Shown piece after piece: positions 1 to 64,000 of a stretch of DNA of 64,000 nt. The translations under genes and the position numbers were made by a program. The stretch covers positions 62,001 to 126,000 of the forward strand of contig NZ_LNXV01000003.1 in assembly GCF_001467025.1 (NCBI RefSeq), written 5' to 3'. Each line of letters begins with the position of its first letter. Position 1 is the first letter of the stretch. This DNA comes from Legionella brunensis. Its GTDB lineage: Bacteria > Pseudomonadota > Gammaproteobacteria > Legionellales > Legionellaceae. The notes below the pieces were generated by a model that saw nothing but the letters and a program-made list of their open reading frames with translations, was not told where the DNA came from and made no database searches.

Positions 1-90
1 TTACAACAGCTAATGACTATCGTGAAGTTATATCAAGAGTTAGCAGGTGGGTACCGTGCTGGAGAGCTAATGAAAAAAGAAAATGCCTAG
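1..90 (+). CDS. Outer-membrane efflux factor (NodT/TolC type), C-terminal end only
   Basis: An open frame enters from the left edge and ends at a TAG. The visible 29 residues include a VKLYQELAGGY segment, which resembles the closing helix (LYxALGGGW-type) of outer-membrane channel subunits of RND and MFS efflux systems. That family forms a trimeric beta-barrel and helical tunnel taking substrates from a periplasmic adaptor. Only the last helix is visible, so the assignment rests on one short motif. The stop codon shares its final G with the left end of the following inverted repeat. Confidence 0.5.
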   Translation, partial: LQQLMTIVKLYQELAGGYRAGELMKKENA

Positions 91-230
91 GGCCTGTTAC
101 AATTCTACTATCTTGGTCGAAAAGCTTTGATTTTCTGTGCTTCGTTGCTCACATACTTCATGTATGCTGCGCTACGATGCTCAAAAATCAAGGCTTTTTA
201 GCTTAAGTTAGCAAATTGTAAAACAGACCC
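90..230. repeat. Inverted-repeat element (MITE-like) of about 140 bp
   Basis: The two ends are near-perfect inverted copies: GGGCCTGTTACAATT at the left and AATTGTAAAACAGACCC at the right. Inside them a second pair of arms follows (GAAAAGCTTTGATTTT against AAAATCAAGGCTTTTT). The centre holds GCTTCGTTGCTCACATAC and GTATGCTGCGCTACGATGC, also roughly symmetric about CATGTATG. Nested dyads with no coding capacity fit a non-autonomous miniature element or a large intergenic hairpin. No second copy was noticed in this window, so dispersal cannot be judged here. Confidence 0.6.
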
Positions 231-246
231 TCGAGTCGGTCTACCC

Positions 247-714
247 TTAGAGATGGTCGAGTGGTAATACGGTTGTGTCACAAATATTACTTAAGATAAA
301 ACTGGAATGTACGCTACTTACACCGTTGATGCTGGTTAATTTACCCAATAAAAATGACTGATAAGCCTTCAAGTCCGGTACGATCACTTTTAACAAATAG
401 TCCGCCGATTGTCCTGTAATCAAATAGCACTGAATTACTTCAGGTAGTAGACGCATGGTTTCTTCAAATTCACTCATAATTGCTGGTTGGTGGCTATTTA
501 ACCCAACCAGAACGATGACCGTAAGTTCTAAACCAATCTTCTCGGGATTAAGTAGGACAATCTGTTTGTTGATATAGCCATTTTCTTCTAATAGCTTGAC
601 GCGTCGCAGGCATGGTGAAGGGGAGAGGGCAACCAAATCGGCTAACTCTTGATTGCTAATCTTGCAATTGGTTTGCAGGATTTCGAGTATTTTTTTATCG
701 GTACGGTCTATCAT
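247..714 (-). CDS. Lrp/AsnC family transcriptional regulator
   Basis: A 155-aa protein with the usual Lrp/AsnC layout. Residues 1-60 form a helix-turn-helix, opening MIDRTDKKILEIL and containing ELADLVALSPSPCLRRVKLL. Residues 70-145 match the ligand-binding RAM domain, which responds to amino acids. Such proteins form dimers to hexadecamers and bind AT-rich operators. The gene is divergent from the leucine biosynthesis operon, and two AT-rich inverted motifs lie between them, so local control of that operon or of itself is a reasonable inference. Whether it is Lrp itself or another paralogue such as BkdR cannot be decided from sequence alone. Confidence 0.9.
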   Translation of the reverse strand: MIDRTDKKILEILQTNCKISNQELADLVALSPSPCLRRVKLLEENGYINKQIVLLNPEKIGLELTVIVLVGLNSHQPAIMSEFEETMRLLPEVIQCYLITGQSADYLLKVIVPDLKAYQSFLLGKLTSINGVSSVHSSFILSNICDTTVLPLDHL

Positions 715-750
715 TGTCTCGCCATGAAATTTAATAATGCATGATGTTTT

Positions 751-816
751 AAAATATTAGAATATTTAACTAAAAAATACTATTTAATTGGCATTAATAT
801 TTAAAATATTCTAATT
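751..816. promoter_or_regulatory. Candidate Lrp-type operators upstream of the leucine operon
   Basis: Two related AT-rich motifs lie in opposite orientation about 50 bp apart: AAAATATTAGAATATTT (751-767) and TTAAAATATTCTAATTA (801-817). They share the core AATATTCTAAT when one is read on the other strand. Lrp/AsnC proteins often bind several phased, degenerate AT-rich sites, and a gene of that family is transcribed away from this region. The role is inferred; part of the match may reflect the high AT content. Confidence 0.4.
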
Positions 817-910
817 AATGACAATGTTAGCAATATAATTCCAAAGCAAGTTGGTTAAAATATTTAAAACAATCAGATATTTTTTTAATCACTTGCTTTA
901 GGAAAATAAA

Positions 911-2950
911 ATGAGCGTCAACACCAACGAAAAAATTATTATATTAGACACCACCTTAAGGGATGGTGAACAAGCGCCAGGCGCTACGATGATGGTGAGT
1001 CAGAAAATTGAAATTGCCGAAGCGCTTGATTCAATGGGTGTGGATATCATTGAAGCGGGTTTCGCCGCAGCTTCTTCAGGTGATTTTGCATGTATTAAGC
1101 AAATTTCCAGGGTAGTAAAAAATGCCAGGGTCAGTAGCCTGGCGAGAGCTAAAATTCCAGATATTGAAGCAGCTGGTATGGCGGTTAAATCCGCCGTAAA
1201 TCCGAGGATACATACGTTTATTTCAACCTCAGATTTGCATTTAAAATATCAATTTAGAATGACTCAGGAGGATGCTTTGGCAGCAGTAGAGTCTTCCGTC
1301 AAGAGTGCGCGAAACTTTTGTGACGATGTTGAATGGTCGGCGATGGATGCTACGCGCTCAAATATAGATTTTTTGGCGAAGGCTGTTGAGATGGCTATCA
1401 ATGCTGGTGCAAATACAATCAATATTCCTGATACGGTTGGTTATACTACACCTGATGAATACAGTGATTTAATCAAAGCCTTAAAAAATAAGGTAGCCAA
1501 TATTGATAAAGTTATTTTATCTGTGCATTGTCATAACGATCTAGGATTAGCTGTAGCAAATTCGATGGCAGCAATTCGTGCTGGTGCTAGACAAATCGAA
1601 TGTACGATAAATGGTATTGGTGAACGTGCTGGCAATGCAGCATTAGAGGAAATAGTTATGACTATCAAAACCAGACAGGATAAATTTCCTTTTACCATGA
1701 ATATAAATCCAACACATATTGCAACAGTTTCACAAATGGTCTCAAAAGCTAGTGGATTTACTGTGCAAAAAAATAAAGCCATCGTCGGTGCGAATGCCTT
1801 TGCTCACGAATCAGGTATTCATCAGGATGGTATGCTAAAGTGCCGCGAGACTTATGAAATTATGACGCCTGAATCCGTGGGGTTTTCTCAATCAAAATTA
1901 AGCATGGGTAAACACTCTGGACGTGCTGCATTCCGGAATAAATTATCTGCATTGCAAATGGATGTTAGAGAAGATAATTTTGATGAGTTATTTAATAAAT
2001 TCAAAAAATTAGGCGACTCCCAGAAAGAAGTGACGGATGCAGAAATCATTGCTTTAGCGGAAGGAAAAAAGACGACTATCCAGCAAGAAAAAGGTGCGAT
2101 TTGGATAGATGGACAATTTGTGCCCTGGAGCGATGCTCATGTTCCTATTTTGACCCATGCATTACATTATGCCAGTGCTGTTTTTGAGGGCGCGCGAGCG
2201 TATAATGGTAAGGTATTTAAGCTCCATGAGCACAATGAACGTTTGCATGCTTCAGCAAAGACGCTGGGCTTTACAATTCCCTATAGCATTGCCGAATTAA
2301 ATTCTGTTACCGAAGAGTTACTCTGCAGAAATCATTTGCAGGATGCTTATATTCGTCCGATTGCCTGGTGTGGGGAGGAAACAATGAGTGTTGCCTCCCA
2401 TTCATGTACGATTCATGTGGCTATTGCAGCTTGGTCATGGAAATCTTATTTTTCTGATGAGCGCTCTATGCAGACAGGGTTAAAGTTGATGTGGGCTGAT
2501 TGGATTCGTCCTTCCCCCTCAACAGCGCCTGTGACTGCAAAAGCCGCTGGGTTATATATGATTGGTTCACTGAGCAAGAATAAAGCGGAGCAGGCTGGAT
2601 TTCATGATGCATTGATGTTGGATTATCGCGGTTTTGTGGCAGAATGTACCGGCGCTAATTTTTTTATGGTTAAAAATGGTGTTATTCATACGCCGATAGC
2701 TGATTGCTTTTTAAATGGTATAACGAGGCAGACAGTTATTGCTATTGCAAAAAGTCATCACATTCCCATCATTGAGCGTCATATTTATCCCCATGAAGTG
2801 ACAGAGGCAGACGAAGTGTTCATCACCGGAAGTGCTGTTGAAATTGCGCCAATTTCTCAAATTGGCGAACACTCGTTCAAAGTCGGGGAAATTACACAGC
2901 GCATCACCCAAGCTTATAGCAATTTGGTAAGAGGGCATGACTATGATTAG
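911..2950 (+). CDS. leuA-ilvE: Fused 2-isopropylmalate synthase / branched-chain aminotransferase
   Basis: One 679-aa frame joins two enzymes of leucine synthesis. Residues 1 to about 390 are the LeuA catalytic TIM barrel and linker: TLRDGEQ (15-21), the metal-binding VHCHNDLG with H206 and H208, and GERAGNAALEE near 237-247. This part condenses acetyl-CoA with 2-oxoisovalerate. The LeuA C-terminal dimer domain, which binds leucine for feedback inhibition, is absent. From about residue 396 the sequence is a full class IV PLP aminotransferase like IlvE, with THALHYASAVFEGARAY, the Schiff-base lysine K544 in VTAKAAG, and DEVFITGSAVEIAPI. This part makes leucine, isoleucine or valine from the 2-oxo acids. 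AGGAAA precedes the ATG. No in-frame ATG lies near the junction, which supports a real fusion. First gene of the leu operon. Confidence 0.93.
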   Translation: MSVNTNEKIIILDTTLRDGEQAPGATMMVSQKIEIAEALDSMGVDIIEAGFAAASSGDFACIKQISRVVKNARVSSLARAKIPDIEAAGMAVKSAVNPRIHTFISTSDLHLKYQFRMTQEDALAAVESSVKSARNFCDDVEWSAMDATRSNIDFLAKAVEMAINAGANTINIPDTVGYTTPDEYSDLIKALKNKVANIDKVILSVHCHNDLGLAVANSMAAIRAGARQIECTINGIGERAGNAALEEIVMTIKTRQDKFPFTMNINPTHIATVSQMVSKASGFTVQKNKAIVGANAFAHESGIHQDGMLKCRETYEIMTPESVGFSQSKLSMGKHSGRAAFRNKLSALQMDVREDNFDELFNKFKKLGDSQKEVTDAEIIALAEGKKTTIQQEKGAIWIDGQFVPWSDAHVPILTHALHYASAVFEGARAYNGKVFKLHEHNERLHASAKTLGFTIPYSIAELNSVTEELLCRNHLQDAYIRPIAWCGEETMSVASHSCTIHVAIAAWSWKSYFSDERSMQTGLKLMWADWIRPSPSTAPVTAKAAGLYMIGSLSKNKAEQAGFHDALMLDYRGFVAECTGANFFMVKNGVIHTPIADCFLNGITRQTVIAIAKSHHIPIIERHIYPHEVTEADEVFITGSAVEIAPISQIGEHSFKVGEITQRITQAYSNLVRGHDYD

Positions 2951-3000
2951 GTGTAATAGACGAAAGTTTTTGACGAATGCAATGTAAATCCGGAGAGATA

Positions 3001-4410
3001 ATGAAAACCTTATATGACAAAATTTGGGAACAACATCAGGTTTGTAATAAGCCGGATGGCACTGCAATTATTTACATTGATAAACATTTAATCCATGAAG
3101 TTACCAGTCCGCAAGCTTTTGAAGGATTGATGCTTTCCGGTAGAAAAATTAGACGCCCTGAGACTATTCTGGCAGTTAGTGATCACAATGTCCCAACATT
3201 AAATCGTCATGCCGGCATTGTTGATCCGGAGTCGCGATTACAAGTGAATATGCTGCAAGAAAATTGCCATCGATATGGAATTCGCTATATCGATCTTTTA
3301 GATAAGCAGCAAGGAATCGTACATATCATTGGGCCAGAGCAAGGATTTACTTTACCGGGGACAACATTGGTTTGTGGTGATAGTCATACGTCTACCCATG
3401 GTGCTTTTGGTGCACTTGCTTTTGGTATCGGTACAAGCGAAGTAGAGCATGTCTTTGCTACGCAAACCTTGATCTTAAAAAAATCGAAAAATATGCGTGT
3501 ATGTATCAATGGGAGTTTGCCTTTTGGGGTTACAGCAAAGGACATCATCCTCGCAATTATTGCAAAGATTGGTACTGCAGGAGGCACAGGACATGTTATC
3601 GAATTCACGGGTTCATTAATATACTCACTATCCATGGAAGCAAGAATGACGCTTTGTAATATGGCAATTGAGGCTGGAGCCCGTGCGGGACTTATAGCGC
3701 CGGATGAGGTTACTTTTACCTATTTACGTGGCCGTCTCTATGCGCCTAAGGATGAAATGTGGGATAAAGCGGTTGATTACTGGCGTACTTTACAAAGCGA
3801 TGCCGGTGCGAAATATGATAAAGAAATAATCTTGGAAGCCGACAAAATAGTGCCCTTTGTGACTTGGGGAACTAGTCCTGAAACTGCATTACCTATTGAT
3901 GCGATGGTGCCTGATCCCATCAACGAAGTCGACCCAGTTAAACAAGATTCTATGCGACGTGCTCTGGACTATATGGGCTTAGAGCCGGGTATGCCTTTAC
4001 AAGCAATAAAAATTGACAAGGTTTTTATTGGATCTTGTACGAATGCCCGCATTGAGGATTTACGAGATGCAGCCCGGGTTATTAAAGGAAGAAAAGTTTC
4101 GCCCGGTGTTTATGCTATGGTTGTCCCTGGTTCGGGGTTAGTGAAAGAACAAGCTGAGCATGAAGGGTTAGACAGCATTTTTATTGCTAGTGGCTTTGAC
4201 TGGCGTGAACCAGGTTGCTCCATGTGTCTTGCCATGAATGCCGACCGATTAAAACCTGGTGAGCGGTGTGCATCAACTTCAAATCGAAATTTTGAAGGGC
4301 GACAAGGCCGGGGTGGTCGCACCCATTTGATGAGCCCAGCAATGGCTGCAGCAGCAGCAATTACCGGAAAATTAACGGATGTCCGCACCTTAATTACGGC
4401 GGGGGATTGA
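3001..4410 (+). CDS. leuC: 3-isopropylmalate dehydratase large subunit
   Basis: With LeuD this subunit isomerises 2-isopropylmalate to 3-isopropylmalate in the cytoplasm, using a 4Fe-4S cluster. The 469-aa protein has the aconitase-family cluster cysteines C346 (in [12 protein letters not shown]), C406 and C409 (in GCSMCLAMN), at nearly the same numbers as in E. coli LeuC. The ATG preceded by GGAGAG was chosen because the protein then begins [12 protein letters not shown], as in the family; an upstream in-frame start would add eight residues. It lies 50 bp after the fused leuA-ilvE gene and just before leuD. Confidence 0.96.
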
Positions 4411-4412
4411 TT

Positions 4413-5009
4413 ATGCGAGCATTTAAAACAATAACGGGTGTTATGGCTGCATTGCCCATTGCAAATATCGACACGGATATGATTATTCCCAAACAATATC
4501 TGAAAACAATAAAAAGAACAGGATTAGGGAACTATCTATTTGCTGAATTGCGTTATGACGAAGACAATAAACCAAATCCTAATTTTATTTTAAATCAGCC
4601 TGATTTCCAAAAAGCAAAGATTTTATTGACAGAAGAAAATTTTGGTTGTGGTTCAAGCCGTGAACATGCTGTGTGGTCTTTAATTGATTTTGGAATTAGG
4701 GTCATTATTGCGCCAAGTTTTGCCGATATATTTTATAGCAATTGTTTTAAGAATGGTTTGTTACCGATTGTTATACCAAAATCCATGATTCAACAGCTGG
4801 CCACACTAAATGCTCCAGTGACAGTGGATTTGGAATCACAAACAATTAGGGCAGATACGCTAGAAATTCATTTTTCTATTGATGCTTACAGACGTGATAG
4901 CTTACTCAAAGGACTGGATGAAATTGGTGAAACCTTAATTTATGAAAAGGAAATAGCTGCTTTCGAAAAGAAACAAAAAATCGCACAACCTTGGCTTTTT
5001 CTGGAGTAG
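4413..5009 (+). CDS. leuD: 3-isopropylmalate dehydratase small subunit
   Basis: Swivelling small subunit that pairs with LeuC. The 198-aa protein shows NIDTDMIIPKQYL near the start and ENFGCGSSREHAVW in the middle, both typical of LeuD, and ends at the usual family length. The ATG two bases after the leuC stop is preferred, with GGGGGA as ribosome-binding site; a TTG six bases upstream, overlapping the leuC stop, is an alternative. The near-overlap suggests translational coupling with leuC. Confidence 0.95.
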   Translation: MRAFKTITGVMAALPIANIDTDMIIPKQYLKTIKRTGLGNYLFAELRYDEDNKPNPNFILNQPDFQKAKILLTEENFGCGSSREHAVWSLIDFGIRVIIAPSFADIFYSNCFKNGLLPIVIPKSMIQQLATLNAPVTVDLESQTIRADTLEIHFSIDAYRRDSLLKGLDEIGETLIYEKEIAAFEKKQKIAQPWLFLE

Positions 5010-5015
5010 CTAATT

Positions 5016-6134
5016 ATGCATAAAACAATTCTTGTTCTTCCTGGTGACGGTATCGGACCTGAGGTGATTGCTGAAGCGGTTAAGGTGATACAGTGGTTTA
5101 ACCAACATTCATCCCATCGTTTTGATTTGATGCATGGGTTAATTGGTGGTGCCTCGATTGACCATAGCGGATTACCTTTGGATAATGAAACGCTTATGAT
5201 TGCCAAACAAGTCGATAGCATTTTATTAGGTGCAGTCGGTGGGTCACAATGGGATCACATTGGAAATGAGTATAAACCTGAGAAGGGACTACTTAAAATT
5301 CGCAAAGAATTAAATCTCTTTGCCAATTTAAGGCCGGCTACTTTTTTTCAAGCGTTATCAGCATCTTCGCCATTGAAGACAGAGCATATTACAGGTCTTG
5401 ATTTCATCATTGTTCGTGAGTTGACAGGAGATGTTTATTTTGGCGAACCTCGGGGAATGGCTATTGTAGAGGGGCAAGATATTGCCTTTAATACCATGTG
5501 CTATACAAAATCTGAAATTGAGCGGATAGCTAGGGTCGCATTTACACTCGCCAAACAACGAAATAATCAGGTTTGTTCCGTTGATAAAGCGAACGTCTTG
5601 GAAACTTCTATGCTGTGGCGCACTACTGTTCAAACAATACGCGATAAGGAGTATCCTGAAGTAAGCCTCTCTCATATGTATGTGGATAATGCGGCCATGC
5701 AGTTAATCCGTAACCCCAAACAATTTGATGTGATGCTAACAGCAAATTTATTTGGTGATATTTTGTCGGATGAGGCTGCTATGCTAACCGGATCACTGGG
5801 TATGCTGCCATCGGCATCTTTTGGGGAACATCATTCGCTGTACGAACCTATTCACGGTAGTGCACCGGATATTGCAGGAACAAACCGTGCCAACCCACTG
5901 GCGATGATATTAAGTGTCGCGATGATGTTTCAGTACTCTTTTAAACTGGAAAAAGAAGCACAGATGATTCAAAGGGCTATCACCGAGGTTTTGGATAGTG
6001 GATTACGAACCAAAGACATTTTGACTCCTGGAGATATTTTATTATCAACCACAGAGATGGGAAATAAGATCATTGAACAACTTAATAAAATTAAAGCAAA
6101 AAGCATAGAAAAACAATTCTGTTACATGATGTAA
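5016..6134 (+). CDS. leuB: 3-isopropylmalate dehydrogenase
   Basis: NAD-dependent oxidative decarboxylase that turns 3-isopropylmalate into 2-oxoisocaproate, which the aminotransferase half of the first gene can convert to leucine. The 372-aa protein begins with LPGDGIGPEV, carries VRELTGDVYFGEPRG, and has the metal-site region FGDILSDEAAML and the NAD-binding EPIHGSAPDIAGTNRANP. It starts six bases after leuD, so the four genes form one operon covering the leucine branch. The order A(E)-C-D-B differs from the E. coli order A-B-C-D. Confidence 0.96.
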   Translation: MHKTILVLPGDGIGPEVIAEAVKVIQWFNQHSSHRFDLMHGLIGGASIDHSGLPLDNETLMIAKQVDSILLGAVGGSQWDHIGNEYKPEKGLLKIRKELNLFANLRPATFFQALSASSPLKTEHITGLDFIIVRELTGDVYFGEPRGMAIVEGQDIAFNTMCYTKSEIERIARVAFTLAKQRNNQVCSVDKANVLETSMLWRTTVQTIRDKEYPEVSLSHMYVDNAAMQLIRNPKQFDVMLTANLFGDILSDEAAMLTGSLGMLPSASFGEHHSLYEPIHGSAPDIAGTNRANPLAMILSVAMMFQYSFKLEKEAQMIQRAITEVLDSGLRTKDILTPGDILLSTTEMGNKIIEQLNKIKAKSIEKQFCYMM

Positions 6135-6189
6135 TCAATGCGCCTCTTAGCAAAATAGAGTAGATTAAAGGCATTTATAAGGAGATAGT

Positions 6190-6741
6190 ATGGTTAAAAA
6201 AATAGGGGTACTTGTCGGCAGTCTGCGTAAAGAGTCATGGAATCGGAAACTGGCCTTGGCATTGATAAAGCTCGCCCCATCTTCGCTTGATTTGAAAATG
6301 ATAGAGATAGGACAGTTACCGCTTTATAACCAAGACCCTGATGACGAAAATAGACCACTTAAAGAGTGGGTTAATTTTCGTGAAAGCATGAAATCCCTTG
6401 ATGGTTTTTTATTTGTTACGCCAGAGTACAATCGTTCTATCCCCGCACCACTTAAAAATGCGATCGATGTGGGCTCAAGACCTTATGGAAAAAGTATCTG
6501 GGGTGGCAAACCAGGTGCAGTCATTAGTGCATCTCCTGGTGCAATTGGGGGCTTTGGTGCAAACCAACATTTGCGTCAAACCTTCGTATTTTTAAATGTG
6601 TTCTGCATGCAACAACCTGAAGCCTATATTGCGAGTGTCAACAAACTTTTTGATGATGAAAATAATATCCCTAATGATAGCACACGTGAATTTTTACAAG
6701 GCTACATGGAAAGTTTTGCAAAATGGGTGAATCAATTTTGA
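6190..6741 (+). CDS. NADPH-dependent FMN reductase (YieF/ChrR-like flavoprotein)
   Basis: A 183-aa flavodoxin-fold protein. GSLRKESWNRKLA near the N-terminus forms the FMN phosphate loop, and TPEYNRSIPAPLKNAIDVGSR is the signature of the NADPH-dependent FMN reductase / quinone reductase family, followed by GGKPGAVISASPGAIGG. Family members reduce quinones, chromate or azo dyes by two electrons and protect against redox stress. AAGGAGATAGT precedes the ATG. It lies 55 bp after leuB on the same strand and may be read through from the leu operon. Its 3' end overlaps the convergent tatB by about 10 bp. Substrate unknown. Confidence 0.9.
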   Translation: MVKKIGVLVGSLRKESWNRKLALALIKLAPSSLDLKMIEIGQLPLYNQDPDDENRPLKEWVNFRESMKSLDGFLFVTPEYNRSIPAPLKNAIDVGSRPYGKSIWGGKPGAVISASPGAIGGFGANQHLRQTFVFLNVFCMQQPEAYIASVNKLFDDENNIPNDSTREFLQGYMESFAKWVNQF

Positions 6742-7043
6742 TGCCAGGATTGGCTGTGATTAGCTTGTTTTTCAGCATTGGTGTTTTCATCAGGCGTTGA
6801 AGAGATAGGGAGTTTGCTATCTTCATTTGCTTGATAAAAAACATCAACCTTTTCTGCTTTGCGTGTATTTTCTCGCAGCTGTTGTTCGTTTAGTTGTGCC
6901 TGCCAAAATGCCATGGCTTGTTGCTTAAAGTAATTAAGATGTCGGAATAACTTACCCAAATGTTCGGCTAACATTGGTAATTTATTCGGGCCAAAAACCA
7001 CAATAGCAACAAGCAATGTTAATAAAAGTTCGCCGCCACTCAT
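6732..7043 (-). CDS. tatB: Sec-independent translocase protein TatB
   Basis: Membrane-anchored receptor component of the twin-arginine translocase. The 103-aa protein has one N-terminal membrane helix (GGELLLTLLVAIVVFGPNKLP, with the family FGPNKLP hinge), an amphipathic helix (AEHLGKLFRHLNYFKQQ) and a polar, probably disordered tail. It is shorter than E. coli TatB (171 aa), which fits the variable tail. Start and tatA stop overlap in ATGA. No tatC follows: the next gene is convergent. Confidence 0.88.
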   Translation of the reverse strand: MSGGELLLTLLVAIVVFGPNKLPMLAEHLGKLFRHLNYFKQQAMAFWQAQLNEQQLRENTRKAEKVDVFYQANEDSKLPISSTPDENTNAEKQANHSQSWHQN

Positions 7044-7201
7044 GATTTTTTATCATCATCTTCGTTCATTGCGCGACGAAAATTCTTAATGGCAGTGCCT
7101 AGATCGGAGCCAATATTTTTTAATTTATTCGTACCAAATAAAGCAATAATTATTAAAAATATCAATAATAAAGATAACGGACTGATTCCACTTAATCCCA
7201 T
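7040..7201 (-). CDS. tatA: Sec-independent translocase protein TatA
   Basis: A 53-aa protein read on the minus strand, starting MGLSGISPLSLLLI and containing FGTNKLKNIGSDLGTAIKNF. This is the TatA pattern: one membrane helix, the FG hinge and the amphipathic helix with GxDLGxAIKxF. TatA oligomers form the pore for folded twin-arginine substrates. Its ribosome-binding site (AACAGGAGT) lies within the last codons of ubiB and its start is one base from the ubiB stop, so it is translationally coupled to the ubiquinone genes. The ubiE-ubiJ-ubiB-tatA-tatB order is also found in E. coli. Confidence 0.95.
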   Translation of the reverse strand: MGLSGISPLSLLLIFLIIIALFGTNKLKNIGSDLGTAIKNFRRAMNEDDDKKS

Positions 7202-7202
7202 G

Positions 7203-8843
7203 TTAACTCCTGTTGATACGGTTAAGAAAAGTTATAACGCCTGCAACTATAGCAGCGGATAAAGCCATGGCTGCTAATTTATCCTGATTTAAAATATCGA
7301 ACATACTTACGGTTACCATTGTTGCAAAAACACCGATACCCAAGCCTTTGTACCAACTTGATTTGGCTGGATTGTCTATTTGTTCACAATCGCGTGTTAG
7401 CGCACGAATTTTTTGTTCTTTGGTGAGTTGCAATACTTCATTTAAAAGACGAGGCATATGGGGTAGTTGTTCAGAAAGGAAAGGCAAATTTTCGCGCAAT
7501 TGCTTGAGAAATGCACGGGGGCCCATTTGTTCTTTAAGCCATTTCTCTAAAAAGGGTTTAGCGGTTGCCCACAAATCAAGTTCTGGGTAAAGTTGACGCC
7601 CAAGACCCTCAATGGCAAGAAGCGTTTTTTGTAATAAAACCAATTGTGGCTGTACCTCCATTTGAAAGCGTCTTGCCACCTGGAAAAGTCGTAATACAAC
7701 TTGAGCAAAAGAAATATCTTTTAGTGGTTTTTCAAAGATAGGCTCGCAAACGGTACGAATAGCACTTTCAAATTCTTCTACGCGTGTGTCTCTTGCTACC
7801 CATCCTGACTCAACGTGGAGAGCAGCAACACGTCGATAATCACGATTAAAAAAAGCATATAAGTTTTCGGCTAAATAACGTTTGTCACTATCGCTTAGGG
7901 TGCCAATGATACCAAAATCAATGCAAATATATTGAGGATCATGGGGGTGCAAAAGAGAGACAAAAATATTACCAGGGTGCATATCCGCATGGAAGAAACA
8001 ATCTCTAAAAACTTGTGTAAAAAAGATTTCAACACCGCGCTCAGCAAGTTTTTTAATGTCAACCCCATGTTCTTTTAATCTTGCAATATCCGAGACGGGG
8101 ATCCCATGGATTCGCTCCATAACCATGATGTTTTCGCGGGTGTAATCCCAAAACACCTCTGGAATATAAAGTAATGGGGATTCCTGAAAGTTTCTGCGCA
8201 ATTGTGCAGCATTGGCAGCTTCTCGCTGTAAATCAAGTTCATCAAGCAGGTTATGCTCGAATTCTTGGACAATTTCTTTCGGCCTAAGTCGTTTGCTTTC
8301 AGACCAATAGCGATCAGCAAGATTCGCTATGGTATACATAATACTAATGTCTTTTTCGATAATCTTGCGCATATTGGGGCGCAAGATTTTAACTACAACG
8401 TCTTCACCTGTTTTTAAGGTTGCAGCATGAACTTGGGCCATGGAAGCCGAAGCAAGTGGTATAGGATCGAATTCAGCAAAAACTTCGAAAGCAGATCGGC
8501 CAAATGCGAGCTCAAAAATGGTTAGAGCTTTTTCACTGGCAAAGGGGGGCACATCATCTTGAAGTTTGCATAACTCAAGCGCTATATCTGGAGGTAAGAT
8601 ATCAGGACGAGTGGAGAGTGCTTGGCCGAATTTAATAAAAATGGGGCCTAATTCTTCCAGTGTTTTTCGCAGAGCTTCTCCCCGAGTTAATTTTTCTTTA
8701 CGAAACCAATTCCAGGGATTTAAGTAAACTATGAAGCGAAAAGGAGAAAAAAGTCTTATTGAAACAACGACTTGATCAAGACCATTCTTGGCCAAAATAG
8801 TATTGATATGAAGGAGTCGGATTAGTTGTTTAATCGATTTCAT
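7203..8843 (-). CDS. ubiB: Ubiquinone biosynthesis regulatory kinase-like protein UbiB
   Basis: Member of the ABC1/ADCK/UbiB atypical kinase family needed for aerobic ubiquinone synthesis; an ATPase role in the COQ metabolon is the known view. The 546-aa length equals E. coli UbiB. Visible family features are FIKFGQALSTRPDILP (the KxGQ region), the lysine in VVVKILRP, HADMHPGNIFV and the DFG motif in CIDFGIIG. Two hydrophobic helices close the C-terminus. The start MKSIKQLIRLL was preferred over an upstream in-frame ATG because it matches the family; it overlaps the end of ubiJ by 14 bp. Confidence 0.95.
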   Translation of the reverse strand: MKSIKQLIRLLHINTILAKNGLDQVVVSIRLFSPFRFIVYLNPWNWFRKEKLTRGEALRKTLEELGPIFIKFGQALSTRPDILPPDIALELCKLQDDVPPFASEKALTIFELAFGRSAFEVFAEFDPIPLASASMAQVHAATLKTGEDVVVKILRPNMRKIIEKDISIMYTIANLADRYWSESKRLRPKEIVQEFEHNLLDELDLQREAANAAQLRRNFQESPLLYIPEVFWDYTRENIMVMERIHGIPVSDIARLKEHGVDIKKLAERGVEIFFTQVFRDCFFHADMHPGNIFVSLLHPHDPQYICIDFGIIGTLSDSDKRYLAENLYAFFNRDYRRVAALHVESGWVARDTRVEEFESAIRTVCEPIFEKPLKDISFAQVVLRLFQVARRFQMEVQPQLVLLQKTLLAIEGLGRQLYPELDLWATAKPFLEKWLKEQMGPRAFLKQLRENLPFLSEQLPHMPRLLNEVLQLTKEQKIRALTRDCEQIDNPAKSSWYKGLGIGVFATMVTVSMFDILNQDKLAAMALSAAIVAGVITFLNRINRS

Positions 8844-9447
8844 GCTGGCTCGAGAGTTGGTTAACGTGAGCTTGCAAACGTTCAACATCAAGCACTAGTT
8901 TATCAAGGTCGTGAAAAAAATCCTCTATTTCTTCCCGGGGCGGGAAGATGCGCATTTCTTCTTGGAGATAATCACTTAGATTATGACGCATGGATTCACT
9001 CAAGTGCTTTTTAAAAGCAAGTCCCTGGCGGAATAAAGAACCGAATTGATGAGCAACTACATCGCCAGTGAAATGAGCGAGATGACCTTCCCAATCAATA
9101 TCCAGCTCATCAAATAATTTTTTAACTTCTTGTCCTAATTCAACATCGCCTGAAAGTCTAATTTTATCATTGAATAAAGAACGAGCTTTAGACGCAGGCA
9201 GAAAGCTTAATCGAATTAAACCAAGGGGGCTGCTATGAATGATAGTGTCTGGTTGTCCATCATAATCAGCAAGTAGTTTTAATTGTTCTTGTTCAAAGAG
9301 AATAAAAAAATTCACCCCAAGAGGTGCAATAATGACTTCAAGTGCTTTACCATGCAAGGCAGTAATTTTAGCAGGCATAGACTCATCCAGGGCTAGCGCA
9401 TGATTAATAGCTTTTTGCAGTGCTTTTAATGAATATTTTTTGATCAT
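8830..9447 (-). CDS. ubiJ: Ubiquinone biosynthesis accessory factor UbiJ (SCP2 domain)
   Basis: A 205-aa cytoplasmic protein with an N-terminal SCP2-like lipid-binding domain (roughly residues 15-115, including the DTIIHSSPLGLIRL and SGDVELGQEVKKLFDEL segments) and a C-terminal helical, coiled-coil-like tail that ends in DLDKLVLDVERLQAHVNQL. UbiJ holds ubiquinone intermediates in a soluble complex with other Ubi proteins. Its place between ubiE and ubiB, with six bases to ubiE and overlap with ubiB, confirms the assignment. Confidence 0.93.
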   Translation of the reverse strand: MIKKYSLKALQKAINHALALDESMPAKITALHGKALEVIIAPLGVNFFILFEQEQLKLLADYDGQPDTIIHSSPLGLIRLSFLPASKARSLFNDKIRLSGDVELGQEVKKLFDELDIDWEGHLAHFTGDVVAHQFGSLFRQGLAFKKHLSESMRHNLSDYLQEEMRIFPPREEIEDFFHDLDKLVLDVERLQAHVNQLSSQHEID

Positions 9448-9453
9448 AATACC

Positions 9454-10206
9454 TCAATATTTGTAAGCAATGTGCAAGGCAACAATACCACCACTTAAAT
9501 TATAATAATGACAATCTTCAAATCCTGCTTTCTCAATCATAGTTTTTAATCCCTCTTGATTGGGATGCATACGAATAGATTCAGCCAAATATTGATAACT
9601 CTCCCCATCTTGGGCAAAAAACTCACCGAGCTTAGGCAACACCTTGAAAGAATACAAATCATAAATGGGTTTTAATCCGGGCAGCGTGGGCGTTGAGAAT
9701 TCCAGCACCATAAGTTTTCCGCCAGGCTTACAGACACGATACATAGAACGCAATGCTTCATCTTTATCAGTGACATTACGTAAGCCAAAACCAATTGTAA
9801 TGCAATGAAAGCTATTATTGGCAAATGGTAGACTTTGCGCGTTGGCTTGTACGAAATCGATATTGGTGAAGAGTCCTTCATCAAGAAGACGATCACGTCC
9901 TACTGCAAGCATGGCCTCATTAATATCAGCCAGAATGACTTTACCTGACTCACCTACTTTCCTACTAAGTAGCCGTGTAAGGTCACCACTCCCACCGGCT
10001 AAGTCAAGCACAGAATGCCCTGGACGAACTTGACTTATCTCTATTGTGAAGCGCTTCCATAGATGATGTACACCTATAGACATGATGTTATTCATTAGAT
10101 CGTAATTTTTAGCAACCGATTTGAAAACGGCGCCAACTTTTTTCTCTTTTTCATCCCAGGCAACTGATTCAAAGCCAAAATGGGTCACTTTTTCATTATC
10201 GGTCAT
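9454..10206 (-). CDS. ubiE: Ubiquinone/menaquinone C-methyltransferase UbiE
   Basis: SAM-dependent C-methyltransferase of ubiquinone (and menaquinone) synthesis. The 250-aa protein contains the SAM-binding loop [26 protein letters not shown], and the UbiE signatures [18 protein letters not shown] and [17 protein letters not shown]. It is the first gene of the minus-strand group ubiE-ubiJ-ubiB-tatA-tatB. The region upstream, facing the MFS gene, should hold the promoter, but no convincing sigma-70 site was recognised. Confidence 0.96.
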
Positions 10207-10391
10207 TGGTACAAGTCTAAGTACATAGGTGACTTATCTTAACCTATCTAGAGCCGATACCCAACGAAAATGACGGCTAGAGCTAGAAAAGTAATTGAGG
10301 CCCCACCCTGGTTGCTGCTATCTTGTTGTAGATGTATGCCTATAATCTTATTATTCCCATATATCAATCGTCCGGCTAATTAGAAGCGAGT

Positions 10392-11558
10392 ATGCTCATG
10401 ATTGCTGTAGTGTTTGAGACTTTCGTCCCTTTGCTAAGCCTTTTTATCTTTCTATTAGGTACAGGCTTTTTTTCAACATTGCTTGCTTTGGCGATGACGC
10501 TTAATCATGCCTCTCCTGTGATGATTGGAGCAATGACTGCTGTTTATTATGCAGGGTTGGTCTTAGGCTCATTTCGTGCGGAACGTTTTATTACCCGTGT
10601 GGGGCATGTAAGTGCTTATTCTGTATTTTCATCGATGCTTGCTGTTATCTATTTAGTACATGGCTTCCTCTATGATGTAAGTTTGTGGATCATTTTGCGT
10701 TTTATTGCAGGGTTTGCCGCGGCGGGGTTATTTGTTGTTATTGAAAGTTGGTTGTTATGTAAGAGTACGCAAACAAACCGCGGGCAAGTGCTTTCCCTTT
10801 ATATGATTGCGTTTTATGCCGCCCAAAGTTTGGGGCAGTTTTTTTTAAATCTAGGCGACCCTAAAACTCTATTACTTTATGCTGTGGCATCGCTGATGTG
10901 TTCTTTGTCCATCATCCCTTTATCGATGTCCTATGTGGCTTCACCAAAATTTGATAAATCATCAACACTCAGTCTTAGAGCATTAGCCCGTATCTCTGCT
11001 TCGGGGTTAATCGGATGTTTAAGTTCAGGTTTAATTATGGGGGGGCTCTATGCATTTATGCCTACTTATTTGAGTGATTTATTTCACGATAAAGCAGAAG
11101 TTGCTAAATATATGTTTGCCATAATTTTTGGCGGCATGTTGTTACAATACCCTGTTGGCAAATTATCTGATGTAATCGAGCGTGGTAGCGTTTTGATTAT
11201 GCTTTCTGTTGGCACGATAGTCGTGTCCATTCTGCTCATGTTTGGGCATCCCAGCCTATGGTTTGTTTTTAGTTTGATGCTTTTATTTGGCGGACTGACA
11301 TTCACGTTGTATCCGATCAGCATTAGTCATGCCTGCGATTTGCTAGACCCTCGTGATATTGTGGCGGGAACGCAAAGCTTATTACTGGCTTATAGTTTGG
11401 GCGCTATGATTGGGCCGTTTATAGCTTCAGTTTATATGCATACCTTTGGTTCACGAGGACTTTTTATGTACTTTAGTAGTATCTGTGGTTTTATTGTCCC
11501 TTTATTTATTTTATGGAAAAATCCTGCGAGAGATGAATCTTTCTTGAGTATGCCTTAG
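10392..11558 (+). CDS. MFS transporter, YcaD-like
   Basis: A 388-aa inner-membrane protein with about twelve hydrophobic helices in two six-helix halves. Motifs include GSFRAERFITRVGH after helix 2 (MFS motif A position), RFIAGFAAAGLFVVIESWL and YPVGKLSDVIERG in the second half (the repeated motif A), and LAYSLGAMIGPFIAS. This pattern fits the YcaD group of proton-driven major facilitator transporters, whose substrates are largely unknown. It stands alone, with ubiE divergent upstream and a DUF1841 gene overlapping its end by four bases in convergent orientation. Confidence 0.88.
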   Translation: MLMIAVVFETFVPLLSLFIFLLGTGFFSTLLALAMTLNHASPVMIGAMTAVYYAGLVLGSFRAERFITRVGHVSAYSVFSSMLAVIYLVHGFLYDVSLWIILRFIAGFAAAGLFVVIESWLLCKSTQTNRGQVLSLYMIAFYAAQSLGQFFLNLGDPKTLLLYAVASLMCSLSIIPLSMSYVASPKFDKSSTLSLRALARISASGLIGCLSSGLIMGGLYAFMPTYLSDLFHDKAEVAKYMFAIIFGGMLLQYPVGKLSDVIERGSVLIMLSVGTIVVSILLMFGHPSLWFVFSLMLLFGGLTFTLYPISISHACDLLDPRDIVAGTQSLLLAYSLGAMIGPFIASVYMHTFGSRGLFMYFSSICGFIVPLFILWKNPARDESFLSMP

Positions 11559-11983
11559 GTCAATAAGTGCGTTAATCCTTGCAGATAATTGTTTTCATCG
11601 GGCATGCAATTATCACGTTGTGCTTGCCATAAGCACTCTGCCAAATGTTCCATCATCAGATGTTCTACAGCAAGTTCATCGTTATACTTTTTTAGTAGTT
11701 GTCGAAAAATTTTGCTTATGCCAACGGGTCTATCGGTGCTCACCTGATCACGAATAGCCAAGTGCAGCCCCATGTGCAAAAAGGGGTTGGCTTGTCCCAT
11801 TTCTGGAAAATAATTTTGTTCTTTATATTTTGGGTTTTCCAATATCACATGGTATTCCGGATGAGCAAGTATCACATCGACAATTTGCTGCTCAAGAGGT
11901 AATAAGGGTTGCTTTTGGCGATATTTTTGCCAACTGGAAAAAAAAAGTTGTCGGGTATCTTGTACATTATCACCGTAAAACAT
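11555..11983 (-). CDS. DUF1841 family protein
   Basis: A 142-aa soluble protein of the proteobacterial DUF1841 family, recognised from YPEMGQANPFLHMGLHLAIRDQ-like sequence, here FPEMGQANPFLHMGLHLAI, and the following PVGISKIFRQLLKK. The C-terminal half is helical with many histidines (AVEHLMMEHLAECLWQAQRD), which hints at metal binding, but no function is established for the family. It is single-gene, convergent with the MFS gene. No signal peptide or membrane helix is seen. Confidence 0.85.
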   Translation of the reverse strand: MFYGDNVQDTRQLFFSSWQKYRQKQPLLPLEQQIVDVILAHPEYHVILENPKYKEQNYFPEMGQANPFLHMGLHLAIRDQVSTDRPVGISKIFRQLLKKYNDELAVEHLMMEHLAECLWQAQRDNCMPDENNYLQGLTHLLT

Positions 11984-12316
11984 ATTTAACCTGCATTATT
12001 TTTTAATGTTTGGAGTCTAGCTCAGGAAAGGCATAACAACAATCTTGTTAGAGATGACTTAAGCTCTCTTTTGCAAGATTGCAACACCTAGGAAGCATAG
12101 TGTTATTAATGAAGTCGCTTAAAATCTTGACAATCTTCCTGTGTCTATGAGATAGTGCCGTTGCGAGGTTGGACTTGCTATGTGTCATTCCACTGGGTCA
12201 ATTGGCGACACACTGATTGGCCCTTTCTATATCTTCCTGCGGTAATAAATTTAATCTTGCTTTTTTTTCTACCATACGTTAAAAAGATTATTCAAATTTT
12301 TTCAATGGAGTTGAGA
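11984..12316. other. Intergenic region before an orphan membrane-protein gene
   Basis: About 330 bp between a minus-strand and a plus-strand gene. No RNA gene or repeat was recognised. One sigma-70-like site for the downstream gene is TTGACA at 12127-12132 and GATAGT at 12151-12156, with an 18-bp spacer. An open frame runs through the last 160 bp in phase with the downstream gene, but it lacks family support and a good ribosome-binding site, so it was not included. Confidence 0.4.
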
Positions 12317-13048
12317 ATGCTAAGAGCTTTTGGATTCACGTCATATTTTTTTAATTCGCCCCCTACTCCTCCCCAGCAAAAATTAGATTCTTCTGTTACT
12401 TTTGATTATCGCAATACAGAGCATATTGATATCATTAAAAATCGCATCGCGCGTTTTAAACAAGCACAGGCTGCAATTTATAGTTTTGATAATAAAATTA
12501 TTAGTGGCCTGGCTGTGGGAACGGTTTGTTGGGCTGGCGCTTCGATTCCTCTTCCATTTACACCAACGATCACTATTTCCTTAGCGAGTTTTTCTTATGC
12601 GTCGTATCAATTGGGTCGCCGCCCTGATTCTGGCTTGCTTGAGCCTTATCGTGAAGCGCTGACGGATCTAATTGAAGTCTACAAATGGTCCATGCATGGC
12701 AAAACAAACACTTGGTATAAATTAGGTGTGCCCCAAATCCAAGATTTGATTTTAACTTTAGGTCCTTGGGTGCCGACAGAAACTATTGCTATCTGGGAGG
12801 AAAAGGATTTAGAGCCTGGTAGATTTTCTTCCCGAGGATTAGAACCGACCAAAGAATTTAAAGACAAGTTAAATGAATTGGCTGCTGGAGCGCATACTAA
12901 AAGCATTTGGTTTTCTGTGTACGGCGAAAATGGCACCGATGATTTGATTAATGCCGCGAGTGCCTATTTAAAACAAGTTGCCTTAGGAGCTGCAGAGAAA
13001 TACGCGCCTACACCCGTGACAACGCTCTTTAAATTACATAACAATTAA
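12317..13048 (+). CDS. Orphan protein with one hydrophobic region
   Basis: Not recognised. The preferred start gives 243 aa, preceded by GGAGTTGAGA; an in-frame ATG twelve bases upstream is possible. After a proline-rich start (FFNSPPTPPQQ) and a charged helix near residues 30-60, a stretch of about 40 hydrophobic residues (IISGLAVGTVCWAGA onwards) could form a membrane hairpin. The rest is soluble-looking, with a tryptophan-rich middle and a helical end. It is monocistronic with its own likely promoter. It has the character of a lineage-specific Legionella protein; secretion by Dot/Icm is possible but unsupported by any specific motif here. Confidence 0.75.
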   Translation: MLRAFGFTSYFFNSPPTPPQQKLDSSVTFDYRNTEHIDIIKNRIARFKQAQAAIYSFDNKIISGLAVGTVCWAGASIPLPFTPTITISLASFSYASYQLGRRPDSGLLEPYREALTDLIEVYKWSMHGKTNTWYKLGVPQIQDLILTLGPWVPTETIAIWEEKDLEPGRFSSRGLEPTKEFKDKLNELAAGAHTKSIWFSVYGENGTDDLINAASAYLKQVALGAAEKYAPTPVTTLFKLHNN

Positions 13049-13082
13049 GCACAGATGTAAGGTTAAATTCTCTCTATATTGT

Positions 13083-13682
13083 TTAACTGAAAGCAAGTTT
13101 ACAACTCAGAAATAACATCAAAATACCACTGGAAAACTCAATGCGTCGCCAAACGGCGGCGCGCGTGAGTACTTCTGAAAAATAATGGGTAGTAAAAGTC
13201 AGCGAAAAAAACCAAAATAAACTGGAGGTAATGACACCCAATAAAAATGCTTGCTGATGCTCAGGGTATTGACTACTACCACCACCAATAATTACTAAGC
13301 TATCAATGATTGCATGAGGGTTAAGCAAACTAAAACCTAATGCTAACATGATGATTTGCCAGCGACTTGTGGCTTCCTGTGCTTTAGCGGTTTCTCTACT
13401 TTGCTTGCTTAAGGCTCGTTTTAACGCTTGTGCACCATAATAAAAAAGAAACGCCACGCCAAACCAGGTAATCCATATTTTTAAAGTAGGATGAAGTTCA
13501 AGCATATGGTGTAATCCTGCAACACTTGCGCAAACTAAAATAATATCGCAGCAGAAACAGATTGTTGCAGAAAGTGCTGCATGTTTGCGCAATGCTCCTT
13601 GGCGGATCAAAAATACGTTTTGCGGACCAAGGGCAGTGATTAAAGACAGTCCTAGCATGAGTCCATTGAGATATACAAACAT
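13083..13682 (-). CDS. LysE/ArgO family amino-acid exporter
   Basis: A 199-aa inner-membrane protein with about six hydrophobic helices. The start contains LGLSLITALGPQNVFLIRQG and the middle GFSLLNPHAIIDSLVIIGG, both hallmarks of LysE/ArgO exporters, which expel lysine or arginine. The ATG was chosen over a TTG two codons upstream. It is divergent from an ArgP-like LysR gene across about 96 bp of AT-rich DNA; in E. coli ArgP activates argO and LysG activates lysE in Corynebacterium, so the same pairing is likely. Arginine versus lysine specificity cannot be read from sequence. Confidence 0.9.
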   Translation of the reverse strand: MFVYLNGLMLGLSLITALGPQNVFLIRQGALRKHAALSATICFCCDIILVCASVAGLHHMLELHPTLKIWITWFGVAFLFYYGAQALKRALSKQSRETAKAQEATSRWQIIMLALGFSLLNPHAIIDSLVIIGGGSSQYPEHQQAFLLGVITSSLFWFFSLTFTTHYFSEVLTRAAVWRRIEFSSGILMLFLSCKLAFS

Positions 13683-13778
13683 TGACAACTCTTAAATTTG
13701 TTACAAAAGAGTGGCAATTATTAACCATTTTTACTTATAATTAAAATTAATAATTATTATGATTGATAAATTTTGCTT

Positions 13779-14663
13779 ATGAGAATAGAGCAGCGTGGTT
13801 TACAGGCTTTAGATGCAGTTATTCAAACACAAAGCTTTGCGGGAGCAGCCAAGCAATTATTCATAACTCAGCCGGCCGTCACCCAACGGATTAAGCAATT
13901 GGAAGCTCAATTTGGTCAACCATTACTAATTCGTAGCCTACCCTACCAAGCCACTCCATTGGGTGAGAAGTTATTAAGTTTGTTGCGTCGTACACGCTTA
14001 TTGGAAGAACACCTCCTGCAAGAAATAAAAAAAGAGCTGCCTGCTCGATTGTCCGTAGCATTAAACCGCGATAGTTTGGAAACTTGGTTTTCGCGCTTAC
14101 TCGTTGACTTGGAAATTCTTGAGAAAATTAACATTGATATCATTACGGACGATCAAGAAGTGACAATTGATTATTTTCGTAAAGGCTCTGTCTCAGCATG
14201 TGTGACTACTTACAATCGCGCCTTACCAGGTTGTGAATGTACCTTATTGGGGCATATGAACTATTTGTTGGTGGCCTCTCCTCATTTTATTGCCCAGCAT
14301 TTTAATAATAAAAAATCATTAGCAGAAAATTTGGCCAATGCACCAGCTATTGTTTTCGATAATCGCGACAGATTACCAGAACACTTCTTTAATCATTTTT
14401 TTAATAAGCCGCTTTCTCTTCGCCGTTACCATATGGTGCCTTCTGTTCAGGCATACAAACAATTTGCATTACAAGGCTATGGTTACGGTTGGATCCCAAG
14501 TTTAGATATTGCTAGTGAATTGGCCAAGGGGGAGTTGCAAGAAATTTGCCCTGATAAACGTTGGTTAATGCCCCTTTATTGGCATTACTGGCAATTACCA
14601 GCTAAACAATACCAGTTGTTCATTAAAAAAATAGAAAAAGGGGCTAAACAATTTTTAATATAA
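13779..14663 (+). CDS. argP: LysR family regulator, ArgP/IciA-like
   Basis: A 294-aa LysR-type regulator. Residues 1-65 hold the winged helix-turn-helix (LQALDAVIQTQSFAGAAKQL, then TQPAVTQRIKQLEAQFG); residues 90-290 form the periplasmic-binding-like effector domain. The sequence matches the ArgP type, which senses lysine or arginine and activates the exporter argO. Its divergent position next to a LysE/ArgO gene supports this. The first ATG was preferred to a TTG two codons upstream; the ribosome-binding site is weak. The intervening AT-rich DNA presumably carries the operator. Confidence 0.88.
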   Translation: MRIEQRGLQALDAVIQTQSFAGAAKQLFITQPAVTQRIKQLEAQFGQPLLIRSLPYQATPLGEKLLSLLRRTRLLEEHLLQEIKKELPARLSVALNRDSLETWFSRLLVDLEILEKINIDIITDDQEVTIDYFRKGSVSACVTTYNRALPGCECTLLGHMNYLLVASPHFIAQHFNNKKSLAENLANAPAIVFDNRDRLPEHFFNHFFNKPLSLRRYHMVPSVQAYKQFALQGYGYGWIPSLDIASELAKGELQEICPDKRWLMPLYWHYWQLPAKQYQLFIKKIEKGAKQFLI

Positions 14664-14670
14664 TGTAAGT

Positions 14671-15024
14671 CTAGGCTATCTTGACTTCAACTTTCCCCTC
14701 AGTAATTCGAGTAGGGTAAACTTTGAGTTCTTTAGGTTTGGCGATCTTCCCTAATAATGTTCCTACAGCTTTAGGCCAAGGTGACCAGCATTTTACCGCT
14801 CCTGTGGCTAGATCAAATTCACTTTTGTGGAAAGGGCAAACAATTGCACAATCATCATTGATTTTGCCTTTGCTAAGAGGTAACTTGAAATGAGGGCATT
14901 GGGCTTGTACAGCATGAACTTGCTCTTTGTGCCATATAAATAGAATCTTATGGTTATCGATTACCAATGTTTCGCGTTCGTTCTTTTTAAGTTGCGATAA
15001 ATCGATTGCTGCTTTCCACGCCAT
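14671..15024 (-). CDS. Stand-alone Rieske [2Fe-2S] ferredoxin
   Basis: A 117-aa soluble protein made of a single Rieske domain. The two cluster motifs are visible: CPHFKLPLSKG (Cys-x-His) and CPFHKSEFD (Cys-x2-His). Similar small proteins act as ferredoxins for oxygenases or nitrite reductases, or remain unassigned. No oxygenase component lies beside it; it is convergent with argP and divergent from the cytochrome c gene. Partner unknown. Confidence 0.9.
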   Translation of the reverse strand: MAWKAAIDLSQLKKNERETLVIDNHKILFIWHKEQVHAVQAQCPHFKLPLSKGKINDDCAIVCPFHKSEFDLATGAVKCWSPWPKAVGTLLGKIAKPKELKVYPTRITEGKVEVKIA

Positions 15025-15127
15025 AAGCTTTCCCTTGAGTTGTATTTGAAAGGCGCATAATAGCAGTGCTAATTTAGGTTGTCAGCCAACTTCATGGCAT
15101 TTTTGCAAAATCTCTCAATGATCAACG

Positions 15128-15155
15128 TTGCAAGTTGCCTGGGGAGGGGTATAAA
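15128..15155 (+). promoter_or_regulatory. Candidate sigma-70 promoter of the cytochrome/cox cluster
   Basis: TTGCAA (15128-15133) and TATAAA (15150-15155) are separated by 16 bp, about 60 bp upstream of the tetraheme cytochrome start. Both hexamers are close to consensus. Confidence 0.42.
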
Positions 15156-15182
15156 ATGCCGAAATTATTTTTCCTGCCAGTA

Positions 15183-15199
15183 ATTACCTTAATGGTAAT
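15183..15199. promoter_or_regulatory. Short inverted repeat downstream of the cox-cluster promoter
   Basis: ATTACC and GGTAAT form a perfect 6-bp inverted repeat with a 5-bp spacer (TTAAT), between the candidate -10 box and the ribosome-binding site AAAGGAGGG. The position would suit a repressor operator. No known regulator consensus was recognised. Confidence 0.3.
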
Positions 15200-15217
15200 A
15201 AGTTTAAAGGAGGGAGC

Positions 15218-17020
15218 GTGGGCTCTTTGTTGAAAAAAAACGCAATTATTGCCTCTTTTTTGGTGACCTACAGTATATTGTCAGGTTCTTTATATGCAGC
15301 TAGTAAGACAGATATTACTCAAAAGGACAAGGCTGCCGAGCAATCAAAAGCCCTTTCGACTTCAAAGCCTAGTCCTGATGCCAATACGACTGCGGATGTT
15401 AAGGTAACGCCCAAATCAGCATCGGCAAGCAATGCAGACTCTAATGCTAATACTTCTCAGCCTTCGACGACAGGAACACCGGCAACAACCAATACGACAG
15501 CTACTCAGCCTATCGTTACGGAAAATCCTAAGCCTACACAGAATACTCTGAATGCTGTTGATGACAGAAATAGACCGGTAGAGCCATTAATTGATGGTTA
15601 CTATCCACCTTATCCACCAACCACGGCAGCAGCAGGTATGCAAGCAGAATTAATTGCTCGTGGCGAATATTTAGCAAAAATGGGTGACTGCATTGCCTGT
15701 CATACTGACGTCAAAGGTGGCACACCAGCTTATGCAGGTGGATTGCCCATTAATACTCCTTTCGGCACATTTTATAGCCCTAACATCACCCCTGACAAAG
15801 ACACGGGTATTGGTAAGTGGACTGAAGAGGATTTCATCCGGGCTTTAAAAGAAGGGCGCGACCCAGAGGGGCGAAATTATTTTCCAGTTTTCCCCTATAT
15901 CTATTTTTCTAAAATTACTGATGATGATGCGCGTGCTCTCTATGCCTACTTCATGAGCATTCCACCTGTTAAGCAGAAAAATAAATCCTTGCCTTTTCCA
16001 TTTAATGTTCCGGGTTCACGTTTGGCTCTATGGGGATGGAATATATTATTTTTCTTCCCTGAAGATAATGCAATTGAGTATGATGCAGAGCGCTCCCCTG
16101 CATGGAACCGAGGCAAATATATTGTTGATAGTTTAGGTCACTGCAGCATGTGCCACACACCACTCAATATATTTGGTGCGCCCAAAGATCGATTCTACTT
16201 AACGGGGACTTTTATAGACGGTTATTGGGCTCCGAATATAACAAAATACGGATTACGTTCGGTAAGTCGTTATGAAGTTGCGGATGTTTTTGCTCAAGGG
16301 CAACTTATTAATAGAGCAGGTCCAGTAGCCGGACCCATGGCAGAAGTAAATCACAATAGCTTAAGCTACCTCACAGAAGAGGATAGACTTGCTATTGCGA
16401 CTTATTTAAAGACCGTAACTTCCGATGAGCCTTTAGGTGTTCCTGCTTCGGAAAGTCAACCTACCATTAAACGTGGAAAGCAAGTCTATGTTAATTCCTG
16501 CATCATCTGCCATCAACGAGGTGAGATGTCCGCTCCAATTATTGGGAATAGCGCCAATTGGTATATGCGTTTAAAGAGTCGAGGTTTAACGGGACTTTAT
16601 CGTCATGCTATCCATGGCTATAACAGCATGCCAGTGAGAGGTGCTTGCGTAACCTGTTCGGATAATGATGTGATGGCTGCTGTGGATTATATTTTAAATG
16701 CCTCGTTAACCCGTTCTCAATGGCAGGATTTGGCCACTGGAGGTGCTGCAAAATACCCAGCGAATGGTCAAGAAATTTACAATGAAAACTGCAGTATGTG
16801 CCATAACGATGGCAAACAAGGAGCGCCTAAAATTGGTGATAAAGCCGTTTGGGAGCCCATTATTGAGAAAAATATTGATGTTTTAGTCGAAAACACAATA
16901 AGGGGTGGGTACCATCCAAAAAATGGCGGTTGTAAGCAATGCACCACGGGTGAAATTCTTGAGGCAATTAAGTACATGGTGAGCCGATCAAAAACAGAGG
17001 GTAATTATTCACTGTGGTAA
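15218..17020 (+). CDS. Tetraheme cytochrome c (diheme plus two cytochrome c5-like domains)
   Basis: A 600-aa exported protein with four covalent haem sites: C158IACH, C309SMCH, C428IICH and C525SMCH. It starts at GTG after a strong AAAGGAGGG. An N-terminal hydrophobic anchor or signal (ASFLVTYSILSGSLYA) is followed by about 90 residues rich in S, T, P, A and N, likely a flexible tether. Residues 140-390 resemble the diheme cytochrome subunits of membrane alcohol/gluconate dehydrogenases. The last 170 residues are two cytochrome c5-like domains, each with the extra Cys-x2-Cys pair (GACVTC, GGCKQC). Just upstream of coxB, it probably delivers electrons to the oxidase (inference). Confidence 0.9.
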   Translation: MGSLLKKNAIIASFLVTYSILSGSLYAASKTDITQKDKAAEQSKALSTSKPSPDANTTADVKVTPKSASASNADSNANTSQPSTTGTPATTNTTATQPIVTENPKPTQNTLNAVDDRNRPVEPLIDGYYPPYPPTTAAAGMQAELIARGEYLAKMGDCIACHTDVKGGTPAYAGGLPINTPFGTFYSPNITPDKDTGIGKWTEEDFIRALKEGRDPEGRNYFPVFPYIYFSKITDDDARALYAYFMSIPPVKQKNKSLPFPFNVPGSRLALWGWNILFFFPEDNAIEYDAERSPAWNRGKYIVDSLGHCSMCHTPLNIFGAPKDRFYLTGTFIDGYWAPNITKYGLRSVSRYEVADVFAQGQLINRAGPVAGPMAEVNHNSLSYLTEEDRLAIATYLKTVTSDEPLGVPASESQPTIKRGKQVYVNSCIICHQRGEMSAPIIGNSANWYMRLKSRGLTGLYRHAIHGYNSMPVRGACVTCSDNDVMAAVDYILNASLTRSQWQDLATGGAAKYPANGQEIYNENCSMCHNDGKQGAPKIGDKAVWEPIIEKNIDVLVENTIRGGYHPKNGGCKQCTTGEILEAIKYMVSRSKTEGNYSLW

Positions 17021-17080
17021 TAAAATTCTAAACCTAGATTCATTAGAATTAATTGTTGATCCGTCATGGTTATAACACGA

Positions 17081-17114
17081 AAAGTCAGTCTTGCATTCGC
17101 AAGATTGACTTTTA
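17081..17114 (+). terminator. Strong hairpin between cytochrome c gene and coxB
   Basis: AAAGTCAGTCTTGC and GCAAGATTGACTTT pair around an ATTC loop, giving a 14-base stem with one internal mismatch. The following T-tract is short, so it may act as a partial terminator or mRNA-end stabiliser within the cox cluster. Confidence 0.6.
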
Positions 17115-17141
17115 AGAAACCTGACTATTTAAAGAGGTGAT

Positions 17142-35550: not shown

Positions 35551-36855
35551 ATGACTACTTTTTCACCTATGTCCAAGCCCCGTGCACGAAGCTATTTATT
35601 GCTTACGATGAGCATGATGACCTGCCTGGTTTTGCTAATCAATGTCTCATTTAAAATTATTCAATTGCAGGGATTGATGTTTACTGCAAGCAGTGTTGTT
35701 TGTCCACTGGTTGCCATTATCTATCTCATTGTTTTAAAGGACTGCACCATTATTCAGCAGCGCCATGTGTTGAATCAATCCTTGTTGGCGCTTTATTTAT
35801 TTTCTGTAGGAATTTATTTATTAGTTAATTTACCTGCTGCTGAATACATGCATGATAATCCTGCTTATCAAATAGTTTTTGAAGATATCCCCAGGAAATT
35901 TTTTGCATCCACGCTAGCGTTTGGTTTGGGTTTTTACATCCCCCATTTGTTGTGCTGTGCTAAGCGAAAAGAGGTGCTTCTATCCCCGAAGAAAAGACTG
36001 TTATTAGCGCTTTTTGGTGGTTTTTTCTTCTTTACCCTCGACTTTTTTTTACTGTTTTCCGAACCACATGCACATAGTTTTAATCGTATTTATTTAGACT
36101 CTTTAATGGTTGCGGCTGGTATTTTGTTTACGGCGGGAGTTATCTACCTTTGTTGTTTATTATTTACCAGACATATTAATTGGGCTTATAGCAAATCTTT
36201 ACCCGATTATCTGTCCAGTGCCTTGTATCATTATTTGGTAGGGTTTGCCGTCATTATTATGCTGATTTGCCTTGCATGTGAATATCGCTTAGTTTCTTTT
36301 TCCAATGGTGGAACTTTGGCTGCAAGCGGACTTTTGTTTCCGTTAACCATAATGGTTAGTAATTTAATTGGTGAACTATATGGTTATAAGGCCAATTTGC
36401 GATTGACAGTGGTTTTAATCCTAACCGAATTGGTTTTTGATTTATTATTGATGGGCGCTGTGGCTCTTCCTTCACCAGAGTTTTTTAATCTCAACCCTTT
36501 TTATTCATTTATAGTGCCACGGCGCATACCAGCTTCTACCTTAGCCTTAGTGGTAACTTTTGTTAGCAATGCTATGTTGTTGGAGCACTTGAAAAAAACT
36601 AATCTTGGCTGCAGTCGTAGTTGGCGAATTTTGATTGCCAATTTTGTGGCAACCTCCTTACTTTGTCTTGTTAATTACAGCTTATTGTTCGGTGGTATTT
36701 ATCCATACGAGCAAATTTTCAATTTAACAATCAATGGATGGGTCTTTAAGCTAGGTGCAACCTTGTTAGGACTCCCTATTGTTCTGTGGCTGTATAACTT
36801 GTTTTATAAACAGGCGCAATGCCAATTTTCTCAAATCAAACGGCTATCCCATTAA
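35551..36855 (+). CDS. Double-length VUT-family (YhhQ-like) membrane transporter
   Basis: A 434-aa inner-membrane protein with about twelve helices, twice the length of YhhQ (queuosine precursor transporter) proteins. The second half carries the family pattern: ASGLLFPLTIMVSNLIGELYGYKAN, a polar loop, and SFIVPRRIPASTLALVVTFVSN. The first half repeats the outline (FTASSVVCPLVAIIYLIVLKDC, then IPRKFFASTLAFGLGF) but has lost the GELYG-type loop. This suggests an internal duplication with one degenerate half. YhhQ imports preQ0/preQ1 or related bases; whether this protein does so is unknown. The ATG was preferred over a TTG three codons upstream. Confidence 0.8.
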   Translation: MTTFSPMSKPRARSYLLLTMSMMTCLVLLINVSFKIIQLQGLMFTASSVVCPLVAIIYLIVLKDCTIIQQRHVLNQSLLALYLFSVGIYLLVNLPAAEYMHDNPAYQIVFEDIPRKFFASTLAFGLGFYIPHLLCCAKRKEVLLSPKKRLLLALFGGFFFFTLDFFLLFSEPHAHSFNRIYLDSLMVAAGILFTAGVIYLCCLLFTRHINWAYSKSLPDYLSSALYHYLVGFAVIIMLICLACEYRLVSFSNGGTLAASGLLFPLTIMVSNLIGELYGYKANLRLTVVLILTELVFDLLLMGAVALPSPEFFNLNPFYSFIVPRRIPASTLALVVTFVSNAMLLEHLKKTNLGCSRSWRILIANFVATSLLCLVNYSLLFGGIYPYEQIFNLTINGWVFKLGATLLGLPIVLWLYNLFYKQAQCQFSQIKRLSH

Positions 36856-36884
36856 AGAAAACCCGCGGTTGCTGCTGCCCGCGG
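36850..36884 (-). terminator. Terminator of glmU
   Basis: On the minus strand CCGCGG pairs with a second CCGCGG around a 10-base loop and is followed by GTTTTCTTT. It lies just past the glmU stop codon, between convergent genes. Confidence 0.65.
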
Positions 36885-36904
36885 AATCTCTGTTGCTGTA
36901 TGAA

Positions 36905-38290
36905 CTATAAAGAATCTTTTTTAACAGGCCTCTTCCAGCCAACAATCGTTTTTTGTTTGCTTTCCGTTAAAGTTAACTCTCCGGGGGGAACATTTTTGCG
37001 AATGGTGCTACCTGCACCTACTGTAGCATAAGCACCTACGGTAACCGGGGCGACTAATTGCGTGTCTGAGCCGATAAAAGCACCCTCTTCAATAATTGTC
37101 TTATGCTTATTGGCACCATCATAGTTACAAGTAATGGTCCCAGCGCCAATATTGACGTCTTTACCGATATCGACATCTCCTAGATAACTCAGGTGACTTG
37201 CTTTACTGCCCTCAGCAAATACAGCATTTTTTGTTTCAACGAAATTACCAATTTTGCAATCATTTGCAAGCTTAGTTCCAGGTCTTAAGCGGGCGAAGGG
37301 GCCCACATGACAATCATTGCCAATTGCGCAATTCTCAAGGACTGAGTTTGCTAAGATTTCACAGTGGCTTCCAACACGGACATTGTGTAACACACAATTA
37401 GGTCCTATGCGAGAACCGGTGCCTAATACAACATCTCCGCTGAATACGTTATTTACATCAATAAATACATCTTCACCGCAGCTAAGTTCACCTCGCACAT
37501 CCAGACGATTAATATCGGCGATGGATACGCCAGACAATAAAAGTTGTTTGGCAAAATTTTGCTGCCAGACACGTTCGAGTTGATGTAGCTGCATGCGATC
37601 GTTAACCCCTTGAATCTCGATACTATTAGGAGCTTGCATGGAAGCGATAGGTAGATTTTCTGCAACGGCAAGAGAAATGATCTCAGTGAGGTAGTATTCG
37701 CCTTGTGCATTGTGATTCCCTAAAGCGGGTAACCAACGTGCTAAATCGCCTGCTTGAGCACAACAAATGCCACTATAAATTTCTTGAATCTGTTTTTGCT
37801 CAGCTGTGGCATCTCGTTCTTCAACAATGGCACGGATTTCTCCTTCATTGTTGCGGACAATCCTGCCAAGACCTGTGGGGTTGTCGACCATTGCGAGCAA
37901 TAAACTTAAGGAGGCTTGTTTTCCTGAACTTAACTGGCTGCAATTAATAAGCGCCCTTAGTGTTTGTGCTTGAATGAGAGGAACATCAGCTGATAAAACG
38001 AGCACTCGGGAGCTAGTGGGAATATGGGGGAGGGCTTGCATTACGGCATGTCCTGTTCCTAATTGCTTTTCTTGCAACACCCAATTGACAGCTAAATTAG
38101 GAAGGGTTTCTCTAATTTTCTGGCCGCCATTGCCATAAATGACATGGATAGCATCAGGATTTAACTGTTGCGCAGTTTCTACTACTCGGGTCAGCATGGG
38201 TTTGCCAGCCAGTTGATGGAGAACTTTGGGCGTTTGCGAAAGCATACGTTTGCCTTGTCCCGCCGCTAAAATGACGATTTGTAGAGACAT
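36905..38290 (-). CDS. glmU: Bifunctional UDP-GlcNAc pyrophosphorylase / GlcN-1-P acetyltransferase
   Basis: Makes UDP-GlcNAc for peptidoglycan and LPS. The 461-aa protein has the nucleotidyltransferase start IVILAAGQGKRM, EKQLGTGHAVMQALP and YYLTEIISLA in the first 230 residues. A left-handed beta-helix of hexapeptide repeats follows (VGPFARLRPGTKL, FVETKNAVF, SHLSYLGDVDIGKDVNIGAG, TITCNYDG), then a short tail. Length equals the family standard. Monocistronic, ending at a hairpin. Confidence 0.97.
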   Translation of the reverse strand: MSLQIVILAAGQGKRMLSQTPKVLHQLAGKPMLTRVVETAQQLNPDAIHVIYGNGGQKIRETLPNLAVNWVLQEKQLGTGHAVMQALPHIPTSSRVLVLSADVPLIQAQTLRALINCSQLSSGKQASLSLLLAMVDNPTGLGRIVRNNEGEIRAIVEERDATAEQKQIQEIYSGICCAQAGDLARWLPALGNHNAQGEYYLTEIISLAVAENLPIASMQAPNSIEIQGVNDRMQLHQLERVWQQNFAKQLLLSGVSIADINRLDVRGELSCGEDVFIDVNNVFSGDVVLGTGSRIGPNCVLHNVRVGSHCEILANSVLENCAIGNDCHVGPFARLRPGTKLANDCKIGNFVETKNAVFAEGSKASHLSYLGDVDIGKDVNIGAGTITCNYDGANKHKTIIEEGAFIGSDTQLVAPVTVGAYATVGAGSTIRKNVPPGELTLTESKQKTIVGWKRPVKKDSL

Positions 38291-38422
38291 AAATTTTTCT
38301 TATTTCCTTGTTAATACAGCATTTTTGCAAAAAGAGTCGTCTAATTAAACAGTCTGCATTTATGTTGCGAAGATTTGAATTAGTGGATATGATAAAAAAA
38401 TTATGAGCAAAGGAGTAGTGCC

Positions 38423-39268
38423 ATGACCATTTTTCTTGATATTGCGAAACCATACATGATCGAAATGATTAAAGAAATTAGGGATAAATCGGTAAGTGCC
38501 GATAAAAGTACAACCAATGCCCTTCTCGGTTGGATAAGTTTGGGGCGTGACGAAGAGCTGTCCAAAGCCAAGCGCGATCTAGCGGATAGATTATTGATAG
38601 ATCTAGATTCATTAAAAGATCAAAAAGATGATGCGGCGACTTATGAGTCATTAAAAAAGCTGGTAAATGACTGTAAAGTAGCCGCTGCTAAAAAAAGCAA
38701 AGAAAAAAACTATGATGAAGGCAAATTTGGTCCGAGAATGCTAAGAGCCCTTCAACTATTAGATAACCTTTTCAATAAAATTAAAGAAGCAAAATTGCTT
38801 GATATTTCTCATGATGAAGAGCCGTTAAATCTTTTCCGTTATTATGCTGCTTGTTATTATGCGCAAAAAATTAATGATGCTCACCGTATCAGCGGGATTT
38901 CCAAATTAGCACAAAATCCTAAATTAACCACGTTTTCACAATTGTCTGAAAGCAAGGAACAAGCGATTATTAAAACATTAGCGGAATGTGAATTGGATTT
39001 AGGTACTTTAGATACCCAACATGTCGATTATGAAGAAACTAAAAAGAAGCGTGTTTTAGAATGGTTAGACAAGTTGGAGCGTGCTAATAAAAAACTTTGT
39101 GAAGAACACGGCTCAACAGTTTCAATTCCAATAACCTTTGCCTTATTCTCCACGATTAATATCGCGTTACCCACTTTACAACCTGATAGTGGCTTTTTGG
39201 AAGAATGTATTCAGAAAGCCAAAAAGAGTATTGATCCCGAGTACACAAGTGCACTGGTACTTTCATAG
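38423..39268 (+). CDS. Orphan soluble helical protein
   Basis: Not recognised. A 281-aa protein starting MTIFLDIAKPYMIEMIKEIRD after a GGAG. It is mostly charged helix (KAKRDLADRLLIDLDSLKDQK, KKLVNDCKVAAAKKSKEK) with no clear signal peptide or membrane segment; a hydrophobic patch (SIPITFALFSTINIALPTL) lies near residue 235. Monocistronic, convergent with ansA. The make-up (lysine- and glutamate-rich, coiled-coil prone, no relatives recognised) is like many Legionella-specific proteins of unknown role. Confidence 0.8.
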   Translation: MTIFLDIAKPYMIEMIKEIRDKSVSADKSTTNALLGWISLGRDEELSKAKRDLADRLLIDLDSLKDQKDDAATYESLKKLVNDCKVAAAKKSKEKNYDEGKFGPRMLRALQLLDNLFNKIKEAKLLDISHDEEPLNLFRYYAACYYAQKINDAHRISGISKLAQNPKLTTFSQLSESKEQAIIKTLAECELDLGTLDTQHVDYEETKKKRVLEWLDKLERANKKLCEEHGSTVSIPITFALFSTINIALPTLQPDSGFLEECIQKAKKSIDPEYTSALVLS

Positions 39269-39269
39269 T

Positions 39270-40280
39270 TTAAGCCTGCAACTCTCCACATAAATTGGTT
39301 TCCAACAAGCGCTTCACTTGTTGGATTTCCAAATTCTTACTAAATAAATAGAGTAATTTACAATGTGCGGCTTCTGGAGTCATATCGCGGCCGCTGATGA
39401 GTCCAGCTTGTTTTAACGTATAACCGGTTGCATATTGATTCATTTCTACATGCCCTTGTTGGCATTGGGTACAATTGACAATTACAACACCTCGTGCACA
39501 AGCATCTTTTAAGCTTTGCAGGAAATGAGGGTCATTATTTTGTGCATTCCCAGCACCGTAAGTTTCTAATACCAAACCTTTTAGTGGGTGTTGCAAAATA
39601 TAATCAAGTACTTTCGTTGCAAATCCTGGAAATAAGCGGAAGTTGGCAATAAATTGCGGGCTTAGAGTTTGTAGGTGAAAGGGCTTGGTAGGTGTTGGCA
39701 ACATTAATTCGCGTTTGAGTTCGATGCTAATTCCGATATTAGCTAAATGAGGGTAATTAGGGGATTCAAAGGCATTGAAGCGTTGGGCACTGACTTTTTG
39801 TGTACGATTTCCACGTAATAATTGCTGATTAAAATAAACACAGACCTCATTAATGGGTTGATGTGCGCAAAGCCAAAGGGAGGTAATCACATTATCCAAA
39901 GCATCATTACGTACTTCTGACAATGGTATCTGCGAGCCCGTCACAATGACTGGTTTTGCTAAGTTTTCCAGCATGAAAGAGAGTGCTGAGGCTGTATAAG
40001 CCATGGTATCAGTGCCATGGAAAATCACAAAACCATCAAAATTGTTGTATTCATTCGCGATGTCTGTCGCAATCCGATTCCAATCAGTCAAAGTCATATT
40101 AGATGAATCTAATAAGGGCTCGTATTCCTTGATTGTATAATTGGGCATCCGAGGATCGCTTAAAGCAGGAATTTTTGCCAAAGCAGTCCCTACATACCCC
40201 AGAGCTGGTTCATAGCCGTGAGTTGTTTTAAGACTACTAATTGTGCCACCGGTGTTAAGAATTAAAATATGCTTTTTCAT
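39270..40280 (-). CDS. ansA: Type I (cytoplasmic) L-asparaginase
   Basis: Hydrolyses asparagine to aspartate and ammonia. The 336-aa protein starts MKKHILILNTGGTISS, with the nucleophilic threonine in TGGT, and has VIFHGTDTMAYTASALSFML with the second catalytic Thr-Asp pair. No signal peptide is seen and the length matches AnsA (338 aa in E. coli). The chosen ATG matches the family; one five codons upstream is also in frame. Monocistronic, with a promoter region facing a divergent orphan gene. Confidence 0.95.
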   Translation of the reverse strand: MKKHILILNTGGTISSLKTTHGYEPALGYVGTALAKIPALSDPRMPNYTIKEYEPLLDSSNMTLTDWNRIATDIANEYNNFDGFVIFHGTDTMAYTASALSFMLENLAKPVIVTGSQIPLSEVRNDALDNVITSLWLCAHQPINEVCVYFNQQLLRGNRTQKVSAQRFNAFESPNYPHLANIGISIELKRELMLPTPTKPFHLQTLSPQFIANFRLFPGFATKVLDYILQHPLKGLVLETYGAGNAQNNDPHFLQSLKDACARGVVIVNCTQCQQGHVEMNQYATGYTLKQAGLISGRDMTPEAAHCKLLYLFSKNLEIQQVKRLLETNLCGELQA

Positions 40281-40380
40281 AAAAAAATTAATCAATGATT
40301 GCGCAAATAAAAAAGAGTATACCGTTCTCAGCTAAACTGTGGAATCAAGTAATGAACCTTTGCAAAAAATAATAAGCGCC

Positions 40381-40409
40381 TTGACAAGGTTAATATCGCA
40401 CTGTAGAAA
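40381..40409 (+). promoter_or_regulatory. Candidate sigma-70 promoter of an orphan gene
   Basis: A consensus TTGACA (40381-40386) is followed after 17 bp by TAGAAA (40404-40409), about 30 bp upstream of the start codon at 40440. A purine-rich AAGGAG precedes that start. Confidence 0.4.
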
Positions 40410-40439
40410 TTAAATTCAGGAAGGATTTAAGGAGTAAAT

Positions 40440-41606
40440 ATGGGCAAGAAGGAATTAAAGGCATTACAGGAAGAGGTTGATAAAGTATCCGTTCAAATGC
40501 AAAAACGAGTAGCCTATTATTCTCAGGCAACGATAGACGTTAGGCAAAAATTCACTACTTATTTTTTTAATGCCAAGTTAACTGACTCGCTCATAGAACG
40601 ACCTGACAAAGGGCAAGAAATTTTTGATTTCGATGAAATATCCGAGTCATTAAAAGCTTGTTTGGTTGATGAGCAGACATTGGTTAGCAAGGCAGAAGCA
40701 ATCAAAGTCAAAAGCCAAATAATGCCTAGTTTGGTAGATGCCTTGGATGCCAATATTTTGGGTAGTCAATTACCCTTTATCCGTCATGGTAGTGGCTATA
40801 TTTTTTCTCAGGAAAACCCGTATACGCCAAAAGGACAAACTTATATGCGGCAATTTGCCCATGCGTTAAGCATTTATAGGGTGTGCCTCGGTATCTGTGA
40901 ATCCTATTATTTGATTACAAATGATGTTTGTTTAAATGTACAAACACACCAGGAAGCAATTTTTGCAGCAGAAAATTTGACGGTACAATTGACTAAACCC
41001 GAAGATTCAACACCGCTCATTGATTTATGGCGCAACGGCAAAGCAATCAAACGTACGCTTAATGACTTAACAGCAAATATTGATACGTTTACTCCCCAAT
41101 TTGAGGAAAAAATTGCTTATCAGACTTCCAGGCTTACGCAATTATTTGAGGATGGAGCAGCGTTGTTGCAAGAAGGTTGCAAACAATTTCCAAACACGTC
41201 CCTGTTAACATTTATTTTCTTCGATCAATGGCGGGCAATGCTAAAAGATTTGGCAAATCATTTTTACTTGGGCAAATACAGTTCGTCTTTTCAGGGGATA
41301 TTGACTGTCAATTCTGAGTGTAGTGAATTAAAGAGAGAGCTCTCTGAGTTTCATGCCATGACAACTGATCGCCTGCCCCTCCTTAAAACAGAATTATTAG
41401 CAAAAGGCTATAAAGTAATTAATGAATGTCTAAGCTGTTTAAGAATGGAGGCCAGTCGTAAAAAAATCTCGCTTACTGAAGCACCGGAAAGAGGTATGTT
41501 CGCGCTAAAAAATACTTATTATTGGGGAATGTTGGCGCTCTTGGGGTCAAAAGCCAGTACACCGAGTGATAATCTGCAATTTGAAGGAAAGGAATTTACA
41601 AATTAA
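40440..41606 (+). CDS. Orphan soluble protein, 388 aa
   Basis: Not recognised. It begins MGKKELKALQEEVDKVSVQM, a charged helix, after a good AAGGAG. The whole chain appears helical and cytoplasmic, with ten scattered cysteines and no signal peptide or clear membrane helix. Coiled-coil tendency is visible at both ends. It is monocistronic with its own promoter, divergent from ansA and upstream of rppH. A lineage-specific protein; the sequence alone does not show whether it is secreted. Confidence 0.82.
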   Translation: MGKKELKALQEEVDKVSVQMQKRVAYYSQATIDVRQKFTTYFFNAKLTDSLIERPDKGQEIFDFDEISESLKACLVDEQTLVSKAEAIKVKSQIMPSLVDALDANILGSQLPFIRHGSGYIFSQENPYTPKGQTYMRQFAHALSIYRVCLGICESYYLITNDVCLNVQTHQEAIFAAENLTVQLTKPEDSTPLIDLWRNGKAIKRTLNDLTANIDTFTPQFEEKIAYQTSRLTQLFEDGAALLQEGCKQFPNTSLLTFIFFDQWRAMLKDLANHFYLGKYSSSFQGILTVNSECSELKRELSEFHAMTTDRLPLLKTELLAKGYKVINECLSCLRMEASRKKISLTEAPERGMFALKNTYYWGMLALLGSKASTPSDNLQFEGKEFTN

Positions 41607-41683
41607 AGTATAGATTTAATTGCCAAGCTCTTGCAGTTTATGGAAAAATCAAGGTATTAAAAGTTTAGCTTAAGCAGTGTACT

Positions 41684-42208
41684 ATGGTTATTGATCGCGC
41701 CGGATACCGTTTAAATGTCGGTATTATTCTGGTGAACGGGTCGGGTCGAGTTTTTTGGGGTAGACGCCAAGGGCATGATGCTTGGCAATTTCCTCAAGGT
41801 GGTCTTGCTACAGGCGAAACAGCACTGGAAGCGATGTTTCGTGAGCTGCGGGAAGAAGTTGGTTTGGATAGAGAGGATATTGAAGTTCTGGGTTCAACCA
41901 AACGTTGGCTGAAATATCGCTTACCTAAACAATACCTTCGTCACGGCAGCGAGCCTTTGGTTATCGGCCAGAAACAAAAATGGTATTTGTTAAAATTAGT
42001 CACCTCAGAACAAAAGATTCGTTTGGATTTAAGTGATTCACCTGAGTTTGATAGTTGGCGTTGGATTGATTACCACGAACCACAAGAACAGGTTATTTTT
42101 TTTAAAAGACAAGTTTATTCTCAGGCCATGAAAGAATTAGAGCACCTGTTAAAAAGGCGGCGCACCCCTTTTGGTGCCCGTCGTAAGCGAGGTAATCATA
42201 GTCGATAA
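41684..42208 (+). CDS. rppH: RNA pyrophosphohydrolase RppH
   Basis: Nudix hydrolase that removes 5' pyrophosphate from mRNA and starts RNase E decay. The 174-aa protein has the complete Nudix box (GLATGETALEAMFRELREEVGL), the N-terminal RPNVGIIL-type strand, here GYRLNVGIILVN, and WQFPQGG before the box. It ends in a basic tail (KRRRTPFGARRKRG). The stop is directly followed by the ptsP start. E. coli has the same pairing. Confidence 0.96.
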   Translation: MVIDRAGYRLNVGIILVNGSGRVFWGRRQGHDAWQFPQGGLATGETALEAMFRELREEVGLDREDIEVLGSTKRWLKYRLPKQYLRHGSEPLVIGQKQKWYLLKLVTSEQKIRLDLSDSPEFDSWRWIDYHEPQEQVIFFKRQVYSQAMKELEHLLKRRRTPFGARRKRGNHSR

Positions 42209-44500
42209 ATGTTAAAAATATTAAAGCGAATTGTACAAGATGTAACTACGGCAAATCACTTAAATGAGGCATTGGCAATTTTGGTGCAGCGAGTGCGCAA
42301 AGCTGTTGATGCTGAATCAGTTTCCGTTTATCTCATCGATAACAAACACGCTGAATATGTCCTGATAGCTACCGATGGCCTCAATAAGCAAGCTGAATTT
42401 AGAGTTCGCGTAGGTCTTGATCATGGCATAATTGGTTTAATAGGTCGCCGTGAGGAACCTATTAATATTGAAGATGCACCCTCGCATCCTGATTTTTATG
42501 AAAATCCCTTGTTGGGTGAAGAGCACTTAAAGGGCTTCTTGGGTGTGCCTATTATTCAACACCGTAAACTCTATGGTGTTCTTACCGCACAACGTGCTGA
42601 AGAAAGTTGTTTTGACGATGCGGAAGAGGCATTCTTAATCACTTTGGCAGCGCAGTTAGGCGGCATTATTGCTCACGCAGAAGCGACTGGGGAACTAGGT
42701 CTACTTACTCAACCAAAGCCTTTAGGCGCAAATAAGTTAGAAGTGACTTCAACGGCTCTTACAGGCGTTGGTAGTGTTCCAGGTGTTGGTATAGGTACGG
42801 CCGTTGTTATTTATCCTCCTGCGGATATTGATTCCGTTCCAAGACATACGGTGGAAGATATCGAAAAAGAAATTGCTATCTTCTTAGAAGCCTTGCAAGC
42901 TGCGCGCGAAGATATGCAGCGCCTAAGCCGACGGATGAAATCGACAGTCGCTGAAGATGAGCATGCCTTATTTGACGTTTATCTACGTATTCTTGATAAG
43001 GACAGTTTGGGTGCTGAAGTAGAGGCAGTCATTCGTGAGGAAAAACTGAGTGCTCAAGCTGCCTTATCAACAGTCATTAAAAAACACGTTCAGCAATTTG
43101 AGAGTGTCGAAGATGATTATCTGCGTGAGCGTGCGAGTGATTTTCGTGATCTAGGGCGTAGAGTTTTAGCTGAGTTACAACTGTCACAGCGTGAAGAGAT
43201 TATTTACCCGCGACGCACCATTCTCATTGGTGAGGAAATCACAGCTTCAGCGTTAGCAGAAGTTCCTGAGGGACATTTAGCAGCGGTTGTTTCGGCAAAG
43301 GGCGCTAATAATTCTCATGTGGCTATCTTGGCCCGAGCCTTGGGCGTACCCACAGTAATGGGAGTTCGAGGCCTTAAAGTTGAACATCTCACACGTCGGG
43401 CAGTGATCGTTGATGGTTATTACGGCCATGTCTATATTTCCCCCTCAAGAACGGTACTTGCTGAATTCAAAAAGTTAGCCCAAGAAGAAGATGAACTTAA
43501 TCAAAGCTTGGTAAGTTTACGAGATAAGCCCGCAGAAACTCTTGATAATTATCGCGTATCTTTACAAGTCAACACAGGCCTTGCTATGGATGCAGGCTTG
43601 TCGTTAAGTGTGGGGGCAGAAGGGGTTGGACTTTATCGTTCGGAAGTCCCGTTTATGAGCCGCGATCGTTTTCCTTCAGAGGATGAGCAATACATTATTT
43701 ATCGCCAGATCCTGAAAGCTTTCGCACCGCGCTTTGTGACCATGCGCACTTTGGATATTGGTGGCGATAAAATATTGCCCTATTTTCCTGTGGAAGAAGA
43801 TAATCCTTATTTGGGTTGGCGAGGAATACGCGTAACACTTGATCACCCAGAGGTGTTCTTAATGCAAGTGCGTGCCATGATGCGTGCAAGTGAAGAGTTG
43901 AATAATTTACGCATTATGCTGCCTATGGTCACTACTTTAAGCGAAGTGGAAGAAGCAGCTTTCTTGCTTGAGCAAGCATTTAAAGAATTACTGGAAGAGG
44001 GTTGCTTGATTGAGAAGCCAAGACTAGGCGTTATGATAGAGGTTCCTGCCGCTGTGTATCTTGCTCGTGAGTTAGCGAGGCGCGTCGATTTTATTTCAGT
44101 CGGCAGCAATGATCTAACGCAATATTTATTGGCAGTAGATCGTAATAATGCACGGGTAGCTGGTCTTTATGATGCATTTCACCCCGCTATGCTAAGAACT
44201 TTAATGAAAGTTGTAGAAGGTGGTCATGCTGCAGGTGTTGAAGTGAGTATCTGTGGTGAGATGGCAAGTGATCCTCTTGCGGTGATACTTCTTCTAGCTA
44301 TGGGGTTTGATACCTTAAGTATGAACTCCACAAGCTTACCACGCGTTAAATGGGTAATTCGAAATATTTCTCTGGCAAATGCACGTAAAGTTTTGGCAGA
44401 TGTTTTAGAACTGGAGCATCCTGCTGAAATCAGAGTGTATTTGCAAAAAGCCTTGGAAGAAGAGGGATTGGGTGGTTTAATCAGAGCAGGAAAATCGTGA
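42209..44500 (+). CDS. ptsP: PTS phosphoenolpyruvate phosphotransferase PtsP (EI-Ntr)
   Basis: Enzyme I of the nitrogen-related PTS, which passes phosphate from PEP to NPr. The 763-aa protein has an N-terminal GAF domain (residues about 15-165), then the EI domains: phosphohistidine H370 in GANNSHVAILARALGVPT, and the PEP-binding TIM barrel with TLDIGGDKILPYF, PYLGWRGIR, GVMIEVPAA, SVGSNDLTQYLLAVDRNN and VSICGEMASDP (the conserved cysteine). No base separates it from rppH, and its stop overlaps the next start. Confidence 0.97.
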   Translation: MLKILKRIVQDVTTANHLNEALAILVQRVRKAVDAESVSVYLIDNKHAEYVLIATDGLNKQAEFRVRVGLDHGIIGLIGRREEPINIEDAPSHPDFYENPLLGEEHLKGFLGVPIIQHRKLYGVLTAQRAEESCFDDAEEAFLITLAAQLGGIIAHAEATGELGLLTQPKPLGANKLEVTSTALTGVGSVPGVGIGTAVVIYPPADIDSVPRHTVEDIEKEIAIFLEALQAAREDMQRLSRRMKSTVAEDEHALFDVYLRILDKDSLGAEVEAVIREEKLSAQAALSTVIKKHVQQFESVEDDYLRERASDFRDLGRRVLAELQLSQREEIIYPRRTILIGEEITASALAEVPEGHLAAVVSAKGANNSHVAILARALGVPTVMGVRGLKVEHLTRRAVIVDGYYGHVYISPSRTVLAEFKKLAQEEDELNQSLVSLRDKPAETLDNYRVSLQVNTGLAMDAGLSLSVGAEGVGLYRSEVPFMSRDRFPSEDEQYIIYRQILKAFAPRFVTMRTLDIGGDKILPYFPVEEDNPYLGWRGIRVTLDHPEVFLMQVRAMMRASEELNNLRIMLPMVTTLSEVEEAAFLLEQAFKELLEEGCLIEKPRLGVMIEVPAAVYLARELARRVDFISVGSNDLTQYLLAVDRNNARVAGLYDAFHPAMLRTLMKVVEGGHAAGVEVSICGEMASDPLAVILLLAMGFDTLSMNSTSLPRVKWVIRNISLANARKVLADVLELEHPAEIRVYLQKALEEEGLGGLIRAGKS

Positions 44501-45303
44501 TTTTATCGGCTCTGGCGCTAAGTGGTGGCATCTATGCTTTGGCCGGAACTTTTGCCGGTTTAATATCTGGAATTCTAGGGATTGGTGGCGGTATCATTGT
44601 TGTCCCTTCTTTGCTATTTATTTTTTATAGAAACCCTGCTTTTCCGCCAGAGTTAATTATGCATATGGCAGCAGGAACATCCCTGGCTGTCATGGTTTTT
44701 ACAACGCAATCCTCTTTACGAGCCCATGCTAAAGCTAATGGTATCTTATGGGATGTCTATAAGCGATTGTGCCCAGGGATTGTGCTTGGGACGATTGGGG
44801 GTGCTTTATTAGCCAATCAACTACCAACCAACTGGCTCAAAATATTATTAGGACTATTTTTGCTAGGGATAGCAATCAAAATGTTACTCAATATTCATGT
44901 TACACCCGCGCAAAAATCACCAAAATTATGGAGTACCAGAGCCATTAGTTTTTTAATTGGTTTGAATTCTGGTTTATTAGGCATTGGCGGTGGAACTTTA
45001 ATTATCCCCTATCTTAGTTATTGCGGCTTGGAGTTACGTAAAATTATTCCTCTTTCAACCTTGTGTACCATGACTGTAGCACTATTAGGTGCACTGACTT
45101 TTATAATTGCTGGTAGTCAAGAGAGTCAGTTGCCTGTTTATAGTACGGGTTATGTTTACTGGCCTGCAGTAATTTGTTTAGCTGTCTTAAGCAGTGTTTT
45201 TGCCCCTGTAGGAGCAAGGATGACTTATATTGTCCCAGTTAAACAATTGAAGTATGGCTTTATTATTATTTTATTTTTGTCGGCAATCAATTTACTCATT
45301 TAA
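44497..45303 (+). CDS. TauE/SafE family anion exporter
   Basis: A 268-aa inner-membrane protein with about eight helices. Each half carries the family glycine-rich motif: GLISGILGIGGGIIVVPSLLF and NSGLLGIGGGTLIIPYLSY. Members export sulfite, sulfoacetate or related small anions; substrate unknown here. It overlaps ptsP by four bases and lies 20 bp before lgt, so it has been placed inside the conserved rppH-ptsP-lgt-thyA run. Confidence 0.93.
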   Translation: MILSALALSGGIYALAGTFAGLISGILGIGGGIIVVPSLLFIFYRNPAFPPELIMHMAAGTSLAVMVFTTQSSLRAHAKANGILWDVYKRLCPGIVLGTIGGALLANQLPTNWLKILLGLFLLGIAIKMLLNIHVTPAQKSPKLWSTRAISFLIGLNSGLLGIGGGTLIIPYLSYCGLELRKIIPLSTLCTMTVALLGALTFIIAGSQESQLPVYSTGYVYWPAVICLAVLSSVFAPVGARMTYIVPVKQLKYGFIIILFLSAINLLI

Positions 45304-45323
45304 AATTAGCTTGAGGTTATTGG

Positions 45324-46094
45324 ATGTTAATATTCCCTGAGATAGACCCGGTGGCCTTTTCAATAGGTCCCCTTAAAGTACATTGGTATGGTTTAATGTA
45401 TCTTTTTGGTTTTCTTAGCGCCTGGGGTTTAGCACGTTGGCGGGCGCATCATTACCATTTGGATTGGACTGCTGAGCAAATAGGCGATTTAATTTTTTAT
45501 GCGGCTTTGGGTGTCATTATTGGCGGAAGAGTGGGATATATGCTTTTCTACAATACAGAGCTATTGTTTACCAAGCCCTGGATATTGTTTAAATTATGGG
45601 AAGGAGGCATGTCCTTTCATGGGGGATTGCTGGGTGTTGCGGTGGCTCTATGGTTATTTTCCCGTAAAGTAAAAAAGCCTTTTCTAGAAGTGGGTGACTT
45701 TATTGCCCCCTTAGTTCCTTTAGGATTGGCGGCAGGCCGTGCTGGAAATTTTATTAACGGTGAATTGTGGGGGCGAGTTTCGGACGTTCCCTGGGCTATG
45801 GTATTTCCAAACTCAGATGGTGAGCCACGTCATCCTTCTCAATTATATGAAATGGGATTGGAGGGGGTTCTCTTATTTATTGTTGTCTGGTGGTATGCTG
45901 CAAAGCCTCGGCCGGCAGGATGTGTTTCGGCGGTATTTTTAATAGGTTATGCGGTTTGCCGATTGATTGCTGAGTGTTTCCGACAACCTGATGTTCAGCT
46001 TGGATTTGTTGCCTTTAATTGGCTTACTATGGGACAATTATTATCTATTCCAATGCTGATAGCTGGATTATGGTTATGGTGGGCTAAACGATGA
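45324..46094 (+). CDS. lgt: Prolipoprotein diacylglyceryl transferase
   Basis: Transfers diacylglycerol from phosphatidylglycerol to the lipobox cysteine of prelipoproteins in the inner membrane. The 256-aa protein has about seven helices, [14 protein letters not shown] (with the essential histidine) and the Lgt signature [26 protein letters not shown] precedes the ATG. Its stop overlaps the thyA start in ATGA. Confidence 0.97.
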
Positions 46095-46885
46095 GAGCAT
46101 ATTTAAAACTGTTAGAGCATATCCTTGAACATGGCGCTGAGAAAACTGACAGAACAGGGACAGGTACGCTTTCTGTTTTTGGTTATCAAATGCGTTTCAA
46201 GTTAGATGAAGGATTTCCTTTAGTCACGACAAAAAAACTGCATACCCGCAGCATTATTCATGAATTACTATGGTTTTTGCGAGGTGATACCAACATTGCT
46301 TATCTCAATGAAAATGGTGTAACCATTTGGGACGAATGGGCTGACAGCGCTGGTGACCTCGGTCCCGTCTATGGACGTCAATGGCGTTCTTGGCCAACAG
46401 TGGATGGTCGCTCGATTGACCAACTCTCAGAGGTACTACAGCAAATTAAAGCTAATCCGGATTCACGGCGCTTATTAGTTAGTGCCTGGAATGTTGGAGA
46501 GCTAGATAAAATGGCCTTGATGCCTTGCCATGCTTTGTTTCAATTTTATGTCGCCGATAAGCGCTTGTCTTGCCAATTATACCAACGCTCAGCCGATGTG
46601 TTTTTGGGTGTTCCTTTTAATATCGCATCCTATGCTCTCTTGACGCATATGGTGGCGCAACAATGTAATCTCGATGTGGGTGATTTTATTTGGACTGGCG
46701 GCGATTGCCATTTGTATTCCAATCACTTGGTACAAGCTCGCACCCAACTCGAACGAACACCATTACCATTGCCCCAGTTAGAAATTAAGCGTAAGCCTGC
46801 ATCACTTTTTGAGTATGAGTTTGCCGATTTTGAATTCCTCAACTATCAGGCACACCCAACAATCAAAGCGCCCATTGCTGTTTAA
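46091..46885 (+). CDS. thyA: Thymidylate synthase
   Basis: Makes dTMP from dUMP with methylene-tetrahydrofolate as carbon donor and reductant. The 264-aa length equals the E. coli enzyme. The nucleophile lies in [12 protein letters not shown], followed by [22 protein letters not shown] and [12 protein letters not shown] for substrate binding. Last gene of the run starting at rppH. Confidence 0.97.
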
Positions 46886-46910
46886 ATTTATAGGAATAAA
46901 AACAGGCTGG

Positions 46911-47678
46911 CTATAAAGAAAAAATGTCCTCATCTCGTTGATACCCAGAGGACATTATTTCTTCATCTTGTTGATAACCTAAAGAAACTGTTGTTACGCG
47001 AGAGGAAACTGGGTTGCTGTTTCTCTCATATGAAAAAAAAGTGTAAGGTGTTTTGGTTTCACAAAAAGAAGAATACCTGTTCTCGATTCCTACCTTTAAT
47101 TGCCTTCCATAATTGGATTGCTTGTCCCAAATAACTTCCTGAGGTTGCAAATGTTGAAAGCACGTGTTGCTATCCTCTTCTTTAGAAGTTACATTAAGAA
47201 TATCAGCTATTTTATATTGATAAATTTTGTTCTTTTCTGGGAAGGATGAATGGTCTTCATAGATTAGCTCAGGATTCTTTGCAAGTTCATAATAAAAAAG
47301 AAGATCAGGAAGCATCTCTTCATTAGTTGGTGTGTAATGCCCGCTTTCATTACTGACGCATTTAAGTTTCCCATATTCAAAGATGAAATATCCTACAGAG
47401 GAAACCTTTTTACCATTGGCCAAATAGGAATGATGAAGAGATCCATCCGATGAAACAATAATTAAATTATCCAGAGTACGAACGAACATATAGGTGCCAT
47501 GGGCTACCTCACCTTGAGTGATAAATTTATTACCATTAAAGAATAATTGGTGTCGTTTACGTTCTTTATCAGAAAAGTATTTTGTATCTCCATCTCCGAG
47601 TTTCGCTTTAATTCTTTCCAGTTTTCGTTCAATGCGAAAACATTGCTTTTTTAAGGATATGCCGCGGGTATTCCTCAT
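46911..47678 (-). CDS. Orphan protein with IQM-like SGHY motif and acidic C-terminal repeats
   Basis: A 255-aa soluble protein. Residues 60-130 read as MFVRTLDNLIIVSSDG, then LHHSYLANGKKVSSVGYFIF and NESGHYTPTNE (S112-G-H-Y115). This order, HSSF/SYL, a glycine turn, and SGHY-x-PT, recalls the C-terminal domain of plant IQM (IQ-motif) proteins, a pattern I also associate with Legionella effectors. The C-terminus has two tandem 11-residue units, GYQQDEEIMSS and GYQRDEDIFSL, acidic and close to the end, fitting an E-block-type Dot/Icm signal. Both links are from recalled motif similarity. The start has no strong ribosome-binding site. Confidence 0.8.
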   Translation of the reverse strand: MRNTRGISLKKQCFRIERKLERIKAKLGDGDTKYFSDKERKRHQLFFNGNKFITQGEVAHGTYMFVRTLDNLIIVSSDGSLHHSYLANGKKVSSVGYFIFEYGKLKCVSNESGHYTPTNEEMLPDLLFYYELAKNPELIYEDHSSFPEKNKIYQYKIADILNVTSKEEDSNTCFQHLQPQEVIWDKQSNYGRQLKVGIENRYSSFCETKTPYTFFSYERNSNPVSSRVTTVSLGYQQDEEIMSSGYQRDEDIFSL

Positions 47679-48021
47679 GATAAGTTACTATCTGTATAAA
47701 ATTACATCAAATAATACAAAAAGAAACTTAAGAACATATTAATTTCGAGTAAAAATTGTTCTTTTTGATTTATTATTTTCTATTTTAAATGATTTTTGCC
47801 GGGTTTAGTGCCTAAAAAAATTACTTCTCGAGAGAAGGCGCTAGTTTGCGGATTAATCATCATGGCATAGGTAACAAAGTGAGGTATGCACAAATTTGCA
47901 TTCCGAAAAAGCCAGTTCTGATTATTTACAAATGAGGGGATTTTAATTGTGAAATACTAATAGCAAAAAGATGTAATATAAAATAACATATTGTTTTTAA
48001 ATTATAATTTAGGAGATAGCT
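47679..48021. other. AT-rich intergenic region
   Basis: About 340 bp between divergent orphan genes. No RNA gene, repeat or longer reading frame was found. A TAATAT (47974-47979) with a TTGTGA at 47947-47952 is spaced too widely (21 bp) for a good sigma-70 promoter. TAGGAGATAGC just before 48022 is the ribosome-binding site of the small downstream gene. Confidence 0.5.
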
Positions 48022-48270
48022 ATGGGCATTTCAAGTTCGCGGTCAGCATATATCGAGAAGCAGGAGACGCATGTTCGTCGTCAGCTAAAGGAAGATCCAC
48101 GGGCAAGTTATCTGAAGAAACAGGGTTATAGCAATGCACAGCTGCTTGGAAAATTTAGACAAGAGTATAACAATCCAAATTGGAGAAGTGGTGACCGAAA
48201 GGATGCTTATATTTCACGAAGCAAAATGGCAGAAGCTGAACGGCATACGCCCTCTAACTTTAAATATTAA
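48022..48270 (+). CDS. Small orphan protein with myristoylation-like N-terminus
   Basis: Not recognised. An 82-aa basic, hydrophilic protein with a clear ribosome-binding site (TAGGAGATAGC). It starts MGISSSRSAY, which fits the eukaryotic N-myristoylation pattern: Gly2, a permitted residue 3, Ser at position 6. The rest is rich in R, K, Q and Y with no membrane helix or cysteines. If delivered into host cells it could be lipidated there; that is inference from the pattern only. A short hairpin (AAGGGT/ACCCTT) follows the stop. Confidence 0.7.
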   Translation: MGISSSRSAYIEKQETHVRRQLKEDPRASYLKKQGYSNAQLLGKFRQEYNNPNWRSGDRKDAYISRSKMAEAERHTPSNFKY

Positions 48271-48425
48271 AAAGGGTGTTGAATGACCCTTATACTTGCT
48301 GAAAAAAATATAAGCGTCCCAAGATCATAGGAGTTGTTCATCCATTAGTTGTAATGGCTGGAGTATTTACTCTTGTGATACTAGTAGAGGCTTTCCGGAT
48401 AGCTTCTAAATGAGATAATCATGAG

Positions 48426-50462
48426 TTATGGACCATAGGCTTTTACATTATCTTTACCCGCCTGCTTTGCCGCGTAAAGAGCATGATCAGCAGACTTGAT
48501 TATCTCTTCAATGGAAGCACCATGTTTTATTGCTTCTGCTACCCCAATTGAAATGGTAATGTTAGTTAACGGATTGCCTTTAAAATATATTGATATATTT
48601 TTTATCTTTTCACGAAGCTCTTCCATCTTATTCATGGCATTGTTTAATGTCGTATTTAACAATACGACAACAAATTCTTCTCCACCGAAACGTACGGAAA
48701 TGTCACTTTCACGGAAACTGTCGTTTAATAATTTTCCTATCGCTTTGAGTAACTCATCTCCCGCTAAATGGCTGTAATTATCATTAAATTTCTTGAAATT
48801 ATCGATATCCAACATCGCTACACATAATGTCCCTTTTTCCCGAGCAATTCGAATTAATTCCCGTGATAAAATATCATTTAAATAACGTCGATTATATAAA
48901 TTAGTTAATGGGTCATGTAATGACAACTCGCTCAATGACACGCGCAGATTAATATTGGCAATGGCAAGCTTAACAATATTCCCAAAAGAATTAGCCATGT
49001 CTTGTTGGTGTTGTGTTAATTTTTTATCTTTCGGCGCTAACAGGTGGATAACACCTATCAATTCATTTTGTACCATAAGTGGTAACGCCATATATCCTCC
49101 TTGAGGAGAGGTTTTATAATGGGAACAAGGCACTGATTTATTGGGATCATCAACCACATGGGTGGTTGCCTCACGGATTGAAAAGCAGTCTATAGGAAGA
49201 AATATGTTTGGTAATAATTGTTCTCTTCCCCACACGACTACTGTTTCCATTTGATTGATTGTTTTATTGTAAATTGATAAACCGCCACTTAAGTCAGGAA
49301 ATAAATCTTGGGCAATTAAATTGATTCGTGGATAAGCTTCTTCTGCTGTAATGCAGATTTGTAGTGAGCGATTTAGTTTATTTAATAAACTTTCATCATG
49401 TTCCAATAATTTCAATTCATTTAAAGTTTCCATCGTTTTTTCATTCAACTGTCGCATTTTTTCTTCATTTTGAATGCGATCACTTACGTCCTTCATTTGT
49501 ATAATAAAATTAATTGGTTCTCCCTGCTCATCACGTATTAGGCTCGCACTGACCATTCCCCAGATTATACTACCATCTTTTCGAACAAAACGTTTTTCCA
49601 TATGGGAAATTCGTAATTCACCTTGAAGGAGTTTATTCATCGCATCTTGAGTCATAGGCACGTCATCAAGATAAGTAATTTCCAACATATTTTGGTTACG
49701 CAACTCTTCATCACTGTAACCTAAAATCTCTTGCAGTGTACGATTGGCGTGGATGCATTTTCCTTTAGGGGAGACAATGGCCATGCCAATGGGTGCATTT
49801 TCAATAGTATTGCGAAAACTCTCTTCGCTGCGTCTTAAATCAGATAAAAGATTTGAACTATATATTTCGAGATAAATTGATCTCATTAAAAATTGATTGG
49901 CATCTCTCATTCCATAGATCACTACAGCCACATAAAGCAATGTCGCCATAAGCAAGGTAAATGACAGTGAAGGAGTAATAGATACTGATAAAAAAATCAA
50001 GAGCAACCAAATTGGTATCATAAAAGCGATGTAAGCGCTATGCATTGTTAACAATTTAGCTGCAGGCGCTGCAAGCAAACCAATGAGATAGACAAAAATT
50101 GCTATGCGGTGCAGAGGATCATCTACATAGAGAAACAGCAACCCTCCTAAAGTCCATAAAATACCCGATTGCAGGTTATTCACTATAAAATATTTTTTCC
50201 AGAAAGTTGGATGAAATAAACCATCCTGTTTTTTTCGACGATAATAATGAAATAAAAACAAACCTCTTAGCACATGATTGAAAACAAACATCAATAACAT
50301 CCATATTATTACCAAAAATTTGTTATTTACTGGATTCCAGATCAATGCGACAAAGATGAGGCTTGCAAAAAAATCAGCAATAATTAAAACATAAAAATTC
50401 TTATATGACTCGGCTATAAGCTTATTTTCGATTTGAGATTTTGTAATGCCCGGGAAGTTCAT
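48426..50462 (-). CDS. Membrane PAS-GAF-GGDEF diguanylate cyclase
   Basis: A 678-aa signalling protein. Residues 1-190 contain about six membrane helices; a PAS domain follows (about 215-335, with NAPIGMAIVSPKGKCIHANR and a PAC segment), then a GAF domain (about 350-505) and a C-terminal GGDEF domain. The active-site motif is GGEEF in RFGGEEFVVVL. Five residues before it is RESD, the RxxD inhibitory site, so the cyclase can probably bind its product c-di-GMP. There is no EAL domain. Input ligands unknown. Monocistronic. Confidence 0.95.
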   Translation of the reverse strand: MNFPGITKSQIENKLIAESYKNFYVLIIADFFASLIFVALIWNPVNNKFLVIIWMLLMFVFNHVLRGLFLFHYYRRKKQDGLFHPTFWKKYFIVNNLQSGILWTLGGLLFLYVDDPLHRIAIFVYLIGLLAAPAAKLLTMHSAYIAFMIPIWLLLIFLSVSITPSLSFTLLMATLLYVAVVIYGMRDANQFLMRSIYLEIYSSNLLSDLRRSEESFRNTIENAPIGMAIVSPKGKCIHANRTLQEILGYSDEELRNQNMLEITYLDDVPMTQDAMNKLLQGELRISHMEKRFVRKDGSIIWGMVSASLIRDEQGEPINFIIQMKDVSDRIQNEEKMRQLNEKTMETLNELKLLEHDESLLNKLNRSLQICITAEEAYPRINLIAQDLFPDLSGGLSIYNKTINQMETVVVWGREQLLPNIFLPIDCFSIREATTHVVDDPNKSVPCSHYKTSPQGGYMALPLMVQNELIGVIHLLAPKDKKLTQHQQDMANSFGNIVKLAIANINLRVSLSELSLHDPLTNLYNRRYLNDILSRELIRIAREKGTLCVAMLDIDNFKKFNDNYSHLAGDELLKAIGKLLNDSFRESDISVRFGGEEFVVVLLNTTLNNAMNKMEELREKIKNISIYFKGNPLTNITISIGVAEAIKHGASIEEIIKSADHALYAAKQAGKDNVKAYGP

Positions 50463-50577
50463 TGAAAATTATCCTCATGCAAGTACCTTAATATAAAAAT
50501 AATAACAAACTTTGAGAAGAACGATTGATTTTTAGGAAATTGTCTAACAATCTCGCTACACTAGGCCCTGTAGAACC

Positions 50578-51264
50578 TTACTTCTCTACATGGTAAAGTT
50601 TTGAAAAAACTGTTGTGGTAATAGTTTGCCGTTGAATCAATCCTGCTACCAATAGAAATTGTGCGAAATAATAACTGAGCATAATAAGAATATTGCTGTA
50701 TTTATTTTCAGAAAATACAAATTGCATTAAGGCAAAGATAAAATCAGATACTAAAAATAAGCAAGCGCCGCTAATGATTAGCAAGGGATGTTGAATAACC
50801 AGAAATGCACTGAAAACCATAAAAGTGAGGAAACAAAGATAGACTGTAACGGGAATAGTCATTTTCCCAAGATAAGGTAGCATGTAGTAATAGCTTAAAA
50901 CGATGAATGCTAATACAGGAAGAAAATAGACTAGTCGTTTTAGTTGAAATTGCCCATCTTTGAAATACAGGGTGATGTAGGCACAATGCGCTAGCATAAA
51001 AAAAAGGATACCTATTTTAAGTGTCATATCTCCTGGAATCGTTAGACTGATATCACCCAATAACGAAAATATTAATGCCGTGATTAGCAATTTTTTTGTA
51101 GTTATATTAACGTTCGATTGTAGAGCAATGACCATTAATAAAAAAATGGGAATGGGTTTTATGAAGCTAGTAAGAGGGTACTGAATAAATGGCAAGAGTC
51201 CTAAATAAAGGACGGAGCTTAAAAAGAAAAGTACGATGGATAATTTGGATATTCTTCCTGCCAT
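50578..51264 (-). CDS. YhhN/TMEM86 family membrane protein
   Basis: A 228-aa inner-membrane protein with about eight hydrophobic helices. It matches YhhN/lysoplasmalogenase proteins: FIKPIPIFLLM near the start, LIFSLLGDISL with the family GD, FFMLAHCAYITLYF, and GACLFLVSDFIFAL with the final SD. Animal TMEM86B cleaves lysoplasmalogens; the bacterial role is not settled. Monocistronic. Confidence 0.85.
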   Translation of the reverse strand: MAGRISKLSIVLFFLSSVLYLGLLPFIQYPLTSFIKPIPIFLLMVIALQSNVNITTKKLLITALIFSLLGDISLTIPGDMTLKIGILFFMLAHCAYITLYFKDGQFQLKRLVYFLPVLAFIVLSYYYMLPYLGKMTIPVTVYLCFLTFMVFSAFLVIQHPLLIISGACLFLVSDFIFALMQFVFSENKYSNILIMLSYYFAQFLLVAGLIQRQTITTTVFSKLYHVEK

Positions 51265-51458
51265 AATTTATTCCTTTCTGATTCTATTATTTTTTCTTCT
51301 AATAGATTAATTTTATTTAGCCTCCTTAATACTCGCAAGGGAGTCCCTCACCAGGCTAGAGGATGACAACCATTTCAACAAAGATCAGCCCACGATTTTG
51401 TAATTTTTTTAAAAACATGGTTTAATGTTGTCCGAATTGGGTTTTTTTGGATCGAAGT

Positions 51459-51728
51459 ATGAAAAAAATGGTTCTTCTTTTAATTGCAGCCATGTTTCTC
51501 TCTGTAGGTTATGCTAGCAAGCTTAGTAAATTTTTAAATAACATGGAAGCGGAAGATAAGGCGCGTCAACAACGAGAGTGGCAGCAAGATATGAATTTTA
51601 ACGATTTTGCTTTTAGGTTAGATAGACGTTATACCGATGATCATGGCCAACAATGTCGGGATTATGTTTTTAGATCACGCAGTAATCCTTACCGTCACGG
51701 CTACTATACGGTTTGTGATGAGCGTTAA
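51459..51728 (+). CDS. Small exported protein
   Basis: An 89-aa protein with a clear signal peptide (MKKMVLLLIAAMFLSVGYASK). The mature part is charged and has two cysteines, in QQCRDYVF and YYTVCDER, which may form a disulfide in the periplasm. The C-terminal pattern (CRDY...GYYTVC) faintly resembles the end of 17-kDa surface-antigen-like domains. Function not recognised. The ATG used is four codons after an in-frame TTG. A strong terminator follows. Confidence 0.75.
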   Translation: MKKMVLLLIAAMFLSVGYASKLSKFLNNMEAEDKARQQREWQQDMNFNDFAFRLDRRYTDDHGQQCRDYVFRSRSNPYRHGYYTVCDER

Positions 51729-51734
51729 AAGATT

Positions 51735-51763
51735 AAAATAAGCGAGGTATCCTCGCTTATTTT
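51735..51763. terminator. Bidirectional terminator
   Basis: AAAATAAGCGAGG and CCTCGCTTATTTT form a 13-bp stem with a 3-base loop, with A- and T-rich edges on both sides. It lies between convergent genes and overlaps the last codons of the methyltransferase gene on the minus strand. Confidence 0.85.
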
Positions 51764-52695
51764 TTATAGGCAATAACAGTGGGAAACATCTTCCCTCGAT
51801 CATAAAAAAATTCAATATTGGTATAACCAATCGTGGATAATTGATTTTTGGTCTGTTCTGTTGAGCGATAGCATTGGAACTTGGCATTTAAAATATCTAC
51901 AAAAATCATTTTTTGTAGTAGCAGATCCTGTTGATTAATGAAGGACATATCCCATTCACAATTTGCAGTTAATGAGGGCGGGGGAGTTAAGAAACTAGTG
52001 ACTAGCTTTCCACCTGGCTTTAAGGCGTTATAAAAGATTTGAAATAAGGCGGTTACTTTTGCATCATCGGGCTCATAGATAGTAAGGCCATTGCTGGAAA
52101 TTAAATCGAATTCATTATGAAGGTCTATGTGCCACGCATCGGCTTGATAAAGTTTAAGGCAATGAGATAACTTAAATTGATTGGCTAGATTTTTTGCATC
52201 ATTTAAAGCTTGATGATCATAATCAAAACCAATGAGGCTAATGTTTTTAACTTGATTTAATCGAAGATAAAGTAGCTCACTCATCATCCCACAGGGGACA
52301 CAGGCCAATTTTGCCCCATTGATAACGACTTTTTGGTTCTCTCTTAGAAATATTTCAAAACGCTCTTGCGTAGCTAACATGGTTGGCGCTTTATTGAGAA
52401 TAAAATTCTCTAGAGCTGAAAAAGATTCCTCACGGTTATTTTTGCCAGTTTTGCGCCCATGGAGTGGGTGCGTAACCATATAGTGAGTCCAATAACCATT
52501 AATACCACGATTTTGCAATAGGAAACGTCCAAAATCGAATTCTTGAAGTCGTGCAAGAACGCCTAGCTGCTGCTCTAAAACTTCTATAGGTTTCTCTTCT
52601 TGTCTAAGCCTGTTGCTAATGTTTTGAACACAAGCTTCTAGTGATTCATTGCTACTAGCATGAGAAATTAGTTGTTGTTCAATGAACTCTGTCAT
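51757..52695 (-). CDS. Class I SAM-dependent methyltransferase
   Basis: A 312-aa soluble protein. The N-terminal 120 residues are helical and not recognised. The Rossmann core shows LACVPCGMMSELLYL (an altered SAM loop with little glycine), LIGFDYDHQALNDAKNLA (acidic ribose-binding residue after strand 2), LYQADAWHI, FDLISSNGLTIYEP and ALKPGGKLVTSFLTPP. The altered loop sets it apart from common small-molecule methyltransferases. Substrate unknown. Monocistronic. Confidence 0.85.
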   Translation of the reverse strand: MTEFIEQQLISHASSNESLEACVQNISNRLRQEEKPIEVLEQQLGVLARLQEFDFGRFLLQNRGINGYWTHYMVTHPLHGRKTGKNNREESFSALENFILNKAPTMLATQERFEIFLRENQKVVINGAKLACVPCGMMSELLYLRLNQVKNISLIGFDYDHQALNDAKNLANQFKLSHCLKLYQADAWHIDLHNEFDLISSNGLTIYEPDDAKVTALFQIFYNALKPGGKLVTSFLTPPPSLTANCEWDMSFINQQDLLLQKMIFVDILNAKFQCYRSTEQTKNQLSTIGYTNIEFFYDRGKMFPTVIAYKK

Positions 52696-52812
52696 GAGTA
52701 TTGCTCAAACTATTTTGCTTTACGCAAAAGCATACCATAGTCTTTTGTGAAGTTGTCCTATTAGACAGAAGTTATTTGGCTTTTATTGCCTTAAGAAGCT
52801 CGTGAAACTTAG

Positions 52813-53214
52813 CTATTTTGCAGTAAACAAATTGCGTATAGTGTTAGGGATAGCAATGGATTTATTTTCTAAATAATTAACCCAGACAATTTTACTCGTG
52901 CCCTGGGTCATTAAAGTTTGATTTTGGTAAATTTCGTGATCCATCATAATGCTCGTATTTCCAAGACTATGAATGCTACTTACTAACGTGAGGATAGCTG
53001 GATAAACAATAGGCTTTAGAAAGGTACAACCCACGTGAATGACAACAGGACCGATAGTTTGTTTCATATCTAAATGAAGACTCTCTAGCCATTCAATACG
53101 AGATTGCTGAAAATAATCGAAGTAACGTCCATTATTAACATGACCTAAGGCATCCATATCACCCCACTCAATGGAAAAAGTTCTTGTATGAACAGCAATT
53201 TTTTGTTCAGTCAT
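52813..53214 (-). CDS. Hotdog-fold acyl-CoA thioesterase
   Basis: A 133-aa 4HBT-type thioesterase. The signature is WGDMDALGHVNNGRYFDYFQQSR, with the catalytic aspartate and the HVNN turn, followed by HVGCTFLKPI and a MMDHEIYQN strand. Such enzymes hydrolyse acyl-CoA or 4-hydroxybenzoyl-CoA-like thioesters; specificity unknown. It overlaps the upstream priA by four bases and is probably cotranscribed. Confidence 0.9.
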   Translation of the reverse strand: MTEQKIAVHTRTFSIEWGDMDALGHVNNGRYFDYFQQSRIEWLESLHLDMKQTIGPVVIHVGCTFLKPIVYPAILTLVSSIHSLGNTSIMMDHEIYQNQTLMTQGTSKIVWVNYLENKSIAIPNTIRNLFTAK

Positions 53215-55385
53215 GATAAGTCCATGGGATCAATGTCCACATTCCAGCGAACATGGTTATTTAATTTTCTTATTGTTAACCACTCTCTAAGTTGCGTCAA
53301 TTGTGCTTGCAGCATTTTACGTGAAGGGGATTTAAGGAGTAATTGCATGCGGTGTTGATTTACTTTGCGTGCCAGTGGCGCAGGAGCTGGTCCTAAAGTG
53401 GTCACACCATTCATTAATAATTGTTCTTTTAGAGTATGTAGAAAATGCAATACTTTAGTAGCCGATTTATCTTGAGCGCGAATGAGCGCCAAAAAATGGT
53501 AAGGAGGGAATTCTGCTTGTTTCCTTAAGGTCAGTAAATTTTGCGCAAAAGAATCATAACCTTCTTGAATCAGCAAGTTAAGAAGGGGGTGATGGGGCAA
53601 ATGAGTTTGAATCACTACTTGACCGGGGTGCTCTGCACGTCCTGCTCGTCCAGAAACCTGCGTTAATAGTTGTCCTAAACGCTCAAGAGCACGAAAATCT
53701 TGATTATAAAAACCAGCATCTGTATCAAGAACAACCACCAAGGTTAGCCTCGGAAAATGATGTCCTTTAGCTAACATTTGTGTGCCAACAATTAATTGTG
53801 CATCACCTCGGTTAATACTTTCCAAATGATTGGCAAGGGCATTTTTTTTCTGAACTTCATCACGGTCAATGCGCAAAAGCTTTGTATTAGGGAAATATTG
53901 GCTTAAATATTCATGAATGCGTTGTGTGCCTGCACCAATAGGTAGTAGTTCTGTATTTTGACAAGCTTTACATCGCGAAGGAATGCTTGTAGTACGGCCA
54001 CAATGATGACAGATGAGGCGACCTAATTGGCGATGTAATGTAAGATGACTGTCACAGGCTGTACAGTCAGCCATCCAGCCACAATGGTGGCATAGTAGCA
54101 CCGGCGCAAATCCACGGCGATTTATAAAAACCATCACCTGGTTATTCTGTTGCAGGTGTTCTGCAATAATTTTTAATGTCTGCGGGGCTAAACCCTGCTG
54201 TAAGGGCGTATTGCGAATATCAATGATTTGATAGTGCAAAGGAGAGGTTGTTAGTGCTCTTTGATTTAAGCGCAAAAGAGTATATTTGTTCTGTTCGCAG
54301 TTGTGCAAACTTTCAAGACTTGGGGTGGCTGAGCCTAAAATGATAGGGATTTTTATCATATGCGCGCGAATTAACGCTGTATCTCTCGCGGAGTAGCGCA
54401 CTCCCTCCATTTGTTTCAGAGAGGCATCATGTTCTTCATCAATAACAATTAAACCAAGGGCAGGCATGGGAGTGAAGACAGCGGTTCGGGTACCAATCAC
54501 TAATTTTACCCAATTATCTTTTGCCAATTGCCAGGCAAATTGCCGTTCAGTTTCATTCAGGTTGGAATGAATGACAACCATGGGTTCGGCAAATCGTGCA
54601 GTAAAACGAGAAAGTAATTGTGGGGTCAGGCCAATTTCAGGCACTAGTACAAGGACTTGTTTCCCTTGCGCTAAAACTTGTGCGATTACTTGCAGATAAA
54701 CTTCGGTTTTTCCGCTTCCTGTGATGCCATGTAATAAAAAGCAATGATAGTCATTTAAATGATTCGCTATTGTTTGTACGGCAACTTCTTGTTCATGATT
54801 TAAAGCTAAGGGTGAGCTTATTGTTTTATTTTCCCGAGTGGGAAGCTCAATTTCCTGAGTTAGATTGAGAATGTTTAGCGCTAAAAGATTGGATAATTGC
54901 GAGTGGCTAAAGCCCTCTTGAGTTAAGATTTTTTTGCTAACAGGTTTGTTCTGTTGTTTGACAAAATCAATTAGAGCACGTTGCTTATGCGCTCTTGCAC
55001 CAACTAATTGGTAAGCATCATCAACAGACATTATTAGATGGAAATAATCGCTCAGCGGTAATTGACAGGGATTACCTAAGCGATAGTTTTTGGGTAGGGC
55101 TAAGGGAATGACTTCTGACAAGGGTGTTTGATAATAGTGAGCTACCCACAGGCATAAATCCAGCATTGTTGACGTTAGTATAGGCTCTTCATCGACAATT
55201 GAGGTGATCATTTTAAGCTCATGGTGCATTGGCATCATTTGTTTGCCAATGACAAAGCCTAGTCGCGTTTGTTTGCGAAATGGCACCCATACTCGTGCAC
55301 CAATGCATGGATGTTGAGAAGAAGTTTGGTAGTCAAAAAAATCACGGTAAGTATTGGGGATGCAAATTTTATAGATAGTATCCAT
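53211..55385 (-). CDS. priA: Primosomal replication-restart helicase PriA
   Basis: 3'-5' helicase that reloads the replisome at stalled forks. The 724-aa protein has an N-terminal fork-binding domain (ARVWVPFRKQTRLGFVIG), Walker A GITGSGKTEVY, the DEEH box in VIDEEHDASLKQ, LGSATPSLES, and the zinc-binding cysteines in CHHCGWMADCTACDSHLTLH and CHHCGRTTSIPSRCKAC. The C-terminal helicase motifs GTQMLAKGHHFPRL and SGRAGRAEHPGQV are intact. Confidence 0.97.
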   Translation of the reverse strand: MDTIYKICIPNTYRDFFDYQTSSQHPCIGARVWVPFRKQTRLGFVIGKQMMPMHHELKMITSIVDEEPILTSTMLDLCLWVAHYYQTPLSEVIPLALPKNYRLGNPCQLPLSDYFHLIMSVDDAYQLVGARAHKQRALIDFVKQQNKPVSKKILTQEGFSHSQLSNLLALNILNLTQEIELPTRENKTISSPLALNHEQEVAVQTIANHLNDYHCFLLHGITGSGKTEVYLQVIAQVLAQGKQVLVLVPEIGLTPQLLSRFTARFAEPMVVIHSNLNETERQFAWQLAKDNWVKLVIGTRTAVFTPMPALGLIVIDEEHDASLKQMEGVRYSARDTALIRAHMIKIPIILGSATPSLESLHNCEQNKYTLLRLNQRALTTSPLHYQIIDIRNTPLQQGLAPQTLKIIAEHLQQNNQVMVFINRRGFAPVLLCHHCGWMADCTACDSHLTLHRQLGRLICHHCGRTTSIPSRCKACQNTELLPIGAGTQRIHEYLSQYFPNTKLLRIDRDEVQKKNALANHLESINRGDAQLIVGTQMLAKGHHFPRLTLVVVLDTDAGFYNQDFRALERLGQLLTQVSGRAGRAEHPGQVVIQTHLPHHPLLNLLIQEGYDSFAQNLLTLRKQAEFPPYHFLALIRAQDKSATKVLHFLHTLKEQLLMNGVTTLGPAPAPLARKVNQHRMQLLLKSPSRKMLQAQLTQLREWLTIRKLNNHVRWNVDIDPMDLS

Positions 55386-55419
55386 TAGACTCCCACTAAC
55401 CTGAGAAAATGTCTACTCA

Positions 55420-55917
55420 TTATCGTCGTTGCCACTCATGGCTAGCAGATTGGCCAGGGGCTGAAAACACTTTTACGACCACTTTTTCAATACGGTGCTT
55501 GTCCAGCTCCTGCGTGTCTTTAATTAATTCCTGTACAAACCAACGTGACAATTCTTCGACGGTAATATTAGTCAAAGGCATGAGTGTTACATCTTCTTTC
55601 AGGAAAGGGATTTTCTTTTTATTAAAAGTAAAATAGTAATATTCATCGTCCTCTGCCATTTGTAGAAAAGGGGAGAATTGCGGCATAAGAAATGTCTGAT
55701 TTAAATAACGACATAATTTATGAATCCGTTCTTTATAATAACGATAATCAAAGGTCATACCATTTTCTTCAACCCAGGTTGTTAGCGCTAAATAGACAGC
55801 ATACATGTGGCCATGCAGTGGTTCACGCTCAGTGGCAGAAAAAATGGTAGTGTGGCCTGCGGAAAATTTCATGGATTCTTTTTGCAGTTCCACCGTCGTT
55901 AAATATTTTTTCATCAT
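55420..55917 (-). CDS. PTPS/QueD-fold protein lacking the catalytic cysteine
   Basis: A 165-aa T-fold protein of the 6-pyruvoyltetrahydropterin synthase / QueD family (COG0720). The zinc histidines are present: FSAGHTT and LHGHMY. Two usual active-site features are altered. The Cys before HGH is missing, and Glu stands in an ExxHGH spacing (EPLHGH). The C-terminal segment that normally carries the pterin-anchoring Glu-Thr reads VFSAPGQSASHEW. It is unlikely to be ordinary QueD; a PTPS-III-like or new pterin role is possible. It overlaps the upstream COG1565 methyltransferase gene by four bases and lies near folM, suggesting a pterin function. Confidence 0.85.
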   Translation of the reverse strand: MMKKYLTTVELQKESMKFSAGHTTIFSATEREPLHGHMYAVYLALTTWVEENGMTFDYRYYKERIHKLCRYLNQTFLMPQFSPFLQMAEDDEYYYFTFNKKKIPFLKEDVTLMPLTNITVEELSRWFVQELIKDTQELDKHRIEKVVVKVFSAPGQSASHEWQRR

Positions 55918-57029
55918 AAACTCGCTCGTTTATCCTGCAATTGAAAGCCAAGTAAGGGTATTTCCATATTCTTGCTTAAGGCAATGACTTTAAACAATTC
56001 GCCCATTTCGCTAGGTTGTAGCAGTTGTTTAGCGGCCTGTTGGGCTTTAATGCGAAGTGGTTCGTCATCATCCAGTTCTGCTAACAAGCTTAACAAACCA
56101 TTCGCTAGCAAAAAAGAGGCTTGGTTGGTATAGCCTGCGATATGAAAGCCCGCATGATGTCCTGCTTCTGCGACATGAGTAAAGTCAACATGCGCAGTAA
56201 TATCTTGTTCACCTGGATGAATTAAGGGATTCGTGTGGGCGCGGTGCTGATAATGACACATTAAAGTACCTGTGCCCCTGTCGGCATGATAATACTCATG
56301 TCTTGGGAAACCATAATCAATTAAAAACATGACCCCTTGTTCAAGCATGTCTGCGCATTGTTTAATCCAATCGTCAATAAACAGATTGGCTTCTGAGAGA
56401 TAGGGAACAAGATCTTTAGGTAAAATTTCTTGTACATGTTTTAGTAGTCGCGGATTCGTGCAGGGTTTAAATGTTTCTTCTAACTCATTGTCAGAATTTA
56501 ACGATACATAACTTTCCAGTAATCCTTGCTCTGTCTGCAAAAAACGATGCACGGGCATAGCGTCAAGGACTTCATTCGCAATAATGATTCCTTTAAATGG
56601 TTTTTGGGGCCAGCGGTCTAGCCATTTTATACGCGCATTTAGATGGGGAATTTTTTCTTGAATAAAGGCTTGTTGTCGCTGCCTTAGGTTACTGCTGACT
56701 TCCAAAATGTAATAAGCTTGGGGAAGACAATCTAGATGTTCAAGCTGCAGTAAGATATCGACACAAAGACGACCTGAACCGGCACCAAATTCAAAGAGAA
56801 TAGGGGCTTCAATATGGGGCATTAACTGTTGGCACTGATTAGCAAGCGTTTTACCAAATAGGGGTGTTAATTCAGGAGCTGTAATAAAATCGCCATGCAT
56901 ACCGAATTTTTGTAGGCCAGCACTATAATAGCCAAAAAGAGGGTTATATAGGGCTTGTTGCATGAAATCAACGAAAGGCATATCACCTTGTTGTTGAATT
57001 TGTTCACGTATCAGAGAGAATAGATCCAT
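55914..57029 (-). CDS. COG1565 SAM-dependent methyltransferase (MidA/NDUFAF7-like)
   Basis: A 371-aa protein of the family that includes mitochondrial NDUFAF7, an arginine methyltransferase for a complex I subunit. Family marks are MPFVDFMQQALYNPLFGYYS, FGMHGDFITAPELTPLFG, the SAM loop EFGAGSGRLCVDIL and NEVLDAMPVHRF. The bacterial substrate is unknown. The start MDLFSLIREQI was preferred; ATGs further upstream exist but approach the divergent folM start. It is cotranscribed with the PTPS-like gene. Confidence 0.88.
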   Translation of the reverse strand: MDLFSLIREQIQQQGDMPFVDFMQQALYNPLFGYYSAGLQKFGMHGDFITAPELTPLFGKTLANQCQQLMPHIEAPILFEFGAGSGRLCVDILLQLEHLDCLPQAYYILEVSSNLRQRQQAFIQEKIPHLNARIKWLDRWPQKPFKGIIIANEVLDAMPVHRFLQTEQGLLESYVSLNSDNELEETFKPCTNPRLLKHVQEILPKDLVPYLSEANLFIDDWIKQCADMLEQGVMFLIDYGFPRHEYYHADRGTGTLMCHYQHRAHTNPLIHPGEQDITAHVDFTHVAEAGHHAGFHIAGYTNQASFLLANGLLSLLAELDDDEPLRIKAQQAAKQLLQPSEMGELFKVIALSKNMEIPLLGFQLQDKRASL

Positions 57030-57062
57030 AGCCGGCAAATTAATAAAAATGGGGAACATACC

Positions 57063-57815
57063 TTGAATCAAGCTAACAAACAAGCAGAAAAAGTAGCCTT
57101 AGTCACTGGCGCTGCAAGACGAATAGGGGCTGCTATTGTTAACCAACTGCACCAAGCTAATTTTAAAGTAGTTATCCATTGTCATCAATCTTTTATGGAT
57201 GCAGAAGTACTTGCAAAAACATTAAATGCACAACGAAGAGGCAGTGTTCACATTGTGCGCCAAGACTTAACGAGACCAGAGGCTGCCAATGAGATTATTT
57301 CTGCCACGTTAAATTGGGCACAACAGTTAGATTTGTTAGTCAATAATGCCTCTATTTTTACTCGTACTGATTTGAGGATGATTGATGAAGCGGCTTGGGA
57401 TGCTTTATTCAATATCAATGTTAAACTTCCTTTTTTCTTAAGCTTGGCAGCCCGGCCTTATTTAGCCATGCAGCAAGGTGCTATTATTAATCTTGTTGAT
57501 ATCCATGCCGAGAAGCCGCTAAAGGAATATTCAGCCTATTGCCAAACTAAGGCTGCTCTCGTGATGCAGACTAAGTCATTAGCTAGAGAATTTGCACCAG
57601 CAATTCGTGTGAATGCAATAGCTCCTGGAGCTATTGTTTGGCCTGAACATGACAATACTCTAAATTCAGAAATACAACAAAAAATCATTGCTAAAACACC
57701 ACTAAAGCGTCACGGAAATCCCGGATTTATTGCGCAAGCAGTATTGGCTTTGGTACAAAATCCTTTTATCACTGGTCAAATTTTAAACGTGGATGGCGGG
57801 CGCAGCATTCTATGA
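57063..57815 (+). CDS. folM: Pteridine reductase / dihydromonapterin reductase FolM
   Basis: Short-chain dehydrogenase of 250 aa. VTGAARRIGAAI carries the TGxxxRxG NADPH-binding form typical of pteridine reductases. DLLVNNASIFTR is the NNAS motif; the catalytic Asp-Tyr-Lys set lies in LVDIHAEKPLKEYSAYCQTKAAL, with aspartate where most family members have serine, as in PTR1 and FolM. It reduces dihydromonapterin or dihydrofolate. Start is a TTG after AATGGGGAA; no ATG in frame is available. Divergent from the methyltransferase-PTPS pair. Confidence 0.9.
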   Translation: MNQANKQAEKVALVTGAARRIGAAIVNQLHQANFKVVIHCHQSFMDAEVLAKTLNAQRRGSVHIVRQDLTRPEAANEIISATLNWAQQLDLLVNNASIFTRTDLRMIDEAAWDALFNINVKLPFFLSLAARPYLAMQQGAIINLVDIHAEKPLKEYSAYCQTKAALVMQTKSLAREFAPAIRVNAIAPGAIVWPEHDNTLNSEIQQKIIAKTPLKRHGNPGFIAQAVLALVQNPFITGQILNVDGGRSIL

Positions 57816-58194
57816 TTGGTAAGTACTTGAGCATTCAATTAGCACGCTTAATTTACACTAGGTTTGACAGCCTATGCACAATTTTATCCACAGATTTTGT
57901 GGATAAATAAGTTGGTATAAAATTGATTAATTTGGCTTTAAAGTCAGTTGGGTCAAGGGATGAGAAAATAAAAAAATGAGTGCCTAGAGAATGAGAAAGG
58001 GAAGAAGAAAAAATTATCCACAGGGTGTGTTATCGTAAAAAAACCTGTAGGGTCTGACATAATATCTAAATAAATTCTAAAAAAATAGTCTTGACATAAC
58101 AATTTTTCAAATTAAATTTCATGTATAACGCAGAAGTCTATTGTAAAGTTAATTCCACCTATTTAGATGGATTTAACTTGTATTAGCTAATTTT
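57816..58194. other. AT-rich intergenic region with DnaA boxes
   Basis: About 380 bp between folM and a convergent dus gene. It contains three perfect 9-mers TTATCCACA (57884-57892 plus, 57898-57906 minus, 58014-58022 plus) and one near match, CTATGCACA (57872-57880). The first two perfect boxes face each other 5 bp apart. A very AT-rich tract lies at about 58060-58140. A sigma-70-like TTGACA (58091-58096) with TAAATT (58113-58118) is also present on the plus strand. It could be a replication-initiation or DnaA-regulatory region. Confidence 0.6.
57872..58022. promoter_or_regulatory. Cluster of DnaA boxes
   Basis: Three exact TTATCCACA boxes and one single-mismatch box fall within 150 bp, two of them as a tight inverted pair. 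The consensus for strong DnaA sites is TTATNCACA. Chance occurrence of three exact copies in so short a stretch is improbable, so DnaA binding is likely; origin function is not shown. Confidence 0.7.
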
Positions 58195-59160
58195 TCAGCA
58201 AGGAGCTAAGTCTAATTTTTTTAAGCTGTGTTCAATATCTGCAAGGTTATCAAGGGCATAAAAAGTTTGTAATTGCCCCTCATTAATTCTGTTTTTAAAA
58301 TAATAGCGAAACAGTGACTTACTCTGGAGCATTGCTTTGAAATCATTTTCCAGTTTTGCAAGGTCTGTTACATGATGCAAGAAGGTTGCTTTGAGTTTAT
58401 CGTCCTCCATGTGTATTTCACTATTGCTTAATAGATTTTCATAAAGCCAAGGTTTCCCAGTCCCTGCCCGACTAATCATGTAGCCATCACAACCGGTTAT
58501 CGCAATCGTTTGCATAAGACTTTGTCTATCACAGATGTCACCATTGGCAATGACAGGGATAGTGACCGCTCGTTTTATGTGCGCAATTTGTTGCAAATCA
58601 CAGGGTTGGTCATAATCGACTGACCAATGTCTGCCATGCACAACAAGAGCATTAATCCCAGCCTCTTCCAACATCCTTACTAAACTTAGATCCGCATCAT
58701 GACCGTGAATGCGAATTTTCACTGTGAGTGGAATGCTGATAGCTTGCCGAATGGCTGTAACAATCTTCATGAGACGTTGAGGTTCTTCAAGTAGGGCGCT
58801 TCCAGCCCCTTTTTTTCGAATTTTGGTTTTAGGACAGCCACAATTGACATCAATTAAATCAGCGCCAATGCTCTCAAGACGTGCGGCTGCTGTTGCCATG
58901 ATTTGAGGATCAGCACCGGCTATCTGATAACAGAGAAACTTTTCTTCAGGCGAGCGAAAAAGATAACGTGAATTGTGGGTATGTTTGTATAATACATCGT
59001 GAGCAGAGGTCATTTCGCTGACACAGTAGGCAGGTGCGATGTGTTTTATAAATAATTTGCGAAAAGGAGCGCAACTAAAACCCGCTAAAGGACCTTGAAT
59101 TAAGCGATTGGTTAAACGTAAGGAGCCAATGTTTAAAGGGCTGTTGAGGAAGCTCTGCAT
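58195..59160 (-). CDS. tRNA-dihydrouridine synthase (Dus family)
   Basis: FMN enzyme that reduces uridine to dihydrouridine in tRNA. The 321-aa protein has the TIM barrel with LIQGPLAGFSCAPFR, CVSEMTSAHD, CYQIAGADPQIM, the catalytic cysteine in VNCGCP followed by KGAGSALLEEP, LTVKIRIHG, and VIANGDICD. The arrangement is nearer DusB than DusA, but NCGCP is more DusC-like and it could be either. A short helical domain closes the protein. Confidence 0.88.
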   Translation of the reverse strand: MQSFLNSPLNIGSLRLTNRLIQGPLAGFSCAPFRKLFIKHIAPAYCVSEMTSAHDVLYKHTHNSRYLFRSPEEKFLCYQIAGADPQIMATAAARLESIGADLIDVNCGCPKTKIRKKGAGSALLEEPQRLMKIVTAIRQAISIPLTVKIRIHGHDADLSLVRMLEEAGINALVVHGRHWSVDYDQPCDLQQIAHIKRAVTIPVIANGDICDRQSLMQTIAITGCDGYMISRAGTGKPWLYENLLSNSEIHMEDDKLKATFLHHVTDLAKLENDFKAMLQSKSLFRYYFKNRINEGQLQTFYALDNLADIEHSLKKLDLAPC

Positions 59161-59290
59161 GATATGAAATGAATGATGAAACAGGCTTTAAATAGTTTGT
59201 TGTATTATACCCCAATATGATAACCATTTGGGAGCCGATAGTTGCTTTTTAACACAACTCGGTAAAACTAATTGAGTGAGTTTAAGAATA

Positions 59291-59731
59291 ATGGATAAAA
59301 AAAATCTTTCCCCACTGGAGTTATTAAAAATAGCTACGGAGCATGCTTATTGCGCACAACACTTATTGCATAATAATGCCGAGGTTGCTGGAATGAGACA
59401 TGAAATTAGTGATGCTTTAGCACCGATTACCTCATTAATGTATACGGCTTTTGAATTAACTTTGAAAGCTTATCTTCTTCATGAACACAAAAAAATAAAT
59501 CAACCGCTAAGGCTAATGGAGTTAGTTGAACTCAATAGTGATTTAGAGATATCTAATCAAGATAGACAAATGATTAAAACATTAGCGAAGTCCCAAGCCT
59601 TTCGTAAAGGACTTGATTATGAGCTTTGGGAGGACAGACAGCATTTTCAAGTTTTTTGTTCTGAGATTCTCGCAGTTTATGAGCGCCTACAGCATTTAAT
59701 GCCTATCGAATTACATCCTCACTATCAGTAA
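59291..59731 (+). CDS. Small helical protein, possibly HEPN-like
   Basis: A 146-aa helical protein not firmly recognised. The pattern LELLKIATEHAYCAQHLL, then ITSLMYTAFELTLKAYLLHEHKK and a later helix resembles HEPN-type four-helix bundles, but the catalytic RxxxxH motif of HEPN RNases is not evident. No antitoxin-like partner adjoins. The ATG is preferred; an in-frame GTG lies five codons upstream. Confidence 0.7.
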   Translation: MDKKNLSPLELLKIATEHAYCAQHLLHNNAEVAGMRHEISDALAPITSLMYTAFELTLKAYLLHEHKKINQPLRLMELVELNSDLEISNQDRQMIKTLAKSQAFRKGLDYELWEDRQHFQVFCSEILAVYERLQHLMPIELHPHYQ

Positions 59732-59974
59732 GTCTATTTATTGTTCACTGTTTTGTCGTCCTATGGGACGACACCTAATGATAATATTTGAGTCATGAGA
59801 TTGAACTGTTTCTTGAAATTTGCTAGCTTAGCCGGGCGGAATTTTCTGTTAAAATATCAATCCGTAAATACGGTTTATTAATCTACTTAGAGTCAAAAAA
59901 AGTAAATATAGAAGTGATTATTGATAAACAGTCTCTAGTCAAGCTTGTAAATCGTGAACCAGGAAATCCTATTT

Positions 59975-61045
59975 ATGTCGTTTAAAAATTATCCAGTATT
60001 GATTATTCCTGCTTACAATCCTGATCAAAGACTCATTCAGCTATTAAAAGAACATAAAGAGCTTTTTGGTGAGCAGGAATGTATCATTGTTAATGACGGG
60101 TCTCATGCAGAATCATTGACAATTTTTAAACAACTGGAAATGCAGGGCTATAAGGTTTTGCACCATGAGCAAAATCAAGGCAAGGGAGCGGCCCTTAAAA
60201 CAGCAATGAATTACTACTTAGCTTTTTTTTCTGAGGCAACTCCTGGAGTAATTACTGCCGATGCGGATGGTCAGCATAGTGTACGCGATATTATTCATTT
60301 AAGTAAAAAGTTCCATGAGACACCTGAAAAGTTGTATTTGGGAGTTCGTCAAATTGCCAGGGGTGATATTCCTCTACGCAGTAGAGTTGGCAATGTGCTC
60401 ACAAAATTTCTCTTTAATTTTCTCACTAGAAGTCGTATCAAAGATACACAAACCGGTCTTAGAGGCATTCCTACACAGCTAATAAGAGCGTTAGTCAAGA
60501 CGTCAACAACGCGATATGAGTTTGAATTTGAAATGTTTTTTGTTGCTAAGAAACAGCATGTTCAGATTGAACAACTTGCAATTGAAACGATTTACATCGA
60601 TAACAATAAGGGGTCTCATTTTAATCCCCTGCTGGATTCTTTAAGAATTTATTTTATCTTTTTGCGGTTTTGTTCGGTGGCAATTTTTTCTTTTCTGCTT
60701 GATTTTAGCTTATTTTCTATTTTCTTTTGGGGATGCAATCAGTTGGCCTTGGCGGTTTTGGGGGCCAGATTAATTTCTGCACCGGTAAATTTTATTCTCA
60801 ACAAAAAGATATCGTTTAAATCTCAAAAGAAGGTTTTATTGTCTGCAATACAATACTTTATTTTGGTTGCAATAATGGGGATATCTTCTTTTTATGTGAT
60901 GAACTTGATTCAGTATATCGGTGTTAATATCTATTTCAGTAAAGCGCTGGCTGAGTTGTTAATATTTTTAGCTAACTTTTTTATTCAGTATCTCATTATT
61001 TTTACCAAGCGCTCAAATTTTGTAGGCATCAATCCTTCGGCGTGA
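59975..61045 (+). CDS. GT2 glycosyltransferase fused to a GtrA membrane domain
   Basis: A 356-aa protein. Residues 1-225 are a GT2 domain of the dolichol-phosphate-mannose-synthase type: LIIPAYNPDQ, IIVNDGS, ITADADGQHS (DxD) and DTQTGLRGIP. From about residue 225 to the end are four membrane helices of the GtrA type. GtrA proteins are thought to flip polyprenyl-phosphate-linked sugars, so the fusion may make and translocate a lipid-linked sugar for envelope glycan decoration (inference). AGGAAA precedes the chosen ATG; an upstream GTG is less likely. Confidence 0.9.
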   Translation: MSFKNYPVLIIPAYNPDQRLIQLLKEHKELFGEQECIIVNDGSHAESLTIFKQLEMQGYKVLHHEQNQGKGAALKTAMNYYLAFFSEATPGVITADADGQHSVRDIIHLSKKFHETPEKLYLGVRQIARGDIPLRSRVGNVLTKFLFNFLTRSRIKDTQTGLRGIPTQLIRALVKTSTTRYEFEFEMFFVAKKQHVQIEQLAIETIYIDNNKGSHFNPLLDSLRIYFIFLRFCSVAIFSFLLDFSLFSIFFWGCNQLALAVLGARLISAPVNFILNKKISFKSQKKVLLSAIQYFILVAIMGISSFYVMNLIQYIGVNIYFSKALAELLIFLANFFIQYLIIFTKRSNFVGINPSA

Positions 61046-61118
61046 ATTTTTGAGATTTATAGCGTCACCATACAAAAATTAGAGCATGTTTCTGTTAAGT
61101 TTTATGCTTGCTAAAACC

Positions 61119-63809
61119 CTAATGCGCTTCATCCCAATCATGACCGATACCAATTGAAACTTGTAGTGGCACGGATAATTTCACGGCATGTTCCATTAAC
61201 TCACGGATAGTGTGAGTCGTTGCATCCACGTAATCTTGATGTACCTCAAAAACCAGTTCGTCGTGAACCTGCATGATCATTCTTGAATAGGGTATTTGTT
61301 GGGTTGTCTGCCATTTGGCAATGGCTAACATGGCTTTTTTGATAATATCGGCAGCAGTGCCTTGCATAGGAGCATTAATTGCCATTCTTTCCGCTGCTTT
61401 TTGGCGAACCATATTGCGTGTATTAATTTCGGGTAAGTGAAGACGACGGCCAAAAAGTGTTTCTACATAACCCTGCTGATGAGCTTGATGACGAGTGCGC
61501 TCCATGTATTCAAGAACCCCAGGGTAGCGTTTAAAATAAGAGTCCATATAATTCTGGGCGTCTTGTCGTTCGATTCCCAATTGTTTGGCTAATCCAAAAG
61601 CGGACATGCCATAAATCAAACCAAAATTAATCGCTTTGGAGCGACGGCGTTGTTCATGGCTGACCTTGTCTAGTGGAACCTGAAAAATTTCGCTCGCTGT
61701 GGCTGCATGAATATCCCATCCCATAGTAAACGCTTTAAGCAAATTTTCATCTTGAGAGAGGTGAGCCATAATACGAAGTTCAATCTGTGAATAATCTGCC
61801 GCTAAAAGTACATGTGCTGGTGGAGCAACAAAGGCTTTACGAATTAAACGACCCTCATCGTTGCGGATGGGAATATTTTGTAGATTAGGTTCACTCGAAG
61901 ATAATCGACCAGTTGCTGCCACGGCTTGGTTATAACTGGTATGTACGCGATGAGTAATTGAATTAATGCATTTAGGTAGGGCATCAATGTAGGTGCTTAC
62001 CAATTTACTTAAACTGCGGTACTCCAGAATGACTGCGGGTAAGCGATAATCAAAGGCTAACTCTTGTAAAACCGATTCAGCGGTTGACGGTTGGCCTGTA
62101 GGTGTTTTGCTAAACACAGGTAATTTTAAGTCATCAAAAAGAATTTCTTGCAGTTGTTTGGGTGAGTTTAAATTAAAAGTCTTCCCAGCTAGTTCAACTG
62201 CCTCTCGTTCAAGCTCAATCATTCGCGATTTCAATCGTTCCCCATGTTTTGCAAGCGTTTCTTCATCAATGAGAACTCCTTTAAATTCCATCTCTGCAAG
62301 AACAGGGAGCAAGGGCATTTCAATTTCCTGCAATACTTTTCTTACGCCTTCATCAAGCAAGGAGTAAAGTTTGTTATGCAATTTTAAGGAAACGTCGGCA
62401 GCCCCTGCTGCATAGGGGGCTGCCTGCTCTACGGTAATTCGGTCAAATGGTAACTGTTTTGCACCCTTACCAGCAATGTCTTCATAACCGATAACTTTAT
62501 GGCCTAAATATTTTAAAGCGAGTGAATCTCTATCATGCTTGCTGGCATTACTGTTTAGCACATAAGACTCAAGCATAATATCAAAAGCAATTCCTTTTAA
62601 ATTAATATCATGTTTCTTTAATACATTGTAATCGTATTTTAAATTGTGACCAATTTTGCTGATTTGCGGATTCTCTAGAATTGGTTTTAAAGCCGCCAAT
62701 ACTCCTTCGCGAGATAACTGCATGCTGTTATCCTTATGAGCAAAAGGAATATAAACAGGTTTGTCTTCCTCTATGGCAAGACCAATGCCAATGATTTCTG
62801 CATCGAGTGAAGCTCTATTATCCGTTTCAATATTCATGCAAAATGTAGCACAAGAATGCAATTGCGTCAGAAACTCGGTAAATTGGTTTTCTGAATTAAT
62901 AATAGAAAAATTGCTTGAGGAGAGAAGAGATTGTGGCTGGTTCGCCATATCGTTTTCTTCTTCACCTAATAGTTCTTTTAGCCAGGTTTTAAATTCCATT
63001 TCGCGTGTTAAAGCAATAAGTCGTTCGCGGTTTGCTTTCTTGCTAGCTAAATCGGACAGGGTCAGCGGCAAACTCACGTCAGTTTTTATGGTTACCAAGC
63101 GTTTGGACAATGGTAAATGAGATAAACTTTCGCGTAAGTACTCGCCAATTTTGCCCCCGATATTGGTGGCATTATTGATTAAATTATCCAGCGTTTGATA
63201 TTCCTGTAACCACTTGGCAGCAGTTTTAGGACCACATTTAGTGACACCAGGAATGTTATCCACACTGTCACCGACGAGCGTTAGGTAATCAATAATTTGA
63301 GCAGGACTTACCCCAAATTTATTCTTCACTCCCTCGACATCAAGCACCTGATTGGTCATGGTATTTACTAAGGTGACATGTTCGTTCACCAGTTGTGCCA
63401 TGTCCTTGTCACTGGTAGAAATCAATACCGACTGTCCTTGTGTCGTGGCCCAGTGTGCCAGTGTGCCAATGACATCGTCTGCTTCAACACCTTTGATAAT
63501 CAGGAGAGGTAATCCCATCGCTTCTAATAAAACCATTAATGGCTGAAATTGACAACTTAAGTCATCAGGCATGGGAGCTCGATGAGCTTTATATTCTGGA
63601 TACCACTCATCTCTAAAGGTTTTTCCTTTAGCATCAAAGATTACCGCAATTTGCGTAGGGTTATAATCTTTGATCAATCGCTTAACCATGTTGGCTACTC
63701 CATATACGGCTCCTGTTGGCTGCCCCTTCGAAGTGGTTAGCGGAGGGAGCGCGTGAAAAGCGCGAAAGAAGTAGGAAGAACCATCAATTAGGATCAGCGG
63801 TGCGGTCAT
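61119..63809 (-). CDS. polA: DNA polymerase I
   Basis: The 896-aa repair and Okazaki-fragment polymerase. Residues 1-290 form the 5'-nuclease (LIDGSSYFFRAFHALPPL, SDKDMAQLV, VGDSVDNIPGV). The polymerase domain is intact: SQIELRIMAHLS, RRRSKAINFGLIYGMSAFGLA and QVHDELVFE. The 3'-5' exonuclease core looks degenerate: Exo I reads NIETD (N326 where E. coli has catalytic D355), and Exo III reads YAAGAAD (A470 at the D501 position), while Exo II KYDYNVL keeps its aspartate. Proofreading is therefore probably weak or absent. Its start shares one base with the stop of the upstream lpxD. Confidence 0.96.
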   Translation of the reverse strand: MTAPLILIDGSSYFFRAFHALPPLTTSKGQPTGAVYGVANMVKRLIKDYNPTQIAVIFDAKGKTFRDEWYPEYKAHRAPMPDDLSCQFQPLMVLLEAMGLPLLIIKGVEADDVIGTLAHWATTQGQSVLISTSDKDMAQLVNEHVTLVNTMTNQVLDVEGVKNKFGVSPAQIIDYLTLVGDSVDNIPGVTKCGPKTAAKWLQEYQTLDNLINNATNIGGKIGEYLRESLSHLPLSKRLVTIKTDVSLPLTLSDLASKKANRERLIALTREMEFKTWLKELLGEEENDMANQPQSLLSSSNFSIINSENQFTEFLTQLHSCATFCMNIETDNRASLDAEIIGIGLAIEEDKPVYIPFAHKDNSMQLSREGVLAALKPILENPQISKIGHNLKYDYNVLKKHDINLKGIAFDIMLESYVLNSNASKHDRDSLALKYLGHKVIGYEDIAGKGAKQLPFDRITVEQAAPYAAGAADVSLKLHNKLYSLLDEGVRKVLQEIEMPLLPVLAEMEFKGVLIDEETLAKHGERLKSRMIELEREAVELAGKTFNLNSPKQLQEILFDDLKLPVFSKTPTGQPSTAESVLQELAFDYRLPAVILEYRSLSKLVSTYIDALPKCINSITHRVHTSYNQAVAATGRLSSSEPNLQNIPIRNDEGRLIRKAFVAPPAHVLLAADYSQIELRIMAHLSQDENLLKAFTMGWDIHAATASEIFQVPLDKVSHEQRRRSKAINFGLIYGMSAFGLAKQLGIERQDAQNYMDSYFKRYPGVLEYMERTRHQAHQQGYVETLFGRRLHLPEINTRNMVRQKAAERMAINAPMQGTAADIIKKAMLAIAKWQTTQQIPYSRMIMQVHDELVFEVHQDYVDATTHTIRELMEHAVKLSVPLQVSIGIGHDWDEAH

Positions 63810-64000
63810 TAGTCGGTCTCTTGTTGTGCTAAGCGTTGACTGAGTTCGTCAACTTTTTCGCTTAAATTTTTCAAATTTTTACGCATCAAAGGAATACGTG
63901 TTACAGATAATTCCTGCTCAATAGCCTTGTCTCTGGGACGAGCAGGGCTACCTAAATAAACGTTACCTTGTTTCAGATGCTTTTTGGGTGGGACGCCAGC
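63809..64000 (-). CDS. lpxD: UDP-3-O-acylglucosamine N-acyltransferase LpxD, C-terminal end
   Basis: The last 63 codons of a frame that enters from the right edge. It reads [21 protein letters not shown] and ends in a charged helix ([18 protein letters not shown]). This fits the end of an LpxD protein: the last turns of the hexapeptide beta-helix followed by the C-terminal helical tail. LpxD adds the N-linked acyl chain in lipid A synthesis. The identification rests on this fragment only; other hexapeptide acyltransferases are possible. Confidence 0.6.

What the first reader, a model, noticed from the sequence alone, without database searches (positions are those of the whole stretch)
911..2950. 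2-isopropylmalate synthase fused to branched-chain aminotransferase, without the leucine-sensing domain
One uninterrupted frame joins LeuA catalytic and linker domains to a complete IlvE. The first and last steps of leucine synthesis are thus in one chain, and the C-terminal domain that gives leucine feedback inhibition has been replaced. All known catalytic motifs of both halves are present. Predicted effects are loss of allosteric leucine control, possible channelling or co-regulation, and a shift of control to transcription (an Lrp gene is adjacent).
Basis: partly seen in the sequence, partly recalled or inferred. Interest (0 to 1): 0.75.

Follow-up and report, generated by a model that had tools for sequence, protein, structure and literature searches.

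The report
Fused LeuA-IlvE leucine enzyme in Legionella
Some Legionella relatives carry one protein that joins the first enzyme of leucine synthesis to the enzyme that swaps amino groups on leucine and valine, and because these bacteria seem to lack the usual way to make the starting compound, the protein most likely helps turn scavenged valine into leucine.

Summary
Window 911-2950 (+) is one 679-residue frame: LeuA catalytic and linker domains, a short variable linker, a complete class IV branched-chain aminotransferase, and no LeuA_dimer domain. leuC, leuD and leuB follow; an Lrp/AsnC-family gene is divergent. The fusion is uninterrupted in 8 of 143 Legionellaceae genomes (9 copies), with pieces in others, and the trees support one origin. 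The A6 run at the junction is not conserved.

None of 143 Legionellaceae has ilvC or ilvD over cut-off, and the window genome's only ilvD-like gene is Edd, so 2-ketoisovalerate probably cannot come from pyruvate. I propose a valine-to-leucine converter: the IlvE half deaminates imported valine to the LeuA substrate and later aminates ketoisocaproate. A relative (G114) has the same gene set unfused, with a distant LeuA. In six related loci a leucine-rich leader and terminator precede the fusion, which suggests control moved from enzyme to transcription; the window has no such attenuator. A lone acetolactate synthase gene in the genome is a point against. Enzyme activity, valine use and channelling are untested; the structure job never finished.

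The parts
911..2950 (+). fused leuA::ilvE gene, 679 aa, 74.4 kDa
911..2059 (+). LeuA half, residues 1-383: HMGL-like catalytic domain (8-277) and HCS_D2 linker domain (291-372), ends at the conserved D-x-(D/E)-I-(I/M)-A-L stretch
2060..2089 (+). junction linker, residues 384-393, variable in sequence and length between species; holds an A6 run that is not conserved
2090..2947 (+). IlvE half, residues 394-679: class IV branched-chain aminotransferase with Lys544 in VTAKAAG
247..714 (-). divergent Lrp/AsnC-family regulator, 155 aa, below the cut-off of the Lrp equivalog; relatives at 61-89% identity next to the leu genes in L009, L010, L011, L012 and L138
715..910 (.). intergenic region with a 12-bp perfect inverted repeat (756-767 and 804-815), reached by 28 of 1000 shuffles: weak candidate regulator site; no leucine leader, no terminator
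2977..4410 (+). leuC (TIGR00170, 782.9 bits, cut-off 560.25); the start may be 3001
4407..5009 (+). leuD (TIGR00171, 230.8 bits, cut-off 116.25)
5016..6134 (+). leuB (TIGR00169, 496.1 bits, cut-off 353.2)

Best explanation
A bifunctional 2-isopropylmalate synthase / branched-chain aminotransferase heads a leucine operon that starts from valine. The IlvE half passes the amino group of imported valine to 2-oxoglutarate, giving 2-ketoisovalerate. The LeuA half, which has no leucine-sensing domain, condenses it with acetyl-CoA. LeuCD and LeuB turn the product into 2-ketoisocaproate. The IlvE half then aminates that with glutamate, giving leucine, so the amino group is conserved overall. Leucine control has moved from the enzyme to transcription: a ribosome-mediated attenuator in some relatives, probably the divergent Lrp/AsnC-family protein in the window. 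Shown by sequence: the fusion, the operon, the missing domain, no ilvC or ilvD found, leader-terminator arrangements in relatives. Inferred: enzyme activities, valine as substrate, leucine as product, regulation. No evidence either way: channelling between the halves.
For: ilvC over cut-off in 0 of 143 Legionellaceae against 14 of 14 control genomes. ilvD over cut-off in 0 of 143; 68 have matches below cut-off, and the one in the window genome is Edd (TIGR01196, 985 bits, cut-off 708). leuC over cut-off in 11 of 143: 9 of these show the fusion in one frame, G135 shows only IlvE from residue 464 on, 128 bases from a contig end, and G114 has separate ilvE-leuA-leuC-leuD-leuB beside a related Lrp/AsnC gene. 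Control: of 276 class genomes 224 have LeuA_dimer over cut-off; comparing that list by hand, 217 of the 224 have an ilvC match at E below 1e-50 and 7 do not. In G000 the other two Aminotran_4 proteins look like PabC and D-amino-acid transaminase, both below cut-off. A leucine-rich leader plus terminator precedes the fusion in 6 loci, with 0 of 500 shuffles giving both in any of them; leader alone 0, 0, 7, 10, 0 and 21 of 500. An MFS transporter gene precedes leuC inside the cluster in L009 and L018. L. pneumophila is described as auxotrophic for Leu, Ile and Val, with PhtJ as a valine transporter (passages of PMC4158876 and PMC3920079).
Against: The window genome has an acetolactate synthase large subunit over cut-off (722 bits against 538; 1 of the 11 leuC-positive genomes); none of 4 neighbouring ORFs scanned is an ilv gene, but it is an unexplained piece of the usual route. 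The window's own upstream region has no attenuator and the regulator-site candidate is weak. M145 replaces a residue that is Glu in most LeuA compared. The title of a paper on a LeuA without its regulatory domain says that removal disrupts substrate binding (reference 82 of PMC8468904, title only). Four fused genomes (G121, G129, G057, G084), and G135 in a copy with stops, also carry a separate IlvE, so the fused half is not always the only one. 7 of 224 class genomes with LeuA_dimer also lack ilvC. No biochemical data.
Confidence: 0.6

Rival explanations
1. Ordinary domain fusion. Two leucine enzymes from one donor were joined by chance and kept because it does no harm; the joining itself has no special role, and ketoisovalerate comes from valine by any aminotransferase.
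For: Linker variable in length and sequence and relaxed at the protein level; separate IlvE also present in several fused genomes; stand-alone copies of the LeuA half survive in G000 and, in part, G088.
Against: The fusion is seen in 9 of 11 leuC-positive family genomes, and unfused leuA-ilvE neighbours are found in G114 and on a Caballeronia plasmid, so the pairing recurs.
Confidence: 0.25
2. Carbon route, not leucine supply. Valine is lengthened to ketoisocaproate to feed iso-odd branched fatty acids, or to be degraded through the leucine pathway, which ends at HMG-CoA lyase.
For: An HMG-CoA lyase (PRK05692, 430.8 bits, cut-off 246) is in the genome; Legionella membranes are rich in branched fatty acids (recalled).
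Against: Leucine-rich leaders with terminators before the fusion in six relatives point to leucine as the sensed product; the aminotransferase half is then needed only once.
Confidence: 0.12
3. The LeuA half is impaired or changed (no regulatory domain, M145) and the protein acts mainly as an aminotransferase or on another keto acid.
For: M145 instead of Glu in all 10 fused and 3 stand-alone family copies aligned; no regulatory domain; a paper title says that removing that domain disrupts substrate binding (reference list only).
Against: 14 of 34 non-gamma LeuA from long frames have the same Met; LeuA half under strong purifying selection; intact leuC, leuD and leuB follow.
Confidence: 0.08

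Closest known systems
Canonical LeuA (2-isopropylmalate synthase) plus separate IlvE, as in E. coli
   Same: Both catalytic families and the leuC, leuD, leuB partners
   Different: One chain; no LeuA_dimer domain; no ilvC over cut-off in the family
Plant methionine chain elongation: BCAT4, methylthioalkylmalate synthase, IPMI, IPMDH, BCAT3 (passages of PMC8468904)
   Same: A branched-chain aminotransferase deaminates an amino acid, a LeuA-like enzyme that lost the regulatory domain lengthens it, isomerase and dehydrogenase follow, an aminotransferase restores the amino group
   Different: Plant enzymes act on methionine and make glucosinolate precursors, with BCAT4 in another compartment; here valine to leucine is proposed, with LeuA and IlvE in one fused protein and one operon
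E. coli ilvC or ilvD mutants that make leucine from supplied valine (recalled, no call)
   Same: Ketoisovalerate from valine by reverse transamination
   Different: There a mutant by-pass with normal, leucine-inhibited LeuA; here a fixed natural arrangement
LeuA models of Sulfolobales and Leptospira, 371 and 374 positions (NCBIfam NF041069, NF042434)
   Same: Model length leaves no room for a C-terminal regulatory domain
   Different: Those models score below cut-off here (378.9 of 600; 233 of 500) and hold no IlvE
leu operon attenuation of enteric bacteria (passages of PMC6123439)
   Same: Leucine-rich leader peptide followed by a terminator before leuA, in six relatives
   Different: No match to an Rfam family at gathering score; stands before a fused leuA::ilvE; absent in the window

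Membership tests
2-isopropylmalate synthase (LeuA) | HMGL-like TIM-barrel catalytic domain plus HCS_D2 linker domain | tested here: met
   PF00682 309.5 bits, PF22617 97.2 bits
2-isopropylmalate synthase (LeuA) | C-terminal leucine-binding LeuA_dimer domain (PF08502) | tested here: not met
   No match in the protein or in G000
2-isopropylmalate synthase (LeuA) | Full-length curated model over cut-off | tested here: inconclusive
   NF002086 596.4 bits over 532; NF002087 606.8 under 729; TIGR00973 573 under 598.7
2-isopropylmalate synthase (LeuA) | Active-site motifs: D13, R17-D18, H206, H208 (roles recalled), S-x-E-D | tested here: inconclusive
   DTTLRDGEQ at 13 and SVHCHNDLG at 204 present; S-x-E-D reads SAMD (M145), shared by 14 of 34 non-gamma LeuA and 0 of 10 gamma
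2-isopropylmalate synthase (LeuA) | Leucine feedback inhibition | not testable with these tools
   Needs an assay
Branched-chain aminotransferase (IlvE, class IV) | Aminotran_4 domain and curated BCAT models over cut-off | tested here: met
   PF01063 167.7 bits; PRK07544 430.7 over 396, PRK06606 323.1 over 279, TIGR01122 291.6 over 245.55
Branched-chain aminotransferase (IlvE, class IV) | PLP lysine motif | tested here: met
   VTAKAAG, Lys544 (role recalled)
leu operon | leuC, leuD, leuB adjacent in the same direction | tested here: met
   All three over cut-off at 2977-6134
Lrp (leucine-responsive regulator) equivalog | Score over the Lrp equivalog cut-off | tested here: not met
   PRK11169 116.6 bits under 233; Lrp/AsnC family domains are met
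Ribosome-mediated leucine attenuator | Leucine-rich leader peptide plus terminator upstream | tested here: not met
   Not found in the window, L009, L010, L012; present in L011, L013, L067, L068, L069, L063
De novo valine/leucine pathway | ilvC and ilvD in the genome | tested here: not met
   ilvC no match in G000; ilvD-like gene is Edd; a lone acetolactate synthase is present

The most novel reading that the evidence does not exclude
A natural valine-to-leucine converter: bacteria of a family without ilvC and ilvD hold leucine synthesis alone, as a module whose first enzyme, of alphaproteobacterial type in both halves, is fused to the aminotransferase that both makes its substrate from host-derived valine and finishes the product, with leucine control handed from the enzyme to an attenuator or Lrp-type regulator. 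It would be a bacterial counterpart of the plant amino acid chain-elongation cycle.
Probability: 0.5. Interest if true: 0.72.

Novelty: new variant of a known kind. Interest (0 to 1): 0.58.

Why it matters
It shows how a host-dependent lineage may patch one amino acid need without the shared upstream pathway, and gives a testable meaning to an enzyme fusion. It also warns that calling a genome leucine-auxotrophic because ilvC and ilvD are missing, or leucine-prototrophic because leuABCD is present, can both be wrong: the prediction here is leucine independence only if valine is supplied. A LeuA without its leucine sensor, paired with a branched-chain aminotransferase, was seen here in the fusion clade and next to each other on a Caballeronia plasmid; in G114 the pair stands side by side with a LeuA that keeps part of the sensor domain. 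The pairing may mark amino acid lengthening in general.

Tried and rejected
Programmed frameshifting at the junction: the window has A-AAA-AAG in frame at the A6 run, the kind of slippery site known from dnaX (recalled). Rejected because relatives lack it and keep the frame; the -1 frame runs 38 residues to a stop.

Separate IlvE made from an internal start: the window has an in-frame GTG at residue 374, near the end of the LeuA half, and no ATG, GTG or TTG between it and the first IlvE motif; L009 has an ATG in the linker, and 7 of the 10 other copies with an IlvE half have ATG in the usual W-M-D-G motif. Not supported, not excluded.

Loss of catalysis through M145: considered, then weakened because LeuA of other lineages carry it.

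Known RNA leader: no Rfam family at gathering score in window 1-10000 or in 8 related loci.

Regulator site: a 12-bp inverted repeat is reached by 28 of 1000 shuffles and by eye is not in the relatives' intergenic sequences printed; left as weak.

The MFS transporter as a valine carrier: the family has 9 to 20 matches in each of 11 genomes; specificity cannot be read from sequence. Resemblance to Pht transporters is by eye and recall.

Fusions elsewhere: in 398 phylum genomes no full-length match was listed outside G000, but only the best matches were printed and at most two candidates per genome scored. In 72,556 plasmid records, 1 of 760 with a match covers 80% or more of the query, and it is two adjacent genes.

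Prior publication: searches of an open-licence library listed no paper whose title or abstract start describes this fusion (one search listed none at all). Most subscription papers are not held, so this is not proof of absence. Papers were seen as passages only (PMC4158876, PMC3920079, PMC8468904, PMC11057210, PMC7311316, PMC6123439); the rest as search listings.

Full report
What is there. Window 911-2950 (+) is one open frame of 679 codons. Pfam finds the LeuA catalytic barrel (8-277), the LeuA/homocitrate-synthase linker domain (291-372) and a class IV aminotransferase (424-651), and no LeuA_dimer regulatory domain. NCBIfam LeuA models align from the N-terminus to about 394 (TIGR00973 to 435) and branched-chain aminotransferase models to 390-676, several of the latter over cut-off. 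leuC, leuD and leuB follow directly, all over cut-off. Divergently, 247-714 encodes an Lrp/AsnC-family protein that scores well below the Lrp equivalog cut-off.

It is real. The window lies in contig C3 of a 3.75 Mb genome rated 99.98% complete. A scan of genome contigs returned 19 related loci; the named ones with the fusion are Legionella drozanskii LLAP-1, Legionella massiliensis LegA, a Legionellaceae MAG (two copies) and a Legionella sp. MAG. Among 143 genomes of the family, 8 hold an uninterrupted fusion (G000, G121, G047 twice, G129, G057, G084, G123, G120). One G047 match is flagged with a TGA, which is the natural stop at its end (open frame of 684 codons). G066 has LeuA plus 118 residues of IlvE, then a stop or break. 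G138 has LeuA 280-390 and IlvE in one frame, with the rest of LeuA in two other frames. G135, the Tatlockia MAG contig L018, holds only IlvE from residue 464 on; the 128 bases before it, up to the contig end, do not match the fusion. Across the junction the aligned copies keep frame. The LeuA half ends at a conserved D-x-(D/E)-I-(I/M)-A-L stretch, then a variable linker, then the first IlvE motif IW-x-x-G. The window's A6 run is not shared. In the three least diverged pairs dN is under a tenth of dS in both halves (L011/L012: 0.021 against 0.25 and 0.024 against 0.37; L067/L068: 0.009 against 0.20 and 0.009 against 0.13; L013/L069: 0.076 against 0.96 and 0.049 against 1.09), while the linker is much less constrained in most pairs.

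Origin. In a tree of 59 LeuA rows, the 10 fused LeuA halves plus two stand-alone LeuA (the second copy in G000 and a remnant in G088) form one clade (98/94), apart from the 10 gammaproteobacterial LeuA (100/100) and among the non-gamma ones; the two stand-alone copies fall inside the fused clade. So those two probably lost their IlvE half. A third stand-alone LeuA (L060 in G056, 387 aa) falls outside on a long branch of unsure place. In a tree of 33 IlvE rows, 11 rows labelled fused (one of them L018, where the fusion itself is not seen) form one clade (100/100) that joins alphaproteobacterial IlvE (96/89) and not the 15 stand-alone Legionellaceae IlvE (100/100); the alphaproteobacterial rows were those found by pattern, and the tool warned of long branches. 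One fusion event, with both halves of alphaproteobacterial type, is the simplest reading; the donor is not named.

The missing upstream pathway. ilvC has no match over cut-off in any of 143 Legionellaceae; 52 have weak matches of at most 23.8 bits against a cut-off of 226. It is found in 14 of 14 controls. ilvD has no match over cut-off in 143; 68 have matches below it. Only the one in G000 was examined: it is 6-phosphogluconate dehydratase. leuC is over cut-off in 11 of 143, and none of these has ilvC over cut-off. As a yardstick, in 276 class genomes ilvC is over cut-off in 223 and LeuA_dimer in 224. Comparing the two lists by hand, 217 of the 224 have an ilvC match at E below 1e-50; the seven exceptions are G542, G611, G637, G643, G691, G731 and G785. 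Hence leucine genes without ilvC are rare in the class sample and the rule in this family. Against this stands a lone acetolactate synthase large subunit in G000, over cut-off, the only one among the 11 leuC-positive genomes; four neighbouring ORFs scanned are not ilv genes. G121 and G135 have similar genes just under the cut-off.

Consequence. If the operon makes leucine, 2-ketoisovalerate must come from elsewhere, and valine transamination is the known route (established knowledge). In G000 the fused half is the only branched-chain-type protein among three Aminotran_4 proteins found: the other two resemble PabC and D-amino-acid transaminase, both under cut-off. In the printed part of the listing, G047, G120, G123 and G138 also show no separate IlvE of the 34-40% kind, while G121, G129, G057 and G084 do, and G135 has one with stops. 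The fused enzyme could thus act both before and after LeuA. Independent support: G114 carries a divergent Lrp/AsnC gene, then ilvE, leuA, leuC, leuD, leuB as separate genes, with a LeuA only 33% identical to the fused one, below LeuA model cut-offs, and with a partial LeuA_dimer. A Caballeronia plasmid has a LeuA frame of 394 aa, too short for the regulatory domain, followed 79 bp later by a branched-chain aminotransferase of another family (TIGR01123, 409 bits, cut-off 250). In L. drozanskii and the Tatlockia MAG an MFS transporter gene lies between the fusion (or its surviving part) and leuC; relatives elsewhere in G057 and G084 are 71-72% identical. L. pneumophila is reported auxotrophic for leucine, isoleucine and valine and uses PhtJ for valine (passages).

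Control. Six loci (L011, L013, L067, L068, L069, L063) have, just before the fusion, a short open frame ending in a leucine cluster, then a G+C hairpin and T run. In each, 0 of 500 dinucleotide shuffles gave both features; a leucine cluster as dense was alone reached by 0, 0, 7, 10, 0 and 21 of 500. Their alignment keeps the terminator in all six. L067, L068 and L063 are close relatives, as are L013 and L069, so this is fewer than six independent cases. The window, L009, L010 and L012 have neither, but have the divergent Lrp/AsnC gene; L011 has both. I read this as leucine control moved from enzyme to transcription, by two alternative means. For the window itself only the neighbouring regulator gene supports it.

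What it works like. The closest working model is the plant methionine chain-elongation cycle, where BCAT4 deaminates methionine, a LeuA relative without regulatory domain lengthens it, and BCAT3 restores the amino group (passages). By membership the LeuA half lacks one defining feature of regulated LeuA, and its S-x-E-D motif reads S-A-M-D, a variant also present in 14 of 34 non-gamma LeuA.

What is not known. Activities, valine use, leucine as the end point and any channelling are inferred or untested. The structure prediction did not finish. Bench tests of this gene were referred.

Noticed in passing
L058:10083-11288 (G000:C3:54083-55288): Second LeuA, 401 aa, also without regulatory domain and without IlvE, 73% identical to the fused half, about 8 kb upstream, next to patatin-like genes (by eye); no leu genes recognised beside it. 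Its role is unexplained.
   Followed up: partly
L011, L013, L063, L067, L068, L069 upstream of the fusion: Leucine-rich leader peptides with terminators; several loci (L013, L063, L067, L068, and in part L069) seem to have a second leucine-rich short frame (..LLLSLSRL..) further upstream, as if two attenuators in tandem.
   Followed up: partly
L138:6062-12236 (G114): Unfused ilvE-leuA-leuC-leuD-leuB operon with divergent Lrp/AsnC gene; an integrase-core transposase ORF follows at 12706.
   Followed up: yes
L163:2861-8356 (Caballeronia sp. NK8 plasmid pNK81): LeuA without regulatory domain next to a branched-chain aminotransferase of another family, beside an alanine-racemase-like gene (by eye) and one with a below-cut-off match to caprolactamase subunit beta; possibly an amino acid lengthening step in another pathway.
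   Followed up: partly
window 1343-1345 (residue 145 of the fusion): Met in place of the Glu of the S-x-E-D motif, in all 10 fused copies aligned and in 14 of 34 non-gamma LeuA; a LeuA lineage with a changed motif residue that merits its own study.
   Followed up: partly
L139:1594-2757 (G321, 0.9 Mb genome): Stand-alone LeuA of 387 aa, by length also without the regulatory domain, in a reduced genome outside the class.
   Followed up: no
L133, L134, L135 (G127, G006, G007): LeuA of about 570 aa with LeuA_dimer in family genomes that have no leuC over cut-off; those of G127 and G006 match the PRK03739/TIGR00970 type (G007 not scanned).
   Followed up: no
L160:7504-9234 (G000:C34): Isolated acetolactate synthase large subunit gene; a nearby protein matches a Dot/Icm effector model below its cut-off.
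   Followed up: partly
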